Below are positions 1-64,000 of a DNA stretch of 64,000 nucleotides, in pieces; positions within the stretch are counted from its first letter, which is position 1; each line of letters opens with the position of its first letter. The position numbers and the translations under genes are program-made. The DNA lies in NCBI RefSeq assembly GCF_900105245.1, contig NZ_FNSZ01000001.1:3100001-3164000 (forward strand), in the 5' to 3' direction. The DNA comes from Streptomyces sp. 1222.5. Lineage in GTDB: Bacteria; Actinomycetota; Actinomycetes; Streptomycetales; Streptomycetaceae. The notes under the pieces are model-generated. The model was not told the DNA's origin. It worked only from the letters and a program-made list of their open reading frames with translations, and searched no databases.

Positions 1-965
1 CTGATCTTGGTGCGCCGGATGTAGAGGTGGCCGAGGTCCGCCTCGGGGTCGTAGTGGTCGCGGTCGACGATGGCGGCCGGGTCAAGCAGGGAGATCAGGT
101 CGGCGAAGGAGCGCTTGTCGCCGTTGTGCGGGGTCGCGCTGGCAAGCAGCAGGGCGTCGGTGCGTGGGGCGAGGGTCTCGGCGAGGGCGCGGCGCTGGCT
201 GCCCGGGTTGATCAGGTTGTGGGACTCGTCGATGACGACGGCGTCCCAGCGGATGCGCTCCAGATGGTGCCGGTACTGGCCGATGTTCTTGAGCGTGTCC
301 ACGGAGATGATCACGCGCTTGTAATGAGTGAACGGGTTCCGCCCCGCCGGGAGCTCGCGCTGGACACGCTGGATGCCGAGCGAGTCGAGCCGCACGAGCG
401 GGATCGAGAAACGGGTCCACAGCTCGTGCTGGAACTGTTCCAGGATGCTCTGCGGGGTCACGACCAGGATGCGCTCGCCCCGTCCCCGGCGGATGAGTTC
501 CGCGAGGGTCAGGCCGATCTCCAGCGTCTTGCCGAGGCCCACGACGTCGGCGATCAGGACCCTAGGGCGGAGGTTGCGCATGGACAGGGCAAGCTCGGCG
601 GGGCGCTGCTGGTAGACGAGCGGGTCCAGCAGGAAGCGGTCCGCAAGGGCGAGCCCCCGCTCCGACTGCGGCAGCGGCGTCTTGCGCAGAACGGCTTCGA
701 GGAAGAGGCGGCTGCGCCGGAAGTACGAGGAGGTGTCGGGGACCAGGCGGGTCTTCTCCGGGTCGAGTAGTTCGACCGTGTCGATGCCGCTGAAGAAGAC
801 GGCTTCCTCGTCCCGGACGAACTCGGATACGCCGACCGCTTCGATCCGCTCACCGTCATGCTCGGTCGTGATGGTGTTGCGGACCAGCCACTCCTCGTCC
901 CGTACAAGGATCTGCGCTCCCGGCGGGAACCGAGTCCCGTCCTGCGTCGCCCCCTGGTCGGTCAC
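1..965 (-). CDS. SNF2-family helicase, DISARM DrmD-like (5' part; runs off the left edge)
   Basis: About 321 N-terminal residues are visible and the rest lies beyond position 1. An N-terminal region of about 130 residues (GAQILVRDEEWLV, then a VSEFVRD stretch) precedes a SNF2 ATPase core. The core shows Walker A GLGKT near residue 142, motif II DESH near 247, motif III SATPHNG near 277 and the SNF2 phrase YIRRTK at the edge. I chose GTG at 965 because AAGGGG lies 6 nt upstream; TTG at 1037 and GTG at 1046 are also in frame. The upstream kinase gene ends at 1095 on the same strand, so the two may be co-transcribed. SNF2 helicases of this N-terminal type occur in DISARM phage-defence clusters as DrmD. 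The SNF2 call is firm; the DrmD assignment is from memory and would be supported by drmMI, drmA, drmB and drmC to the left. Confidence 0.8.
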   Translation of the reverse strand, partial: MTDQGATQDGTRFPPGAQILVRDEEWLVRNTITTEHDGERIEAVGVSEFVRDEEAVFFSGIDTVELLDPEKTRLVPDTSSYFRRSRLFLEAVLRKTPLPQSERGLALADRFLLDPLVYQQRPAELALSMRNLRPRVLIADVVGLGKTLEIGLTLAELIRRGRGERILVVTPQSILEQFQHELWTRFSIPLVRLDSLGIQRVQRELPAGRNPFTHYKRVIISVDTLKNIGQYRHHLERIRWDAVVIDESHNLINPGSQRRALAETLAPRTDALLLASATPHNGDKRSFADLISLLDPAAIVDRDHYDPEADLGHLYIRRTKI

Positions 966-1094
966 CCGCGGCCCCTTCGTCTTCCCGTTCCACCTGCAAT
1001 CACGTGGTCCTGCCGTCCAGCAGTCCTGCGACCGCAAGTCTGTCACGGGGGAGGAAGGGCTCGTACTGGCATCGGCGACGCGAACCGGCGCGGC

Positions 1095-2294
1095 TCAGAA
1101 GCGCGCCTCCCGCGCGTACCCTGCGCGGATCCGCTCAGCGACCTGGAGGGGGGTCGAGAGTCGGACGCCAGCGCTCCCACGGCTTCGGGACGAGCTCCCG
1201 TCCTGCCCGAGGACGGTCTCCCCCGGGATGGAGGGGCCAGCGCTCCCGGATTTCCCGCCGGGTTCGTCGTCGATGTCGGCGGGCTGCCCCGCGGCCGGTA
1301 CCGCCGTGACCGCTTGCTCGTCGTCCTCCACCGCCGCCGGGTCGACGGCGGTGGGCGTGTAGGCGGGGGCGTCGGCCCCCGGTGCGGGTCCGAGGGCCGG
1401 CGCGGGGAGCTGGGGCACGACGATCTCGGGCGTGAGGTCGGTGAGGCGGTACTTGGCCTGGAGAGCGGTCAAGCCCTGGTCGTGGATGGCCCGTACTAGG
1501 CGCTTGATGACCTCGGGCAGAGCGGGCCGGGCGCCGGGGTCCGGCGCGAGCATGTCTGTGACCAGGGGCCCGAGCTCCGGTGGCAAGTCCGTCAGGTCGG
1601 GAGGAGTCGCCGGGTCCTCGATCTTCAGAGCAACGGCCTGCCAGGTGGGTCCCTCGTACGGGTAGTGTCCGGTCGCGGCGAACAGCAGCACCGCGCCCAG
1701 CGCGTAGACGTCGGCGGACCGGTCCAGCTGGTGCTCGCCCCGGGCCTGCTCCGGCGGCATGCACAGCACGCTGCCGACGACGAAGCCGGTCGCCGTCAGG
1801 GTGGTGCGGCGCTCGGCGAGCACGGCGAGACCGAAGTCGATCACCTTGGGGCCGTACCGGGACAGCAGGATGTTCTGCGGCTTGAGGTCACGGTGGAGCA
1901 GCCCCGCGTCGTGCACGGTGCCGAGGCCCTCCGCCAGCAGCGCTCCGAGGCTGGCGGTCTCGGCTAGCGGGAGGGGGCCGTGCTCGGTGACGAAGGTGCG
2001 CAGATCCGGTCCGGGGACGTACTCCACGGCGAGCCAAGGCTGATCAGCGTCCGCATCGGCTCCCACGAAGGCCGCGACGAACGGCCCGTACACCGTGCGC
2101 AGGCTGTCCACTTCGGACAGGAAACGCGCGCGGGTGTCCTCGTCGAGGACGGAAGGCTTGATGACCTTCACGGCGGCCTGGTGGCCGGCTGCGGACTCAC
2201 CGAGGAAAACCTGCCCCATGCCGCCGGCCCCGATCCGGCAGACGAGGGCGAAGCCCCCGATCTCCTTCGGGTCCTCGTCCCTCAGTGGTTCCAC
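1095..2294 (-). CDS. Soluble Ser/Thr protein kinase of the defence cluster
   Basis: A 399-residue Hanks-type kinase. It has a glycine loop GAGGMG near residue 20, the ATP-binding lysine in AAVKVIK near 41, catalytic HRDLKPQN near 131, DFG near 150 and PPEQARGE in the activation segment, so it should be active. A Pro/Ala/acidic tail of about 130 residues follows. There is no transmembrane helix or PASTA repeat, so it is cytosolic. The start is GTG at 2294, preceded by GGGGGAGG 9 nt away; the reading frame is open much further upstream but without kinase homology there. It lies directly upstream of the SNF2 helicase on the same strand and diverges from the DUF262 gene. Kinases often accompany actinobacterial defence clusters (for example Pgl), and a role sensing infection or regulating the neighbours is inference. 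Confidence 0.85.
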   Translation of the reverse strand: MEPLRDEDPKEIGGFALVCRIGAGGMGQVFLGESAAGHQAAVKVIKPSVLDEDTRARFLSEVDSLRTVYGPFVAAFVGADADADQPWLAVEYVPGPDLRTFVTEHGPLPLAETASLGALLAEGLGTVHDAGLLHRDLKPQNILLSRYGPKVIDFGLAVLAERRTTLTATGFVVGSVLCMPPEQARGEHQLDRSADVYALGAVLLFAATGHYPYEGPTWQAVALKIEDPATPPDLTDLPPELGPLVTDMLAPDPGARPALPEVIKRLVRAIHDQGLTALQAKYRLTDLTPEIVVPQLPAPALGPAPGADAPAYTPTAVDPAAVEDDEQAVTAVPAAGQPADIDDEPGGKSGSAGPSIPGETVLGQDGSSSRSRGSAGVRLSTPLQVAERIRAGYAREARF

Positions 2295-2555
2295 AATGCT
2301 GTGCCTCCCCCTTGTGGCCTGTACGCGCCGCTGCGGACGAGAGCCGAGCTGGACCGGAATCAGTGTATGCAAGGCCTGGGGTTTCCCTGCGCTGCTTACG
2401 TGACCAAGCCCCCCCCCCGACAGGGGACTCGGCGGAACGCCGTTGTCCGCTTGTGCCCTCTGCTGTCTTGCCAACGAATTTCCTGGATCAGGCCAGCCGA
2501 CTGTGGTGGTGATCGCTACGGTGTTAACCGCAGAGCGAAGAGGGGATCTCGATCC

Positions 2556-4406
2556 ATGAGAGCAGACACAGTCGACCTGCGTCGGATCTTCGGCAGGGAC
2601 ATCCGTTACACGGTGCCGCTGTTCCAGAGGCCGTACGTGTGGAACCGGGACGACAACTGGTCGGCTCTGTGGGAGGACATTCGCCGCACCGTCGAGCGGG
2701 CAGAGCAGGCGGCCCTGACCGGCGATACGGTGGCTCCGCACTTTCTCGGCGCCGTTGTCTTCGACGAGACGCCGTACCTTTCGTCAAGTCTGGAGACACG
2801 GCAGGTCATTGACGGCCAGCAGCGTCTCACAACTCTGCAGTTGTTCCTGTTCGCGGCCCGCCTGTCCGCAGCGGCTCTCAACCATGAGCGGTCCGTGCGG
2901 CTGCTGAGCAAGTTCCTGGAGAACGACGAGGACCTGTTCGACCGCGTCCAGCACCCCGATCACCTCTACAAGGTGTGGCCGACCAACGCGGACCGGGACG
3001 AGTTCCGCAGCGTCATGCGCGGTCAGGGCGGGGCAGGACGGTTCGCCGAAGCCATCACCTACTTCAAGCAGGAGATCGACGCTTGGCTGGCAGAAGCCGC
3101 CGAACCGGAGGAGCGGCTAGGGACGCTGGTGCAGACCCTGCGGGAACAGTTGCGCCTGGTCATCATCGATCTGGAAAAGCACGACGACGCTCAGGTCGTC
3201 TTCGAGACGCTGAACAGCCGCGGTACACCGCTGGAGCACGCGGATCTGATCAAGAACCTACTGTTCCGTGACGCGGAACGCGCCGGCGCGGACATCGACC
3301 GGCTCTACAAAACGTACTGGGCTCCCTTCGACCAGGACGAATGGCGCACGGAACAGACGACTGGCCGCATCACGCGAAGCCGCCTCGACGTGTTCCTGAC
3401 GTACTGGCTCACGATGCGAACACAGCGGGAGTTCACCGCCTCCGCCCTGTTCAAGGAGTTCGAGCGCTGGCTGCTCTCGGCTGCCGTCCCTACGGAGGAG
3501 GTCTTCGCCGAACTGGCGCGATACGCCGAGATCTACGACCTGATCGACGATTACCCGCAGCACGGCGTCGAGGGCCGGTTCCTCTACCGGATGAAAGTCC
3601 TTCAGACCTCCACTCCGATGCCCCTGCTTCTTCTCCTGTACGGCCTGGACGAGTCCGTGCTGCCCCCGGAGCGCCGTCGACGGGCGATCCGCGCCATCGA
3701 CAGCTACCTCGTTCGCCGGGCGCTGCTCAATCTCAGCAACCGCGACCACAACAACGTCTTCCGTGACCTGGTCGCCGCTGCAGCCCGGCAGCCCGACCGC
3801 GCGGACGAGGCCGTCATCAAGGCCCTCTCGGCAATGCAGGGAGCCCACCGTCATTGGCCGAGCGACCATGAGTTCCGCGCTTCGTTGGAACAGGACCCCA
3901 TCTACACCCGCCTGTACCGCCGCGGCGTACGCATCCTCCTGGAAGCGCTGGAGGACGAACTCCGCACCGACCACACCGAACAGCTCGTCGTCCCCCTCGG
4001 CGAGCAGGCGGGCGCGAAGTTGACCATCGAACACGTCATGCCGCAGAGCTGGCGCGACAACTGGCCGCCCCTCGAAAACGATCCATCCGAAGGCTCCGAC
4101 CGCGACGAACTGGTCCACACCCTCGGCAACCTGACCCTGGTCACTGCCCGCCTGAACCCCACCTTGGGAAACATGGCCTGGGAAGACAAGCGGCAATGGC
4201 TCAGCAAGCACAGCCTGCTGCGTCTCACCCACGGCACCCTGCTCAGCGCACCACCGAACACCGACATCAGCGACTGGGCTGCCACCTGGGACGAGCACCG
4301 GATCCACGCACGTGGCTCCTACCTTGGCTCACTGTCTTTGAACATTTGGCCGCACGCCGATGGCCTACTCGCCGCTCCGGTTTCTGCCGACCGCGGCGAC
4401 AAGTGA
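2556..4406 (+). CDS. DUF262-DUF1524 protein (GmrSD-like type IV restriction family)
   Basis: A 616-residue protein. The N-terminal DUF262 (ParB/Srx-like) domain shows FQRPYVW at residues 23-29, DGQQRLTT near 86 and FETLNSRGTPL downstream. The C-terminal DUF1524 (HNH-like) domain has EHVMPQSW near residue 491 and LGNLTLV near 523. GmrS-GmrD fusions of this layout use the DUF262 half for NTP-dependent sensing and the DUF1524 half to cut modified phage DNA. The key motifs of both halves are present, so it looks functional. The ATG at 2556 follows a purine-rich AAGAGGGG. It is divergent from the kinase/helicase pair and shares a 261-bp control region with it. Modified-DNA restriction is inferred from the family. 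Confidence 0.88.
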   Translation: MRADTVDLRRIFGRDIRYTVPLFQRPYVWNRDDNWSALWEDIRRTVERAEQAALTGDTVAPHFLGAVVFDETPYLSSSLETRQVIDGQQRLTTLQLFLFAARLSAAALNHERSVRLLSKFLENDEDLFDRVQHPDHLYKVWPTNADRDEFRSVMRGQGGAGRFAEAITYFKQEIDAWLAEAAEPEERLGTLVQTLREQLRLVIIDLEKHDDAQVVFETLNSRGTPLEHADLIKNLLFRDAERAGADIDRLYKTYWAPFDQDEWRTEQTTGRITRSRLDVFLTYWLTMRTQREFTASALFKEFERWLLSAAVPTEEVFAELARYAEIYDLIDDYPQHGVEGRFLYRMKVLQTSTPMPLLLLLYGLDESVLPPERRRRAIRAIDSYLVRRALLNLSNRDHNNVFRDLVAAAARQPDRADEAVIKALSAMQGAHRHWPSDHEFRASLEQDPIYTRLYRRGVRILLEALEDELRTDHTEQLVVPLGEQAGAKLTIEHVMPQSWRDNWPPLENDPSEGSDRDELVHTLGNLTLVTARLNPTLGNMAWEDKRQWLSKHSLLRLTHGTLLSAPPNTDISDWAATWDEHRIHARGSYLGSLSLNIWPHADGLLAAPVSADRGDK

Positions 4407-4694
4407 AGGTGGCGATGAGCACGTGGCGGGTTGATCATCCTGCCACGCGCAATAGCCGCTACTAACCTCCGCTGTTCAGCGGAACGTGAGCTGACGCCCT
4501 GACCGGCGAAACGAAGAAGAAGCCCAACGTCACCACAGTCTCGACGGTCACCCAGACCGTAACCTCTGCGCCGCAGAAGGTACAGCAGCCTTCATACAAG
4601 ACGTCGACGGGCCGTGGACCATCTGTGGACCGGATAGGCATAATCGAGCCTCCGTGAGGCCATGAACAGCTGTTATTCATGGACCCGAAACGGC

Positions 4695-4736
4695 CTCCGG
4701 AGCCGTGTGCGCAGGTTCGAATCCTGCCGGGGGCAC
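4695..4736 (+). repeat. att site: 3' end of tRNA-Arg(CCG), copy 1
   Basis: These 42 bp are identical to 13483-13524. They carry the anticodon loop CTCCGGA (anticodon CCG), the 3' half of the anticodon stem, a T-arm GCAGG-TTCGAAT-CCTGC and acceptor strand CGGGGGC followed by A. Here the 5' half of the anticodon stem (ACGGC) still pairs, but no D-arm or 5' acceptor strand GCCCCCG lies upstream, so this is a fragment and not a tRNA gene. Tyrosine integrases of actinomycete integrative elements recombine at such tRNA 3' ends. Confidence 0.85.
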
Positions 4737-4787
4737 TCGCCTAGGAACAGCAAGAATCAAGCGCTGACCAGGGCGGATGCCGACAGA

Positions 4788-4824
4788 AGAGGGCGGGAGT
4801 CAGTCTCACTGACTCCCGCCCTCT
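4788..4824. terminator. Strong hairpin terminator
   Basis: A perfect 17-bp stem (AGAGGGCGGGAGTCAGT and its complement) with a 3-nt CTC loop, lying 51 bp after the tRNA-Arg fragment. It probably ends transcription at the junction between the two islands. Confidence 0.75.
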
Positions 4825-4939
4825 CTCGTTGTCTCTCACCGTTCTCGCACTATCTGCGATACACGCGGCACACCTCCGCCACACTCGTCAGCCGTACGAC
4901 ATGGCATAGGGCCTTGCCAACCGCGATGAGGACGATGCG

Positions 4940-5506
4940 ATGAACGAGGGGTGGGCGGCCCTAGCCGCCGGTGGCTTTGGATTGATCGGCGCTTTGGCTG
5001 CCGCCGGCGCTGCCATGTGGGGTGCTCGGACGGGGGCAACAAAGGCTCTCGAAGCCACCTACGCCCAGGTGACGGGCCAAGAACTTGCCGAGCATCGCCA
5101 TTGGGTCCGCGAGCAACGCATGCTGGCCTTGATGGAGACAGTTGATCTACTGACGGCTATAGATGCAGCCCTGAGCTTGGCTTGGGTGAAGCTCCTCATG
5201 GGGGAGACGCCTGCTGCTGAACGGCACGAGGAGTTCGACGTAGCTCATAGGGCCCTCATGCGTTGTGTTTTTCGCCTGGGGGTCTGGGGACCGACCGAAG
5301 GCCGGGTCGTAGCCCAGGAGGTCCATCGCTTGGGCAGTCGCATCGCTGAAGCATGGATCCTGTGGGAGGCCTCTCTGGACTCCGGACATCCAACGGACGC
5401 ACTTCAGGAAGACTTTCGGGTTCGCAGAGCAGCGCTCAACGCACCATGGGCCGAGTTCCTCAACTTGGCCGGACGGGCTCTCAGGGATCCTACGCAGGCC
5501 TCCTAA
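4940..5506 (+). CDS. Hypothetical membrane-anchored protein
   Basis: A 188-residue protein with one N-terminal hydrophobic, Ala/Gly-rich segment (residues 6-28, GGFGLIGALAAAGAAMWG) and an otherwise soluble, helix-rich body. The ATG at 4940 has GAGGA upstream. It is the first gene inside the left att site. The next gene (5646-6236) has the same plan: glycine-rich anchor, TGA/TAQG turn, then an all-helical domain beginning HRHW or QWRR. The two look like distant paralogues. I do not recognise a function; such proteins are common cargo on Streptomyces integrative elements. Confidence 0.65.
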   Translation: MNEGWAALAAGGFGLIGALAAAGAAMWGARTGATKALEATYAQVTGQELAEHRHWVREQRMLALMETVDLLTAIDAALSLAWVKLLMGETPAAERHEEFDVAHRALMRCVFRLGVWGPTEGRVVAQEVHRLGSRIAEAWILWEASLDSGHPTDALQEDFRVRRAALNAPWAEFLNLAGRALRDPTQAS

Positions 5507-5645
5507 AAGTAAGGGACGCTGCGTCACCTGCTCACACGCGACGGAAACCGGCTCCCGCAGGCGCCGTCCAAGGGGGAGCTCCGGGCTGCCGGGCGCCTTA
5601 AGTAATCACCAGGGTGGCTGACCTGGGTTGCTGAGCTAGGGCACA

Positions 5646-6236
5646 ATGCAGACCGTGAACGCAGGTGACGTGGCAATAGTGGGTGCGGCAGCAGCTGTAT
5701 TTGGCGCACTGCTAGGGGCTGGCGGGGCTGTGATGGCTGCGACAGTCACAGCTCAGGGGCAGAAAAACTCGCAACATGCCCAATGGAGACGTCAGATTAG
5801 GCGCGAAGCCTACGCAAATCTAATGACGCTCACCGTTGACTTTTCTGTAGCGCTCTGGGCGCTCGAAACCCAGGTTAAGGACTACCAAGCGCAGAGATCT
5901 AGCCTCAGCAGCAGGCGAAGGCGTCTCCGTGCTGCCCAAATCCAGGAGAAACTGGACGCCGCGACGGCGGCGTATCACCGAGTGAACAGCGCCCATTCAG
6001 TGGTAGACCTCGAAGGACCGAACGATGTGATTTACCCGGCTGGGGCCTTGATGCGCGCAGTTAGGGAGGGGATGGAGGCTGCACGTGCGCGGGCGACACG
6101 GGAAAACGAGAACGATTTCCGCTCCCGTCGTGGCATTCCTCCGTCGGAGGACATTAGCGCCCGACGGTACCTACAGCAAGCTGATGATGCGGCGGTTCTT
6201 TTTAAGGTTGCCGCCCGGGATGTTCTGGATTCGTGA
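5646..6236 (+). CDS. Hypothetical membrane-anchored helical protein
   Basis: A 196-residue protein with an N-terminal Gly/Ala membrane segment (residues 8-33) followed by a charged helical region rich in Arg, Gln and Ala (residues 40-120), probably coiled coil. Base composition is less GC-biased than the backbone, with AT-ending codons, consistent with transfer. Same orientation and architecture as the preceding gene; no catalytic motif is visible. Confidence 0.65.
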   Translation: MQTVNAGDVAIVGAAAAVFGALLGAGGAVMAATVTAQGQKNSQHAQWRRQIRREAYANLMTLTVDFSVALWALETQVKDYQAQRSSLSSRRRRLRAAQIQEKLDAATAAYHRVNSAHSVVDLEGPNDVIYPAGALMRAVREGMEAARARATRENENDFRSRRGIPPSEDISARRYLQQADDAAVLFKVAARDVLDS

Positions 6237-6354
6237 AAGGAACAACGCCTATGTCAAGGCAGGGTCCTGGCACGGAGCCATGTATTAGTGTCGCCCGCCC
6301 AAAGGGCGGTCCTTCCTGGAATCTCCCCCGGCCTCCTCCCTGCCTTTATACGAC

Positions 6355-7801
6355 CTACGCGATGTCGCCCTCTTCCTCCAGAGCCTTTGTGATCTTTGCG
6401 TTGGCGACTTCCTCGTGGCCATCAATGCAGCCGTGATTGCACAGGTGGATCACCTCGGGGGAATTGCCGACCCGCCGGGCAACCTCGGCAATCGGTACTC
6501 CCGCGTTCAGCCATCGCGTGATGCAGGCGTGCCGCAGGTCGTACGGGCGGCCGGCCAGCGGCGAGTCGACGCGCTCGGGTGGGAGCGCGTACTCCCGCGC
6601 TTCCTCCCACACGCGCCAGTAGGTGGATGAGCCGACCACTCCCCCGCGCTCGTTGCCGAAGACACGGCCTTCCTTGGCTGTGCCGAACGCGTCCAGGTGC
6701 GCACGCAGGATCGCCACCAGGATCGGCGGGATGGGGACCGGTCGGTCGCTCTTGGCCTCCCTCGCTTGCAGCCCGCGCCGGTCGTGGCGCTCTCCTGAAT
6801 CGGTCCACTGCTTCCCGGAGACGGGACGCGTCTCCCGGAGCGTCAGCGTGCCCCATCCTGCGTCCGGGAGGTGGCAGTCAGACCGCTTCAGCCGGACGCA
6901 GGCCCGCGTAGTACAGGACCGCGTAGAAGGCCACCAGGCGCCTACCGCGGCACCGGTCCCACGATCCGACGTAGGACACCGCCGCGAGCAACTGGCGGGC
7001 CTGTAGGGCGTTCACGAGGACTCGCCGGTCTACCACGTCATTGGAGCCGATGTGCTTCCGGCGGGAGCGCTGAAGCGGGTTCTCCGAGAGGTCTCCCGCG
7101 ACCACTGCGTGTTCTAGGGCGGTGTTGAGGGCTCGCTGGGCGGCGCCTGTACGTGTCGCCCGCTGCCGGGGTGCCGTCTAGCTTGTACCCGAGGCGATAG
7201 AGCACGTCTTGAACACCGCAGCGTCTGCCACATCGGCCACCGGACGGTCCGTCGTCGTGAGCCAGTCATACGCGGCTTTGAGGTCGGCCGGCGGATCCTC
7301 GCCAGCATTCGCGGGCACGATCCCCCACCGGAAGGCCAACCGCAGTTGCTCATCCGAGGGAGAGGCGTCCCCGCGCTTGACCATGGCGAGCGTCACGGCT
7401 GCAAGACCGTCCGCCATGCCCTCTCGGGTCTTGGCCGCGCTCATACGCCACCGCCCGGCGACGTATTTGCGGCAGAACTCGAACCACCGCAACGGCGGTT
7501 CTTCTTCTGGGGCTTTCGCCGCTTCCGCTGCCGCGCGGACTTCGGACTCAGGCTGTCCGCTTGCGATCTCGAAAGCCTCGCCCCGGCGCATTGCCTGCCG
7601 CAGTTCCGAGCTTCGTTTTTCGGCGAGTGCCGACGTGGCGAACGTCGCGCTGCTCACCTTCCCGCCTACGACCCATCGCAGTTGGTAGGGTCGCGCTTTC
7701 CGATTGACCTTCGTGACCTTCCACAGCCGGACATCGAGGGAATACCCCGGCCGTGCTTCTCCGTGCGGCCGGAGAACAGGATCTTTGTCATCCGTGCTCA
7801 C
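6355..7801 (-). pseudogene. int: Decayed tyrosine integrase (frameshifted, catalytic Tyr lost)
   Basis: Integrase homology runs through this interval but is split over frames. The N-terminal half starts at GTG 7801, overlapping the xis stop by GTGA, and reads well to AAVFKTC near 7208, where a base loss shifts the frame (VLYRLGYKLDG continues in another frame). A second shift lies near 7150, before QRALNTALEHAVVAGDL. A third lies near 6885, after YYAGLRPAEAV. The C-terminal part keeps RPYDLRHACITRWLN, the usual Arg/His box. The segment that should read YAHCIDG is NHGCIDG, so the nucleophilic Tyr is replaced by Asn. The enzyme must be inactive. The homologous relic at 16991-17632 retains its Tyr. 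Confidence 0.85.
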
Positions 7802-7992
7802 GCAGCGTCCTCCCGCTCCGCAAGCCAACGCTCATACTCCGACCGCCGGATCCGTACGTCACCGTTGGGAAGCTTGATCGCACGGGGGCCTATGTCGAGT
7901 TGGCGCCACCGGTAGAAGGTCGACGGGGCGACCTTCAGATCGGTGATGACCTCTTGGACGGTCATCTTTTCGTCCTGCGTACGGGCGCTCAT
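7798..7992 (-). CDS. xis: Excisionase (Xis), MerR/AlpA-type helix-turn-helix
   Basis: A 64-residue protein with the actinomycete excisionase pattern: MTVQEVITDLKV, PSTFYRWR (recognition helix) and LPNGDVRIRRSEYERWL (wing). It should bind the arms of the attachment site and direct the integrase towards excision. Its stop overlaps the int start (GTGA) and its start overlaps the end of the ATPase gene by 4 bp, giving the order repA-like, xis, int seen in pSAM2-type elements. The gene is intact although its partner integrase is not. Confidence 0.85.
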   Translation of the reverse strand: MSARTQDEKMTVQEVITDLKVAPSTFYRWRQLDIGPRAIKLPNGDVRIRRSEYERWLAEREDAA

Positions 7993-9146
7993 TCCTTCTC
8001 CCCCTCGGCTTCGTCCGCCCCGGACAGGCCGGACAGCTCCAATTCCGACTGTCCGGGGTGTTCGTGCAGGTCAGACGCCATACCCGGACAGCCGGACAGC
8101 GCGGACACCTCTTGCGCGCCCTCTGTCCGGGTGTCGGTGTCCGGGTAGTACCGGCCGCCGGGGTCCTTGGTGAGCTGTCCGGCGTCGGCCATGCGGTTGC
8201 AGGTGCGCCGGATCGTGTCCAGATCAACGTTCGGCAGCTCGCCCGCCATGTCCTTCGGCTTGGCACCGGGGTGAGCGCGGACGTAGCGCAAAATCGTGGC
8301 GCGGGTGTCGCCGACGGTGTGGTCGGACACCGGGCCGTCCAGCAAGTGCCAGGCCCCGGAGGCGGGTTGGAAGCTGAGGGCGTACTCGGCTTCGTCCACG
8401 TCGCGGCCGGTGACGTGCAAGATGCCGTCTGCCTGGCCGCGTGCCCGCTTCAGTACGAGGGTGGCGTCGGCGGCTCCGGCGATGCCGTTGGTGCCGGAGA
8501 CCTCGGTGAGGAAGTCCTCGGAGCCTGCCTTACGAACGTGGTGCACGAGGACGACAGCGACGCCGTAGTGGTCGGCGAGCCGCTTGGCGTAGCCAACGGC
8601 CACATAGTCCGCGTCGTAGGCCGAGACGCAGGCCGGAGACTGGCCGCGCATCTTGGCGAACACGTCGATGACGACCATGCGCGCGTCGGGGTTGCGCTCC
8701 AGCCACTGTGCGATGGCCTCGGTGCCGCCCTGGGGGAAGGGCGGGCATTCGGTGACCAGGGTCAGACCGGCGGGGGCGGGCTGGCCTCCGAGGAGCTTGC
8801 CCATGCGGGTCTTTAGACGGCGCGGGGTGTCTTCCAGGGCGAGGTAGAGCACCGGTCCGCCCTGCACGGGCACGGAGTCGAACGCCTTGCCTCCGGCCGC
8901 GACGGACAGGCCCAGTCCGAGGGAGAGCCAGGACTTGCCGACCTTCGGCGGTCCGGCGAGCAAGCTGACGCCCTCGGCGAGGATGCCGGGCACGGCCCAT
9001 TTCGGCTCGGGGAAGTGCGCGGCCATGAGCTGATCGGCCGTCCATGCGGTCCGCGGGCGCTCCCGCTTTGGCGGCGCAGTGGGTGCCAGTTCGGGGTCGC
9101 TGGGCACGGAGTACAGGTGCAGGGGCGGGATGGGGTTGGCGCTCAT
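7989..9146 (-). CDS. RepA-like AAA/RecA-fold ATPase of an integrative element
   Basis: A 385-residue ATPase. Walker A GPPKVGKS is at about residues 64-71 and Walker B MVVIDVF near 157; HHVRKAGSEDF and TNGIAGAADATLVL follow in the RecA/DnaB-like core. A winged-helix-like region lies at about 285-330 (ATILRYVRAHPGA). This family (RepA/RSF1010-like helicase loaders) pairs with a prim-pol primase in element replication, and the prim-pol gene overlaps it by 4 bp upstream. The last 50 residues are encoded by DNA rich in TGTCCGG motifs, possibly iterons. A related copy of this 3' end lies in opposite orientation at 12767-12873. Confidence 0.85.
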   Translation of the reverse strand: MSANPIPPLHLYSVPSDPELAPTAPPKRERPRTAWTADQLMAAHFPEPKWAVPGILAEGVSLLAGPPKVGKSWLSLGLGLSVAAGGKAFDSVPVQGGPVLYLALEDTPRRLKTRMGKLLGGQPAPAGLTLVTECPPFPQGGTEAIAQWLERNPDARMVVIDVFAKMRGQSPACVSAYDADYVAVGYAKRLADHYGVAVVLVHHVRKAGSEDFLTEVSGTNGIAGAADATLVLKRARGQADGILHVTGRDVDEAEYALSFQPASGAWHLLDGPVSDHTVGDTRATILRYVRAHPGAKPKDMAGELPNVDLDTIRRTCNRMADAGQLTKDPGGRYYPDTDTRTEGAQEVSALSGCPGMASDLHEHPGQSELELSGLSGADEAEGEKE

Positions 9147-9900
9147 GCGGCGACCGTCCTCGGGCGCCGTGCTCCGGCCCGCAAACCGGAAGCGATGGTG
9201 CGCCGTGCCTCACGCTCGCCCTGGCCGACTTGGAGCGCGGCCGTGAGGAGCCAGCCGGTGACGTCGGCTTCGCTCAGCTCGCCCCCGGAAACGAGCTGTC
9301 CCAAGGCGACCGCGGCGATGTAGAGCGCGTTGTTGTGCTCGTGCGGGCCGGAGCCGGTGACCCGCTCCACTTCCCCGTTGATCGCGGAGCGGAGGAAGGC
9401 GGTGCGCCGTCCGTGGCCGGTGAGGGCGACCGTGATGGGCGTCTGCGGGGGCAGTGGCGCCGAGCGCAGGAGGTCGGCGAGCCAGCCCGGCAGGGGTGCC
9501 ACCGGCCGGTGGTGGGTGACCTCGTACGGGTGTCCGGCGACGGTGCTGCCCGCCCCGACTACGAGTCCGCCCCACGCGCGGGTGTCGACCTTCCAGCCCA
9601 GCCCGCGGGAGCTATCTCCGGCGGTGTTGCGCAGGGGCTCGCCCTCGGGGGCGAGGAAGTAGAGGTGTGTGCCGCCGCTCCAGGTGCGGACGGTGTAGGT
9701 GTCGCCGGGGTAGGGCTGGCCGTGGCGCGTGCAGAGCACGGCGAGCACGTCGGCGCCGTCGGTGACGCCGTGATGGGCCCAGGCGTCCGGCGGGGTGTCG
9801 CCGGGGTGCTTGGGCTTGTCCCGGTCGATGACGATCAGGCCGGAAGGGCCGGTGGCGATGCCGACGTTGAAGGCGCCGACGGACCATGCGCGGGGCGCCG
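9143..9900 (-). pseudogene. 5'-truncated bifunctional primase/polymerase (prim-pol)
   Basis: The frame from about 9900 down to the stop at 9143 encodes most of a prim-pol protein: VGIATGPSGLIVIDRD (metal site), SGGTHLYFLAPEG, GWKVDTRAWGGLVVGAGS and a C-terminal helical region. The usual N-terminal 60 residues or so (a hydrophobic start, cysteine/arginine-rich linker and a WEQRAT-like segment) are absent. Upstream of about 9900 the sequence changes to a repeat also found at 13321-13381. No ATG or GTG precedes the core; the first in-frame start is GTG at 9748, inside the active-site region. In intact elements this protein primes replication with the downstream ATPase. It is probably non-functional. 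Confidence 0.7.
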
Positions 9901-9910
9901 AGGCGGCACG

Positions 9911-9969
9911 GGTGCTGCAGCCCGTCGGCGAAGCCGACCTTTCAATGGGCGCAGGAGCCGGAGGCGACT
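9911..9969 (+). repeat. Dispersed hairpin repeat, copy A
   Basis: About 60 bp closely matching 13321-13381. It contains GCAGCCCGTCGGCGAAGCC, with the small hairpin TCGGC-GAA-GCCGA, and ends in GCGCAGGAGCCGGAGGCG. It sits where prim-pol homology stops and brackets, with copy B, the OLD/HhH cargo. Confidence 0.6.
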
Positions 9970-10017
9970 CCTACCTTGCTCGGCTGCACAGGTGAGCGAC
10001 AGATCGACCTGGACGGA

Positions 10018-11679
10018 TTACCCGGTGCTCTTGCGTTCACTCGACTCATCGTCGCTCAGGAACGCATTGAAGACATTGCGAAGCGCCTCCGGAGGTGTTC
10101 TCATCAACTTCGCCAGTGCAGGACCGTCCTTGCTCTTGCTGTACCCGCTGCCAAGAAAATGTTGCCAAATCCCCTTCAGTACATCGGCCCCTGGAGCAAG
10201 GGACTCCCAGGCGTCATCCCAAGCAGCGTCAATCTCTGCAGTATGGGTGAACCACGCTTCGCTGATACGCGACTTCACATCCCCGGGCCGGGGAATACGA
10301 TCGACCACAGCTGAAATCAATATCTCCTCACTCGGCACTACTCGGCCGAGTTTTCTCCGCAAGGAGTTATCTACTAGTCGAACCGGATCGGAAAATTCGG
10401 TCATGACCCGCTTCATAACCACAGCATGCTTAAGCTCGTCTGCTGTTGACCGCGCAATGGCTGCAACTTCGGCGCTGCTCACGGGATCGCGCCCTTGCTT
10501 GGCGCGCTCAGTGCTCAGCAAGGTGGCGATGACCTCGTAGTCCAGCAGAAGGTTCTCAATCTCGCGGCCGGGAAGCAGGTAGGTGTTAGGTGACTTCTCC
10601 AGCTTTTCCAGGAAAGCTCCTGAGAGTTCATCACGATCACGCACGTAGAGGACCCGTCGCTGGCCGAGCTGGTCAGCAACCTCAAGCCACTTGGCAAGAA
10701 GTTCCGCGTGGCGAGCGTCGTACCCTCCCCCTCCCGGTAGAACTACAACCTTGGGACTACGCAGCACATCATGGAACCACGCCTCAAGAATTTCCCGGTC
10801 ACTCGGACCTTCAAGGATCAAGATCCGCTCCGCTGACAAGACATCACTCATGCGCATGCCCAGTTCGCGCAATAGGTGGGCCCGCTCAGTCGTGACAACG
10901 ACCGCCTCGGAAACGCCATGCTTCCGACTCACGGTCACAACTCTGGTTTCCGGAGAGGACCAGTCCAGCATGGCAGCGGAATGCGTGGCAGTGAGAATCA
11001 GACTGCGGTGGGACCAGTTCTGAAGTAGCCCAAGAAGGGCTCGCTGAGCGCTAGGGTGAAGGCCGATCTCTGGGTCTTCCAGCACGACCGTCGCGCGGGT
11101 CGAGGTGCGTGTAAGACCGACAACGAGCAGCATGAGCAACTGCTCCACCCCGGTACCGAGATCCTTGAGGTTGTGCTGAAACTCATTTTTCACAGCCGGA
11201 TCCCTGAACGCAATTTCACACGTTCCGCCGTTAACCGGTGTCATTAGTACTCCAACATCAGGAATGATATCGGCAATCAATCCTTGGAGAGTGGACCAGA
11301 GGCGAGGTTTATTGGTGTGAAGGTGAAGCAGGACGGTGGCTAGGTTAGAGCCGTCCGAGTTCAGCACCTCAGAGACGTTGGAAAGCTGAGCTGACCGGCC
11401 ACTGGCCTGCCGCAAGGGCTGGAAGTGAAAATAACCATTTCTCCAACGCCGTAGCACCCGCTGAGCAACGGAGACTCCGCCGAAATGAGACAGAGTGTCA
11501 ATAGAGTCGCCACTACCTCCACTGGTTCTACTGCCTGCCGCCTCGGGATCGTAATTTCCAGCGAGAGCTGCTTCCAAGGCCGGTGTGGTGATTCGCCATC
11601 CGTCGGAACCGGATACCTCAAGCCTAGCAAGATAGCGCCATGCGTCTCGATAGTTTACTCGTACGGCAACAGGTTGCAT
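10018..11679 (-). CDS. OLD-family ATPase/TOPRIM nuclease, apparently lacking its N-terminus
   Basis: A 553-residue protein. The SMC-like ATPase half keeps a Walker B/D-loop VVLEDPEIGLHP near residue 200 and the switch LILTATHSA near 225. The TOPRIM nuclease half has ILEGPSD near 285, YVRDRDE near 346 and GREIENLLLD. OLD proteins normally begin with a strand and a Walker A (GPNGAGKS type) within the first 60 residues; none is visible and an in-frame TGA lies 10 codons before the ATG at 11679. This may be an N-terminally truncated gene, or the lost part may once have been a separate frame. OLD nucleases act in phage defence, alone or with a helicase (Gabija). Base composition is lower in GC than the backbone, so recent transfer is likely. 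Confidence 0.75.
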   Translation of the reverse strand: MQPVAVRVNYRDAWRYLARLEVSGSDGWRITTPALEAALAGNYDPEAAGSRTSGGSGDSIDTLSHFGGVSVAQRVLRRWRNGYFHFQPLRQASGRSAQLSNVSEVLNSDGSNLATVLLHLHTNKPRLWSTLQGLIADIIPDVGVLMTPVNGGTCEIAFRDPAVKNEFQHNLKDLGTGVEQLLMLLVVGLTRTSTRATVVLEDPEIGLHPSAQRALLGLLQNWSHRSLILTATHSAAMLDWSSPETRVVTVSRKHGVSEAVVVTTERAHLLRELGMRMSDVLSAERILILEGPSDREILEAWFHDVLRSPKVVVLPGGGGYDARHAELLAKWLEVADQLGQRRVLYVRDRDELSGAFLEKLEKSPNTYLLPGREIENLLLDYEVIATLLSTERAKQGRDPVSSAEVAAIARSTADELKHAVVMKRVMTEFSDPVRLVDNSLRRKLGRVVPSEEILISAVVDRIPRPGDVKSRISEAWFTHTAEIDAAWDDAWESLAPGADVLKGIWQHFLGSGYSKSKDGPALAKLMRTPPEALRNVFNAFLSDDESSERKSTG

Positions 11680-11950
11680 TACATCAGGGTCAGGGATGCA
11701 AAAATCTCAATCACACCATGGCCGCTCCGCTACCCATCCCTCCGGCCTCCGGGCCACCCATGCCATGGAGACAGGCTGGCGCCGCCGAAGACTCCCGCCG
11801 GCTGCGACACACCTTCGACACAGCCAGTGCCCTCAGGCGCTGTGGATTAATTCCCCCGCAGGTCAGACGAGGTTGGGGGTTCGATCGGCGCAATCACTCC
11901 GGAGCCGGGTGCGACTGGGTCTCACAGAGGCGCGCACGTACCCACTTCGG
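11680..11950. other. Non-coding stretch between OLD and HhH-like genes
   Basis: No supported gene is seen. A search by eye for a missing Walker A segment of the OLD protein in all three minus-strand frames found none. The sequence is mixed in base composition, unlike the backbone. Confidence 0.4.
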
Positions 11951-12634
11951 TCAAACCTTCCGCTGGCTTTCCCAGATCGCGTGGTCTAGCTCCCACGGTG
12001 TGCACCTCAAGCGGGCCGCAGCCTCAGTGAGGATGCTGATCGCTTGGACCGTGGTCACCGTGCGCTGCAGCACTGTTTGCAACCATCGAAGAACCATGCG
12101 GTCCGGCTTGATGCGGCTGTCGTCTCCTAAGAGCATCCACAGGTAGGCGAGTCGCGCGCCGGAGCCGTGGCCGGCAACCCCGGCGAGATCACGCTCAATG
12201 GCGCTCAGCTTGTCCGGATCAGCGAGTAGCGCATTGGCATCGGCAAGGGTTGCGATGCCGTGAGATGCCAGGAGCTCGGCGTAGTGACGGGCAGCTTCCG
12301 CCTTCAGGGGGGCATCGCGGTTTGCCCGTGTGCGCTGCCTGTTCTGTATGACCTCGGAAGAGAAGGCCTCTTCACCGTAGGTCTGGATGTGCGTAACGAA
12401 GACCTGGAGCGGTTGCTCGTCGGGGACAGGGAGCTGCGCGCTACCTGACAGCGGAACTGAGATGCCGGCCCAGGCCGCGTACCGGTGACAGGTCGGGGCC
12501 GTGTGCCGCTCGTAGTGGGCATTGATGGAGAAGACGGCGTCTAGAACGCACAGGGAGGCATGGGCCCACCGAGGGCCCCGCGGTTTGAGTGCCAGATGCC
12601 CTGCGGCAACGACTACTTGTCCTATCTCGTCCAT
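11951..12634 (-). CDS. HhH-GPD/endonuclease III-like fold protein (putative)
   Basis: A 227-residue protein starting at ATG 12634 with GGGAG 4-5 nt upstream. The frame stays open upstream to 12889, but that extension carries no family features and overlaps a repA relic. Recognisable pieces are RGPRWAHASLCVLDAVFSIN, VFVTHIQTYGEEAF and VAGHGSGARLAYLWMLLGD followed by IKPDRMV. The last two resemble a helix-hairpin-helix plus GPD catalytic segment of DNA glycosylases, with Asp in KPDRMV as the candidate catalytic residue. I recall similar Streptomyces proteins annotated only as hypothetical. The fold assignment is inference. It is encoded in the same direction as the OLD-like gene, 271 bp upstream of it. 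Confidence 0.6.
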   Translation of the reverse strand: MDEIGQVVVAAGHLALKPRGPRWAHASLCVLDAVFSINAHYERHTAPTCHRYAAWAGISVPLSGSAQLPVPDEQPLQVFVTHIQTYGEEAFSSEVIQNRQRTRANRDAPLKAEAARHYAELLASHGIATLADANALLADPDKLSAIERDLAGVAGHGSGARLAYLWMLLGDDSRIKPDRMVLRWLQTVLQRTVTTVQAISILTEAAARLRCTPWELDHAIWESQRKV

Positions 12635-12766
12635 CGCTCTCCCAATTAATGAAACGGGGAGGCATTGTTGCATGCGGCGCTGGCAGGAGAGCCAGTTGAA
12701 GGTCGAACCACGAATGCATGCTGCGCACCTACCGCACGCAGTTTGTCCCTGAGTGTCCTCCGGAGC

Positions 12767-12873
12767 CGGGACCACGCAGGAGGTGTCCGGGCTGTCCGGC
12801 TGTCCGGTTAAACCCCTCACCTGCACAAACAGCCCGGACAACTTGGAGAACCGCTGTCCGGGCTGTCCGGTCA
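12767..12873 (+). repeat. Inverted relic of a repA-like 3' end with TGTCCGG iterons
   Basis: The plus strand here matches, with gaps and about three-quarters identity by eye, the minus-strand 3' end of the ATPase gene (about 7990-8110). Shared elements are GAGGTGTCCG, CTGTCCGGCTGTCCGG, ACCTGCAC, CCCGGACA and a final CTGTCCGG pair. The encoded peptide QEVSGLSGCP corresponds to QEVSALSGCP. So a fragment of a second repA-type gene lies here in the opposite orientation. The TGTCCGG repeats could also be replication iterons. Confidence 0.55.
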
Positions 12874-12931
12874 CAGAGGGCTGCAACACCCCGCGTGTTG
12901 CAGCCCGTCAGGAACGCTGCTGTATCGCGTG

Positions 12932-13093
12932 TTAGCGGCGAATGCGCGGCAGGCTTCCTCGCAGCAACTTGACGACCTCAATAGCCCGTCGGGCCTTGCT
13001 GTCGTCAGAGGTGAACGCTGCGAACAGAGCGCAGATCGCGACGACAATCGTGACCAGCAAGGGAGGAACGGCGAACAGCCACAGGAAGGGCAC
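12932..13093 (-). CDS. Small single-pass membrane protein
   Basis: A 53-residue frame from GTG 13093 to TAA 12932. The N-terminus is strongly hydrophobic (MPFLWLFAVPPLLVTIVVAI and on to residue 27), then comes a charged tail (SDDSKARRAIEVVKLLRGSL). GGAG lies about 10 nt before the start. Small proteins of this shape are frequent near transfer genes of Streptomyces integrative elements. The function is unknown. Confidence 0.45.
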   Translation of the reverse strand: MPFLWLFAVPPLLVTIVVAICALFAAFTSDDSKARRAIEVVKLLRGSLPRIRR

Positions 13094-13320
13094 AGGACGA
13101 CAACTCCATGGTGAATGGATTGTCCCGCCGCCTACGGCTCGCCGGTCCGATTCCGGCTTCGTAGTGCTGGGAATGAATGGCTTCAGCGTCCCTGGGCTGT
13201 GTGAGGTGCGCTTGAGGCTCGGACCCGACCTCGTACCACGCGCTTCGCGGTAAGCCTACGCGATCCGCGGCCGTAAGCCCTGATCGATCCCAGCGGGGCC
13301 ACATCCAGCCGAGCCCCCGG

Positions 13321-13381
13321 GGTGTCGCAGCCCATCGGCGAAGCCGACCGCGCTCAACGGGCGCAGGAGCCGGAGGCGACT
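13321..13381 (+). repeat. Dispersed hairpin repeat, copy B
   Basis: Nearly identical to 9911-9969, with a 2-bp insertion after GAAGCCGACC. It carries the same CGGCGAAGCCG hairpin and the same GCGCAGGAGCCGGAGGCG end. It lies 100 bp inside the right att site. Confidence 0.6.
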
Positions 13382-13482
13382 TCCGACTTCGCACTATCTG
13401 CGATACATGAGGGCACTGCAAACCTCCCGGGATCAAGGAACCTGCTGGTCAGAGCCCATTCGCAAGCCGAACTCTGAATGTG

Positions 13483-13524
13483 CTCCGGAGCCGTGTGCGC
13501 AGGTTCGAATCCTGCCGGGGGCAC
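13483..13524 (+). repeat. att site: 3' end of tRNA-Arg(CCG), copy 2
   Basis: Identical over 42 bp to 4695-4736. The 5' half of the anticodon stem is missing here (GAATGTG replaces ACGGC), so identity starts within the anticodon loop, as expected at the far end of an element inserted in a tRNA. The 8.8 kb between the two copies is the inserted element. The sequence just after it forms hairpins typical of a tRNA terminator. Confidence 0.85.
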
Positions 13525-13541
13525 CTCGAAGAAGGTGCCCA

Positions 13542-13581
13542 AAGACCCCGTCACCAGCGGAAACGCTGAGGCCGGGGTCTT
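13542..13581 (+). terminator. Terminator after the tRNA-Arg fragment
   Basis: Outer stem AAGACCCCG/CGGGGTCTT encloses an inner CAGCG-GAAA-CGCTG hairpin. A smaller stem, GGGCACCT/AGGTGCCC at 13519-13540, overlaps the att end. This is probably the original terminator of the tRNA-Arg gene. Confidence 0.65.
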
Positions 13582-13907
13582 CGCGTATGTGCAGGCGTGT
13601 GAGGGCCGAAGCGGCCGTATGCCGGGGTCTGTGGACGAGGCGTGGACGGGATCTTGGAGCATCGCCGCAGGTGAGGTTCATGAAAGGGCGAGGCCAGCAC
13701 CGGCGCCAGGTGCCGCTGCCTTGATGCACATCCTCACGCCATCAGGGCTACCAGCGGGCTCCCTCGAGGACTGCCGACACCTAGTCCTGGTTGTTGCTGC
13801 GGGCCTGGCGTGCCGCCTCCTCGCGCTGCTTCAGAGGGCGGTGGCGCGTGGGGGCCTCGTGCCCTGCGACTCGCCACCGCCGCCCGGGGCTGTCCCGAAG
13901 GGACGGG
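13582..13907. other. Gene-poor stretch at the island junction
   Basis: No complete gene is supported. On the minus strand the last 22 codons of a frame ending at about 13780 (TRHRPLKQREEAARQARSNN) look like a genuine C-terminus. I could not find a start or family for it, and it may be a remnant of the gene that originally followed the tRNA. Confidence 0.35.
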
Positions 13908-15317
13908 TCAGCGCGCCAGCCACGAGCCGAACACGACGCCCTTCTCCGGCGCGCCGAGTGCCTTGGGGCCGAACGACTTGATGCCGGTGACCGTCAGGCC
14001 GCCGGCCGCGCCCCGCAGGTGCCAGGCGGCGCCGGAGTCGGCGTAGGTGCCGTCCTCCAGAGGCGCGGTCGCCGTCAGGTCGGCCTTGCCGTCCTTGTTG
14101 GTGTCCGACAGCAGGACCTGGCTGCCGAACTTGTCCTCCTTCTCGGAGACACCGGGCACGCCGGTCGTGGACTGCTGGAAGGCCTGCGCGCCCGTGCCGG
14201 TCAGACCGCTGCGGGAGCCCTTGAGCAGCACCGTGCTCCCCGCGTCCGCGACCGACTCGATGTCCTCGCCGGGGATGCCGACCGCGACGTCCGCGTAGCC
14301 GTCGCCGTTCACGTCGCCCGCGCTGATCGAGGAACCGAACTCGTCGCCCTTCTCGCCGACGCCGGGCACGCCCGCCGAGTCCTGCGTGATCTTCGCGGTG
14401 CGGGTCGTCGAAGGCCCGTTCGCGGTGCCGTACTTGATGAGGATCGTGCCTTTCTGGTACGGCATGTCCTCGAAGTTGTTGCCGATGTCGCGGACGATCA
14501 GGTCGCCGTAGCCGTCCTTGTCGACGTCCGCGATCGCCCCGCCGACGGAGGCAGCGAGCGGCTTCGGGGTGGTGTTCACGCCGTCCTTGCCGCCGGCCCA
14601 GAACTTGCTGCCGTACGCCATCTCCTCGAAGCCGTGGTTGGAGACGATGTCGTCAGCGCCGTCGCCCGTGATGTCGCCCGTGACGAAGCCGCCGGGGCCG
14701 AAGGTCTGGCTGGTGGCGACCGCCTGGGTGCTCGCGGCCTTACCCTCGCGCGTGAAGGGGCCGTAGGAGATGAGCATGCCCTGGTCGTCATTGTCGGGGT
14801 CGTCGCTGCGCGGGAAGTCCACCGTGACCAGGTCGCGCTTGCCGTCGCCGTTGAAGTCGCCGGCGGTGACGTGCCCGCCGTTCCAGGGCAGCTCGGCGCT
14901 GCCCTGGCCGGACAGGCCGGCGGCGGAGCCCCACAGGACCACGGCCTTGCCGTCGTAGCCGTTGACGACCAGGTCGGTGTACCGGTCGCCGTCGAGGTCG
15001 GCGGCGGCCGTCTCCTGACCGAAGCGTCCGCCGCTCCGCGGGTCGCCGGGCACGCCAGGGGTGGCGCGGCCGAAGGTCTTGGCGTGCGCGGTGTCGGGGC
15101 CCGACGCGGAGCCGTAGACGACCGTCACCCGGCCGGGCGTCGACTCCTCGTAGCCGCCGACCGCGGAGAACACGAGGTCGGCGTACCCGTCGTGGTTGAA
15201 GTCGACGAGCGGCGTGCGCGCCGCCGCCGGCGCGGCCGAGGCCGAGCCGGCGGCGACGAGCACGAGGGGAGTGACGAGCGTGGTGACCGCGAGGGCGGCC
15301 GCGAGAGAGCCTCGCAC
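13908..15317 (-). CDS. Secreted FG-GAP repeat (integrin-like beta-propeller) protein
   Basis: A 469-residue protein from GTG 15317, with GGAGG 4 nt upstream. The signal peptide (residues 1-29) ends LVAAGSASAAPA. The body has seven FG-GAP/calcium-loop motifs of the form DxNxDGxxDL (DFNHDGYADL, DLDGDRYTDL, DFNGDGKRDL, DITGDGADDI, DVDKDGYGDL, DVNGDGYADV, DTNKDGKADL), enough for a seven-bladed beta-propeller. It is probably an extracellular binding protein; no catalytic domain is seen. It is a tandem paralogue of the next gene upstream, which keeps the same order of motifs. Confidence 0.88.
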   Translation of the reverse strand: MRGSLAAALAVTTLVTPLVLVAAGSASAAPAAARTPLVDFNHDGYADLVFSAVGGYEESTPGRVTVVYGSASGPDTAHAKTFGRATPGVPGDPRSGGRFGQETAAADLDGDRYTDLVVNGYDGKAVVLWGSAAGLSGQGSAELPWNGGHVTAGDFNGDGKRDLVTVDFPRSDDPDNDDQGMLISYGPFTREGKAASTQAVATSQTFGPGGFVTGDITGDGADDIVSNHGFEEMAYGSKFWAGGKDGVNTTPKPLAASVGGAIADVDKDGYGDLIVRDIGNNFEDMPYQKGTILIKYGTANGPSTTRTAKITQDSAGVPGVGEKGDEFGSSISAGDVNGDGYADVAVGIPGEDIESVADAGSTVLLKGSRSGLTGTGAQAFQQSTTGVPGVSEKEDKFGSQVLLSDTNKDGKADLTATAPLEDGTYADSGAAWHLRGAAGGLTVTGIKSFGPKALGAPEKGVVFGSWLAR

Positions 15318-15374
15318 TGATCCTCCAGAAGAGAGAAAGACAGGGAAAACAGAAGGCGAGAGAGAGGGAGGGGG

Positions 15375-16802
15375 TCAGCCGCCGAGCGTGTGGCCGAACT
15401 TGGCGTCCTTCTCGGGAGCGCCGAGCTTCGCGGGGCTGAGCGTGCCGGCGCCCGTCGTGGTCAGGCCGCTCGCGGAGCCGTAGAGGTTCCACAGGGCCCC
15501 CGAGTCGGCGAAGGCACCGTCCTCGCCGGGGGCCGTCGCGGTCAGGTCCGCCTTGCCGTCCTTGTTCAAGTCGGAGAGGCTCACCTGGCGGCCGAAGTCG
15601 TCGCCCGACTCGGAGACACCGGGCACATTCGCAGTGGACTGGCTGTAGGCGATCGCGCCCTTGCCGGTCATGCCGCCGGCGGCCTTGGGCGCGCCCTTGA
15701 GCAGGATCACCGCGCCGGTACCGGTGGCGGCGCCGAGGCTCTCGCCGGGAACGCCGACCGCGACCTCCGCCTTGCCGTCGCCGTTCACGTCACCGGCGCT
15801 GAGGGACGCGCCGAAGGCGTCGTTCGCCTCGCTCACCCCGGGAACCCCCGCAGTGGCCTGGGTGATGACCTTCTTGCGCGTGTTGCTCGGCCCGGTGGAG
15901 CCGCCGTACTGGATGGTGATGCTGCCCGGGGCGGAGTCGATGACCTCGGTGACGGAGCCGATGTCGCGGGTGATCAGGTCGCCGTAGCCGTCGCCGTCGA
16001 CATCGCCGACGGTGCCGCTGTACGCCGTGCCGAGGGCCTTGGAGGTGTGGCCGACGCCGGTCCTCGACCCCTTCCAGAAGCGGGCCTGGTGCTGCATCTC
16101 CTCGAAGCCGTGCGTGGTGACGATGTCGTCGACACCGTCACCCGTGAGGTCACCGGTGATGAAGGAGCGCAGACCCGAGGGGCCGTCGTCCGTGGTGATG
16201 CTGTCCTGGGTGCGCGTCTTGCCGTCGCGGGTGAACGGACCGTACTGGATCGTCATCCCGGAGACGTCCGGGTCGTCGCTCGGGTCGGAGTTCACAACGA
16301 GGTCGCGCTTGCCGTCGCCGTTGAAGTCACCGAGGGCGAACTCGGAGTACCGGTACGGCAGAACGGTGTTCTGGCCGGTAAGGCCGTCCTTGGAACCCCA
16401 GAGCACGGTCGGCTCGCCTTCGTCGCCGCCGCTCGTCACGAGCAGGTCGGTATACGAGTCATCGTCGAGGTCACCGGGGAGCGTCTGGACACCGAAGGCG
16501 AAGGTGCCCTGGAGGTCGCCGGGGACGCCGGGCGTGGCCCGGCTGATCATCTGGTGGCGCGCCGTTCCGGGCCCGGAGGCGGTGCCGTACACGACCGAAA
16601 TGTAACCGGCCTTCTCCACACCGCCGACGGTGCCGAAGGGCGCCGCGACCGCGAGGTCGGCGTGTCCGTCGTGGTTGAAGTCAGTCATCGGCGTGCGGGG
16701 CGGCACGGGCGCGGCCGACGCCGCGCCGGAGGCGGCGAAGAGCGCGAGGGGGGTCGCGAGCGCGGTGACGGCGATCGCGGCCGTGAGAGTGCGGCGGGGC
16801 AC
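15375..16802 (-). CDS. Secreted FG-GAP repeat protein, paralogue
   Basis: A 475-residue protein from GTG 16802, preceded by an ideal AGGAGG 4 nt upstream. The frame is open for another 85 codons upstream without homology. The signal peptide ends AASGAASAAPV. Seven FG-GAP motifs match those of the downstream copy position by position (DFNHDGHADL, DLDDDSYTDL, DFNGDGKRDL, DLTGDGVDDI, DVDGDGYGDL, DVNGDGKAEV, DLNKDGKADL). The two genes are 57 bp apart and probably one transcript that arose by duplication. Confidence 0.88.
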   Translation of the reverse strand: MPRRTLTAAIAVTALATPLALFAASGAASAAPVPPRTPMTDFNHDGHADLAVAAPFGTVGGVEKAGYISVVYGTASGPGTARHQMISRATPGVPGDLQGTFAFGVQTLPGDLDDDSYTDLLVTSGGDEGEPTVLWGSKDGLTGQNTVLPYRYSEFALGDFNGDGKRDLVVNSDPSDDPDVSGMTIQYGPFTRDGKTRTQDSITTDDGPSGLRSFITGDLTGDGVDDIVTTHGFEEMQHQARFWKGSRTGVGHTSKALGTAYSGTVGDVDGDGYGDLITRDIGSVTEVIDSAPGSITIQYGGSTGPSNTRKKVITQATAGVPGVSEANDAFGASLSAGDVNGDGKAEVAVGVPGESLGAATGTGAVILLKGAPKAAGGMTGKGAIAYSQSTANVPGVSESGDDFGRQVSLSDLNKDGKADLTATAPGEDGAFADSGALWNLYGSASGLTTTGAGTLSPAKLGAPEKDAKFGHTLGG

Positions 16803-16990
16803 TGTGCCTCCTGTGCGGAACGTGTGTGACGTAACGGGAGACGGACCACTTCGAGTGAAGGTTGTACACCGCTGGAACTCCGTTGCGAGATGCGGACGTT
16901 CCATCGAGTACGGCGGCCGTTCACCAGGTAGGGCGCAAACGAGGGAGGAGCCAGGCGACATGCCCGAGGCCTCAGTGTGATGCCCTTGTC

Positions 16991-17632
16991 TCACTCGTAC
17001 TCGCGCAGCAGGTCCTCGATGCGCCGGTTGGCGACGTCCTGCCGTCCGTCGAGGCACTTCGCGTAGCGCGTCAGCAGGACCTCAACGCTGTTGCCGGCGC
17101 GCTCGGCAACCTCGGTGGGATCGACTCCGGCATTGAGCCATGTCGACAGCGCCGAATGTCGAAGGTCGTACGGCCTACTCGCCAGCGGCGAGGCCGCGAC
17201 GGCCGGCGGAAGGGCCAGGAGACGAGCTTCCTGCCACACACGGTAGTAGGTCGAGGACGGGACAACCGAACCCTTCTCACTGAAGAAGAGCCGCCCGTCC
17301 TCCGCCGTGCCGAACGTGGCCAGGTGCTCGCGCAGCGCGGCAACGAGCTGGGGTGGAATGGGCACACGCCGAACGTCCTCCGTCGGCCGGTTCTTGAGTC
17401 CGCGGTCGTCGTGGGTCTCCCCCGAGTCGGTCCACTGCTTGCCGACCGAAGGACGGGTCCGGTGGAGCAGCGCCGCTCCCCAGCCCCGCTCGGGGAGGAC
17501 GAGGTCCGTCTCGACCAGGCCGACCGCCTCAGCGGGCCGGAGGCCGACCGCGTAGTTCGCGGCGTTGACGAGAGTCCGCCGCTTCCGCCGCACGGTCTCG
17601 GCGGCTGCCGCAGTGCCGTCGAGCTTTAATGA
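16991..17632 (-). pseudogene. Integrase relic: C-terminal catalytic domain with internal deletion
   Basis: The reading frame carries LKLDGTAAAAETVRRKRRTL at its 5' end and then jumps from NAANYAV directly to GLRPAEAVGL. This removes the 70-80 residues that separate these motifs in the family. The rest is complete: KQWTDSGETHDDRGL, VPIPPQLVAALREHL, RPYDLRHSALSTWLN and RYAKCLDG with the catalytic Tyr. The N-terminal DNA-binding half is missing and unrelated DNA starts at 17633. It is homologous to, but not a copy of, the integrase at 6355-7801, and marks another lost element. Confidence 0.85.
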
Positions 17633-17663
17633 CGGCCTGGATCAAGACCGCGTCAACGCGTAG

Positions 17664-17978
17664 AGCGGACCGGGCCATCAGGGCGCCTTTCCGGGGCTCG
17701 GCGCCAATGTCGCCACGGCCGGACTCCTCGACCTGGCGGTCGTACCGGCCTGGCTGCGCATCCTCGTCGCCGGATGGCCGGCCGTCGCCTTCATCGGCGG
17801 CACCCTGCTCGTCCACGACTCCCCGAAGCCCGAAGAGACACCGGACCAGGGCACGTCGGTCGAGCACCATCAGGACCGGAGCGTGACGTTGACCTGTCAG
17901 CTGGCTGTGGGGCGTCAGGGCCACCCTGACGAGCGTTGGGTGGTCTCTCTGCCCCTGGACGACAAGTCCTGGGTGTAG
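17664..17978 (+). pseudogene. DUF2637-like membrane protein relic
   Basis: An open frame without start codon, beginning just after an in-frame TAG. It encodes GLGANVATAGLLDLAVVP then WLRILVAGWPAVAFIGGTLL, a pattern I know from DUF2637 transmembrane proteins of Streptomyces plasmids and integrative elements. A charged tail follows to TAG 17978. The N-terminal helices are missing. It is back to back with the integrase relic, so both probably derive from the same lost element. Confidence 0.5.
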
Positions 17979-18463
17979 TCGACGGTGGTGGAGCTATGAG
18001 GCGCTCTACGTCAACTCCCCACTGACTACGGGGACATGGAGGGGAGCACACGCTTTTCGGTCGCATCTGGACGAGTGGTGGACACGAAGGGGTACAACCG
18101 GCGGTCGGCGAAGCTGGGGCGGCGACTTACCTGACCAGCGCCCCCTCCTCGCCGAGTGCCTGAAGCCAGGTTGCGACTCGCCTGATTCGGTCGGCGCCTA
18201 CGCCTACAGCGCCAGCCTCGCCGTACAGAGGCGACGCTTGCAAAGCCGGTCGCGCCGAGGGTGCAGGCGGGCCGCGGTGACTGCTGGTCCCGTCGGGCTC
18301 TGCTGGCGCCTCGGCCACTGCCGCCTCGTCGCGCAGGAGAGCTACGGCAGATGGCTCCCAGCCCGAGGGGTCGGCCCCCGGCGAAGCCGTTTGCCGGCGC
18401 CGACAGGCACCGGTCCGTGGCATCCCACGTCCCCACGCGTCCGCAGAGCCTTCCCACGCGTAT
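17979..18463. other. Relic-rich stretch without a firm gene
   Basis: A short plus-strand frame (ATG 18036, 32 codons) and a 130-codon minus-strand frame (18519-18127, ending in QALGEEGALVR) are present. Neither shows a domain, a good ribosome site or a neighbour that supports it. The stretch looks like decayed element DNA. Confidence 0.35.
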
Positions 18464-18607
18464 GTGGGACCGTCCACACCCGCATCCGAAACCGTCCACT
18501 CCGTCCTGTTGTGGATCATCGTGCCGCTGCTGGTCGTCGCCCTGTCCTTCCTTGACTTCCGTCAGGCCCCCAAAGCGCGATCAAGAGCAGGGGCATCCGC
18601 GGGATAG
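18464..18607 (+). CDS. Very small membrane protein (47 residues)
   Basis: A GTG-started frame with one clear transmembrane helix (VLLWIIVPLLVVALSFL) followed by DFRQAPKARSRAG. The hydrophobic run is long and in a single frame, but the ribosome site is poor, so it could equally be a relic of a Spd-type gene from the lost element. Confidence 0.35.
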   Translation: MGPSTPASETVHSVLLWIIVPLLVVALSFLDFRQAPKARSRAGASAG

Positions 18608-19035
18608 GACCGGCACCACTTGTCACCGAGAGAAACCTCCCGCTCACTCAGCCTCGGCCTCACACGCGGGGAAACGAGCCCGTGCAGCGCGTGTGAAAAT
18701 TGGGCGACCGGGGCGTCGAGATCGGCGGCAGGCGGTCGCGGTGACGAAATTCTCCCTCCCGGGACCGTGGCCGGGACGGCGTCGCGTCTGACCAGGCATG
18801 CAGCCGATCGGCGGGGGTAAGCGGGGGCTGCGTGGCCGTAGTTGTGGAGGCTGCTCGGAACCGGCCATTCATGGGTTCCGTCTCACCCAGAGTGCCAAGA
18901 ACGCGACGATGCAGGTAAAGTCCGACCACCTTCTAGATGAACATCCGTACGCATCGGCTTGCGGCCCGCGGCCATCCCAATCGCGCCAGTCAGCAGTCAG
19001 TGCCCGTGGATGTTGAGTTGCCTGGAGCCCGCTAA
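18608..19035. other. Intergenic region before the backbone resumes
   Basis: No gene is supported in these 428 bases. A ribosome site (GGAG, 9 nt before GTG 19036) lies at the right end. This is where conserved backbone genes begin. Confidence 0.5.
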
Positions 19036-21135
19036 GTGTCAGCGTCCCCCCCTTCCGCTCGGTTGCGCGCCGCAGCGGTACGCCTCTTCCTGCCGACGGT
19101 GCTCGCCCTGTCGTTCGCCGCTCAGGCGGCAGGTGCGCTCCTCCCCAGCGTCCCCCTGCTCGTGGCCTCCACCGCTGTCGGACTGGCGGCGGACCTCGCT
19201 CTGCACCGGTGGCAGCGGGGCATGGCCACGACTCTCGGGAAGCTGCATGCGACCGTGACCGTGCGCCAGGCAGTCCGTGATCTTCTGCTCGTGACCGGCC
19301 TGATCCGAATAGAGGACCAGGACTACGAGACGAAGTACATGGCTCTCGCCTGCGGTCTCCTGATCTTCTACGCCCTGCACTTCGCGTCGCAGGCCCTGGC
19401 GATCGTCGTACGGCGCAGCCGCACCCTGCCGATCCTGACCCGGAACATCGACGCCTCGCCCCTGCGGCTGAGCCCCGCTCCCCCGGCGCTGCTGATGCGC
19501 CGCTCCGGGCAGCGGCTCCTGGTGTTCGGTCTGCCCGCGACGGCCGGCCTGCTGGTCGCCGCCGTCGCCGACTCGGGCTGGGCGGCCGCCGCGGGCATCG
19601 CGCTGTCCGCCGTCCTCGCGCTGGCGGCCATCGTCGTGCTGGCGGTCCGGCTGCGGACGAGCCGCAAGCCGGTGACGAGCGAGGAGGCGCTGGAGTGGTT
19701 CGAGTCCTGGATCGCGGAGTACCAGCCGACGGTCGGCATGTACTTCTCCGGCGGCACGAGCTCCGCCTACCAGGCGAACATGTGGCTGGAGCCGCTGGCC
19801 CGGCTGGAGGGCCGCCCGCTGATCGTGCTGCGTGAGCGCTTCATGATGCGCAAGATCGCGTCCACGGACATCCCGATCGTGTGCCTGCCGAAGGTCGCCG
19901 ACCTGATGCGGCTGGAGCAGTCCACGCTGAAGATGCTGATCCACCCGTCGAACTCGGGCAAGACCTCGCAGGTGCTGCGGATCCCCACGATCAAGCACGC
20001 CTTCGTCAACCACGGCGAGAGCGACAAGCTGTCCAGCTGCAACCCGTACGCGAAGGCGTACGACGAGGTGTGGGTGGCCGGCCCCGCGGCGCGCGAGCGG
20101 TACGCCCTGGCCAGCGTGGGCGTCGACGACAAGGACATCGTGGAGATCGGGCGCCCGCAGCTCGACGTGATCAAGCCGTACGCCGGTGCGCCGACGGGCT
20201 CGTACACCACGGTTCTCTACGCCCCCACCTGGGAGGGCTGGGACGGCAACCCCGGCAACACCTCGATCATCGAGGCCGGCGAGAACATCGTCCGCTCGCT
20301 GCTGGCCGACCCGGGCGTCCGGCTCGTCTACAAGCCGCACCCGCTGACCGGCTCGGTCGAGCCCCGCGCGGGAGCCGCGAACATCCGGATCCAGGAGATG
20401 ATCCGCGCCGCCAACGTGACCCGAGCCACGGAGCACGCGAACGAGCGCCCCGCGGCCGCCGCCGCGGCCGAGCTGGAGCGGCGGACCGCCGAGCTGGAGC
20501 GACTGACCACGTCCAGGTTCCGGGACAGCGCGGACGACGCCGAGCGGATGCTGCTCCAGGCGGTGCCGGAGACCGGCCGGGCCGCGGCGGTGGCCGCCGC
20601 GACCGCCGCGTGGGAGACCGCGTACTGGGACTCGTTCCCGGCGTGGGAGCACCTGATCATCACCGACGCGCGGCCGAACGTCTACGCCTGCTTCAACGTG
20701 GCCGACCTGCTGATCAGCGACGTCTCCAGCGTGATCTCGGACTACCTGGCGAGCGAGAAGCCGTACGCGGTCACCAACACCAGCGGTCTGCCGGAGCGGG
20801 ACTTCCGCACCACCTTCCCGACCGTGCGCGCGGGCGCCGTCCTCACTCCGGACGCCTCGGGCATGCCGGCGCTGCTGGAGTCCGTGCGGAACCCGGAGAA
20901 CGACCCGTACGCGGCCGCCCGCACCGAGCTCAAGGAGCACCTGCTCGGTCCGTCCGACCCGCCGTCGGTCGTCCGCTTCAACGACGCCTCCCGTGCGCTG
21001 TGCGCGAAGGCCGAGGAGCACCGCGCGGGTATGGCGGTGCGGGCGCTCATGGCGATTCCCAGCCAGCGGGACGCCGAGTCGCCGGGCCAGCGGGACGCCG
21101 AGTCGCCGGCCGACAACGAGCACGTCAAGGGCTGA
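19036..21135 (+). CDS. CDP-glycerol glycerophosphotransferase (TagF/TagB-like), membrane-anchored
   Basis: A 699-residue protein. The N-terminal third has about five transmembrane helices (residues 10-60, 95-115, 155-210). The catalytic domain then shows the glycerophosphotransferase pattern: FVNHGESDK, VLYAPTWEGWDG, VYKPHPLTG and LLISDVSSVISDYL with the nucleotide-binding Asp/Ser motif. It should add glycerol phosphate units to a cell-wall polymer on the inner membrane face. A helical insertion rich in Ala and Glu lies at about 465-490. GTG 19036 has GGAG upstream. Near the 3' end an 8-codon unit, QRDAESPG, is duplicated in tandem. Confidence 0.88.
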   Translation: MSASPPSARLRAAAVRLFLPTVLALSFAAQAAGALLPSVPLLVASTAVGLAADLALHRWQRGMATTLGKLHATVTVRQAVRDLLLVTGLIRIEDQDYETKYMALACGLLIFYALHFASQALAIVVRRSRTLPILTRNIDASPLRLSPAPPALLMRRSGQRLLVFGLPATAGLLVAAVADSGWAAAAGIALSAVLALAAIVVLAVRLRTSRKPVTSEEALEWFESWIAEYQPTVGMYFSGGTSSAYQANMWLEPLARLEGRPLIVLRERFMMRKIASTDIPIVCLPKVADLMRLEQSTLKMLIHPSNSGKTSQVLRIPTIKHAFVNHGESDKLSSCNPYAKAYDEVWVAGPAARERYALASVGVDDKDIVEIGRPQLDVIKPYAGAPTGSYTTVLYAPTWEGWDGNPGNTSIIEAGENIVRSLLADPGVRLVYKPHPLTGSVEPRAGAANIRIQEMIRAANVTRATEHANERPAAAAAAELERRTAELERLTTSRFRDSADDAERMLLQAVPETGRAAAVAAATAAWETAYWDSFPAWEHLIITDARPNVYACFNVADLLISDVSSVISDYLASEKPYAVTNTSGLPERDFRTTFPTVRAGAVLTPDASGMPALLESVRNPENDPYAAARTELKEHLLGPSDPPSVVRFNDASRALCAKAEEHRAGMAVRALMAIPSQRDAESPGQRDAESPADNEHVKG
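21063..21110 (+). repeat. 24-bp in-frame tandem duplication
   Basis: Two 24-bp units, differing only at the last base, encode QRDAESPG and QRDAESPA near the C-terminus of the glycerophosphotransferase. This is a recent slippage product in a disordered tail. Confidence 0.8.
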
Positions 21136-21321
21136 CCGCCCGACCGCTGACAGGGCGTGTACGCCGGCACCAGCCGGTGGCCCCCGGAGCAGCGGCTGCC
21201 GCACCGATCGGGTGCGGCGGCCGTACGCTTCGGGGGCCGTTTCGTTTCCGCGGTGCTCGGCCGTGCTTGGGCCGCCGCCTCAGCATGCGGTGCGGTGCGC
21301 CGCGGCGGCGGCGCGGCGGCC

Positions 21322-21915
21322 TCAGGCGCGGAGTGCGGCGTCCAGGTCGCGGATCAGTTCTCCCACGCGGCCTCCCCCGGGAGGTGCGGCGGGCAGGCGG
21401 CCGAGCACCGCGGTGACCGCCGGTGGAGCGTGGTGGCGCGCCCATTCGAGGGTCTGTCCGGTGGCGCCCTGGCCTTCTCCGGATACCAGCTCCTCGGCCC
21501 GTGCCGCGTGCGCTGCCGCGCCGAGGATGTGTTTCACCTGGTGAGCGCTGGCCTTGGGGTGCAGGTAGGCGGCAGCGGCCGCGTGGCTAGCCGCCCGCGC
21601 CGCGTCGGCCGCGGCCGCTTTGCCGGGCACCTCCCCGGCGACGCCACCCGCCGCTTCACCGGTCACTTCACCGGTCACTTCGCCCGCCGCTTTGTACGCC
21701 GCCCAGCCACACGTCCGCAGTGCTTGCGTGCGTCGGCCGCCGTCGGCGAAGGCCTGCGCGGCTTCTACGGCGTCTCGGGGGCGGGAGTCGTCAGGGAGAC
21801 TCCGCTCGAAGATCGACAGCACTCTGCGCGCACACTCCGCCGCGAAGCCCGTGATCTCCTGGAGTTCCTCTGTGCTGAGCTCGATGGTGTCCGGCTCGGT
21901 CGGCTTGGCTGGCAT
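21322..21915 (-). CDS. Imm5-like putative immunity protein
   Basis: A 197-residue, Ala-rich all-helical protein. Family landmarks are IELSTEELQEITGFAAECA, SRPRDAVEAAQAFADGGRRT, ASHAAAAAYLHPKASAHQVKHILG and the C-terminal GGGRVGELIRDLDAALR. Proteins of this kind are grouped as Imm5-like immunity or, loosely, SbcC-like proteins; no toxin gene is adjacent. A short GEVTGEVTGEAAGG repeat is inserted at residues 77-92. It is convergent with the glycerophosphotransferase. Confidence 0.7.
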   Translation of the reverse strand: MPAKPTEPDTIELSTEELQEITGFAAECARRVLSIFERSLPDDSRPRDAVEAAQAFADGGRRTQALRTCGWAAYKAAGEVTGEVTGEAAGGVAGEVPGKAAAADAARAASHAAAAAYLHPKASAHQVKHILGAAAHAARAEELVSGEGQGATGQTLEWARHHAPPAVTAVLGRLPAAPPGGGRVGELIRDLDAALRA

Positions 21916-21962
21916 GGCTCAAGCCTGTCAAAGGTCGCCGATCACGGCCGCGCTCTTCCGCG

Positions 21963-22688
21963 TCATTTCCCGGCCGCCCCCTGTGCAGCGTCAGCTCCCG
22001 GCGTCCCCTCTTCCGAGGCGCCAGGCCACGGCGTCGAAGACCCGCAGCAGAGTCGTGTCCGCCGGCGCGTGGGAGGCGAGGACGGCCAGTCCTCCTTCGG
22101 GCGTTCCAGGTCGGCGTCGATGAAGCCGGCGAGCAGGGGGAAGAACACCGCGTCCGGCCGGTTCCGTACGCGGGTCATGGGATAGCCGGCCGTAGGCTCA
22201 GGCGTCCAGTAGCACCGTCTGACGTTGTCGTCGAAGAGCGGTATGAGCAGGGGCCGCTTCCGGTGGAGGACCTTCACCGGCGTGGTGAGCTGTACGCCGG
22301 GCAGCGAGAGGAAGGGGTCCAGTACGGACACCAGGGCGCCGAGGAGCTTGGTGTGGGCGCCCTTCGCGACGGCGGTTCGGAGGGTGAGGTCCGTCGGTGT
22401 CGCGGCGAGGAAGTGCTCGAGTTTCGGCCGGACGCGCTGGAGGGAGTACACGGCTTTGATGCTCGGCCCCGCGTTGAGGACCAGGGGCGCCGGCAGGTCA
22501 CCGTCGTTCAGTTCGTTCGGCCCGCTGCCCGTGGCGAGGCGGTCGTAGGCGGGATAGGTGTAGACGGGGCCCTTGCCGAGAGCCGCGGCCTCCCGGTCGG
22601 CCGTCTCGTCGAAGTAGTCCTTGATCCAGAAGGCCGCCTTCTCGATGTCGACCCGGCGGCCACCGACGTGGATGTGGTGGTCGGTCAT
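21963..22688 (-). CDS. DUF6308 family protein with a probable C-terminal frameshift
   Basis: The frame starts at ATG 22688 and reads as a normal DUF6308-type protein through DADLERPKED (about residue 200). After that it becomes a low-complexity Arg/Pro/Ser tail to 21963. In the next frame the DNA encodes a much more natural ending, LASHAPADTTLLRVFDAVAW followed by RLGRGDAGS and TGA at 21991. Loss of one C near 22088 (GAGGAC-TGGCC where GAGGAC-CTGGCC is expected) explains this. Either the gene is mutated or there is a base-call error. Its function is unknown. It is followed by the Imm5-like gene. Confidence 0.7.
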   Translation of the reverse strand: MTDHHIHVGGRRVDIEKAAFWIKDYFDETADREAAALGKGPVYTYPAYDRLATGSGPNELNDGDLPAPLVLNAGPSIKAVYSLQRVRPKLEHFLAATPTDLTLRTAVAKGAHTKLLGALVSVLDPFLSLPGVQLTTPVKVLHRKRPLLIPLFDDNVRRCYWTPEPTAGYPMTRVRNRPDAVFFPLLAGFIDADLERPKEDWPSSPPTRRRTRLCCGSSTPWPGASEEGTPGADAAQGAAGK

Positions 22689-22761
22689 GTTCCCTGCTCG
22701 GTCAGTGAGGGGCCGGCGGCCGAGCGTCGGGCGCGTCGGCCGCCGGGACGGGTCGCGGGTG

Positions 22762-24882
22762 TCAGCCGGTCGGCGTCGCTTCCCTGGACGGTGTGCGGCG
22801 AGGTGTCGCGCGGTCCAGGTGGGCCGCCACGGTGGTGTAGAAGCGGTGCACCGCGTCGTCGACGCTGCGGATGAAGCCGGTCTCGGCGTTGCCGCGGCTG
22901 CTTCCCATGCCCTTGAGCAGGGACAGGCGGAAGCCGGTGATGCGGCCGGCGCCGTCCTTCGGCAGCAGGTCCGCCGGTTCGGGACGGAGCCGTTCGAGCG
23001 TGCCCCGGGGACCGCTCGTCTCGCCCTCGACGAGGGTCTCGATGTGGAGGTCCGCCGGTGCCTCGGCCAGGGTCCGGATGAGCCGTTTCGCCCAGGAGAG
23101 GGGGTAGCCCTGCTCGGGCGCCGGGATCGCGAGGGACGTACGCAGTCTGCCGGTCCGGAGATCCGCGGTGACCGCCAGCACGCCGGGCGTGCCCTCGATG
23201 CGCAGTTCCGCCTCGAGCCGTCCGTCGGCGCAGAGCTGCTCGGCGAGAAGGCTCCGGCGCGCTCCGGGGTCCGTCCCCCGCTTCGCCCGCTGGACGGGCA
23301 GCACCTTCTGTCCCAGTTCGCCGCCCAGCCCGAGACAGACCTGGCGGATCAGCCGCTCCCAGCTCTGCACGACCTCCAGGGCGCGCGGGTCCCCCTGGCA
23401 CAGGGTCTCGTCGTCGATGCCGTTGCGTACGGGGACCCAGGCCGGGCCCATGTTCTGGAAGCCGTGGCAGCCGGAGTTCTCGTGCTGCAGGTAGTGCAGG
23501 AGCTCCTGGAGGAGCCAGGCGTGCGCCGCGTTGCCGACACCTTCGTGCCGGATCAGCATCTGTGCCTGGTGGGCGACCTCGGCCCAGGACAGGTGCCGGA
23601 GCGCGACCTTGTGCTTGCGCCGCTTGTCGATCTTGACGTCGACGAGCGGGCTGCCCTCCAGGGCGACGTCGTTCGACAGCGTGATCACGGCCTCGTAGCC
23701 GCGGCGCGCGGCGATGTCCATGTACGCCTGCACCTGCTCCGTCCTGAGGGCGTTCCCGTTGGTCTTCGTCTCGACCAGGGCCGTCCACAGCTTCCCGGCA
23801 CGCTCGACGCGGATCACTCCGTCGGGGCGTCGCGGTGAGTCACCGTGCGGGAGGCTGACCTCGGTGAACGTCTCCATGCGCCCTGCGGGCGCTCCGAAGG
23901 CCGCGGTGAGTCTCCTGCCGAATTCCGGTACCTGGGCCATCACCGACAGCAGCACCGAGGTGGCCCGCGTCTCGCGGTCGCGGTCGCTCTTCAGCGCCGA
24001 CACCGGGAAGAGCCGGGCCTCCCTCCAGGACTCGTTCTCTGCCAGGCTCTTCCTGGCCACCTTGGGCAGGGTGACCTTCTTCTTCGCGGTACGCGGCCGG
24101 GCGGCCCGCTTCTGCGGCTCGCCGTCCTCGGCGGCCCTGCGAGGGGACGGCACCGCGGTCAGCGGCTCCGGGGAGGTCCCCTCGGCGGCAGGGCCGGCTG
24201 CGGGGCCCGGCGCCGTGGCCGGGGCCGTCAGGTGTGCCGGATCGCCGGTCGCCGCGCTGCGCCGCTCCTCGGCCACCGCCGTACCGGACTCCGAGTCGAG
24301 GGCCGCCTGTCCGGCCTCCGCTTCCACCGTCGCCGCGTCGTCCTCGATGTCGACGCCGAAGTCCGTCGCGAGACCGGCGAGGCCGCTGGCGTAGCCCTGG
24401 CCCACGGCGCGGAACTTCCATTCCTCCGCACGCCGGTAGAGCTCACCGAAGATGATCGCGCTCACCGAGTCGACGTCGTCGATGGTGAAGCGCAGCAGGT
24501 CCTCGCCGGTCCCGTCGGCCAGCGAGAGGCGCACGTCCTGAAGTTCACCGAAGCGCGCTCCGCCGTAGCGGCTGGCGGCCACGACGATGCGGTCCACGTC
24601 GGCCGGGACCGCGGTGAGGTCGAAACTGATCCGGTCCTCGCTGCCGTCCTCGGTCGGCGCCTTGCCCAGCAGCTGCACGCTTCCGTCGGCGGCGACCGGG
24701 TTGTTGTAGAAGTAGAAGTCGGTGTCGCTGCGGACCTTGCCGTCGGAATCCAGCAGCAGCACCGAGACGTCCGCGTCGCCTTCGCCGGTCGGGCTCCCCC
24801 AGCCCAGGCCGACGATCACCGAACCGACGTCCTCGCTCAACGCCGCCAGAGCGACGTTCGAGCCCTTGATCATTTCTTGCAC
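22762..24882 (-). CDS. TerD domain fused to a PD-(D/E)XK nuclease-like domain
   Basis: A 706-residue protein in three parts. Residues 1-190 are a TerD/TerE calcium-binding stress domain: IKGSNVALAAL, GDADVSVLLLD, SDTDFYFYNN, DRISFDLTAVP and AIIFGELYRR. A disordered Ala/Glu/Pro linker runs to about 300. The remainder contains a restriction-type core, with RRPDGVIRVER (Asp near 350) and LVETKTN (Glu-x-Lys near 370), matching D...ExK. GTG 24882 follows GGGGGG by 4 nt; ATG 24873 is the alternative. TerD proteins sense chemical or DNA stress at the membrane. A fused nuclease implies nucleic-acid cleavage in response. It sits next to the NHEJ genes on the same strand as ku. Confidence 0.82.
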   Translation of the reverse strand: MQEMIKGSNVALAALSEDVGSVIVGLGWGSPTGEGDADVSVLLLDSDGKVRSDTDFYFYNNPVAADGSVQLLGKAPTEDGSEDRISFDLTAVPADVDRIVVAASRYGGARFGELQDVRLSLADGTGEDLLRFTIDDVDSVSAIIFGELYRRAEEWKFRAVGQGYASGLAGLATDFGVDIEDDAATVEAEAGQAALDSESGTAVAEERRSAATGDPAHLTAPATAPGPAAGPAAEGTSPEPLTAVPSPRRAAEDGEPQKRAARPRTAKKKVTLPKVARKSLAENESWREARLFPVSALKSDRDRETRATSVLLSVMAQVPEFGRRLTAAFGAPAGRMETFTEVSLPHGDSPRRPDGVIRVERAGKLWTALVETKTNGNALRTEQVQAYMDIAARRGYEAVITLSNDVALEGSPLVDVKIDKRRKHKVALRHLSWAEVAHQAQMLIRHEGVGNAAHAWLLQELLHYLQHENSGCHGFQNMGPAWVPVRNGIDDETLCQGDPRALEVVQSWERLIRQVCLGLGGELGQKVLPVQRAKRGTDPGARRSLLAEQLCADGRLEAELRIEGTPGVLAVTADLRTGRLRTSLAIPAPEQGYPLSWAKRLIRTLAEAPADLHIETLVEGETSGPRGTLERLRPEPADLLPKDGAGRITGFRLSLLKGMGSSRGNAETGFIRSVDDAVHRFYTTVAAHLDRATPRRTPSREATPTG

Positions 24883-25029
24883 TATGCCCCCCAACTGGCG
24901 CAAGCCGGGCAGGAATGCGCCCCTCCCCCGGCCGCATGGAACACGACGCAGTGTGACGCGCCGCACATGGGTAACTGTAATACCCACGGAGTGGCGGGCA
25001 GGGGCGAGTCAGGACTTCCCGGCAGAACC

Positions 25030-26145
25030 TCAAGCCGAGCGTTTGCGGGAGGGTGTCTTCTTCGCCGGCGTCGCCTTCGCCGTCGTCGTCTTCTTCGTCG
25101 CCGCCGTCGACTTGGCCGGGTTCCCGGTCGCCCCGGTCTTGGCCGTCGTACTCTTCGCCGTCGCGCTCTTCGTCGTCGTGGTCTTCGCCGTCGTGGTCTT
25201 CTTCGTGCCCGGTGTCGCCTTGGACGTCGACTTTCTCGCGGGGGTCGGCTTCCTGGCGGCGGCCGTCTTCTTCGTGGTGGACGTCGACTTCTTGCCGCCC
25301 GTCTCCTTGGGTGCGGTCCGGCCCCGGGGCAGGGGTCTGACCTCGGCCTCGCCGCCGCCCGCCGGGGCTCCGCGTGACTCCCGTGCGGCCCTCACGCTGT
25401 TCTCCAGGGCGGCCATCAGGTCCAGCACCCGACCCCCGGCCGCCGGTGCGGGAGCCTCCGGTGGGGCCTCGCCGGAGGCCTTCGCCACGATGACCTCCTC
25501 CAGCGCTTCCCGGTACTCGTCGTGCAGGTCGTCCAGGTCGACCTCGCCGAGGGTGTCCATCAGGGCGTCCGCGAGGTCCAGCTCCTTGTCGCGGATGGTG
25601 ACGTCGGTGTCCGGGGCGACGCCCTCGGGGGTGCGCACCTCGTCCGGCCAGAGCAGGCCGTGCATGACGATGGCCTCGCCGACCACGCGCAGCATGCCGA
25701 GGCGCTCGCGGCCGCGCAGCGCGAACTTGGCGATGGCCACCTTGTTGCTGCGCTTGAAGGCCTCGCGCAGGAGCGCGTACGGCTTGGCGGCGGGCGCTCC
25801 GCCGGCCGCGAGGTAGTACGCCGAACCCATCTGGAGCGGGTCGATCCGGTCGGCCGGCACGAAGGCGACGATCTCGATCGTGCGCGCGGTGGGGATGGGC
25901 AGGTGGGAGAGGTCCTCGTCGGTGATCGGGATGATCGTGCCGTCCGCGTCCTCGTACGCCTTGCCGATCTCGGCCTGGCCGACCTCGCGCTCCTCCAGTT
26001 CGCAGACCTTGCGGTAGCGGATGCGGCCGTTGTCCTCGGTATGGATCTGGCGGAAGGAGATCGCGTGGTTCTCCGTCGCGTTCACCAGCTTGATCGGGAT
26101 GCTGACGAGACCGAAGGAAATGGCGCCGTTCCATATCGATCGCAC
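25030..26145 (-). CDS. ku: Ku, non-homologous end-joining protein
   Basis: A 371-residue protein. The Ku core occupies residues 1-255: MRSIWNGAISFGLVSIPIKL, YRKVCELEEREV, ADRIDPLQMGSAYYL and GMLRVVGEAIVMHGLLWPDE. Bacterial Ku homodimers encircle DNA ends and recruit LigD. A long Lys/Thr/Ala/Pro tail (about 285-371, with several KKTTTAK repeats) should bind DNA without sequence specificity, as known for extended actinobacterial Ku. It is divergent from the polymerase gene, with 53 bp between the starts. Confidence 0.95.
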   Translation of the reverse strand: MRSIWNGAISFGLVSIPIKLVNATENHAISFRQIHTEDNGRIRYRKVCELEEREVGQAEIGKAYEDADGTIIPITDEDLSHLPIPTARTIEIVAFVPADRIDPLQMGSAYYLAAGGAPAAKPYALLREAFKRSNKVAIAKFALRGRERLGMLRVVGEAIVMHGLLWPDEVRTPEGVAPDTDVTIRDKELDLADALMDTLGEVDLDDLHDEYREALEEVIVAKASGEAPPEAPAPAAGGRVLDLMAALENSVRAARESRGAPAGGGEAEVRPLPRGRTAPKETGGKKSTSTTKKTAAARKPTPARKSTSKATPGTKKTTTAKTTTTKSATAKSTTAKTGATGNPAKSTAATKKTTTAKATPAKKTPSRKRSA

Positions 26146-26198
26146 GTGCCGCGCCCTTCCTTTCCCGTTTTTCCCTGTTCGTCTGGGATTGTCATCCT

Positions 26199-27086
26199 AT
26201 GACGCCTATCACGGAGGTGGAGGGGCGGCGGGTCGCGCTCAGCAACCTGGAGAAGGTGCTGTATCCGGAGACCGGCTTCACCAAGGGGGAGCTGCTGCAC
26301 TACTACGCGACCACCGCCGGCGCCCTGCTGCCGCATCTGCGCGACCGGGCGGTGTCGTTCCTGCGCTACCCGGACGGTCCGGAGGGCCAGCAGTTCTTCA
26401 CGAAGAACGTGCCGCCGGGTACGCCCGAGTGGGTCACGACCGCCGGGGTTCCCCGGTCGTCCGCGGACGCCCCGGCGCGGATGGTGGTCGTCCAGGACCT
26501 GCCGAGTCTGGTGTGGGCGGCGAACCTGGTCACCGAGTTCCACACGCACCAGTGGCTGGTGCACAGCCCGGAGGAGGCGGACCGGCTGGTATTCGACCTC
26601 GATCCGGGCGCTCCGGCGACCGTCGTCCACTGCTGCGAGGTCGCCCTGTGGCTGCGGGAGCGGCTGGCCGCCGACGGGATCGAGGCGCACCCGAAGACGG
26701 CCGGGTCGAAGGGCCTGCACCTGCTGGCGGCGGTGCGCGGGGGGTCGTCCGAACGGACGTCGGAGTACGCGAAGGCGCTGGCGGTGGAGGCGGAGCGGGC
26801 GATGCCCCGGCTGGTGGTGCACCGGATGACGAAGAGTCTCAGGCCGGGGAAGGTGTTCGTCGACTGGAGCCAGAACGCGGCCCGCAAGACGACGGCGACG
26901 CCCTACACCCTGCGTGCCCGCCGCGCCCCGCTGGTGTCCGCGCCGGTGACCTGGCAGGAGGTCGAGGACTGCCGAGATCCCGCCCGGCTGGACTTCCGGG
27001 CGGACGACATCGCTCCGCGCCTCCAGGACCTCGGCGACCTGATGGCTCCCCTGCTGGACCGCGACCGGGCGGCACCCCTGCCCTGA
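26199..27086 (+). CDS. LigD-type primase/polymerase domain protein (stand-alone)
   Basis: A 295-residue protein matching only the PolDom of LigD: LSNLEKVLYPETGFTKGELL, FLRYPDG, FFTKNVPPGTPEWV, the metal-binding VFDLDPG near residue 134, GSKGLHLL and VFVDWSQN. It adds nucleotides to DNA ends during Ku-dependent repair. No ligase or phosphoesterase domain is attached, so ligation must come from another protein. It is divergent from ku and probably shares its control region. Confidence 0.93.
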   Translation: MTPITEVEGRRVALSNLEKVLYPETGFTKGELLHYYATTAGALLPHLRDRAVSFLRYPDGPEGQQFFTKNVPPGTPEWVTTAGVPRSSADAPARMVVVQDLPSLVWAANLVTEFHTHQWLVHSPEEADRLVFDLDPGAPATVVHCCEVALWLRERLAADGIEAHPKTAGSKGLHLLAAVRGGSSERTSEYAKALAVEAERAMPRLVVHRMTKSLRPGKVFVDWSQNAARKTTATPYTLRARRAPLVSAPVTWQEVEDCRDPARLDFRADDIAPRLQDLGDLMAPLLDRDRAAPLP

Positions 27087-27220
27087 CCGGTGCCGCGGGC
27101 CGAGGAGGGGGCTGGTCCTCATTCCGGAAGGCACCGGAAGGGCACCGGGAAGCACGTCGCGCCCCGTCCCGGGTCCCCGGGCCCCGGAGCCCCCGAAGCC
27201 CGGAACCACCCCCCGTTCCC

Positions 27221-28024
27221 TCAGACCCTCCCCCAGGTCCCCCGGTCCCTCGCCATCGCGTGCAGCGCTTCCACGTCCGCCGGTTTCAGGACCGCGCCGG
27301 TGTGGGCCAGGGTCGGCAGGGCCGGGTCCTGGAGGACGCGGACTCCTCGGGGGGCGGTGGTCAGGGTCAGGTCGGCCGGGCCGGCCAGGGCGAGGACCGG
27401 GTGGACCTCGGCGGTCAGGGCGTAGGAGGCGCGGTCGGCGCAGGCGCGCAGGTGGCGCAGGACGGGTTCGGGTTCGCGGCGGCCCACGGTGACCATGGGG
27501 TCGGCGACCAGCACCCGGCTCTTGCGGGCGTACAGGGCGTGGAGGGCGAAGAGGCCGCCGGGGCCGATCAGCAGGTGGTGGACGCGGTCGCCGCCGGGCA
27601 GCGGGACCGAGTGCAGGGTGTGCCAGCCGGCACCCTCCAGCCGGTCCAGGGCCTCGCCGACGGTCTGCTCGGCGGTCAGGGCGCGCCGGCGGGGGTCGGG
27701 GCGCAGCCGGTGGGCGGGTCCGGGGTCGCGGTCGAGGGCGACGAGGAGGGCCTCGCCGGGGCGGTTGGGCGCCAGGTCGTCGTCCGGGTGCAGGGTGAGC
27801 CGGGCGAGTTCCGCCGGGGTCGGGACAGGGGGCGGGCCGACGGTCACCGGGCCGCTCAGGAAGGGTTTCAGGGCCGCGAGCACGTCGTCCCCGCGGTCCT
27901 CGTCGAGCAGGTCGACCCGGCCGGTCTCGCGGTCGTACCAGGCGACATTGCTTCCGTCCGGGCCGCAGACGTAGATCCGTTCCCGGCCGTGGCGGAAGGC
28001 CGGCACCACACGCAGTCCGTTCAT
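27221..28024 (-). CDS. NERD (nuclease-related) domain protein
   Basis: A 267-residue protein. The central part carries the NERD pattern TAEQTVGEALDRLEGAGWHT (near residue 115), then SVPLPGGDRVHHLLIGPGGLFAL, resembling the nuclease-related fold; the catalytic set is not fully clear. The N-terminal 60 residues are a separate strand-rich piece (RIYVCGPDGSNVAWYDRETG) mentioning a ligand- or protein-binding role only by position. Head-to-head with the phosphatase gene. Confidence 0.75.
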   Translation of the reverse strand: MNGLRVVPAFRHGRERIYVCGPDGSNVAWYDRETGRVDLLDEDRGDDVLAALKPFLSGPVTVGPPPVPTPAELARLTLHPDDDLAPNRPGEALLVALDRDPGPAHRLRPDPRRRALTAEQTVGEALDRLEGAGWHTLHSVPLPGGDRVHHLLIGPGGLFALHALYARKSRVLVADPMVTVGRREPEPVLRHLRACADRASYALTAEVHPVLALAGPADLTLTTAPRGVRVLQDPALPTLAHTGAVLKPADVEALHAMARDRGTWGRV

Positions 28025-28124
28025 GCGCCATCACCCCTCGACCATGGGAACAGGCGGGGTGCTCCCGGGGCAAGAGCGGTTACCTTGGATGACGGCCCTG
28101 TGCGAGGGAGTTGGGGAGGCGTCG

Positions 28125-28631
28125 TTGCGGACCCGCGGAAAGCAGCCCGACGTACCGGCTCCGGAGCGCCCGTGGAGCGAGATCGTGCCCGGCCTGTGGA
28201 TGGGCGGGCACGAGTTCCGGGGCCGTTCGGGGCGGCTGGAGTTCGCCGTCGTACGTGACGAGTTCGAGGTGGTGCAGTCGCTGCTGCGGCTGCCGGGGTA
28301 CGGCCCGGATCCGGGCGTCGAGCACCATGTGTGGCCGATACCGGACGGCCCGCTGGACGGGACGCAGCTGGCCGGGGTGATCCGGCTGGCCCGTGCGGTG
28401 AACGAGGCGCTGGACTCGGGCCGCCGGGTGCTGGTGCGCTGCTACCACGGGTACAACCGCTCGGGGCTGGTCGTCGCGCACGCCCTGGGGCAGCGCGGCC
28501 GGTCGCCCGACGAGGCGATCCAGCTGATCCGGGCCCGGCGCTCGGCGTGGGCACTGCACAACGAGCTGTTCGTGGAGTACCTGCGGGCGGGCCTGTCGAC
28601 CGTGCGGCTGCTGGAGGAACTGGCCGAGTAG
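28125..28631 (+). CDS. Dual-specificity protein phosphatase-like protein
   Basis: A 168-residue protein with the Cx5R signature VRCYHGYNRSGLV near residue 106, preceded by VWPIPDGPL, which supplies the general-acid Asp, and followed by DEAIQLIRARRS. The Cys and Arg are present, so phosphatase activity is likely. I placed the start at TTG 28125 because GGGGAGG lies 5 nt before it. ATG 28089 and ATG 28023 are in frame upstream but poorly supported, and the latter would overlap the NERD gene. Confidence 0.82.
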   Translation: MRTRGKQPDVPAPERPWSEIVPGLWMGGHEFRGRSGRLEFAVVRDEFEVVQSLLRLPGYGPDPGVEHHVWPIPDGPLDGTQLAGVIRLARAVNEALDSGRRVLVRCYHGYNRSGLVVAHALGQRGRSPDEAIQLIRARRSAWALHNELFVEYLRAGLSTVRLLEELAE

Positions 28632-28757
28632 CCTTCTCTCTCAGCACCCCCGCCGGGGAACAAACAGGACTTTCCCGGGTATCTGAGAACACTTCCCTAC
28701 GAATACACGAATTAAGGTGTACGGGGCTCGTCCGTCCCCGCTGCCCCCAGGAGCACC

Positions 28758-29486
28758 GTGCCTGCCCGTCGCCCCCTGCGCACCGCCCTCGCCGCGGCCG
28801 TCCTCGCCCTGCTGTCGGCGACGGCGACCGCCTGCGGGGACACCGGCGGGCTGCAGGCCGCCGGGGCGACCCCGACCGCCGTCAGCCCGGCCAAGCTCTG
28901 GCCGGACCTCAGGCCGGCGTCCAGCCCGGCCTACCCGTACGACGTGGCGACCAGGGCGGTCGTGAAGGGGGTGGCGGTGCCCGGGGACGACCTCCGGAAA
29001 GTCGATCCGGTGGACGTCGTCGAGGCGGAGATCAAGGCGCATCCGGACGACTACGGCTCGAAGGGCGTGTACCACGCGACGGTGGACCGGATGAAGGAGT
29101 GCCGCCCGGGCGGGGACGAGGCGCGGTGTCCGCTGCTGAAGCCGTACTACCGGGACCTGACGGGGGACGGCCGGCGGGACCTGACGCTCGGCTTCCGGCT
29201 GTACCCGACCAACCAGACGGCGGTGCGGGTGTACACCGTCGAGCACCACAGGCTGGTGCAGGTGCTGGCCGACAACGACGCGATCATCGGGGTGGAGCTG
29301 GCCGGCCGGGAGCTGATCGAGCGCTCCCCGGCGGACATCTCCGGTTACGAGTACCGCACCACCTGGGTGTGGGACCCGCAGGAGCGGGCGATGACGTTCT
29401 CCCGTGACGAGTACCTGCACACCGCCGGCGGCCGGCCCGGCCGGAAGCCGTCCCCGTCGGCCAGCCCCTCCGCGAGCGCGCCGTGA
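28758..29486 (+). CDS. Lipoprotein co-transcribed with a sensor kinase
   Basis: A 242-residue protein with a GTG start and a lipobox LSATATAC, so Cys-26 is the likely lipidated residue. The body has WPDLRPASSPAYPYDVATRA, a Cys pair (CRPGGDEARC) and a C-terminal Pro/Ser-rich tail. Its stop overlaps the kinase start by 4 bp. This recalls CseA, the lipoprotein that restrains the CseBC/SigE cell-envelope system, but no response regulator or sigma gene is adjacent. A sensory-partner role is inference. Confidence 0.72.
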   Translation: MPARRPLRTALAAAVLALLSATATACGDTGGLQAAGATPTAVSPAKLWPDLRPASSPAYPYDVATRAVVKGVAVPGDDLRKVDPVDVVEAEIKAHPDDYGSKGVYHATVDRMKECRPGGDEARCPLLKPYYRDLTGDGRRDLTLGFRLYPTNQTAVRVYTVEHHRLVQVLADNDAIIGVELAGRELIERSPADISGYEYRTTWVWDPQERAMTFSRDEYLHTAGGRPGRKPSPSASPSASAP

Positions 29487-30760
29487 GGATCGCGCTGCCC
29501 CGGTGGTCCGGGACGCTCGCGGTGAAGGCGGCCGTGTTCATCACGGTGATGTGCTGCGCGCTGGCGGCGCTGCTCGGCATGCTCGTGCACGTCTCGGTGA
29601 CGAACCAGACCGTCGAGCAGGCCCGGGACCTCGCGCTGTCCCGGCTGGAGGACACCACGAAGGCCTTCGAGGCCGGTGACGCGCTGCCGCCGGGCGCCGG
29701 GGTGGACCCCGCGGGGCTGCCCGCGTCGCTGCGGGCGCTGGCGGTGGCCGGCCGGCGCGGCACGGTGGTGGCCTCGCACCAGGGGCGTCCGATCATGTGG
29801 GCGGCGGGTCCGGCGGCCGGGCACCGGGCGCTCGCGGTGGAGGTGGACTATTCGCAGCAGTCCCGCACCATCGCCGGGCTCGACCAGTCGATCCTGTGGT
29901 CCTCGGGGCTCGCGATCGGCGCGACCGTGCTGGTGGGTGTTTTCGCGGTGACCCGGGTGACGCGGCGGCTGCACGGCACCGCGCGGGTGGCCCGGCGGAT
30001 CAGCGGGGGTGACCTGGACGCCCGGGTGGACGATCCCCGTACGAAGGATCCGACCCGGCCGCAGGACGAGGTGGCGGCGGTCGCGGCCGCCCTGGACACG
30101 ATGGCCTCGACCCTGCAGAGCAAGCTGCTGAGCGAGCAGCGGTTCACCGCGGACGTGGCGCACGAGCTGCGCACCCCGCTGACCGGGCTGCACGCGGCGG
30201 CCGAACTGCTGCCGCCGGGCCGGCCGACGGAGCTGGTCCGGGACCGGGTGGCGGCGCTGCGCACCCTCACCGAGGACCTGCTGGAGATCTCCCGGCTGGA
30301 CACCGGCCGGGAGAAGCAGGAGGTCGACACCGAGGAACTGGGTGCGCTGGCCGGGCGGGTGGTGCGGGCCTCGGGCACGGACACCGAGGTACGGATCGTG
30401 CGGGACGCCCGGGTGGAGACCGACCGGCGGCGGCTGGAGCGGGTGCTGGGCAATCTGGTGGCCAACGCGCACAAGCACGGCGGCCCTCCGGTGGTGCTGA
30501 CGGTGGACGGGCCGGTGGTGACCGTGCGGGATCACGGGGACGGCTTCCCGGAGTACCTGGTGGCGCACGGGCCGCAGCGGTTCCGCACGGAGGGTGGGGC
30601 CAAGGGGCACGGGCTGGGTCTGACCATCGCGCTCGGGCAGGCGGAGGTGCTGGGGGCGCGGCTCTCGTTCGTGAACGCGGTGGACGGCGGCGCCGTCGCG
30701 ACGCTGACGCTGCCCGCGGAGGGCCAGGGCGCCCGCGACCGCCCGAAAGGACCACTGTGA
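29483..30760 (+). CDS. Two-transmembrane sensor histidine kinase (no adjacent response regulator)
   Basis: A 425-residue protein. TM1 spans about residues 12-36, an extracellular loop follows, TM2 about 133-153, then HAMP. The dimerisation helix carries VAHELRTPLTG with the phospho-His near 227, then N-box NLVANAHKHGG, G1 VRDHGDGFPE and G2 GHGLGLT. All boxes are present. It overlaps the upstream lipoprotein gene by 4 bp, so translation is coupled. The usual response regulator is absent on both sides, so the partner must be elsewhere. Confidence 0.88.
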   Translation: MRIALPRWSGTLAVKAAVFITVMCCALAALLGMLVHVSVTNQTVEQARDLALSRLEDTTKAFEAGDALPPGAGVDPAGLPASLRALAVAGRRGTVVASHQGRPIMWAAGPAAGHRALAVEVDYSQQSRTIAGLDQSILWSSGLAIGATVLVGVFAVTRVTRRLHGTARVARRISGGDLDARVDDPRTKDPTRPQDEVAAVAAALDTMASTLQSKLLSEQRFTADVAHELRTPLTGLHAAAELLPPGRPTELVRDRVAALRTLTEDLLEISRLDTGREKQEVDTEELGALAGRVVRASGTDTEVRIVRDARVETDRRRLERVLGNLVANAHKHGGPPVVLTVDGPVVTVRDHGDGFPEYLVAHGPQRFRTEGGAKGHGLGLTIALGQAEVLGARLSFVNAVDGGAVATLTLPAEGQGARDRPKGPL

Positions 30761-30848
30761 CGGGCGCCGGGCAGTCACCGCCCCTAGGGTGGCAATCGGT
30801 CAATATGCGGCAATAGGCCCGCCTTCGCCCGTTTTCCGGAGGTATCCC

Positions 30849-31310
30849 ATGTCCCTGCGTTCCTCCCTCGCCCGCGGACTGGCCATAGCCGCGGCCACCG
30901 GCGCCCTGCTGACCGGTGTCGCGGCCGTCCCCGCCGCGGCCGACGACGGCGCGGGCGACGACGGGTCGGGCCTCAACCTGCAGAGCGACAGCGTTCAGGA
31001 CGGCGGCCTCACTGGCCTCGACGGTCTCACGGGCACGGGCGGCCTCGGCGACTTCGGGAACGGCGGTACGGCCGGCCCGTATCGAGGCGTCGTCACCGCG
31101 CGGGGCGGCCTGTGGCTGCTCGACCGGCCGGACCGGGGCAGCCGGCGCGTCCGGTTCGTCCCGGAGGGCGACCCGGTCTCGATCTTCTGCAGGACCACGG
31201 GCGACTTCGTGCTCGGCACCCCGGTCTGGTACCTGCTGACGGACGGCACCTGGGCCTGGGGCACGGCCCGCTACATCCGGAACGTCGGGCCCACGCCACG
31301 CTGGTGCTAG
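30849..31310 (+). CDS. Secreted protein with SH3-like domain
   Basis: A 153-residue protein with GGAGGT 5 nt before ATG 30849. A twin-basic signal peptide ends AAVPAAADD (near residue 30), followed by a Gly/Asp/Leu-rich spacer. The C-terminal 70 residues (GVVTARGGLWLLDRPDRGSR to FVLGTPVWYLLTDGTWAWGT) resemble bacterial SH3 domains that bind peptidoglycan. It probably acts in the envelope. Confidence 0.75.
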   Translation: MSLRSSLARGLAIAAATGALLTGVAAVPAAADDGAGDDGSGLNLQSDSVQDGGLTGLDGLTGTGGLGDFGNGGTAGPYRGVVTARGGLWLLDRPDRGSRRVRFVPEGDPVSIFCRTTGDFVLGTPVWYLLTDGTWAWGTARYIRNVGPTPRWC

Positions 31311-31353
31311 CGGGCACGGCACACAAGTCGCCCCGTTTAGGTAGGTTCCGGGC

Positions 31354-32715
31354 ATGACGAAGGCCGGAACCACCGTGGCGGCGGCCCAGACTCCCGCACC
31401 CTCCGTACGCCTGCCCCGGCGCCGGGGCGTCGAACTGGCCCTGATCGTGCTGGCCGTCCTGCTGTCCGTGTACGGCTACTGCGCGGTGGGCCTCGCGCGG
31501 ACCGGGACCGTCCCCCCGGGTGCCGCCGTCTACGGCGCCGGACTCGGTGTGCTGGCCCTGTTCGCGCACGTCGTGGTCCGGATCCGGGCTCCGTACGCCG
31601 ATCCGCTGCCGCTGCCGATCGGTGTGCTGCTCAACGGGCTCGGCCTGGTCCTGATCTACCGGCTGGACCTGGAGACCCCGGGCGACCGGGCGGCCCCCAC
31701 CCAACTGGTGTGGTCCACGCTCGGGGTGGGGCTGTTCATCGTCGTGATCCTGATGCTGCGCGACCACCGGGCGCTCCAGCGGTACTCGTACGTCTGCGTG
31801 GTCGCGGCCCTGGTGCTCCTGCTGCTGCCGATCCTGTTCCCGGCGGTCAACGGGGCCCGTATCTGGATCCGGATCGCCGGGTTCTCCATCCAGCCGGGCG
31901 AGTTCGCGAAGGTGCTGCTCGCGGTGTTCTTCGCCGCCTACCTGGCGGCCAACCGCAACGCGCTGGCGTACACCGGCCGCAGGGTGTGGCGGATGCAGTT
32001 CCCGACCGGGCGGGTGCTCGGCCCGATCGTGACGATCTGGCTGCTGAGCGTCGGCGTACTGGTACTGGAGCGCGACCTCGGCACCTCGCTGCTGTTCTTC
32101 GGCCTGTTCGTGGTGCTGCTGTACGTCGCCACCGGCCGGACGGGGTGGATCGCGGTCGGGCTGGTGCTGGCCGTGCTCGGGGCCGTCGCCGTGGGCCGTC
32201 TCGAACCGCACGTGGGCGGCCGGATCGAGGACTGGCTGCACCCGTTCGCCACCATCGAGGCCGGACAGGGTCCCAACCAGCTCTCCCAGTCGCTGTTCGC
32301 CTTCGCCGCCGGCGGTGTCCTCGGCACCGGGCTCGGGCTCGGGCACTCGATCCTCATCGGGTTCGCGACCAAGTCCGACTTCATCCTGGCCACGGCGGGC
32401 GAGGAGCTGGGCCTGGCCGGGCTCGCCGGGATCATCCTGCTGTACGCCCTGCTGGTGGAGCGCGGCTACCGGGCGGGGCTGGCCCTGCGCGAGCCCTTCG
32501 GCCGGCTCCTCGCGGTCGGGCTCGCCTCGATCGTCGCCCTCCAGGTGTTCGTGATCGCGGGCGGGGTCACCGGGCTGATCCCGCTGACCGGCATGGCGAT
32601 GCCGTTCCTCGCCCAGGGCGGCTCGTCGGTGGTCACCAACTGGGCGATCGTGGCGCTGCTGATCCGGGTGAGCGACTCGGCCCGCAGCCAGTACGACGGG
32701 AAGGAGGCCCCGTGA
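31354..32715 (+). CDS. FtsW/RodA/SpoVE family peptidoglycan glycosyltransferase
   Basis: A 453-residue polytopic protein with ten or more transmembrane segments. SEDS landmarks are GARIWIRIAGFSIQPGEFAK, LERDLGTSLLFFGLFVVLLY, GPNQLSQSLFAFAAGGVLGTG and GLTGMAMPFLAQGGSS. SEDS proteins polymerise lipid II with a partner class B penicillin-binding protein, which is the next gene. A 20-codon coupling frame lies between them, each junction overlapping GTGA. Confidence 0.92.
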   Translation: MTKAGTTVAAAQTPAPSVRLPRRRGVELALIVLAVLLSVYGYCAVGLARTGTVPPGAAVYGAGLGVLALFAHVVVRIRAPYADPLPLPIGVLLNGLGLVLIYRLDLETPGDRAAPTQLVWSTLGVGLFIVVILMLRDHRALQRYSYVCVVAALVLLLLPILFPAVNGARIWIRIAGFSIQPGEFAKVLLAVFFAAYLAANRNALAYTGRRVWRMQFPTGRVLGPIVTIWLLSVGVLVLERDLGTSLLFFGLFVVLLYVATGRTGWIAVGLVLAVLGAVAVGRLEPHVGGRIEDWLHPFATIEAGQGPNQLSQSLFAFAAGGVLGTGLGLGHSILIGFATKSDFILATAGEELGLAGLAGIILLYALLVERGYRAGLALREPFGRLLAVGLASIVALQVFVIAGGVTGLIPLTGMAMPFLAQGGSSVVTNWAIVALLIRVSDSARSQYDGKEAP

Positions 32716-32774
32716 GCCGGTTCGACGGCGGACGGGGTCTCGCGAGCGAGCACGACGGGCGGGAGGCTCCGTGA
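32712..32774 (+). CDS. 20-codon coupling frame between the SEDS and PBP genes
   Basis: GTG 32712 overlaps the FtsW/RodA stop and TGA 32774 overlaps the penicillin-binding protein start. The frame ends DGREAP just as the upstream gene ends DGKEAP, and both junctions share the pattern GGAGGC(C/T)CCGTGAGC. A local duplication of the gene junction seems to have created it. It may act as a translational relay rather than a functional peptide. Confidence 0.45.
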   Translation: MSRFDGGRGLASEHDGREAP

Positions 32775-34255
32775 GCGACTACGGCGGCGGGCGGCCGATG
32801 GCCCGGTACATCCGGCACGCCTGCGCGTTCTGCGCCCTGCTGCTGGCGGCGCTGCTGGTCAACGCCGCCCGGGTGCAGGTGGTGCAGTCCGGCGACTACG
32901 ACGGCAACCCGGCCAACCGCCGTGCCACGATCGCCCGTTACCAGCAGCCGCGCGGTGACATCCTGGCCGGCGGTGAGCCGGTCACCGGGTCCGTGGACAC
33001 CGGTGAGCAGCTGCGTTTCGAACGCACCTACCGAGACGGCCCGTTGTACGCGCCGGTCACCGGCTTCGCCTCGCAGATGTACGGCACGACCTTCCTGGAG
33101 CACGCCCAGGACGGGGTGCTCGCCGGCACCGATCCGATGCTGTCGCCGCTGCCGCTGTGGAACGACGTGACGCGCGGGGCGAGTCCGGGCGGGGACGTCG
33201 TCACGACCCTGAACCGGCGGGCGCAGGAGGCCGCGTACCGGGGGCTCGCCGGACGCAAGGGCGCGGTGGCCGCGATCGAGCCGGCCACCGGCCGCGTCCT
33301 GGCGCTGGTGACCAGCCCGTCGTACGACCCGGCGGAGCTGTCCGGCAACGGCGAGGCGGTCGCCTCGGCGTGGGAACGGCTCAACCACGATCCGGAGAAG
33401 CCGATGCTCAACCGGGCGGTGCGGCAGACCTATCCGCCGGGTTCGACGTTCAAGGTGGTCACGGCGGCGGCCGCGCTGGACGCGGGCCTGGTCACGGATC
33501 TGGACGCGCGGACGGACTCCCCCGACCCCTACCGGCTGCCGGGCACCACGACCCGGCTGACCAACGAGGCGGACGGCTGCCGCAACGCCCCGCTGCGGGA
33601 GGCCTTCGAGTGGTCCTGCAACACCGTGTTCGCCAAGCTGGGCGTGGACGTGGGAGTGAAGGACATGGCGGCCACGGCGCGGGCGTTCGGGTTCAACGAC
33701 ACCGGTCTGCGCGTGCCGTTCTCGGTCTCGCCCAGCACCTTCGACCAGCACGTGGACCGGGCGCAGCTGGCCCTGTCCTCGATCGGGCAGTACAACACGC
33801 GGGCGACGCCGTTGCAGATGGCGATGGTCGCGGCGGCCGTCGCGGACGACGGCCGGCTGCGGCCGCCGTACCTGGTGGAGCGGACCACCCGGCAGGGCGG
33901 CGAGACCGTCGCCGGGGCGGGGGCGCACCCGGCCCGGCAGGTCATGCGGCCGTCCACGGCCGTGCGGCTGAAGGAGCTGATGACCGGCGTGGTCGAGGAG
34001 GGCACCGGCACCCAGGCGGCGATCCCGGGCGCCGTGGTCGGCGGCAAGACCGGCACCGCGCAGCACGGGATCGGCAACTCCGGGGTGCCGTACGCCTGGT
34101 TCGTCTCCTGGGCGCAGGCCCGGAACGCGCTGGAGCCGGGGGTCGCGGTCGCGGTGGTGGTGGAGGACGCCTCCGCGAACCGGGGCGAGATCAGCGGCGG
34201 CGGGGACGCGGCGCCGATCGCGAGGGACGTGATGCGGGCCGTTCTCGGTCCGTGA
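32771..34255 (+). CDS. Class B penicillin-binding protein (transpeptidase)
   Basis: A 494-residue protein with an N-terminal membrane anchor (residues 13-35), a dimerisation domain (GDILAGGEPVTGS) and a transpeptidase domain. The three active-site motifs are present: SxxK in PGSTFK near residue 223, SxN in SCN near 281 and KTG in GGKTGTA near 425. It cross-links peptidoglycan made by the SEDS partner upstream. GTG 32771 is preceded by GGGAGG. Such pairs are duplicated in Streptomyces and this one need not be the divisional FtsI. Confidence 0.92.
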   Translation: MSDYGGGRPMARYIRHACAFCALLLAALLVNAARVQVVQSGDYDGNPANRRATIARYQQPRGDILAGGEPVTGSVDTGEQLRFERTYRDGPLYAPVTGFASQMYGTTFLEHAQDGVLAGTDPMLSPLPLWNDVTRGASPGGDVVTTLNRRAQEAAYRGLAGRKGAVAAIEPATGRVLALVTSPSYDPAELSGNGEAVASAWERLNHDPEKPMLNRAVRQTYPPGSTFKVVTAAAALDAGLVTDLDARTDSPDPYRLPGTTTRLTNEADGCRNAPLREAFEWSCNTVFAKLGVDVGVKDMAATARAFGFNDTGLRVPFSVSPSTFDQHVDRAQLALSSIGQYNTRATPLQMAMVAAAVADDGRLRPPYLVERTTRQGGETVAGAGAHPARQVMRPSTAVRLKELMTGVVEEGTGTQAAIPGAVVGGKTGTAQHGIGNSGVPYAWFVSWAQARNALEPGVAVAVVVEDASANRGEISGGGDAAPIARDVMRAVLGP

Positions 34256-34299
34256 GACCGGGGTACCGGGCGCGAGCGGCGCCGACCTACCGTTCGGCC

Positions 34300-34791
34300 A
34301 TGACGGACACGGCAGCGCACGAACTCGCCCAGGTCAACATCGCCCGCCTCAAGTTTCCCTTGGACTCACCGCAGTTGAAGGACTTCGTCGACGGACTCGA
34401 CCCCGTGAACGCGGCGGCGGACGGCTCGCGCGGGTTCGTGTGGCGGTTGCAGGGCGACAGCGGCAACGCGACCGACGTCCCGGTCCTCGGGGACGAGTGG
34501 CTGATCGTCAACATGTCGGTGTGGCGGGACACCGACGCGCTGACGGCGTTCATGTACCAGGGCCTGCACCGGGAGCTGCTGTCCCGGCGCAGGGAGTGGT
34601 TCGAGCGGCTCGCGGAGGCCGTGACCGCCCTGTGGTGGGTGCCGGCCGGCCACCGCCCGACGGTCGCCGAGGCGGAGGAGCGGCTGCTGCACCTGAGGGC
34701 GCACGGCCCGACGCCGTACGCCTTCACGTTGCGGACGTCCTTCCCGCCCGCGGAGGCCGCGGAGAACGGGCAGGTCAGCCGATCGGCTTGA
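34300..34791 (+). CDS. DUF3291 domain protein
   Basis: A 163-residue protein with LAQVNIARLKFPLDSPQLKDF, FVWRLQ, LIVNMSVWRDTDALTAFMY, WWVPAGHRPTVAEAEERL and a final GPTPYAFTLRTSFP, the DUF3291 (dimeric alpha-beta barrel) pattern. It may be an antibiotic-monooxygenase-like fold, but the function is unknown. The start at ATG 34300 was chosen because homology begins there. Its 3' end overlaps the convergent next gene by 17 bp. Confidence 0.85.
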   Translation: MTDTAAHELAQVNIARLKFPLDSPQLKDFVDGLDPVNAAADGSRGFVWRLQGDSGNATDVPVLGDEWLIVNMSVWRDTDALTAFMYQGLHRELLSRRREWFERLAEAVTALWWVPAGHRPTVAEAEERLLHLRAHGPTPYAFTLRTSFPPAEAAENGQVSRSA

Positions 34792-35590
34792 TCGCCTCGG
34801 AGCGGATCTTGAGGGTCTGCTTCGCGAGCGCCTCCAGGTCCACCTCCGACGGGTCCTGGGTCACGCCCTCCGTGGTCACCTCGGCGACCGTGGCGCCCGT
34901 GTTGTCGTCGGCCCAGGCGCACATCGGCAGGGTGATCTTCGTGCCGAGCTGGTCCTGGGTCAGCACCTCGCAGCTGACGGTGACGTCCAGGTCGAAGTCC
35001 TTCGGCGGGACGGCGACCTTCGCCGAGGCGCCCTCGGCGGCGCCCTTCATCATGTTCTTGCGGGCCGCGTCGGTGTTCTTGAACCGGCCGTACATGCCCG
35101 ACACCACCAGGGTGCCCTTGTTCTCGTCACCGCCGAGGCCGTAGCTGCCGACGACACCGTGGGTGTCCTTGGCGTCCCACGCGCCGTCGGCCTCGCTCTC
35201 GATCTTCTTGCCCTCGGAGCCGGAAAGGTCCTTGCTCAGCTGGTACTTGCCGTCGAGCAGCGTCTGCGGCAGCGTCAGCTTGTTCTCCGCCTCGGGGAAG
35301 CCGCTGTCGGCCACCAGGCCGAGCACCAGGAGGACGGCGACGACGGCCACGACCACACCGGCCACGATCCCGACGATCAGGCCGACGCGGCGCTTCTTCG
35401 GGGGCGGGCCCATGGGCGGCGTTCCCCACGCGGGGTACGGCTGCTGGGCGCCCGGCTGGGCCGGGTAGGGCTGCTGCGGCGGGTACGGGGAGCCGTACGG
35501 GCCGGGAGCGGCCTGCGGGGGCTGCTGGCCGTAAGGAGGCTGCGGCTGGTTCGGATACGGCTGCTGCGGCGGCTGCGGAGGCATGGACAC
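34775..35590 (-). CDS. Pro/Gln-rich single-pass membrane protein with extracytoplasmic domain
   Basis: A 271-residue protein. Residues 1-66 are a Pro/Gln/Tyr-rich cytoplasmic tail (PPQQPYP units), then KKRRV, a transmembrane helix (about 69-95) and an outside domain of about 175 residues with two Cys (VSCEVL and MCAWAD) that could form a disulfide. The domain YQLSKDLSG to MYGRFKNTDAARKNMM is a common Streptomyces hypothetical. The GTG at 35590 is used here; ATG 35584 is two codons in. Confidence 0.8.
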   Translation of the reverse strand: MSMPPQPPQQPYPNQPQPPYGQQPPQAAPGPYGSPYPPQQPYPAQPGAQQPYPAWGTPPMGPPPKKRRVGLIVGIVAGVVVAVVAVLLVLGLVADSGFPEAENKLTLPQTLLDGKYQLSKDLSGSEGKKIESEADGAWDAKDTHGVVGSYGLGGDENKGTLVVSGMYGRFKNTDAARKNMMKGAAEGASAKVAVPPKDFDLDVTVSCEVLTQDQLGTKITLPMCAWADDNTGATVAEVTTEGVTQDPSEVDLEALAKQTLKIRSEAIKPIG

Positions 35591-35757
35591 GCCAGCACGC
35601 TACTGCACCCGGGTGACCGAAAAGACACCGCACCCCGAAACGACTTCGGCAGGTCCCGGCGCGGCCAACAAGTCGTGCGCGGGGGATTGACGGCCTTGCT
35701 GACAAGCAGTCTCATAAGAAGCGGAAGACGTACCCCGGGTAACGAGGTGAGGGAGCC

Positions 35758-36696
35758 ATGACGACCCTGACGGAAGCGGACGCGCTGGACGGCCTGCGCG
35801 ACGCGCTCGGCCTGCTCAAGGACCGGGAACAGGTGGCCGAAAGGCTGCTGGTCTCCTCCGCCAAGCACTCCTTCGACCCGGACAAGGAGCTGGACTGGGA
35901 CGCGCCCTTCGAGGAGGGCAAGTGGTTCTGGCCACCGGAGCTGGTCTCGCTGTACGACACCCCGATGTGGAAGCGGATGAGCGAGGAACAGCGCATCCTG
36001 CTCTCCCGGCACGAGGCCGCGGCGCTGGCCTCGCTCGGCATCTGGTTCGAGATCATCCTGATGCAACTGCTCGTCCGGCACATCTACGACAAGGCGGCGA
36101 CGAGTGCCCATGTGCGGTACGCGCTCACCGAGATCGAGGACGAGTGCCGGCACTCGAAGATGTTCGCGCGGCTGATCTCGCGGGGCGGCACGCCCTTGTA
36201 TCCGGTGAGCCGCGCCCACCAGCACCTCGGCCGCCTCTTCAAGACCATCTCCACGACCCCCGGTTCGTTCACGGCCACCCTGCTCGGCGAGGAGGTCCTC
36301 GACTGGATGCAGCGGCTGACCTTCCCCGACGAGCGGGTCCAGACGCTCACCCGGGGCGTCACGCGCATCCATGTGGTCGAGGAGGCGCGCCACGTCCGGT
36401 ACGCCCGTGAGGAGCTGCGGCGCCAGATGGTGACCGCGCCCAAGTGGTCCCAGGAGTTCACGCGGGTCACCTCCGGCGAGTTCGCGCGGGTCTTCTCGGT
36501 GGCCTTCGTCAACCCCGACGTGTACACGAACGTCGGCCTCGACAAGCGGGAGGCCGTGGCCCAGGTGAAGGCGAGCGGCCACCGCCGCGAGGTCATGCAG
36601 ACCGGCGCCAAACGCCTGACGGACTTCCTGGACGACATCGGCGTCCTCCGCGGAGTCGGCCGCCGCCTGTGGAAGTCCTCGGGCCTGCTGGCCTGA
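35758..36696 (+). CDS. AurF-family diiron oxygenase
   Basis: A 312-residue helical protein. Diiron ligands are visible as acidic and His residues in HEAAALASLGIWFEIILMQ, EIEDECRHSKMF (ExxH) and HVVEEARHVRYARE (ExxRH), matching AurF, the p-aminobenzoate N-oxygenase. Family members oxidise amines or act in lipid and pigment chemistry; the substrate here is unknown. A TetR gene lies 687 bp downstream on the same strand and may regulate it. Confidence 0.87.
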   Translation: MTTLTEADALDGLRDALGLLKDREQVAERLLVSSAKHSFDPDKELDWDAPFEEGKWFWPPELVSLYDTPMWKRMSEEQRILLSRHEAAALASLGIWFEIILMQLLVRHIYDKAATSAHVRYALTEIEDECRHSKMFARLISRGGTPLYPVSRAHQHLGRLFKTISTTPGSFTATLLGEEVLDWMQRLTFPDERVQTLTRGVTRIHVVEEARHVRYAREELRRQMVTAPKWSQEFTRVTSGEFARVFSVAFVNPDVYTNVGLDKREAVAQVKASGHRREVMQTGAKRLTDFLDDIGVLRGVGRRLWKSSGLLA

Positions 36697-37382
36697 CGGG
36701 ACGCGGGAACGGGCGGGGGCAATCGCCGGGGTGGGAACGGGCGGCCGGTCGTCGGGGCCGCCGGCCTGACAGGCGCGGGAACGGGCCGGGGCAGTCGTCG
36801 GGGCCGGCCGGCCTGCCGTCGCGTCCGGCCATCGGTCCTGCGGCCCGCCCCGGCCCGCCGACCGCGTAGCGCCCGACCTGCGCGCGGCAGGGCCTCACCG
36901 TCAGCCGGTGGCTGCGGCGCCCGGCCGGACCGACGCGGCGAGGGAGCGGGTCCGGCGGGGGCAGTCACCTCGGGGCCCCCGACATGACGTCACGTCCCGC
37001 CACCGGCCCGGCAGCCCGCCCCGGTCCGAGGCCCACCGCGAAGCGCCCGGCAGCCACGCGGCCGAGCCCGCACCGGCGGCCAACGGTGTGACAGCCGGCC
37101 GGACCGACACGGCGAGGGCACTAGCCCGGGGGGCAACAGCCTCGGGGCCCGACATGACGTCACGTCCCGCCACCGGCCCGACAGCCCCTCCGCGGAGCCG
37201 CACCGGCGGCCGGCGGTGGGGCAGCCGGGCGGAGCGGCACGGTGCGGGGACGGGCCCGTCGGGCTGGTGGCGCGAAGGGGTGCGGGGACCGTCGGGTGGC
37301 GGCTTGCGGGAGGGCGGCGACCAGCCGCGACGGGCCGGAAGGGGAGGTCGGTCCAAGGGGTGCAGCGATTAGGCTGACGGGC
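36697..37382. repeat. 686-bp non-coding region with imperfect direct repeats
   Basis: Two related blocks, 36921-37017 and 37095-37187, both run from CCGGCCGGACCGACxCGGCG to CGGCCCGxCAGCCC. They share an identical 30-bp core at 36981-37010 and 37151-37180 that contains the palindrome TGACGTCA. A different pair, GGGAACGGGC followed by GGGGCA and TCG, occurs near 36704 and 36777. No frame in the region looks coding. Confidence 0.65.
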
Positions 37383-38039
37383 ATGACCCCGTCGGCCACC
37401 CCCGCCTACCGTCGGCTCAGTGTCGAGGAGCGGCGAAGCCAGTTGCTCGACTCCGCGCTCTCCCTCTTCGCGCACCGCGCACCCGAGGACGTGTCCCTGG
37501 ACGACGTGGCGGAGGCGGCCGGGGTCTCACGGCCGCTGGTGTACCGGTACTTCCCGGGCGGCAAGCAGCAGCTGTACGAGGCCGCGCTCCGGTCGGCCGC
37601 CGAGGAGCTCCGGCAGTGCTTCGACGAGCCCCGCGTGGGCCCGCTGCTGCCCCGGCTGTCCCACGCCCTCGACCGCTACCTGACCTTCGTCGACGAGCAC
37701 GACACCGGCTTCAGCGCACTGCTCCAGGGCGGGAGCGTGGTGGAGACGTCCCGGACGACCGCCATCGTGGACGGCGTGCGCCGGGCCGCCGCCGAGCACA
37801 TCTTCAGCCACCTCGGCGTCCCGGACCCAGGTCCCCGGCTGCGCATGACCGTCCGGATGTGGATCACGGCCGTGGAGGCCGCCTCGCTGATCTGGCTGGA
37901 CGAGGACAAGCAGCCCCCGGTCGAGGAACTGCGCGACTGGCTGGTGGAGCAGTTCACGGCCCTGCTCACGGTCACCGCGGGCCGGGACCCGCAGACGGCC
38001 GGCCTCGTCGGCACGCTCGCCGGGGAAGGCCGAGACTGA
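37383..38039 (+). CDS. TetR-family transcriptional regulator
   Basis: A 218-residue protein. The N-terminal helix-turn-helix reads RRSQLLDSALSLFAHRAPED, then VSLDDVAEAAGVSRPLVYRYF (residues 35-60), and a helical ligand-binding domain follows. ATG 37383 was chosen from the start of homology, since the frame is open further upstream in the repeat region. It overlaps nothing and is followed after 4 bp by a small gene. The downstream spacing suggests co-transcription with that gene. Confidence 0.9.
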   Translation: MTPSATPAYRRLSVEERRSQLLDSALSLFAHRAPEDVSLDDVAEAAGVSRPLVYRYFPGGKQQLYEAALRSAAEELRQCFDEPRVGPLLPRLSHALDRYLTFVDEHDTGFSALLQGGSVVETSRTTAIVDGVRRAAAEHIFSHLGVPDPGPRLRMTVRMWITAVEAASLIWLDEDKQPPVEELRDWLVEQFTALLTVTAGRDPQTAGLVGTLAGEGRD

Positions 38040-38043
38040 AGTC

Positions 38044-38346
38044 GTGAAGAGCCAGGACACCCCCTTCGAGGGCGGCCCCATGGACGGACGCGTGCTTTCC
38101 GTCCTGTGCGGCGCCACCGGTCACCCGCCGAAGACGTACCGCATCCCCGTCCCGGACCCGGCCGGCGGTCCGCCCACGGTCCTCGTCTACCGCCGGGTGC
38201 CCCGCGGGCACAGCAGGCGGCTGGGACTGATCCAGGGCTGGAAGTACCAATACGACCCGGACGACAGGACCGGCGGCCGGCTCAGGTGGCCCTGGTCCAA
38301 GCCACACACGGCGCCGTCCGGCAAGCCGGATGACACGCACGGGTGA
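38044..38346 (+). CDS. Conserved small hypothetical protein
   Basis: A 100-residue protein from GTG 38044, 4 bp after the TetR stop, so translation is probably coupled. It has FEGGPMDGRVLSVLCGATGH, YRIPVPDPAGGP and GWKYQYDPDDRTGG and a basic Pro-rich end. The first of these resembles small Streptomyces hypotheticals; no function is assigned. Confidence 0.65.
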   Translation: MKSQDTPFEGGPMDGRVLSVLCGATGHPPKTYRIPVPDPAGGPPTVLVYRRVPRGHSRRLGLIQGWKYQYDPDDRTGGRLRWPWSKPHTAPSGKPDDTHG

Positions 38347-38458
38347 ATCCACTGCGCCGAACCGCGCACAGTCGGCACACAAACGCCACCGACACGTCTG
38401 ATTATCACGGTGCGACGAGAGACGGAGAGCCCGTCTGTCCCGCACCGGAGGTGATGAC

Positions 38459-39535
38459 GTGTCAGGAAGCTTTCGGCGCCTGGCCTGTACGGCCACGGTG
38501 GCGGCCCAGGCCGTCCTCGCGCCGCTGCCCGCCGCGGCTGCACCGGAGCCGGAGCGCTCCGTCTCCCAGCTGCTGACCGACCTTCAGCAGCTGTACCGGC
38601 AGACCGAGCAGGCCACCGAGTCCTACAACGGCACCGCGGAGAAGCTGAAGCAGCAGCGCGCCGAGGTGGCCCGCCTCGACGGCGAACTGTCCCGCGCCCG
38701 TCTCGCCCTGCAGGGCAGCCGGACCGACGCCGGGCGCCTGGCCAGGCAGCAGTACCAGAACAGCGGCGACCTCGGCCCCTACGTCCGCCTGCTGCTGGCC
38801 CGTGACCCCCAGCACGCGCTGGACGAGGGGCACGTCATCGGTGAACTGGCCCGGGAACGGGCCCGGACGGTGGCCCGGCTGACCACCGCCGAGAAGCGGC
38901 GGGACGCCCTCGCACGGGCGGCCCGCAAGGCCCTCGACACCCAGCTCACGCTGGCGGGCCGGCAGCGGGAGGAGCGCGACGACGTCCAGCGCAAACTGCG
39001 TGACGTGGAGCGCCTGCTGGCCGGCCTCACGCCGGACCAGCTCGCCGCGGTCGCCCGCCTGGAACAGCAGGGCGTCACCGCGGCCCAGGAGCGGCTCACC
39101 ACCGCGGGCGCCCTTCCCGCCGACCACCCGGCCTCGGCCGGGGGCGACCGCGCCGTCCACTACGCCCTGGAACAGCTCGGCAAGCCGTACCGGTGGGGCG
39201 CCGAGGGCCCGTCGTCGTACGACTGCTCGGGCCTGACCTCACGGGCCTGGTCCCACGCGGGCACCCCGATCCCGCGCACCAGCCAGGAGCAGTGGCGCCG
39301 GCTCAAGCGGGTCCCGCTGAACGACCTGCGCCCCGGGGACCTGGTCGTCTACTTCCCCGAGGCGACACACGTGGCGATGTACGTGGGCGGCGGCAAGGTC
39401 GTCCAGGCCCCGAGACCGGGCGAGGACGTCAAGGTCTCCCCGATCGCGTCCTACCCGGTCCTGGGCGCGGTCCGTCCCGACGCCGCCGCCTCCGCCGCCT
39501 CCGCCGATCAGGCCCCGGCGACCGAGGCCGGGTAG
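38459..39535 (+). CDS. NlpC/P60 peptidoglycan endopeptidase with coiled coil (RipA-like)
   Basis: A 358-residue secreted hydrolase. A signal peptide (residues 1-28, PLPAAAAPEP) leads into a long coiled coil (about 35-215, Gln/Glu/Leu/Ala heptads). The C-terminal NlpC/P60 domain follows: GKPYRWGAEGPSSYDCSGL with Cys near 256, THVAMYVG with His near 304 and a polar third residue in the SYPVLG region. It should cut D-Glu-meso-DAP bonds. GTG 38459 has GGAGG about 8 nt upstream. Confidence 0.92.
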   Translation: MSGSFRRLACTATVAAQAVLAPLPAAAAPEPERSVSQLLTDLQQLYRQTEQATESYNGTAEKLKQQRAEVARLDGELSRARLALQGSRTDAGRLARQQYQNSGDLGPYVRLLLARDPQHALDEGHVIGELARERARTVARLTTAEKRRDALARAARKALDTQLTLAGRQREERDDVQRKLRDVERLLAGLTPDQLAAVARLEQQGVTAAQERLTTAGALPADHPASAGGDRAVHYALEQLGKPYRWGAEGPSSYDCSGLTSRAWSHAGTPIPRTSQEQWRRLKRVPLNDLRPGDLVVYFPEATHVAMYVGGGKVVQAPRPGEDVKVSPIASYPVLGAVRPDAAASAASADQAPATEAG

Positions 39536-39789
39536 GCGCCCGACCCCACAGGTCCTCTACCTGCAGTTCTCCCCAACTGCGGGTCTCCGGGTGGGGCCGT
39601 GGGCCGTCTGTGGGCCGTCACACCGGAGCGGCGCCTTGCCGAAGGAATCACGCCTGCTCCGCGGTGTGGGGGTCGACGGCGGACGGGACGGGAGCTGGGG
39701 TGAGTGGTGGGTCGCGGGGTGTGCTACCGCCTACCACGCCGGTAGGTGCCTTGTGCAAGCAGTGCCCGCTCGAGTGTGTGCAAGGTGCC

Positions 39790-40236
39790 TCACACGCCCG
39801 CTGCGTGTTCGCGCACCGCGATCTGAGCCAGCTTCGTCAGCATCATGCCGTTGCGGATCCGGACGAAGTACTCCACGGGGAGTCCGTGCATCCGCGTGCC
39901 GGGGCCCCGGAGGGGGTGCCAATCGAGGGTGAAAAGGGTGTGCTCGCCCCAGGGGATCAACTTCATCGCGATGCGAGCCGCGCCGAAGGGTTCTGCCTTC
40001 GCTTCCAGTTGCAAGCGTTGTCGCGGCTCGGAGATGCGGACGACACAAGTGTCGTCGAGAGTCAGAGGGCCGGCGCCGACGCGGACTTTCAGCCGGGCGC
40101 CTATGTCTGGCCAATGCGGGTCCACGGCGAGGATTCGCTGGGTTCCTGTCACCCACTCCGCGTAGCGGTGGCCATCGGACAGCAGGCGCCAGACTTCGGA
40201 CGGCGAGCTCAAGATCAGACAGCGGTTCCGGGCCAT
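39790..40236 (-). CDS. SRPBCC (START/Bet v1-like) family protein
   Basis: A 148-residue protein with ILSSPSEVWRLLSDGHRYAEW, the typical SRPBCC entrance strand and helix, then VRVGAGPLTLDDTCVVR and a strand-rich middle. The long C-terminal helix contains VEYFVRIRNGMMLTKLAQIAV. A polyketide cyclase-like ligand-binding fold is expected. ATG 40236 has AGGAG 8 nt upstream; the longer open frame upstream is unsupported. Confidence 0.82.
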   Translation of the reverse strand: MARNRCLILSSPSEVWRLLSDGHRYAEWVTGTQRILAVDPHWPDIGARLKVRVGAGPLTLDDTCVVRISEPRQRLQLEAKAEPFGAARIAMKLIPWGEHTLFTLDWHPLRGPGTRMHGLPVEYFVRIRNGMMLTKLAQIAVREHAAGV

Positions 40237-40599
40237 GATCGCGCTCCTGGAGTATGGGCAGCTGGAGGCACCCCGGCCATGGCGTCCCTGGATGAGGACG
40301 TCCGGCGCAGCAGACGGTCGGCAATTGTGAAGCGCGGCGCGGGGCCCCGGCCACTCCTCGGCTCGACAGGTGGACCCAGAGCACCGGGTCTTCCCCTCCG
40401 GCCGTCCCACGGGCTCAACTTCAGCGTCATGCCGATCGCACCGCCTGCATAGTCCGTGAGATCCAGACGAGTGAGTCGACAGCCGGGGATCATGTCAGCC
40501 ATGAACACCCCCACGCATGCCGACCGTGCCCCGGCCGTGCCCGATGGAGCGGGGAGCCACGGGGAACACCGGGTAGCAACGGTAGCCGGAACTGAAAAC

Positions 40600-40630
40600 G
40601 GCCCCCGACCGCATATCCAGGTCAGGGGCC
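40600..40630. terminator. Hairpin terminator
   Basis: Arms GGCCCCCGACC and GGTCAGGGGCC pair with a single mismatch around a 9-nt loop, followed by CTTCTC. The gene it serves is not obvious, and it could act in either direction. Confidence 0.5.
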
Positions 40631-40836
40631 CTTCTCACTGCTCATCGCGCGGTGGGTGATCAGCACGACGGAGGCCCCGCCGTCCACTCAAGAGCTGATC
40701 AGCGAGGCGTGCAGGGACGGACCCAGGCGTGCCACTCCCGTGCCGGATCCAGCGGGGAGTCACGGAACGGCAGTAGCCGGCGGACGGTCGGCCCGCTGCT
40801 CTCAGATCAGCCCCTGGGCGTTTCCCCTGCCATCAT

Positions 40837-40857
40837 TTAGGTCAGAACCTGACCTAA
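40837..40857. promoter_or_regulatory. Operator-like perfect palindrome upstream of the DinB gene
   Basis: Arms TTAGGTCAG and CTGACCTAA form a perfect 9-bp inverted repeat with an AAC spacer, 57 bp before the DinB start and well positioned to cover its promoter. The size and symmetry suit a dimeric TetR-, MarR- or ArsR-type repressor. No regulator gene is adjacent. Confidence 0.6.
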
Positions 40858-40913
40858 CCGGCCCCTAGCGTCTTCCTTGACCGGCGGAACACGGACCACG
40901 GAAGGCAGCGACC

Positions 40914-41480
40914 ATGAGCGAGACCGCGACTGTCGACGAACCGGCCACCCACGACCCGGCCCGTGAGCCGGCCACCGGCGAGCGCGCCGACTTGCTGGAG
41001 GTGCTGGCCAAGCATCGGCACTTCCTGCGATTCACCACTCGTGACATCACCGACGAGCAGGCCGGACGCCGGACCACCGCCAGCCAGCTGTGCCTGGGCG
41101 GCCTGATCAAACATGTCACTGCGGTCGAGCGAACCTGGGTGCAGTTCATCTCGGACGGCCCGTCGGCGATGCCCGACTTCACCACCATGACCGAGGCCGA
41201 CTGGGCCCGGCGGTCCGACGAGTTCCGGATGCTGCCCGGCGAGACGCTGACCGGCGTGCTCGCCGACTACGCCGAGGTAGCCCGGCGGACCGACGAACTG
41301 GTTGTCACCCTGCCCGACCTGGACGCCACACAGCCACTGCCGAAGGCCCCGTGGTCCGAGTCGGGCGCGCGATGGTCGGCCCGCCGGGTGCTGATGCACA
41401 TCGTCACCGAGACCGCTCAGCACGCCGGCCACGCCGACATCATCCGCGAGTCCCTGGACGGCGCCAAGACCATGGGTTAG
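40914..41480 (+). CDS. DinB/DUF664 family metal-dependent protein
   Basis: A 188-residue four-helix protein. Metal ligands are suggested by LGGLIKHVTAVE (His) and HIVTETAQHAGHAD (two more His), as in DinB/mycothiol-dependent S-transferases. The N-terminal 22 residues are disordered. ATG 40914 follows GAAGGCAG. Roles in thiol chemistry or detoxification are known for the family, but the substrate is unknown. The palindrome upstream suggests inducible expression. Confidence 0.85.
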   Translation: MSETATVDEPATHDPAREPATGERADLLEVLAKHRHFLRFTTRDITDEQAGRRTTASQLCLGGLIKHVTAVERTWVQFISDGPSAMPDFTTMTEADWARRSDEFRMLPGETLTGVLADYAEVARRTDELVVTLPDLDATQPLPKAPWSESGARWSARRVLMHIVTETAQHAGHADIIRESLDGAKTMG

Positions 41481-41652
41481 CCAGCGGCGGGGCGGGGCCC
41501 ATCGCTTCCACCCGTCGGGGGGCGACAAGCCCTCTGACCCGCCAACGCCTTGCCCGGTGATCCGCGGGTCGAGCGTGAACGTCGGCGTACAAGTGCAGTT
41601 GAGGGCGTACCCACAACCGTCGGCACGGCGTTTTCCCACGGTGAGATGCGAG

Positions 41653-41678
41653 ACCCCCAGCCGATCAAGGCTGGGGGT
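41653..41678. terminator. Bidirectional terminator between convergent genes
   Basis: A perfect 10-bp stem, ACCCCCAGCC/GGCTGGGGGT, with a 6-nt loop. It lies between the DinB gene (plus) and the flavoprotein gene (minus). Confidence 0.7.
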
Positions 41679-41718
41679 GCTCGGCGTGACGACTGCAGGA
41701 CCGCTGGTCAGAAGGCCG

Positions 41719-42972
41719 TCATGCCCCGGCCACCGAGCCCAGGTAGGCGCCAGTCTTCTCCGGGTCGTAGAAGAAGTTCTCGAAGTCGGCCGGGTCGTTG
41801 AAGCCGTTGGCGAAGCGGTCGGCCACCGGCTGGAGCTGGCCGGCGGCGCCGATGAGGTTCAGGATGTGCTCCGGCGGCGGCGCCAGCATCGCGTTCGTCC
41901 ACTTGGTGACGTGCTGGGCGGTGGCCCAGTAGCGGTCGAACGTCGCCCGCATCCAGTCCTCGTCGAACGGCTTGTCCCCGTGTTCGACGATCGAGGCGAG
42001 GTAGGCCGCGGCGCACTTGGACGCCGAGTTGGAGCCCTGGCCGGTGATCGGGTCGTTGGCGACGACCACGTCGGCCACGCCGAGGACCAGACCGCCCGAG
42101 GGGAGACGGCCGACGGGGTTGCGGACGGTCGGCGCGTAGCGGCCGGCCAGCGTGCCGCCGGCGTCCGTGAGCTCGACCTTCGTGGCCCGCGCGTACTCCC
42201 AGGGCGTGAACTTCTCCATGAGTTCCAGAGTCAGGGAGAGATGCTCGGCCGGGTCCTTGACACCGTTGAAGACGTCGAGCGGGCCACCGGGTATGCCCTC
42301 CCAGAACAGGATGTCCGCGCGGCCGGAGGTGGTCAGCGTCGGCATGACGAACAGTTCGCCCACGCCGGGGACCAGGTTGCAGCGGACCGCGTCGAACTCC
42401 GGGTGCTCCGGACGCGGGCCGAGCCCGTGGACGTACGCCACCGCGAGGGCGCGCTGCGGCTCGCTGTACGGGGAGCGCTCCGGGTCCCGGCCGAACATCG
42501 ACACGAGTTCGCCCTTGCCGGCCGAGACCAGGACGAGGTCGTAGGTGCGGGAGAAGTAGTCGAGGTCGCCGACCGCCGCGCCGTGGATGACGAGCTGGCC
42601 GCCGCGCTGGGCGAAGGTCTCCATCCAGCCGGCCATCTTCACCCGCTGGTCGACGGACTGCGCGAACCCGTCGAGCTTGCCCACCCAGTCGATCGCCCGC
42701 TGGGTGGGGCCCGGGTCGTGCGAGCCGGGGGCCGCGACCGAGACGCCGAGTCCTTCGATCTTCGGGGCCTGGGACTCCCAGAAGTTCAGCTGGAGATCGC
42801 GCTCGTGCTGAAGTGCCGTGTGGAACATGCACTGCGTCGACATGACCCGGCCGGAGCGGATCTCATCGGCGGTCCGGTTCGACATCAGGGTGACCTCGTA
42901 GCCGTGCGACTGCAGGCCGAGGGCGAGCTGGAGTCCGGACTGGCCGGCTCCGACGACGAGAATCTTCCGCAT
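41719..42972 (-). CDS. Styrene monooxygenase-like FAD-dependent oxygenase
   Basis: A 417-residue flavoprotein. The FAD fingerprint VVGAGQSGLQLALGL (GxGxxG) is at residues 6-20, and VMSTQCMFHTALQHERDLQL, GVADVVVANDPITGQGSN and FDRYWATAQHVTKWTN follow the StyA/indole-monooxygenase family. These enzymes epoxidise styrene or indole with FADH2 supplied by a separate reductase, which is not nearby. It lies 43 bp after cvnD on the same strand, so it is likely the last gene of the conservon operon, in the place where other conservons carry a P450. Confidence 0.85.
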   Translation of the reverse strand: MRKILVVGAGQSGLQLALGLQSHGYEVTLMSNRTADEIRSGRVMSTQCMFHTALQHERDLQLNFWESQAPKIEGLGVSVAAPGSHDPGPTQRAIDWVGKLDGFAQSVDQRVKMAGWMETFAQRGGQLVIHGAAVGDLDYFSRTYDLVLVSAGKGELVSMFGRDPERSPYSEPQRALAVAYVHGLGPRPEHPEFDAVRCNLVPGVGELFVMPTLTTSGRADILFWEGIPGGPLDVFNGVKDPAEHLSLTLELMEKFTPWEYARATKVELTDAGGTLAGRYAPTVRNPVGRLPSGGLVLGVADVVVANDPITGQGSNSASKCAAAYLASIVEHGDKPFDEDWMRATFDRYWATAQHVTKWTNAMLAPPPEHILNLIGAAGQLQPVADRFANGFNDPADFENFFYDPEKTGAYLGSVAGA

Positions 42973-43015
42973 GCGGGTGGTGTCTCCTACGAGGTGAGGA
43001 CTGCTGGGGGCAGGA

Positions 43016-43672
43016 CTACTCGGGGGTTTCGTCCAGCGCGTGCGCCACCAGGGCGAGGAGGGTCTCGATGGCCGAGATCCGCCGCCGCGCGTCCATGATC
43101 ATGACAGGGATGTGCGCGGGTATCGTCAGCGCCTCCCGTACGTCCTCCGGCTCGAACCGCTCGCTGCCGTCGAAGTGGTTGACCGCGACGACGTACGGCA
43201 GTCCGCAGCTCTCGAAGTAGTCCAGGGCCGGGAAACAGTCCTTCAGACGGCGGGTGTCGGCCAGGACGACGGCGCCGATCGCGCCGCGCACGAGGTCGTC
43301 CCACATGAACCAGAACCGCTGCTGGCCCGGCGTGCCGAACAGGTAGAGCACCAGGTCGTCGTCGAGCGTGATGCGGCCGAAGTCCATGGCCACGGTCGTG
43401 GTGAGCTTGCCCGGCGTGGCCGTCAGGTCGTCGGTCTCCTCGCTCGCCTCGGTCATCAGCGCCTCGGTCTGCAGGGGCGTGATCTCCGAGACGGAGGTGA
43501 CCATCGTGGTCTTCCCGACGCCGAAGCCCCCGGCCACCACGATCTTCGTGGCGATGGGGGCCCGGGTGCGGTCCGTCTGCCAGGACTTCAGGTCGCCGTC
43601 CGGATCGGCGAGGCCGGCGGCGAGGGGGTTGCCTCCGACGGAGGCGGCTGCGTCAGAGACGACGGAGTCCAC
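43016..43672 (-). CDS. cvnD: Conservon GTPase-like protein CvnD
   Basis: A 218-residue small GTPase-like protein with P-loop GGFGVGKTT near residue 46, a switch region DFGRITLDDDLVLYLFGTPGQQRF (the GTPGQ box) and AVNHFDGS. Conservons couple a membrane sensor to this MglA-like ATP/GTP-binding protein. GTG 43672 overlaps the end of cvnC by 20 bp. Confidence 0.93.
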   Translation of the reverse strand: MDSVVSDAAASVGGNPLAAGLADPDGDLKSWQTDRTRAPIATKIVVAGGFGVGKTTMVTSVSEITPLQTEALMTEASEETDDLTATPGKLTTTVAMDFGRITLDDDLVLYLFGTPGQQRFWFMWDDLVRGAIGAVVLADTRRLKDCFPALDYFESCGLPYVVAVNHFDGSERFEPEDVREALTIPAHIPVMIMDARRRISAIETLLALVAHALDETPE

Positions 43673-44060
43673 TCAGCACCCTTTCGAGCAGAGCGCGGTC
43701 CGGGCGGCCGGTGCCGTGACCGGTTCCGGTGCCGTACACACGGATCTTTCCCTGGTCCGCGAGGTCGCTGAGGAGGACCCGGACCACGCCGAGCGGCATC
43801 TTCAGCAGCGCGGCGATCTCGGCCACCGTGCGCATACGGCGGCACAGTTCGACGATGGCCCGCATCTCGGGCATGACCCGGGTGGCGAGCGAGCCGTTCG
43901 TCAGTTCCCTGCGCTCCTCGGGGGCCTCCAGCGCGGCCACGAAGGTCTCCACGAGGAGCACGTGACCGAAGCGGGTACGGCCGCCGGTGAGCGAGTAGGG
44001 GCGGACGCGGGCGGGTTTGCGGTCGCCGCCGCGGACGGGGAGCTTCGAGGTGCCGCTCAT
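43653..44060 (-). CDS. cvnC: Conservon DUF742 protein CvnC
   Basis: A 135-residue DUF742 protein: RVRPYSLTGGRTRF, then a winged-helix-like core with EMRAIVELCRRMRTVAEIA, ALLKMPLGVVRVLLSDLADQ and KIRVYG. The start ATG 44060 overlaps the cvnB stop by 4 bp. The frame is open further upstream without homology. Confidence 0.92.
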   Translation of the reverse strand: MSGTSKLPVRGGDRKPARVRPYSLTGGRTRFGHVLLVETFVAALEAPEERRELTNGSLATRVMPEMRAIVELCRRMRTVAEIAALLKMPLGVVRVLLSDLADQGKIRVYGTGTGHGTGRPDRALLERVLSGLRRL

Positions 44061-44560
44061 CGGGCGCTCCCGGTCGACGAGGCTTCCAGCGACTGCCGCA
44101 GTTCCGAGCGGAGTTCGGGGGTGAGGACGTGCCCGGCACGGCCCACGAAGAGGGCCATGTGGTACGCCACCACGCTCATGTCGCACTCGGCGGAACCGTG
44201 CACGCCGAGCAGCGAGCCGTCACTGATCGACATCACGAACAGGCTGCCCTCCTCCATCGCGACCATCGTGTGCTTGACCCCGCCGAACTCCATCAGCTTC
44301 GCGGCGCCGACGGTGAGGCTGCCGATGCCGGAGACGATGGTGGCGAGGTCGGCGGAGGATCCGCGCGGTCCGCCGCGCCTGGCTCCGCGGGTCTGCCGGG
44401 CCTCCTCCGCGTGCCCGGGGTCGGACGAGAGCAGGAGCAGGCCGTCGGAGGAGACCACGGCGACGGACTGGATGCCGGGTACTTCCTCGACCAGATTGGT
44501 CAGCAGCCAGTGCAGGTTGCGGGCTTCACTGCTCAGTCCGTAGGTACTGGGCGCGGTCAA
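44057..44560 (-). CDS. cvnB: Conservon Roadblock/LC7 protein CvnB
   Basis: A 167-residue Roadblock/LC7 domain: LHWLLTNLVEEVPGIQSVAV, VSSDGLLLLSS, LATIVSGIGSLTVGAAKLM and SISDGSLLGVHGSA. Its partner in related systems is the CvnD GTPase, where it acts as a GTPase-activating or scaffold subunit. It overlaps cvnA by 4 bp. Confidence 0.93.
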   Translation of the reverse strand: MTAPSTYGLSSEARNLHWLLTNLVEEVPGIQSVAVVSSDGLLLLSSDPGHAEEARQTRGARRGGPRGSSADLATIVSGIGSLTVGAAKLMEFGGVKHTMVAMEEGSLFVMSISDGSLLGVHGSAECDMSVVAYHMALFVGRAGHVLTPELRSELRQSLEASSTGSAR

Positions 44561-47496
44561 CTGCTTGCCTCCTCGGCTGTGCCCCCCGTGGCTTCTTCGG
44601 CGTGTGCGTAGCGGGCCGGGCGCTGGTGGCCGGCCGTCTGTTCGGCGATCTCCGCCTCCACCTCGCGGTAGCCGGCCTGGGCGCCCTGGCGGAAGCCGCC
44701 GAGCCTGCGGCGCAGGGCGTCGGCGTCGACGCTTCCGCTGCGCTGGCGGGGCGCCGCGGCCGGTGCGGTGATCCTGGGCGTGCGCTTGGGCAGGCCCTTG
44801 CTGGTGACCCGGTCCTCCTCGGGCTCCTGGAGAGCGTCGTCGGTCTCCTCGGGGGCCTCGGCGGCCGCGGGTGCGGTGTGGTCGTGGCCGTCCCCGTCCC
44901 TCGCCGGGTCTTCGCCGTCGGCCGCGGGGGGCCGGGGGGCGTTCCCGCCGTCGTCGGCCGGCGCCAGGTCCGGGAGCAGCAGCTCCATGGTGGTCTCGGC
45001 GAACGTCTCCGCCGGCGCCTTCGGGCGGGCCTCCGCCTGCTCGCCGCCCGCTTCGGCCTGCTCGTGCACGGCCTGCTCGGCCTCGGCCCGGTCGGACGCG
45101 GCCTGCCCGGTTCCGGTCGGTTCCGTCCCGGTCCGCTCGGTCCCGGTCCGCTCGGACGCGGTCTCATCGGTCCCGGCCGTGCGGTCGGCGGCGGCCGGAG
45201 CCGTCCCGTCCGCCGTGCTGTCGGAGGCGGTCTCCGCCGCCGTTCCGGCCTCCACCGCCTTCTCGGCGAGGGCGACGAGCAGATCGCCGTCCTTGGGGCG
45301 GCCGTACAGGACGTTGGAGTTGACCTCGGCGTCGGCGCCCGGCAGGGAGAAGGCCGCCGTACCGCCGGCGGCCGTGGCCTGGGACGGGACGGCGACCGTC
45401 GGGGCCTCCGTGAGCAGCGTGGCGGGCAGGACCACGACCGCGGCGATGCCGCCCTGCTTCTGCTCGCGCAGCTGCACCCGGACACCGTGGCGGTGGGCGA
45501 GGCGGGCGACGACGTAGAGGCCGAGCCCGAGGCCCTCGTCGCCCTCCTGGTCGTAGGGCGACTCGGGGTCGAAGTCGCTGAGGCGGGCGTTGAAGCGGTC
45601 GAGGCGGTCGCCCGCGACGCCGATGCCCTCGTCCTGGACCGACAGCATGACCTCGCCGGACTCCAGGAGCCAGCCGGAGACCTCGACGGGCAGGTCCGGC
45701 GGGGAGAACGAGGTGGCGTTCTCCATGAGTTCGGCCAGCAGGTGGGAGAGGTCGTCGGCGGCGAAGCCGGCCACGTGCGCGTGCGGCGGGAGAGCGGCGA
45801 TGCGGACGCGTTCGTAGCGTTCGATCTCGCTGACCGCGGCGCGGACCACGTCGACCAGCGGCACCGGGCCGTGGTGCTGCTGGACGTGCTCGGTGCCGGC
45901 GAGGACCAGGAGGTTCTCGCTGTGCCGGCGCATGACCGTGGCGAAGTGGTCCAGCTTGAAGAGCGTGGCGAGGCGGTCGGGGTCCTGTTCGCGGTCCTCC
46001 AGACCCTCGATGACCGCGAGCTGCCGTTCGACCAGGCCGAGGGTGCGCAGGGCCAGGTTGACGAAGGTGGAGCCGATGCTGGTGCGCAGGCGGTCCAGCT
46101 GGGCGGCGGACTCGGCGAGTTCGGCGCGGAGCTCCTCGCGGGCGTCGGCCATCTTCTGACGCTGGCCCACCAGGTGCTTGCGGTCGGTCTCGAGCGTGGC
46201 CACGCGCTCGTGCAGGGCGGCCGCGTGCGTGTGCAGGGCGTTGACCGAGCGGACCACCTGGGCGAACTCGTCGTTGCGGCCGGTGAAGGTGATCGGTTCC
46301 TGCGTGACCGGGTCCTCGGCCTCCGCCAGCCGGGCCGAGCCGCGGCGCAGCACGGACAGCGGGCGGGTGAGGGTGCGGGCCATGGCGGTGGCGATGCCGA
46401 TCGTGGCCAGCATCAGGGCGCCGAGCACGGCGATGCGGATCTCCAGGGCGGTGACGTCGTCGTCCCGGAGCACCGCGAGGTCCTTGGTGCGGTGGTCGTA
46501 GAGCGCGGCCTCGGCCCCGCGCATCAGGTCGACCCGGGCGGACAGGGCCGCGTCCAGCTTCCTGGTGCCGGTGCTCAGCTCGCTGTCGGAGAGCGTCGGC
46601 TGGTCGGTGAGCGCGGCGAGGTACTTGTCGGCGGAGTTGACCTCGGGGCCGGTGACCGTGGAGTCGTAGGAGTCGACGGCCGCCCTGGGGGCGGTCGCGC
46701 GGAAGTCGGCGAGGGTCGCGTCGGCGCGCAGCCGGGCCTGCTGGGCGGCGGCCGTGAGGGCGTCGCGCTGCTTCTTGTCCTCGTCGGTCGTGGTGACGGA
46801 CGAGGTGGGCAGGCCGGTGGTGGGGCTGATCACCGTCTGAGTGCGCGAGGGGACGTTCAGCGCGGCCAGCAGCAGGCCGCGGGCGGCGGCGGACTGCTGG
46901 ACGGCCGAGTCCAGTTCGGCGAGCGCGTAGGCGCCGGAGCCGGCCCGGGCGGGCATCTGCTCGGCGAGCTGCCCGGCGAGCCGGTGCAGTTCGCTGATCG
47001 TCGCCGAGTAGGCCTGGTGGGCCTGGAGGGCGGTGCTCTTGCCGGTGAGGGCGGCCCGGCGGACGGCGGCTACGGCGTCGAGGTCGCCGCGCAGGGCCGC
47101 CGGGGTGTCGGTGTCGGCCCGCAGGTCCTCCACCTGCCGGTCGACACGGGCGCTGCGGTCCTCCGAGGGTGCCTTCGTCCTGGGGCGGCCGGCCGCGATG
47201 TACGAGGTGACCTCGTCGCGTTCGTCGGCGAGCGAGTGGGCGAGGACCAGCGCGTCCTGGGTGCGGGCGGCCAGCGTCACCAGTTCCTGGGAGTCGCTGA
47301 CGTCCTGGGACGCGGTGAGCAGCGCGGGTGCGCCGGCCCCGGCGACTGCGGCCGCCACCACGGCGACGGCGAGGATCAGCCGGGTGCGCACATGGGTGGG
47401 GCGGCCGGCGCCCACGGGGGTCTGCGGGTCGGTCCCCTTGGGGTCCGTCTGCCTGCCTGTGCGCCGAGGCCGCTTTTTCTGCACCGGTGCTCGCAT
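44557..47496 (-). CDS. cvnA: Conservon sensor histidine kinase-like protein CvnA
   Basis: A 979-residue membrane sensor. TM1 is at about residues 41-63, a large extracellular nitrate-sensing (NIT)-type helical domain follows to about 345, then TM2, a HAMP segment and a coiled coil. The HATPase domain has LLAELMENATSFSPP (N box), VQDEGIGV and EGLGLGLYVV. A 250-residue Glu/Ala/Pro-rich tail ends in QRSGSVDADALRRRLGGF. ATG 47496 has AGGA upstream. It heads the operon cvnA-B-C-D followed by the flavoprotein, with overlapping starts that imply one transcript. Confidence 0.92.
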   Translation of the reverse strand: MRAPVQKKRPRRTGRQTDPKGTDPQTPVGAGRPTHVRTRLILAVAVVAAAVAGAGAPALLTASQDVSDSQELVTLAARTQDALVLAHSLADERDEVTSYIAAGRPRTKAPSEDRSARVDRQVEDLRADTDTPAALRGDLDAVAAVRRAALTGKSTALQAHQAYSATISELHRLAGQLAEQMPARAGSGAYALAELDSAVQQSAAARGLLLAALNVPSRTQTVISPTTGLPTSSVTTTDEDKKQRDALTAAAQQARLRADATLADFRATAPRAAVDSYDSTVTGPEVNSADKYLAALTDQPTLSDSELSTGTRKLDAALSARVDLMRGAEAALYDHRTKDLAVLRDDDVTALEIRIAVLGALMLATIGIATAMARTLTRPLSVLRRGSARLAEAEDPVTQEPITFTGRNDEFAQVVRSVNALHTHAAALHERVATLETDRKHLVGQRQKMADAREELRAELAESAAQLDRLRTSIGSTFVNLALRTLGLVERQLAVIEGLEDREQDPDRLATLFKLDHFATVMRRHSENLLVLAGTEHVQQHHGPVPLVDVVRAAVSEIERYERVRIAALPPHAHVAGFAADDLSHLLAELMENATSFSPPDLPVEVSGWLLESGEVMLSVQDEGIGVAGDRLDRFNARLSDFDPESPYDQEGDEGLGLGLYVVARLAHRHGVRVQLREQKQGGIAAVVVLPATLLTEAPTVAVPSQATAAGGTAAFSLPGADAEVNSNVLYGRPKDGDLLVALAEKAVEAGTAAETASDSTADGTAPAAADRTAGTDETASERTGTERTGTEPTGTGQAASDRAEAEQAVHEQAEAGGEQAEARPKAPAETFAETTMELLLPDLAPADDGGNAPRPPAADGEDPARDGDGHDHTAPAAAEAPEETDDALQEPEEDRVTSKGLPKRTPRITAPAAAPRQRSGSVDADALRRRLGGFRQGAQAGYREVEAEIAEQTAGHQRPARYAHAEEATGGTAEEASS

Positions 47497-47868
47497 TCCT
47501 GAACTCGTCCATCCAGGGGCCCGGGTGGCGCCCCGTCATCTCGGTGCCAAGTGGTGCGTACACCCGGTTCGTACGGTTCCCGACCCTCCCAGCGCCGGTG
47601 GGCAGTGGTCGCGCATCACCTGACCCGCCACCCGAAGGAGTGAACATCGGAGGGGAGTTGGCGGGCAAGTTCCGCCGGCGTGTGCGGTGGCCGTGCGCGG
47701 CGGGCCGGTTGGACGTGCGCGGCAGGCTTTGGCAGACTTCGCCACCACGTCTTCCCGGAGTGGATCATTCCCTCCCAAAACAGGCGTCTGACCTGCGCGG
47801 TCGCGGCCTTTCGACGGTGGTTGCCAGCCTTTGGCGGAGCCTGTGAAGGCCTGGTGCAGACTGGCTGG
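47497..47868. other. Divergent control region between cvnA and the PP2C-like gene
   Basis: 372 bp without a supported gene. Short frames on both strands are Arg/Pro-rich shadows. It must hold promoters for both divergent units; I could not identify consensus -10/-35 elements with confidence. Confidence 0.4.
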
Positions 47869-48657
47869 ATGCGAACCGATCTCGTTTCGGAACCCGGTGA
47901 CGCCGCCCGCCCCAACGAGGACTTCGCGGGGGTCGGACTACCCGCCTGCGGACTGGGCGGTTGCGTGGTCGTCCTGGACGGGGTGACTCCGCCCAGGGAC
48001 GGCGCCGGCTGTCTGCATACCGTGCCCTGGTTCACCGCGCGGCTGGGCGGCGCGCTGACCGAACTGACCGTTTCCGGTGGAGATCTGACGCTCCCGGAGA
48101 TTCTCGAGCGGGCGATCGAACGGACCGCCGAGGCCCACGCGGGCACCTGTGACCTTTCTCACCCGCGCACCCCGCAGGCAACCGTGGCGCTGGCCCGCTG
48201 GTCCGCGGACACGGTCGAGTATCTGGTGCTGTCCGACTCCGCTTTGCTGCTGCGGGGCCCGGACGGCACGGTCGTCCCGGTGCTGGACGACCGGCTCGCC
48301 CGGCTCCCCCGGTCCGCGCTCGCCACCGACGCCCTGGTGGACGCGACCGTGCGCAACAAGGAGGGCGGCTTCTTCACGGCCGCCGCCGACCCCTCGGTGG
48401 CGGCCCGCGCGGTCACCGGCTCGGTGCCCCGGCACGAGGTCCGCGCGCTGACCGCGCTGACGGACGGCGCGACGCGCTGGACGGAGACGTTCCACGAGGG
48501 TGACTGGACGGCCCTCTTCGACATGGTCGCGAAGGAGGGCGCCCGGTGGCTGGTGGACCGGGTGCGGGAGCTGGAGGCGGCCGACCGGGCGGAGCGGGCG
48601 TTCCTGGGCCGCGGCAAGACCCACGACGACGCCACGGTGGTCCACGTGGAGCTGTGA
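47869..48657 (+). CDS. PP2C-like phosphatase domain protein
   Basis: A 262-residue protein with the PP2C layout: SEPGDAARPNEDFAGVG (metal-binding Asp of motif 1), VVVLDGVTPP (motif 2 DG), LSDSALLL, ALTDGATRW and a final KTHDDATVVHVEL (DD motif). The Asp set is only partly conserved, as in the integrase-like PP2C subgroup, so activity is uncertain. ATG 47869 was chosen because homology begins there. Divergent from cvnA. Confidence 0.75.
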   Translation: MRTDLVSEPGDAARPNEDFAGVGLPACGLGGCVVVLDGVTPPRDGAGCLHTVPWFTARLGGALTELTVSGGDLTLPEILERAIERTAEAHAGTCDLSHPRTPQATVALARWSADTVEYLVLSDSALLLRGPDGTVVPVLDDRLARLPRSALATDALVDATVRNKEGGFFTAAADPSVAARAVTGSVPRHEVRALTALTDGATRWTETFHEGDWTALFDMVAKEGARWLVDRVRELEAADRAERAFLGRGKTHDDATVVHVEL

Positions 48658-48685
48658 GGCCCGGGGGCGGGGGCCTGGCGGGGGC

Positions 48686-49177
48686 CTACCTCTCCATGAC
48701 GCCGTTCAACTCGTGCAGCAGCCGCGCCAGTTCCGCCACCTCGTGGCGGTCCCAGTGGGCGAGCTGGCTGACGTAGCGGGCGCGGCGCGCCTCGCGGACC
48801 GTGCCGACGCGGCCACGGCCCTCGTCGGTGAGGGTGACCAGCCAGGCCCGGCCGTCGGCGGGGTCGGGCTGGCGGGTGATCAGGCCGAGGTCCTCCAGGG
48901 CGCGCAGTTGGCGGGACATGGTGGCCTTGCCCACGCCGATGTAGGCGGCGAGTTCCGTGGCCCGCTGGCCGCCCAGCTCGTCCAGCCGGATGAGCAGGCC
49001 GTACGCGGAGGACTCCAGGTCGGGGTGGACCTCGCGGGCCATCTCTCCCTGGTTGGCCCGGGCTCGCCGGAGCAGCACGGTCAACTCGCGCTCCAGCGCC
49101 AGGAACTCCTGGTCTGCACCACTCGGTGTCCCTGGGCCGGTGACGCCGTGCGCGCCACCGATTCCGTCCTCGTGCAC
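48686..49177 (-). CDS. MarR-family transcriptional regulator
   Basis: A 163-residue protein with the MarR winged helix: GQRATELAAYIGVGKATMSR (helix-turn-helix, about 70-90), LEDLGLITRQPDPADGRAWL (wing) and a C-terminal dimerisation helix. GTG 49177 is the first in-frame start with partial ribosome-site support. It is divergent from the muramidase gene and may control it. The promoter region has no clear palindrome. Confidence 0.9.
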   Translation of the reverse strand: MHEDGIGGAHGVTGPGTPSGADQEFLALERELTVLLRRARANQGEMAREVHPDLESSAYGLLIRLDELGGQRATELAAYIGVGKATMSRQLRALEDLGLITRQPDPADGRAWLVTLTDEGRGRVGTVREARRARYVSQLAHWDRHEVAELARLLHELNGVMER

Positions 49178-49415
49178 GTCAGCACCCCTGCTCGATTTCG
49201 CGGTCCTGAAAGTTTCTGCCGAACGCCGTCATAGCCGCAGCTCCGTAAGTATTTCGCAGGCGTAGACCAACGGCGTCGTCCGGACCCCCTTCCCACTCCG
49301 TCATCTACGTGCGTAGCTTCTTTATCAGGCAATGAATGGCATGCCCACGCCACTCTTGGCCTTTCTCCCACGGTCACTGCCACGGTCCCCCCACACCACC
49401 CCCCGGAGGCACGCC

Positions 49416-50240
49416 ATGTCCGTGCACAGACCCGGCCCCGCCCGCCCGCGTCCCCGTGCCGTCCTGCTCACGGCCCTCCTCGCGGCGCTCGCCCTCACCC
49501 TCCCCCTCACCTCCGCCCAGGCCGCGACCGCACCGGGCCGCGGCTCCGCCCACATGGGCATGGGCGTCCTCGCGCACGACGGCCAGGACGGCACCCCCAG
49601 CACGGGTGACGTCACCCAGACGGAGGGTGTGGACGTCGCCGGCTACCAGGGCAACGTCGCCTGGTCGACCCTGTGGAGCAGCGGGGTGCGCTGGGCGTAC
49701 ACCAAGGCCAGCGAGGGGACGTACTACACGAACCCCTACTTCGCCCAGCAGTACAACGGCTCCTACAACGTCGGCATGATCCGCGGCGCGTACCACTTCG
49801 CGACCCCGGACACCACCAGTGGCGCCACCCAGGCCAACTACTTCGTCGACCACGGCGGCGGCTGGTCGCGGGACGGCAAGACCCTCCCCGGCACCCTCGA
49901 CATCGAGTGGAACCCCTACGGCGCCGCCTGCTACGGCAAGACCGCGAGCCAGATGGTCGGCTGGATCGCCGACTTCATCAACACCTACAAGGGACGCACC
50001 GGCCGGTACCCGGTGATCTACACCGCCACCAGCTGGTGGACCCAGTGCACCGGCAACTACGCCGGCTTCGCCGCCAACGATCCGCTGTGGATCGCCCGGT
50101 ACGCCTCGGACCCGGGCACGCTGCCGGCCGGCTGGTCGTACTACACGATGTGGCAGTACACCTCCTCCGGCCCGACCGTCGGCGACCACGACAAGTTCAA
50201 CGGGGCGCTGGACCGGGTGCAGGCCCTGGCCCTCGGCTGA
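49416..50240 (+). CDS. Secreted GH25 muramidase (lysozyme)
   Basis: A 274-residue protein with ATG 49416 after GGAGG. The signal peptide (about residues 1-35) ends LTSAQAATA. The GH25 fold follows: EGVDVAGYQGNVAWSTLW (Asp near 72), FAYTKASEG-like YTKASEGTYYTN, TLDIEWNP with the catalytic Asp-162/Glu-164, and LWIARYASDPG. It hydrolyses MurNAc-GlcNAc linkages. A strong terminator follows. Confidence 0.93.
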   Translation: MSVHRPGPARPRPRAVLLTALLAALALTLPLTSAQAATAPGRGSAHMGMGVLAHDGQDGTPSTGDVTQTEGVDVAGYQGNVAWSTLWSSGVRWAYTKASEGTYYTNPYFAQQYNGSYNVGMIRGAYHFATPDTTSGATQANYFVDHGGGWSRDGKTLPGTLDIEWNPYGAACYGKTASQMVGWIADFINTYKGRTGRYPVIYTATSWWTQCTGNYAGFAANDPLWIARYASDPGTLPAGWSYYTMWQYTSSGPTVGDHDKFNGALDRVQALALG

Positions 50241-50246
50241 CCGCCG

Positions 50247-50291
50247 TCGGGCACCGGCCCTCCGCCGGCGACGGCGGGGGCCGGTGCCCGA
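50247..50291. terminator. Terminator after the GH25 gene
   Basis: A perfect 14-bp stem, TCGGGCACCGGCCC/GGGCCGGTGCCCGA, around a 17-nt loop, starting 7 bp after the muramidase stop codon. Confidence 0.75.
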
Positions 50292-50421
50292 CGAGGACGC
50301 CCCGCCCCGCACGCCGCGCCTCCCGCCCCGATTTCCCGCCCGTCCCTGCGTTGGTGCTCGGCGCCGGCCGGGATCATGCTGGTCAGGGAGAGCCTGCCGA
50401 GCAAGGGCGAGATGAGCGGCG

Positions 50422-52782
50422 ATGGAGCGACAGTCGACGTACACGGCCACGGCCACCATCGATGCGCAGGGCATCCTCACAGGCTGGAGCGAGGGCGCCC
50501 AGCGGCTGCTCGGCTACGACTCCTCCGCGGTCCTCGGCCGGCCCGCCGCCGCGCTGCTCGCCGCCGAAGGCGCCGCGGCGAGGCGGGTCCTCGCCGGACG
50601 GGAACGCTGGAACGGCAGCATCCCGCTGCGCCACCGGGACGGCCGGTCCCTGGAGCTGGGCGTGCTCGCCCACCGGCGGACCTCCGCCACGGGAGCCGTC
50701 GACTGGCTCGTGGTGAGCGCCGTGACGGCCCGGACCCAGCCGCCCCGGGGGGAACCGCTGGAGGAGTGGACCTTCCTGCAGTCGCCCTTCCCGCTGGCCA
50801 TCTTCGACGCGGAGCTGCGGCTGGTGCGCGCCAACCGCCGCATGGAGCACGCCCTCGCCCTGCCCGAGGCGGCGATGCGTGGACTGCGCCTCGTCCACAT
50901 CGTGCCCGGTGCCGCCAGCGAGGAGGCCGACCGCTCGCTGCGGCTGGCGCTGGAGTCCGGCCGACCGCAGGACGTCCGGGTCCGCCTCGGCGCGGAGCTC
51001 GGCCGCGGGATCGTCCTCACCCCGCTGAAGGACGCCGACAGCCGGGTCCGGGCCGTCTGTCTGTCCACCCAGCAGCCCACCCAGGACTCGGCCGTCCGCA
51101 GAAGCCCGCCGGACGACACCGGCTCGCGTGTCGGCACCGCCGCGGACCAGGCCCGTGCCGCACAGGAACTCGGCGAGGTCACGGTCCCCCGGCTGGCCGA
51201 CGTCATGGCGGTCGACCTGCTCGACTCGCCCCGCTCCGGCGCCGAGGACCCCGTCCCGCAGCCCGGCCCGGTCGTCCTGCGGCGCGCCGCCCTGCGCGCG
51301 ATGCCGAACGGCGACGGGCCGGCCTACGGCACCGGGGTGGGCGAGGCGATCGTCTGTCCGGCCGACTCCCCGCCTGCCCACTGCCTGGCGGCGGGCCGCC
51401 CACTCCTGTACGACACCGCGGACCCGGCCATCACCGAGTGGGCGACGCTGGACCCCGGCGCCGTGTGGCTGCGCACGTCCGGCACCCGGTCGCTGCTCAC
51501 GGTGCCGCTGCTCGCCCAGGGCAACACGCTCGGGGTCGCGCTCTTCGGCCGCCACCGGGACCGGGAACCGTTCGGCCCGGAGGACCTGCGGCTCGCGCAG
51601 GAGTTCACGGCGAAGGCGGCAGCGGGCATCCATCAGGCCCGGGCCTACTCCCGGGCCCGCACCACCACCATGGCCCTCCAGCGCAGCCTGCTGCCGCACA
51701 CCCTGCCCGACCAGGGCGCCCTGGAGATCGCCACCCGCTATCTGCCCGCGGCGACCCGGGCCGGCGTGGGCGGCGACTGGTTCGACGTGATCCCGCTGTC
51801 CGGGGCGCGGGTGGCGCTCGTGGTGGGCGACGTGGTCGGCCACGGCATCCGCGCCACCGCCACCATGGGCCGGCTGCGCACAGCGGTACGCACCCTGGCC
51901 GACGTCGATCTGCCGGCCGACGAACTCCTCACCCACCTCGACGACCTGGTGCTGCGGCTCGCCGCCGACGAGGGCAGCTCCGACCCGGCCGCCGAGACCG
52001 CCGGCGGCATCGGCACCACCTGCCTGTACGCCGTCTACGACCCGATCTCGCGCCACTGCACGCTGGCCCGGGCCGGCCATCCGCCGCCCGCGGTGGTCAC
52101 CCCGGACGGCACCGTCCGCTTCCTCGACGTGCCCGCCGGGCCGCCGCTCGGGCTCGGCGGACTGCCCTTCGAGGCCGTGGAGACCCAACTGCCCGAGGGC
52201 AGTCTGCTGGCCCTGTACACCGACGGCCTGTTCGAGGCCCGCGACCACGACATCGACGAGGCGCTGGACAAGATGTTCGCCGCGCTCGTCCGCCCGGCGA
52301 AGTCGCTGGACTCCGTGTGCGACCGGGTGCTCACCGAGCTGCTGACCCACCGCCCCGACGACGACATCGCCCTCCTGGTGGCCCGCACCCGGGCCCTGCA
52401 CGAGGACCGGGTCGCGTCCTGGGAGCTGGCGAGCGAGGCCACGGTCGTCTCCCGGGCCCGCCACTACGCCAGCGAGCAGCTGTCCGCGTGGGGCCTGGAG
52501 GACGCCTCGTTCACCACCGAGCTGATGGTCAGCGAACTGGTCACCAACGCCATCCGCTACGGCCGCCCGCCCATCCGGCTCCGGCTGATCCACCAGGGCA
52601 AGACGCTGGGCTGCGAGGTGTACGACTCCAGCGGCACCACCCCGCACATGCGGCGGGCGCGGATCTTCGACGAGGGCGGGCGGGGGCTGCTGCTGGTCGC
52701 CCAGCTCGCCGAACGCTGGGGCACCCGGCACGATCGCGTCGGCAAGACGGTGTGGGCGGAACAGACGCTCGCCTCCGGCTGA
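50422..52782 (+). CDS. PAS-PAS-GAF-SpoIIE phosphatase-HATPase regulator
   Basis: A 786-residue cytosolic multidomain protein. Two PAS-like sensors come first (about 5-110 and 115-205), then a GAF-like domain (about 260-405). The SpoIIE/PP2C phosphatase core has GVGGDWFDVIPLSG, VVGDVVGHG and a late DDDIALLVART. A C-terminal RsbW-type HATPase has ELVTNAIRYG, YDSSGTTPH and GGRGLLLVAQLAERWG. Such proteins regulate anti-sigma/anti-anti-sigma switches in Streptomyces. The ligand is unknown. Confidence 0.92.
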   Translation: MERQSTYTATATIDAQGILTGWSEGAQRLLGYDSSAVLGRPAAALLAAEGAAARRVLAGRERWNGSIPLRHRDGRSLELGVLAHRRTSATGAVDWLVVSAVTARTQPPRGEPLEEWTFLQSPFPLAIFDAELRLVRANRRMEHALALPEAAMRGLRLVHIVPGAASEEADRSLRLALESGRPQDVRVRLGAELGRGIVLTPLKDADSRVRAVCLSTQQPTQDSAVRRSPPDDTGSRVGTAADQARAAQELGEVTVPRLADVMAVDLLDSPRSGAEDPVPQPGPVVLRRAALRAMPNGDGPAYGTGVGEAIVCPADSPPAHCLAAGRPLLYDTADPAITEWATLDPGAVWLRTSGTRSLLTVPLLAQGNTLGVALFGRHRDREPFGPEDLRLAQEFTAKAAAGIHQARAYSRARTTTMALQRSLLPHTLPDQGALEIATRYLPAATRAGVGGDWFDVIPLSGARVALVVGDVVGHGIRATATMGRLRTAVRTLADVDLPADELLTHLDDLVLRLAADEGSSDPAAETAGGIGTTCLYAVYDPISRHCTLARAGHPPPAVVTPDGTVRFLDVPAGPPLGLGGLPFEAVETQLPEGSLLALYTDGLFEARDHDIDEALDKMFAALVRPAKSLDSVCDRVLTELLTHRPDDDIALLVARTRALHEDRVASWELASEATVVSRARHYASEQLSAWGLEDASFTTELMVSELVTNAIRYGRPPIRLRLIHQGKTLGCEVYDSSGTTPHMRRARIFDEGGRGLLLVAQLAERWGTRHDRVGKTVWAEQTLASG

Positions 52783-52935
52783 CCGGCGCCGTGCCCGGCC
52801 GCCACCCCGGCGGATTTGGCTATAACTGGTAGAGCTACATATAGGCCCTACCGATACCCCATCTAGGTACTTGTCCGGCTAATCCCTCACCCATTTGCGC
52901 CGCATCCATCACCGAATGGCGGCGTTATCTGGAAT

Positions 52936-53217
52936 ATGACGAAGGCATCGGGGGGGCGGGGGTTCGCATCCGTCCCGAAGCGGTCGCACACGACTGCGCG
53001 GCGGCCCGCGCGGCTGGGCTCCTACATGTACGTGCCCGGGCAACCCGCCACCGGCCCCGCCAAGGGAGTTCTGGTGAAGGGCGGCCTTCCCGTCGCCCTC
53101 GAGGTGACCGAGGAGATCCTCCAGGAGTTCGTGGATGTGATGAACTCCCTGGAGGACGACGTCGCACAACGCTGGCCGAGCCAGGAGACGTGGCTCTGCG
53201 GCTCGCCCACAGGGTGA
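52936..53217 (+). CDS. Small hypothetical protein upstream of the DUF2637 gene
   Basis: A 93-residue protein with a basic N-terminus, YVPGQPATGPAKGVLVKGGLP and a helical end, LEVTEEILQEFVDVMNSLED. It ends directly at the GTG of the next gene (TGA then GTG without spacing), which supports coupled translation. No family was recognised. Confidence 0.55.
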   Translation: MTKASGGRGFASVPKRSHTTARRPARLGSYMYVPGQPATGPAKGVLVKGGLPVALEVTEEILQEFVDVMNSLEDDVAQRWPSQETWLCGSPTG

Positions 53218-54066
53218 GTGGTCCACATCATGCATCAAGAGCATATGGGGTATCCGGAACCCTCCATGGGATATCCGGACGACTATCAGAGCGAGTATCA
53301 GGACGCCGAGGGATGGCATCCGGCATCCACCGAAGGTTTCTCCTCCCCTTTGATCCCGCCGGACTCCAGCTGGGATCCCGCGGAAGAGCTGGCCTTCATC
53401 CTGCAGGAGACCATCGAGCAGCAGCCGAGGATTCCGGCCGCGCGCGATGAGGACTTCTTCGCCCAACCACGCGTGAAGACTCCACGCGAAGCGCTCGCAG
53501 AGATGAGCGCGGAGTTGCCCCCGGTAAAGTCGCCTCCCCGAGGCCATCGAAGGGTCAGGGCACGGCAGCGCCCGAGCAAGATCCGGATCGCCAGTCACTT
53601 CATCGCCGTGGTGGTGACCTCCGTCGCGTCCGCGGTGAGCATCTTCGGCGGCCTGATCGCCTACGACCCGCTGCGCTTCGTGGCGATGTCGCGGATGCAG
53701 ACCGACGTGGTCTCGTGGTGGCCGGTGCTCGTGTTCGGACCCTGGATGGTGGCGTCGCTCTCCATCGTCCGCGCCGCGCTGCACCAGCGCCGGGCGCTGC
53801 ACTCCTGGTCCGTGCTCCTGGTGTTCTCGGCCATCGGGATGACGCTCTGCGTCGCCCAGGCGCCGAAGGACATCATCGGAGCCGCGGCCGCCGCCCTGCC
53901 GAGTCTGGCCTCCCTGGCCTGCTTCCAGCAGGTGGTGCGTCAGATCACCCTGACGAGACCGCCCCGGAAGGCCACGCCCCGGCACCGTACGAAGCTCGCC
54001 GAGGCGCCCGCCGGAAAGGGTGACCGGCAGGTCCGTACGCCACCCCGTACCAGGAGTGCCGAGTGA
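53218..54066 (+). CDS. DUF2637 transmembrane protein
   Basis: A 282-residue protein. The N-terminal half is soluble and acidic (YPEPSMGYPDD, WDPAEELAFILQETIEQQP). The C-terminal half has four hydrophobic segments (HFIAVVVTSVASAVSIFGGL, WWPVLVFGPWMVASL, SVLLVFSAIGMTLCVA and a short PSLASLACF), the DUF2637 arrangement. The next gene overlaps by 4 bp. DUF2637 proteins occur on both chromosomes and mobile elements; a membrane or sporulation-associated role is a guess. GTG 53218 is used; ATG 53230 is the alternative. Confidence 0.75.
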   Translation: MVHIMHQEHMGYPEPSMGYPDDYQSEYQDAEGWHPASTEGFSSPLIPPDSSWDPAEELAFILQETIEQQPRIPAARDEDFFAQPRVKTPREALAEMSAELPPVKSPPRGHRRVRARQRPSKIRIASHFIAVVVTSVASAVSIFGGLIAYDPLRFVAMSRMQTDVVSWWPVLVFGPWMVASLSIVRAALHQRRALHSWSVLLVFSAIGMTLCVAQAPKDIIGAAAAALPSLASLACFQQVVRQITLTRPPRKATPRHRTKLAEAPAGKGDRQVRTPPRTRSAE

Positions 54067-54317
54067 ACAGTGTCGCCGCGGGCTTCCTGACTCTGCCCGA
54101 CGTCTCCCGGCTCCTGCCCCGCCAGCAGATGGCCATCGACTGCGCGGTCTGCGCGCGCCCGCTCGGTGCCAACGGCCAGGTGATGGGCGACGTACTGCAC
54201 CTCGGTTTCCTGTACCGGCTCTGGGTCTGCATGCGCGGCTGCGATGTGGGCGGGCCGGCTTCCGGCCACCAGGTCTCCCGGGGCCCGACCACCGCGGGGC
54301 CGGGGCTGCTGCTGTAG
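54063..54317 (+). CDS. Small Cys-containing hypothetical protein
   Basis: An 84-residue protein with two Cys pairs, CAVCARP and CMRGCDVG, spaced as in a zinc-ribbon-like finger. The N-terminus is VAAGFLTLPDVSRLL. It overlaps the DUF2637 gene by 4 bp, so the two are co-translated. A strong terminator closes the operon. Confidence 0.7.
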   Translation: MNSVAAGFLTLPDVSRLLPRQQMAIDCAVCARPLGANGQVMGDVLHLGFLYRLWVCMRGCDVGGPASGHQVSRGPTTAGPGLLL

Positions 54318-54332
54318 GCCTGCCGTGCGCGC

Positions 54333-54380
54333 AGAGGGGTCCGGGTGGTGCGGTCGACGACCGCACCACCCGGACCCTCT
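54333..54380. terminator. Strong bidirectional terminator
   Basis: A stem of about 19 bp (GGGTCCGGGTGGTGCGGTC with its complement) and a tiny loop, lying between the DUF2637 operon and the convergent repeat-protein gene. Confidence 0.85.
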
Positions 54381-54408
54381 TACGTCAACCTCTCAGGCGG
54401 TCCGCGCC

Positions 54409-55035
54409 CTAGCCGGCGGTGGCGTCACCGCCGTTGCCTCCGGTGGCGTTCCCACCGGCATTGGTGGTGGCGTCACCACCGTTGCCGCCGGTCGCGTTGC
54501 CACCCTGGTTGGTGGTGGCGTTACCGCCGTTCCCACCGGTCGCATTGCCACCGGCATTGGTCGTGGCGTTACCGCCGTTGCCGCCGGTCGCGTTGCCACC
54601 CTTGTTGGTGGTCGCATTACCGCCGTTGCCGCCGGTCGCATTGCCACCCTTGTTGGTGGTCGCATTGCCGCCGTTCCCACCGGTGGCGTTCCCACCGCCG
54701 TTGGTCGTGGCGTTACCACCATTGCCGCCGGTCGCGTTGCCGCCACCATTGGTCGTGGCATTTCCGCCGTTACCACCCGTCGCATTTCCCGGGTTCTTCT
54801 TGTGATCCTTCTTGTGATGGTCCTTCTTGTGATGGTCCTTCTGGTCGTGGTTCTTGTGATGGACGACCATCGTCGTCACGGCCGAGTCGGGCATCGTGCC
54901 CGCCGAGGCGGCGGTGGCCGGGAGGATGATTCCACCGGCGACGACCACGGCCGAGGCGACGAGTGTCGAGAGACGGAAACCGCGCTTGGTGCGGATCTCC
55001 TGGGCGTTCTGAACGTTCTCGGTGTTGCGCTGCAT
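54409..55035 (-). CDS. Secreted protein of eight 16-residue Gly/Asn/Thr repeats
   Basis: A 208-residue protein. After a short N-terminal piece, an export signal (SAVVVAGGIILPATAASAG) is followed by a His/Lys/Asp-rich segment (KNHDQKDHHKKDHHKKDHKK, residues about 62-81) able to bind metal or polyanions. From about residue 83 to the end come eight tandem units of GNATGGNGGNATTNxG, where x is G, G, K, K, A, Q, A in turn. The last units have Asp in place of Asn, and the final one is shortened. The DNA unit is 48 bp. The motif recalls mycobacterial PGRS and Gly/Asn-rich amyloid-like proteins. A structural or adhesive surface role is inference. A Ser/Thr kinase gene lies upstream on the same strand. 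Confidence 0.85.
   Translation of the reverse strand: MQRNTENVQNAQEIRTKRGFRLSTLVASAVVVAGGIILPATAASAGTMPDSAVTTMVVHHKNHDQKDHHKKDHHKKDHKKNPGNATGGNGGNATTNGGGNATGGNGGNATTNGGGNATGGNGGNATTNKGGNATGGNGGNATTNKGGNATGGNGGNATTNAGGNATGGNGGNATTNQGGNATGGNGGDATTNAGGNATGGNGGDATAG
54412..54789 (-). repeat. 48-bp tandem repeat array inside the repeat-protein gene
   Basis: Seven complete units and one shorter terminal unit of a 48-bp repeat encode GNATGGNGGNATTNxG. Units differ mainly at wobble positions and at residue 15, so they have diverged since expansion. Confidence 0.85.
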
Positions 55036-55173
55036 GGTTATCTCCTACTTGCCGTCCGGGCCTTTTCGCTTTCCGGTCCTTCCGGTGCGGCCCGTGCTTC
55101 AAGTAGGCCGGAACGTGAAGGCGGGGTCACGTTCCGAGGACTCGGGACTTGACGAGGAGGAGGGCGACCGGGA

Positions 55174-56208
55174 CTATGCCGGTTTCCCGAGGACCGGACC
55201 GGCCCAGGCGGGCGGCTCGGGCACCGGCGCGGCCACCGTCAGGGTCTCCGCGCCGAGGGTCCGCACCGGGTCCGCCGGGGCGTCCACGGCGGGGGCCGCC
55301 ACATGGGCGTCCACCAGCGTCGGGGTACGGCCTCGCGGGCCGACCTCGCCGGTCGCGGTGCGCAGAGCGGCCACGAACTCCAGGCAGGAGCCGTGACGGT
55401 CGTCGGGGATCTTCGCCAGGGCCCGCCTGAGGACGTCGTCGGCGGCCCCCGGAAGGTCCGGCCGCCTGTCGCTGAGCGCGGGCGGTGGATCGTACTGGTG
55501 GGCCCAGAGCAGTTCGAGGTGGTCCTCGCGCTCGAAGGGCGGGACACCGGCCAGGATCTCGTGGACCACACACGCGAGGCTGTACAGGTCCGCCCTGCCG
55601 TCGACCGGGCGCCCGGCGATCCGCTCCGGCGCCACGTAGTCGAGGGTGCCGACGAACTCGCCCGCGGTGGTGAACCCGGTGAGCGACAGGGACTTCTTCG
55701 CCAGCCCGAAGTCGGTGAGGTAGACGTGCTCGGGGTGGTCGATGTCGATGCCCTTGGCCACCAGGACGTTGCCGGGCTTGACGTCCCGGTGCACCAGGTC
55801 GCGCGCGTGGGCCGCGTCGAGCGCGGACGCCAGCTGGGTCGCGATGCGCAGTGCGGCGGGCACCGGGAGCGGGCCCTCGCGGTCGATCAGGGCGCGCAGA
55901 TCGAGACCGGAGACGAAGCACATGGCGATGTAGAGGATGCCGTCGGCCTCGCCGGCCTCGAAGACGGGGACGATGTTGGGGTGGTCGATGGCGGCGGCCA
56001 CCCGCGACTCCTGGGCGAAACGGCGGCGGAAGGCGTCGTTTCGGGTGTACTCGGGGGCCAGCAGCTTCAGGGCGACCGTCCGGCCGAGGCGCAGATCCTT
56101 GGCGCAGTAGACGACGGCCATGCCGCCGCGACCGAGTTCGCGCTCGACCCGGTAGCCCGCGATCTCCGTCCCGATCAGACCGGAGGGCCGACCGCCCTGC
56201 CCATTCAC
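55174..56208 (-). CDS. Soluble Ser/Thr protein kinase
   Basis: A 344-residue Hanks-type kinase with glycine loop GRGGMAVVY near residue 27, lysine VALKLLAPE near 47, VHRDVKPGNVL near 144 and TDFGLAKK. The activation segment is LTGFTTAGEFVGTLDYVAPE. A short Ala/Pro tail follows with no transmembrane helix, so it is cytosolic. The start ATG 56208 lies 65 residues into a longer open frame that has no homology. Targets are unknown; the secreted repeat protein downstream cannot be its direct substrate after export. Confidence 0.9.
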   Translation of the reverse strand: MNGQGGRPSGLIGTEIAGYRVERELGRGGMAVVYCAKDLRLGRTVALKLLAPEYTRNDAFRRRFAQESRVAAAIDHPNIVPVFEAGEADGILYIAMCFVSGLDLRALIDREGPLPVPAALRIATQLASALDAAHARDLVHRDVKPGNVLVAKGIDIDHPEHVYLTDFGLAKKSLSLTGFTTAGEFVGTLDYVAPERIAGRPVDGRADLYSLACVVHEILAGVPPFEREDHLELLWAHQYDPPPALSDRRPDLPGAADDVLRRALAKIPDDRHGSCLEFVAALRTATGEVGPRGRTPTLVDAHVAAPAVDAPADPVRTLGAETLTVAAPVPEPPAWAGPVLGKPA

Positions 56209-56678
56209 GTCCGAATTCTACCGACTCGTCCCCGACGCCCGCCTGATCACACCGCCTGCCCGGACGGCACGACGGGTCCGCGCACGGGAGGACGGGGGCC
56301 CGCGCTCGGGGCGACGGCGGATGGGGCGAGGCAGCGACGGCAGGCTCATCGGGGACGGCGGCGGGCCCGCACTCGGGACGGCGGCAGACGAGGCCGGGCA
56401 TCGACGGCAGGCCGGGCGAGGCACGACGACGCCCCCGATCACGGCGACAGACACGGGCGCGGCGCACGCGGCAGTACGCAGGGCCGCGCACTGGGGGGGC
56501 GACGCAGACCGGGCCAGGTCACGAAGGCAGGCGCCTCCGCACATGGTGGCAGGGCAAAGGCGCGGGCCCGTCCGCGGCATGGCGCGCGCCCGGTCAGGGC
56601 GCCGCTCGCGCGGCCGGAACGTGGCGAAGGCCCGGGGCCCCGTCGGGGTCCGGGCCTTCGCTCGTCCGGGAGCGTCCG
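56209..56678. other. GC-rich repetitive spacer without a supported gene
   Basis: 470 bp of degenerate GGGACGGCGG and GGCAGxC motifs with no recognisable coding frame. The right end holds the lon terminator. Confidence 0.5.
56624..56661 (-). terminator. Terminator of lon
   Basis: Arms GCGAAGGCCCGG and CCGGGCCTTCGC enclose an inner GGCCCC/GGGGTC pairing. It lies 18 bp after the lon stop codon. Confidence 0.75.
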
Positions 56679-59099
56679 TCACGCCGCTACCGGAACCTCC
56701 GGCGTCACACCGCTCGCGGCGGGTGCGAGCGCCAGTTCCAGGACCTGGCGGACGTCGGTCACGGCGTGGACGTCGAGCTTGTCCAGCACCTCGGCCGGGA
56801 CGTCGTCCAGGTCGGGCTCGTTGCGCTTGGGGATGATCACGGTGGTCACCCCGGCGCGGTGGGCGGCGAGCAGCTTCTGCTTCACGCCGCCGATGGGCAG
56901 CACCCGGCCGGTCAGCGAGACCTCGCCGGTCATGGCCACGTCCGTGCGGACCAGCCGGCCGGACAGGAGCGACGCGAGGGCCGTCGTCATCGTGACGCCG
57001 GCGCTCGGGCCGTCCTTGGGGACCGCGCCCGCCGGGAAGTGGATGTGCACGCCCCGGTCCCGCAGGTCGCCCACGGGCAGTTCCAGTTCGGCGCCGTGGC
57101 TGCGCAGGAAGCTCAGCGCGATCTGCGCCGACTCCTTCATCACGTCGCCCAGCTGGCCGGTCAGGGTCAGCCCGGCCGCGCCCGTCTCCGGGTCGGCCAG
57201 GGAGGCCTCGACGAAGAGGACGTCACCGCCCGCGCCGGTCACCGCGAGGCCCGTCGCCACTCCGGGGACCGCCGTACGGCGCTCGGCCGGGTCCTGGGCG
57301 GACTCGGGCACATGGTGCGGGCGCCCGATCAGTCCGCGCAGATCCTCGTCCCGCACGGTGAACGGCAGCTCGCGCTCGCCGAGCTCGTGCTGGGCCGCGA
57401 GCTTGCGGAGCAGTCGCGCGATGGACCGCTCCAGGGTGCGCACGCCCGCCTCGCGGGTGTACTCGCCGGCGAGCCTGCGCAGCGCGCCCTCGTCGATCGT
57501 GACCTCGTCCGTGTTCAGGCCGGCCCGCTCCATCTGGCGCGGGAGCAGGTGGTCCCGGGCGATCACGATCTTCTCGTCCTCGGTGTAGCCGTCCAGGCGG
57601 ACGATCTCCATACGGTCGGCGAGCGCCTCCGGGATGGCTTCCAGGACGTTGGCGGTGGCCAGGAAGACCACGTCCGACAGGTCGAGTTCGACCTCCAGGT
57701 AGTGGTCGCGGAAGGTGTGGTTCTGCGCCGGGTCCAGGACCTCCAGCAGGGCCGCGGCCGGGTCGCCGCGGAAGTCGGAGCCCACCTTGTCGATCTCGTC
57801 GAGGAGCACGACCGGGTTCATCGACCCGGCCTCCTTGATCGCGCGCACGATCCGGCCGGGCAGGGCACCGACGTACGTACGGCGGTGGCCGCGGACCTCG
57901 GCCTCGTCGCGGACGCCGCCGAGGGCGACCCGGACGAACTTGCGGCCCATGGCGTGCGCGACGGACTCACCGAGGCTGGTCTTGCCGACACCGGGGGGCC
58001 CGACGAGCGCGAGCACCGCGCCGCCGCGCCGGCCGCCGATGACGCCGAGGCCCCGGTCGCCGCGCCGCTTGCGCACCGCCAGGTACTCGGTGATGCGCTC
58101 CTTCACGTCCTCCAGGCCGGCGTGCTCGGCGTCGAGGATCGCCTTCGCGCCCTGGATGTCGTACGCGTCCTCGGTCCGCTCGCTCCACGGCATCTCCAGG
58201 ACGGTGTCCAGCCAGGTGCGGATCCAGGAGCCCTCGGGCGACTGGTCGGAGGACCGCTCCAGCTTGTCGACCTCCTTGAGGGCGGCCTCGCGGACCTTCT
58301 CGGGCAGGTCGGCGGCCTCCACGCGGGCGCGGTAGTCGTCGGACTCCTCGCCCTCCTGTTCGCCGTTCAGTTCGCGCAGTTCCTTGCGGACGGCCTCCAG
58401 CTGACGGCGCAGCAGGAACTCGCGCTGCTGCTTGTCGACGCCTTCCTGGACGTCCTTGGCGATGGTCTCGGCCACGTCCTGCTCGGCGAGGTGGTCGCGG
58501 AGCTGCTGGGCGGCGAGCCTGAGGCGGGCCACCGGGTCGGCGGTCTCCAGCAGCTCGACCTTCTGCTCGGTGGTGAGGAACGGCGAGTAGCCGGAGTTGT
58601 CGGCGAGCGCGGAGACGCCGTCGATGGCCTGGACGCGGTCCACGACCTGCCAGGCGCCGCGCTTCTTCAGCCAGTTGGTGGCCAGCGCCTTGTACTCCTT
58701 GACGAGTTCGGCGACCTGGCCCGGCAGCGGGTCCGGCACGCTCTCGTCGATACGGGCGCCCTCGACCCAGAGCGCCGCGCCGGGGCCGGTGGTGCCGGCG
58801 CCGATGCGCACCCGGCTCCGGCCGCGGATCAGAGCCCCGGGGTCGCCGTCGGCCAGCCGGCCGACCTGCTCGACCGTGCCCAGCACGCCGGTCTTCGCGT
58901 ACGTCCCGTCGATGCGCGGCACCAGCAGCACCCTGGGCTTCCCGGGCTCCGACCGGGCGGCGGCCTGGGCGGCCTCCACCGCGGCCCGTACCTCGGTGTC
59001 GCTCAGGTCCAGCGGAACCACCATCCCGGGCAGCACGACCTCGTCGTCGAGCGGCAGCACTGGCAGAACGAGCGTGAACGCCGTGGACTCAGCAGCCAT
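56679..59099 (-). CDS. lon: ATP-dependent Lon protease
   Basis: An 806-residue protein with the classic Lon layout: N-terminal substrate domain (LPVLPLDDEVVLPGMVVPL), coiled-coil middle, AAA module with GPPGVGKTS near residue 370, and a protease domain with catalytic Ser in DGPSAGV near 696 and Lys in GGVKQKLLA near 738. It degrades misfolded and regulatory proteins. ATG 59099 follows AAGGGGAC. A HAIR inverted repeat at 59121-59141 predicts repression by HspR, as known for lon in Streptomyces. Confidence 0.97.
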   Translation of the reverse strand: MAAESTAFTLVLPVLPLDDEVVLPGMVVPLDLSDTEVRAAVEAAQAAARSEPGKPRVLLVPRIDGTYAKTGVLGTVEQVGRLADGDPGALIRGRSRVRIGAGTTGPGAALWVEGARIDESVPDPLPGQVAELVKEYKALATNWLKKRGAWQVVDRVQAIDGVSALADNSGYSPFLTTEQKVELLETADPVARLRLAAQQLRDHLAEQDVAETIAKDVQEGVDKQQREFLLRRQLEAVRKELRELNGEQEGEESDDYRARVEAADLPEKVREAALKEVDKLERSSDQSPEGSWIRTWLDTVLEMPWSERTEDAYDIQGAKAILDAEHAGLEDVKERITEYLAVRKRRGDRGLGVIGGRRGGAVLALVGPPGVGKTSLGESVAHAMGRKFVRVALGGVRDEAEVRGHRRTYVGALPGRIVRAIKEAGSMNPVVLLDEIDKVGSDFRGDPAAALLEVLDPAQNHTFRDHYLEVELDLSDVVFLATANVLEAIPEALADRMEIVRLDGYTEDEKIVIARDHLLPRQMERAGLNTDEVTIDEGALRRLAGEYTREAGVRTLERSIARLLRKLAAQHELGERELPFTVRDEDLRGLIGRPHHVPESAQDPAERRTAVPGVATGLAVTGAGGDVLFVEASLADPETGAAGLTLTGQLGDVMKESAQIALSFLRSHGAELELPVGDLRDRGVHIHFPAGAVPKDGPSAGVTMTTALASLLSGRLVRTDVAMTGEVSLTGRVLPIGGVKQKLLAAHRAGVTTVIIPKRNEPDLDDVPAEVLDKLDVHAVTDVRQVLELALAPAASGVTPEVPVAA

Positions 59100-59120
59100 G
59101 ATGTCCCCTTAGGCAGTCAA

Positions 59121-59141
59121 CTTGAGCTATGCCGACTCAAC
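59121..59141. promoter_or_regulatory. HAIR box (HspR binding site) upstream of lon
   Basis: CTTGAGC, seven bases, then ACTCAAC matches the HspR consensus CTTGAGT-N7-ACTCAAG with one mismatch at each outer end. It lies 22 bp upstream of the lon start, where bound HspR would block transcription. HspR control of lon and dnaK is established in Streptomyces. Confidence 0.85.
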
Positions 59142-59188
59142 CGTTGGGCGTGGGCTGGTGTTCCCACAGCGGTGTTCGCTGTGGGCGA

Positions 59189-60034
59189 TCACTGGGTGAC
59201 GCAGGTGTTCTCGCAGGTCAGGTGCTGTCCAGGCGGCTGGGCCGACGGCGTCCGGCGGCGTACGAGAGGCCATGAGGCGACGCCGAGCGCGAGGGCGATC
59301 AGGTGGCCCCAGTTGGTCATCGGGTCCGTGAAGGCGACGAGGTCGTCGAGGAGCATGCCGCCCACCACGACGAGCAGGAGCCCGCGCAGCCACGGGGTGA
59401 GCAGTCCGGCCAGGGCGCCGATGCTGGTGGCCACGCCGAAGCTGATGCCGTAGTCGAGGCGGTGCAGCGAACTGTCCGGCAGGTGCCCGGACAGGACGGC
59501 CAGGCCCACCGGGACCTCCGTGGCGAGCGTGGCCAGGACGTGCCCGGCGAGGAACACGCAGGCCGCACGCGTGCCCCCGATCCGGCGCTCCAGTGCGGTG
59601 AGCACGAGCAGGAACGCCAGCGCGTACGGCGAGACGATCCCGCCCGCGATCCACAGCGCACTCGCCGGCAGCACCAGCAGGGGCGTGCGCACGAGGTGTG
59701 CCACGTCCGTGCTGGAGGCCTGGTGGACGGCGTGCACCAGCGCGGGGTCGGCCAGGGCCGCGAAGGCCGAGGTGGCGGCCAGAAGACAGGCGTAGGCGAA
59801 GGTGAACGGGGTGCCCGCCGGGGTGGGCAGCAGCAGCCACCACCGCGCGACCGCTGCGGCCGGACGCGTCGCGGCCGGCACCGGGGCGGGAGCCGTGGCA
59901 CCGCGCTGACGCGGTATGCCGTCCAGCAACCGGACGACCGCGGGCGGGCCGACGGCGACGGCGCCGTCGGGAAGGGGCGTGCCCGGCGGGGGCGGGGACG
60001 CGGCCGTCGCAGGGCCCTTCGCGGTCCGTTCCAC
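59189..60034 (-). CDS. Rhomboid-like membrane protein
   Basis: A 281-residue protein. A disordered Pro/Ala N-terminus of about 65 residues precedes six hydrophobic segments. The family features are FAGH-type LAGHVLATLATEVPVGL, DYGISFGVATSIGAL (GxS-like Ser) and NWGHLIALALG (His), so a Ser-His rhomboid active site is possible but degenerate. GTG 60034 follows AGGAG by 9 nt; GTG 60103 upstream is also in frame. Divergent from the methyltransferase gene. Confidence 0.78.
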   Translation of the reverse strand: MERTAKGPATAASPPPPGTPLPDGAVAVGPPAVVRLLDGIPRQRGATAPAPVPAATRPAAAVARWWLLLPTPAGTPFTFAYACLLAATSAFAALADPALVHAVHQASSTDVAHLVRTPLLVLPASALWIAGGIVSPYALAFLLVLTALERRIGGTRAACVFLAGHVLATLATEVPVGLAVLSGHLPDSSLHRLDYGISFGVATSIGALAGLLTPWLRGLLLVVVGGMLLDDLVAFTDPMTNWGHLIALALGVASWPLVRRRTPSAQPPGQHLTCENTCVTQ

Positions 60035-60217
60035 GGTGAGGCGCTCCTTCCGTCGCGCCCCACCCTTCGTGCTCCCCGGGCCGCTGTCTATGACCGACGC
60101 CACGCGAGAGCGGATTCACAGCAACCTCTCACGCTCCCGCCGCGTCCGCGTCCGCCGGCCGGGGCCGTCATCGGCAATTCCCGTGAACCTCGGGCCCCGT
60201 TCAAGCAGGATGGGCGT

Positions 60218-60895
60218 ATGACAGCCGCGTACGACTCCCCCGTGGTCCTGGACCGGCGCGACGGCCCGTACGGCGAGGTGGTGCTCCGCAGACAGGGCGC
60301 GCTGCTCCAGATCATCGCCAACGGCTGTTTCCTGATGGACACCTCCGACGGCCGCTCGGAGCGACTGCTGGTCGACGCCGCGTACGGCGCGCTGGACGGG
60401 CGGCCGGCGCCGGAAGTGCTGATCGGCGGTCTGGGCGTGGGGTTCTCGCTCGCACACGCGGCCGCCGACGCGCGCTGGGGGCGGATCACCGTCGTGGAGC
60501 GGGAACCGGCCGTCATCGGCTGGCACCGCGACGGCCCGCTCGGCGAACTGTCCGCCGCCGCGCTCGCCGATCCGCGCACCGAGATCGTGGAAGCGGACCT
60601 CGTGAACTACGTCAATGAGACATCGGACACGTTCGACGCACTCTGTCTCGATATCGACAACGGGCCGGACTGGACGGTGACCGAGGACAACGACGGCCTG
60701 TACGCGTCGGCCGGACTCGCCGCCTGCGCAAGGGTGTTGAGACCCGGCGGCGTCCTCGCGGTGTGGTCGGCGAAACCCTCTCCGGAATTTGAAGGATCCT
60801 TGCGGAATGCCGGGTTCCAGCAGGTGCGTACCGAAGAGGTGCCCGTTGCCCGGGGCGTTCCGGACGCCGTTCACCTCGGCGTCCGCCCTGGATAG
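60218..60895 (+). CDS. Spermidine-synthase-like SAM-dependent protein
   Basis: A 225-residue class I methyltransferase-fold protein. It shows VLIGGLGVGFSLAHA (glycine motif I), ITVVEREPAVIGWHR, VEADLVNYV and LCLDIDNGPDW, resembling spermidine synthases and related SAM-binding proteins. The start ATG 60218 follows AGGATGG; the frame is open much further upstream without homology. The substrate is unknown. Confidence 0.82.
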   Translation: MTAAYDSPVVLDRRDGPYGEVVLRRQGALLQIIANGCFLMDTSDGRSERLLVDAAYGALDGRPAPEVLIGGLGVGFSLAHAAADARWGRITVVEREPAVIGWHRDGPLGELSAAALADPRTEIVEADLVNYVNETSDTFDALCLDIDNGPDWTVTEDNDGLYASAGLAACARVLRPGGVLAVWSAKPSPEFEGSLRNAGFQQVRTEEVPVARGVPDAVHLGVRPG

Positions 60896-61009
60896 CGACA
60901 GCGCGGTGAGTCCCCGTAGGGTGCTGCCCTGACGCGCGGATCATTCAAGCGTCAATCGCAGACATGGGATCACCCCACGGATTCCGGAAAGCAACAACAG
61001 GGGCGGGCG

Positions 61010-61750
61010 ATGGAGCAGACACACACCTCCCAGAGCGGCGCGGCGACGACCACCCCGGGTGCGCAGCGCCGGGTGCTGGTCGTCGAGGACGACACGACGA
61101 TCGTCGACGCCATCGCGGCCCGGCTCCGCGCCGAGGGATTTCTCGTACAGACGGCGTCCGACGGTCCGGCCGCCGTCGACACGGCCGAGGCCTGGCAGCC
61201 CGACCTGCTGATCCTCGACATCATGCTGCCCGGCTTCGACGGCCTGGAGGTCTGCCGCCGCGTGCAGGCCCAGCGCCCGGTGCCGGTGCTGATGCTCACC
61301 GCGCGCGACGACGAGACCGACATGCTGGTCGGGCTCGGGGTCGGCGCCGACGACTACATGACCAAGCCGTTCTCGATGCGGGAGCTGGCGGCACGCGTGC
61401 ACGTGCTGCTGCGCCGCGTGGAGCGGGCCGCGGTCGCCGCCTCGACGCCGCGCAGCGGGATCCTGCGGCTCGGCGAGCTGGAGATCGACCACGCGCAGCG
61501 CCGGGTGCGGGTGAAGGCCGAGGACGTGCATCTGACGCCCACCGAGTTCGACCTGCTGGTGTGCCTGGCCAACACCCCGCGCGCGGTGCTCTCCCGGGAG
61601 CAGCTGCTGGCCGAGGTCTGGGACTGGGCGGACGCCTCCGGCACCCGCACGGTCGACAGCCACATCAAGGCGCTGCGGCGGAAGATCGGCGCCGAGCGGA
61701 TCCGCACAGTGCACGGCGTCGGTTACGCGCTGGAGACGCCGACTCCATGA
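61010..61750 (+). CDS. OmpR/PhoB-family response regulator
   Basis: A 246-residue protein. A receiver domain has VLVVEDDTTIVDAI, phospho-Asp in LLILDIMLPGFDG near residue 69, VLMLTARDDE and the Lys in YMTKPFSMRE. A winged-helix DNA-binding domain follows (VHLTPTEFDLLVCLANTPRA, SREQLLAEVW, GTRTVDSHIKALR). It overlaps the next kinase start by 4 bp and forms a two-component pair. Confidence 0.96.
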   Translation: MEQTHTSQSGAATTTPGAQRRVLVVEDDTTIVDAIAARLRAEGFLVQTASDGPAAVDTAEAWQPDLLILDIMLPGFDGLEVCRRVQAQRPVPVLMLTARDDETDMLVGLGVGADDYMTKPFSMRELAARVHVLLRRVERAAVAASTPRSGILRLGELEIDHAQRRVRVKAEDVHLTPTEFDLLVCLANTPRAVLSREQLLAEVWDWADASGTRTVDSHIKALRRKIGAERIRTVHGVGYALETPTP

Positions 61751-62862
61751 GCGGTGACGGGCGCCAGGCCGCACGGAGGAGCCCCGGGGAGGAACCCTGG
61801 GGCGGCGTACGCCCGTTCTCGATCAAGACCAAGCTGGGCGCGCTGGTCGTCATCTCGGTCCTGATCACCACCGGTCTGTCGATGATCGCGGTGCACACCA
61901 AGACGGAGCTCCGCTTCATCACGGTCTTCTCGATGATCGCCACACTGCTGATAACGCAGTTCGTGGCCCATTCGCTCACCATGCCGCTGGACGAGATGAA
62001 CACGGTCGCCCGTTCCATCTCCGAGGGCGACTACACGCGCCGCGTGAAGGACAACCGCCGGGACGAACTCGGCGACCTGGCCGGGACGATCAACGTCATG
62101 GCCGACGAGCTGGAGGCCCAGGACCGGCAGCGCAAGGAGCTCGTGGCGAACGTCTCGCACGAGCTGCGCACTCCGATCGCCGGCCTGCGCGCGGTGCTGG
62201 AGAACATCGTCGACGGGGTCACCCGGGCGGACCCGGAGACCATGCGCACGGCACTGAAGCAGACCGAGCGGCTGGGCCGGCTGGTGGAGACCCTGCTGGA
62301 CCTCTCCCGCCTCGACAACGGCGTCGTCCCGCTGAAGCTGCGCCGCTTCGAGGTGTGGCCGTACCTGTCGGGCGTGCTGAAGGAGGCCAACATGGTCGCC
62401 TCGGCGCGGGCGGGCATCGCGTCCGGCTCGGGCAGCCACACCCGCACGGACGTCCATCTGCACCTCGACGTCTCCCCGCCGGAGCTGACCGCGCACGCGG
62501 ATCCCGAGCGGATCCACCAGGTCGTCGCGAACCTGATCGACAACGCGGTCAAGCACAGCCCCCCGCACGGCCGCGTGACGGTGCGGGCGCGGCGCGGGCC
62601 GCGGCCGGAGTCGCTGGAGCTGGAGGTCCTGGACGAGGGCCCCGGCATCCCCAGGTCGGAGTGGCACCGGGTGTTCGAGCGGTTCAACCGCGGCGCGGTG
62701 ACCCGGCCGCACGGCCCGGGCAGCGACGGCGGCACGGGGCTCGGTCTCGCGATCGCCCGCTGGGCGGTGGATCTGCACGGCGGCCGGATCGGTGTGGCCG
62801 AATCCGAGCGCGGCTGCCGGATCATCGTCACCCTCCCGGGACTGTCCTCCGCTTCAGGTTGA
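61747..62862 (+). CDS. Sensor histidine kinase of the two-component pair
   Basis: A 371-residue protein with two close transmembrane segments (about residues 27-48 and 54-80) and almost no extracellular loop, so sensing is probably intramembrane. HAMP follows. The H box VANVSHELRTPIAGL has the phospho-His near 138, then NLIDNAVKHSPP, DEGPGIPRSEW and GGTGLGLAIARWAV. It is translationally coupled to the response regulator. Confidence 0.95.
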   Translation: MSGDGRQAARRSPGEEPWGGVRPFSIKTKLGALVVISVLITTGLSMIAVHTKTELRFITVFSMIATLLITQFVAHSLTMPLDEMNTVARSISEGDYTRRVKDNRRDELGDLAGTINVMADELEAQDRQRKELVANVSHELRTPIAGLRAVLENIVDGVTRADPETMRTALKQTERLGRLVETLLDLSRLDNGVVPLKLRRFEVWPYLSGVLKEANMVASARAGIASGSGSHTRTDVHLHLDVSPPELTAHADPERIHQVVANLIDNAVKHSPPHGRVTVRARRGPRPESLELEVLDEGPGIPRSEWHRVFERFNRGAVTRPHGPGSDGGTGLGLAIARWAVDLHGGRIGVAESERGCRIIVTLPGLSSASG

Positions 62863-63164
62863 CGTAAAGTTCGAACCGGAAGCACAAGATCCACGACGGT
62901 CGCCGCTGTTTCTCGCAGCTCGACACGTGTGATCAGGGGCAGGCCCGCGCCATCCGCCGTACCCAGGCGCCCCGGGCCTCGACCGGCGCACCCTCTCGCA
63001 TCCGGAACCACGCTTGTTTCCCGCCATTTCAAGCCCTGAAACAAGATTTCTGATGTGACTTACGCGACGATGAACGGGCCCGACCTGACCTTCGCGGTCT
63101 TGGAGGCGTAGCCTTTATTCCCGCTGTCCATCACCTTGTGAAGCGGAAGAGGGCGGTTGCCGCC
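62863..63164. other. Control region upstream of kgd
   Basis: 302 bp without a supported gene. It probably holds the kgd promoter, but no consensus element was identified confidently. A purine-rich GAAGAGGGCGG lies shortly before GTG 63165. Confidence 0.45.
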
Positions 63165-64000
63165 GTGTCGCCACAGTCCCCCAGTAACTCGAGCATCTCG
63201 ACCGACGACCAAGCCGGGAAGAACCCCGCTGCCGCGTTCGGTCCGAACGAGTGGCTCGTCGACGAGATCTATCAGCAGTACCTCCAGGACCCGAACTCGG
63301 TAGACCGAGCCTGGTGGGACTTCTTCGCCGATTACAAGCCGGGTGCTCCTGCCACCCCGGCTCCGGCGGGTACTGCGGCCGCGGGGGCCGCAGCCACCAC
63401 CGCAACGGCGCCGCAGGCCCAGCCCGCGGCTCCGGTCTCCCGGCCCGCGGCTCCGGCCCCCCAGGCCGCCGCCCCGGCCCCCGCGGCTCCACAGCCCCCG
63501 GCCGCTCCGGCCCCGGCTCCGGCTCCCGCCGCGAAGGCCGCTCCCGCCCCCGCCAAGCCGGCGCAGCCCGCACAGGCGCCCGCTCGGCCCGCGGCGCAGG
63601 CGGCCCCCGCCAAGGAGGCGCCCGAGGGTCCCGAGTTCGTGACGCTGCGTGGTCCGTCCGCGGCCGTCGCGAAGAACATGAACGCCTCACTGGAGCTGCC
63701 GACCGCCACCTCGGTCCGCGCGGTCCCGGTGAAGCTGCTGTTCGACAACCGGATCGTCATCAACAACCACCTGAAGCGCGCCCGGGGCGGGAAGATCTCC
63801 TTCACGCACCTGATCGGCTTCGCGATGGTGCAGGCCATCAAGGCCATGCCGTCGATGAACTACGCGTTCGGCGAGAAGGACGGCAAGCCGACCCTCGTCA
63901 AGCCGCCGCACGTCAACCTCGGCCTGGCCATCGACCTGGTCAAGCCGAACGGTGACCGCCAGCTCGTCGTGGCCGCCATCAAGAAGGCCGAGACGCTGAA
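63165..64000 (+). CDS. kgd: 2-oxoglutarate dehydrogenase E1/E2-type (Kgd/OdhA), 5' part
   Basis: About 278 N-terminal residues are visible; the gene continues past the right edge. The E1 N-terminal segment [20 protein letters not shown] and WWDFFADY is followed by a Pro/Ala linker of about 100 residues. An acyltransferase (E2-like) domain then starts: [40 protein letters not shown] and MNYAF. This fusion of E2 and E1 modules is the actinobacterial OdhA/Kgd form of the TCA cycle enzyme. Start GTG 63165. Confidence 0.95.

Follow-up and report, generated by a model that had tools for sequence, protein, structure and literature searches.

The operon that crosses the left edge of the analysed window (64,000 nucleotides of Streptomyces sp. 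1222.5, NZ_FNSZ01000001.1, positions 3,100,001-3,164,000) is almost certainly a complete actinobacterial ARMADA Type II system, for which an anti-phage role is predicted from the sequence. A Ser/Thr kinase gene precedes armA, and the order on the minus strand is kinase, armA, armB, a slot with nsnABC, armC and armD. Taken as a whole, the locus is probably a five-gene, kinase-bearing ARMADA II that would be gated by phosphorylation, equipped with a cargo slot and carried on a pSAM2-like element. The genome comprises 8.85 Mb, and the sequence further left of the window was read to position 3060001; the coordinates of all features are compiled in Table 1.

Table 1. Features of the ARMADA locus and of the surrounding mobile elements (contig, NZ_FNSZ01000001.1; window, numbering of the analysed stretch).
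Feature	Position	Strand	Remarks
Integrase	contig 3063283-3064683		
RepSA, pSAM2-type	contig 3064823-3066199		
FtsK-like transfer gene	contig 3067783-3069150		
armD, UvrD/GajB-like helicase	contig 3078584-3080851	minus	last in operon
armC, YprA-family helicase	contig 3080848-3087618	minus	2256 aa; MZB and weak Vsr-clan nuclease match
NsnC	contig 3087708-3088661	minus	PADLOC E 3e-96
NsnB, AAA-DUF3696	contig 3088710-3089897	minus	PADLOC E 5e-114
NsnA, DUF262 without DUF1524	contig 3089894-3091189	minus	PADLOC E 3e-124
Slot start, degenerate XRE and HATPase genes	contig 3091189-3092476	minus	
armB, PglX-like methylase	contig 3092477-3097984	minus	1835 aa; NPPW
armA, SNF2 helicase, BrxHII/RapA-like	contig 3097981-3100965; window 965 to 1 and past the left edge	minus	994 aa; start at window 965 or 1046
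Kinase, Ser/Thr	window 1095 to ~2324; contig 3101095 to ~3102324	minus	409 aa as read; start at ~2294-2372
GmrSD-type gene, DUF262-DUF1524/HNH	window 2556-4406	plus	616 aa; ORF opens at 1980, start placed at 2556
att site	window 4689-4736	plus	48-bp direct repeat of the tRNA-Arg(CCG) 3' end; right end of the element
Second, tandem integrated element	window 4737-13525		outside the operon; ends at the third att copy, 13483-13525

ARMADA Type II was introduced in a preprint by Bell et al. (2025). According to its main text, ArmA is a BrxHII-like SNF2 helicase, ArmB a PglX-like methylase, ArmC a YprA helicase with a C-terminal Vsr nuclease and ArmD a RelE-GajB-like helicase, encoded in the strict order armA-armB-armC-armD; in E. 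coli all four proteins are required, and protection occurs without abortive infection (PMC12458937). The four Streptomyces proteins pair one-to-one with those of E. coli, and each alignment spans most of the protein (ArmA, 33.5% identity over 1002 columns; ArmB, 32% over 1051 columns and 27% over 648 columns; ArmC, 28% over 2376 columns; ArmD, 32% over 774 columns). The order of the genes is the same, apart from the insertion of the three Menshen genes after armB and before armC. The Arm proteins contain Walker, DExH and NPPW motifs.

The single genes also show the domain layout of the system. armA encodes a BrxHII/RapA-like SNF2 helicase (Pfam SNF2-rel_dom, E 4e-15) and is 98% identical to armA of S. 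phaeoluteigriseus DSM 41896; it is adjoined by the PglX-like methyltransferase gene armB with its NPPW motif. The large, Druantia-like YprA helicase ArmC, with its fused OB-CON-DUF1998 part and C-terminal Vsr-type nuclease, matched Pfam DEAD, MZB and MTES_1575 (the latter under the curated cut-off), and its best PADLOC models were those of DruE. ArmD, encoded by the last gene, was recognized by its UvrD and GajB matches; Pfam returned no RelE domain, and the alignment with E. coli ArmD starts at residue 1 and thus includes the N-terminus. The plasmid and chromosomal ARMADA II copies of E. coli that were found in this analysis possess the same four-gene set. The chromosomal copy adjoins Zorya II and a DruH/DruE-like pair, which matches the main text of the preprint (PMC12458937).

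The initial annotation had described a SNF2 helicase with a DrmD-like N-terminus and had suspected a DISARM context. The match is present, since DrmD models rank first for ArmA in PADLOC as well as in NCBIfam, and ArmB has secondary matches to DrmMI. That the locus represents a class 1 DISARM system with DrmD next to unrelated neighbours is, however, extremely improbable. The NCBIfam DrmD equivalog score amounts to 282 bits at a cut-off of 610 bits, DrmA-type matches also lie far under their cut-off, and DISARM-like proteins are placed far outside in the ArmA tree. Furthermore, armC codes for one single 2256-aa YprA protein fused to OB-CON-DUF1998 (MZB) and closest to the DruE models, and armD is not a DISARM gene. 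Extension to the left revealed no canonical drmMI, and the gene calls for the 40 kb beyond the left edge include neither drmC nor a separate drmA/drmB pair. DISARM was thus ruled out by gene content and scores.

The claim that a soluble kinase on the strand of the helicase belongs together with the latter is strongly supported. After 296 Streptomyces genomes had been searched, 45 of which hold ArmA, 40 other loci were fetched for the kinase check, and every one of them has a kinase homologue immediately before armA in the same orientation (40/40). The same was observed for 14/14 loci from other actinomycete genera in a class-wide search and, in a separate scan, for 76/76 named loci whose upstream sequence was long enough, among them loci of Micromonospora, Actinomadura, Streptosporangium, Planomonospora and Frankia; these three sets of loci partly overlap and their counts are not additive. 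The spacing between both genes varies from about 30 to 600 bp, which does not establish co-transcription. No kinase was found at the 18 loci of a diverged sister ARMADA II clade (one of which, L189, begins at armA and thus offers no upstream sequence to judge), at eight DISARM-like loci or at E. coli ARMADA II.

All 18 loci without the kinase group together as a single clade of the ArmA tree (SH-aLRT 99). One host family (f18) contains kinase-bearing as well as kinase-less loci, and because host families overlap in this way, the kinase follows the lineage of the operon and not the host. The distances of kinase and ArmA are closely correlated (Mantel r=0.956, 0/2000 permutations). In the kinase tree, the two deepest branches are not firmly joined; two groups and four AfsK-like kinases meet at this fork. 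When 61 Streptomyces genomes were searched, the six best matches to the kinase were the six that adjoin armA, followed by generic kinases. Every other upstream gene family is limited to 11 of 70 loci (16%) at most, in a clustering that partly picks up antisense shadow ORFs, and the unit therefore ends sharply at the kinase. As this genome has 44 Pkinase matches above the Pfam cut-off, a chance adjacency of kinase and armA is well under 1%. A random neighbour was ruled out by this count together with the 76/76 linkage and the lack of another recurrent upstream gene.

Since the operon always has the kinase across many related actinobacteria, these data suggest a functional role of the kinase within the system. 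Judged by its linkage, it is very probably integral to actinobacterial ARMADA II, with a function deduced from sequence. It is not essential to the ARMADA mechanism in general, because the E. coli system, as described in the main text of the preprint, works without a kinase (PMC12458937).

Two further observations were made at the kinase-bearing loci. ARMADA II with the kinase occurs twice in each of two genomes (G446 with L158/L159, and G057 with L060/L075), the two loci belonging to different sub-clades. In addition, 11/70 loci (e.g. L223, 5918-8362) have a gene for an N6-methylase-like protein some 150 bp before the kinase gene and in the same orientation; this gene is perhaps part of a type I restriction locus.

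An alternative explanation is that the kinase acts autonomously, as an abortive-infection gene similar to PD-T4-6 that travels with ARMADA by chance. Stand-alone defence kinases exist, and PD-T4-6 is the best kinase model in PADLOC; this model type, however, matches any Ser/Thr kinase domain. Considering the all-or-none linkage throughout the clade, the co-variation with ArmA and the absence from the sister clade, this explanation is unlikely; independent cargo such as GmrSD and Menshen is, by contrast, distributed in a patchy manner.

The kinase domain comprises residues 12-282 (Pfam Pkinase, E 2e-37), and no transmembrane-like stretch was detected in the protein (maximum KD19 = 1.28). The catalytic residues K53, E71, H144-R145-D146, K148, N151 and D163 are invariant in an alignment of 24 members, and the dN/dS ratio is 0.21-0.26 against four relatives. 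A structure search with the AlphaFold model returned ordinary Ser/Thr kinases alone, e.g. PknA, PknB and Stk1. Beside the confident kinase domain, the model shows a disordered part (~300-388) and a C-terminal helix (391-404, pLDDT ~73). This helix bears a conserved LRxxYA-like motif, which was found by a loose pattern in 98/111 ARMADA kinases and in 0/23 other kinases of this genome; the tail differs in the clade L070-L074. Docking elements usually look like this, with a conserved helix terminating a disordered linker of divergent sequence, and the helix may dock on an Arm protein.

The gap between armB and armC was measured in 51 kinase-bearing loci. A slot is present in 23 of them (armB-armC distance 1.9-19.7 kb), and in the other 28 the gap is ≤169 bp. 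Slots are scattered over several separate branches of the ArmA tree. Genes for an XRE-DUF5753 regulator (22/23 slots) and a small HATPase_c_2 protein (20/23) occur regularly; the rest of the contents is variable and mostly defence-like, with HEC-01A/B-type AAA pairs, a fusion of caspase and SF1 helicase, a beta protein (PD-Lambda-2_C-like) and a Mokosh-like PLD helicase. Menshen is part of the slot in 12 of the 51 loci and fills it in this genome, where NsnA, NsnB and NsnC occur together. The XRE gene in the slot of strain 1222.5 is in pieces and degenerate, so that the locus may be outside its ancestral control.

Pairs of XRE-DUF5753 and HATPase proteins serve developmental control in actinobacteria, and their regular occurrence in the slots would fit a kinase that controls expression, for example via this WhiJ-like pair, and does not act on the Arm proteins. 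This role is nevertheless improbable, as 28/51 kinase-bearing loci lack a slot and still possess the kinase.

Some slots show additional features. NsnC is far more variable than NsnA and NsnB (L038-L050): the ArmA protein of L038 is 97% identical to that of this genome and its NsnC just 51%, and in L039 the C-terminal part of NsnC is much closer to the protein of this genome than the N-terminal part, a sequence pattern that suggests recombination. The fusion of caspase (Peptidase_C14) and SF1 helicase, with ~1300 aa, was detected in the slots of L055 (15960-19877), L056 and L065. The 19.7-kb slot of L054 contains an Hsp70-like, an SNF2-like and a GmrSD-type gene and is apparently another defence cluster.

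On the opposite strand, the complete DUF262-DUF1524 nuclease reported earlier was recovered with both domains (GmrSD_N, E 2e-35; GmrSD_C, E 6e-23) and the motifs DGQQR and EHV. Close homologues adjoin the kinase in three loci (L039, L198 and L206), and distant ones lie at or near the kinase in L044, L213, L216, L232, L239, L240 and on a plasmid of S. cellulosae. The GmrSD-type gene is thus a recurrent but optional neighbour, found next to the kinase in about ten loci in both orientations. Of the trio of kinase, helicase and nuclease put forward in the initial annotation, the pair of kinase and helicase recurs, but the full trio is confined to these loci, and a conserved trio was ruled out. Similarly, a conserved divergent promoter shared with the nuclease gene is not supported, since the orientation of the latter is not conserved; no sigma-70-like site was found at window 900-2700, which is a weak test in Streptomyces. 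In summary, the DISARM core expected at this locus is lacking, whereas the co-occurrence of kinase and helicase is repeated.

The locus was correctly suspected to be an island at a tRNA site. The window itself lacks an intact tRNA gene; the att site perfectly repeats the 3' end of the tRNA-Arg(CCG) gene, which is intact 42 kb to the left (3062203-3062276). Perfect 32-bp copies of this 3' end are located at contig positions 3062244, 3104705 and 3113493, the first of which is part of the intact gene, and the repeat common to the first two copies measures 48 bp. Because genes for an integrase, RepSA and an FtsK-like protein lie between these copies, the carrier of ARMADA and the adjoining genes is a pSAM2-like AICE of about 42 kb. 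The tandem element to the right contains integrase-like ORF fragments (window 6355-7105) and a gene for an AAA_25 protein (window 7989-9146).

A possible course of events can be proposed from these data. The kinase would be held to an ARMADA protein, most likely ArmA, by its C-terminal helix on the flexible linker. Upon infection it would phosphorylate at least one Arm protein, probably ArmA, and the system would move between a resting and an active state. Unprotected phage DNA would then be degraded by ArmA, ArmC and ArmD as they translocate along it, and methylation by ArmB would mark self or gate recognition. The chances that such a phospho-switch acts directly on the Arm proteins are evenly balanced. 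Menshen in the slot would provide a second, independent layer of defence, and the GmrSD-type enzyme may cover modified phage DNA. A more far-reaching scheme, rather unlikely at present, regards the kinase as a dedicated phospho-switch that would license ARMADA along with a swappable slot module (Menshen, HEC-01, caspase-helicase or others), the locus then being a layered immune platform whose second-line effectors can be exchanged.

An integral kinase would make actinobacterial ARMADA a signalling-gated defence, and comparison with the kinase-free E. coli system would be a direct experiment on the contribution of phosphorylation. Beside Pgl/BREX type 2, Streptomyces would then have a second system in which a kinase and a PglX-like methylase are joined. 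In the cargo slot, nature provides a series of combinations of two defence layers within one operon.

Among the known systems, class 1 DISARM likewise combines an SNF2 helicase, a PglX-like methylase and a YprA-family helicase; the present operon differs by the lack of drmC and of the drmA/drmB split and by armC and armD of the ARMADA type. With Pgl/BREX type 2 of Streptomyces it shares a Ser/Thr kinase (PglW in that system) paired with a PglX-like methylase and helicases, and the ARMADA kinase scheme would parallel that of PglW and PglX. The role of PglW is still debated. In contrast to PglW, which carries NERD and a tandem kinase, the ARMADA kinase lacks the NERD nuclease, the pseudokinase and the iSTAND part, its NCBIfam PglW score is 46 bits at a cut-off of 990, and no PglZ, BrxC/PglY or BrxD was identified near it among the genes examined. 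MADS, with the kinase Mad6, also joins kinase and methylase in an operon, and the PADLOC Mad6 model gives 177 bits; the NCBIfam MAD6 score, however, is 106 at a cut-off of 460, and the other genes differ.

All three slot proteins match the PADLOC Nsn models of Menshen (E ~1e-96 or lower), but nsnABC is nested here in the armB-armC slot of an ARMADA operon. The GmrSD-type gene resembles GmrSD type IV restriction enzymes in combining DUF262 and DUF1524 in a single protein and, unlike the core operon genes, sits outside the conserved ARMADA unit. The main text of the ARMADA preprint (PMC12458937) nowhere uses the word kinase, and an earlier mention elsewhere, including its supplement, is possible. 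With ARMADA Type II, the locus shares the four core proteins, their order and domain layout, the long-range homology and the carriage on a mobile element at a tRNA gene; it differs from the system as published in that main text by the extra kinase directly upstream of armA and by the regulated slot for cargo that separates armB from armC and is filled here with Menshen.
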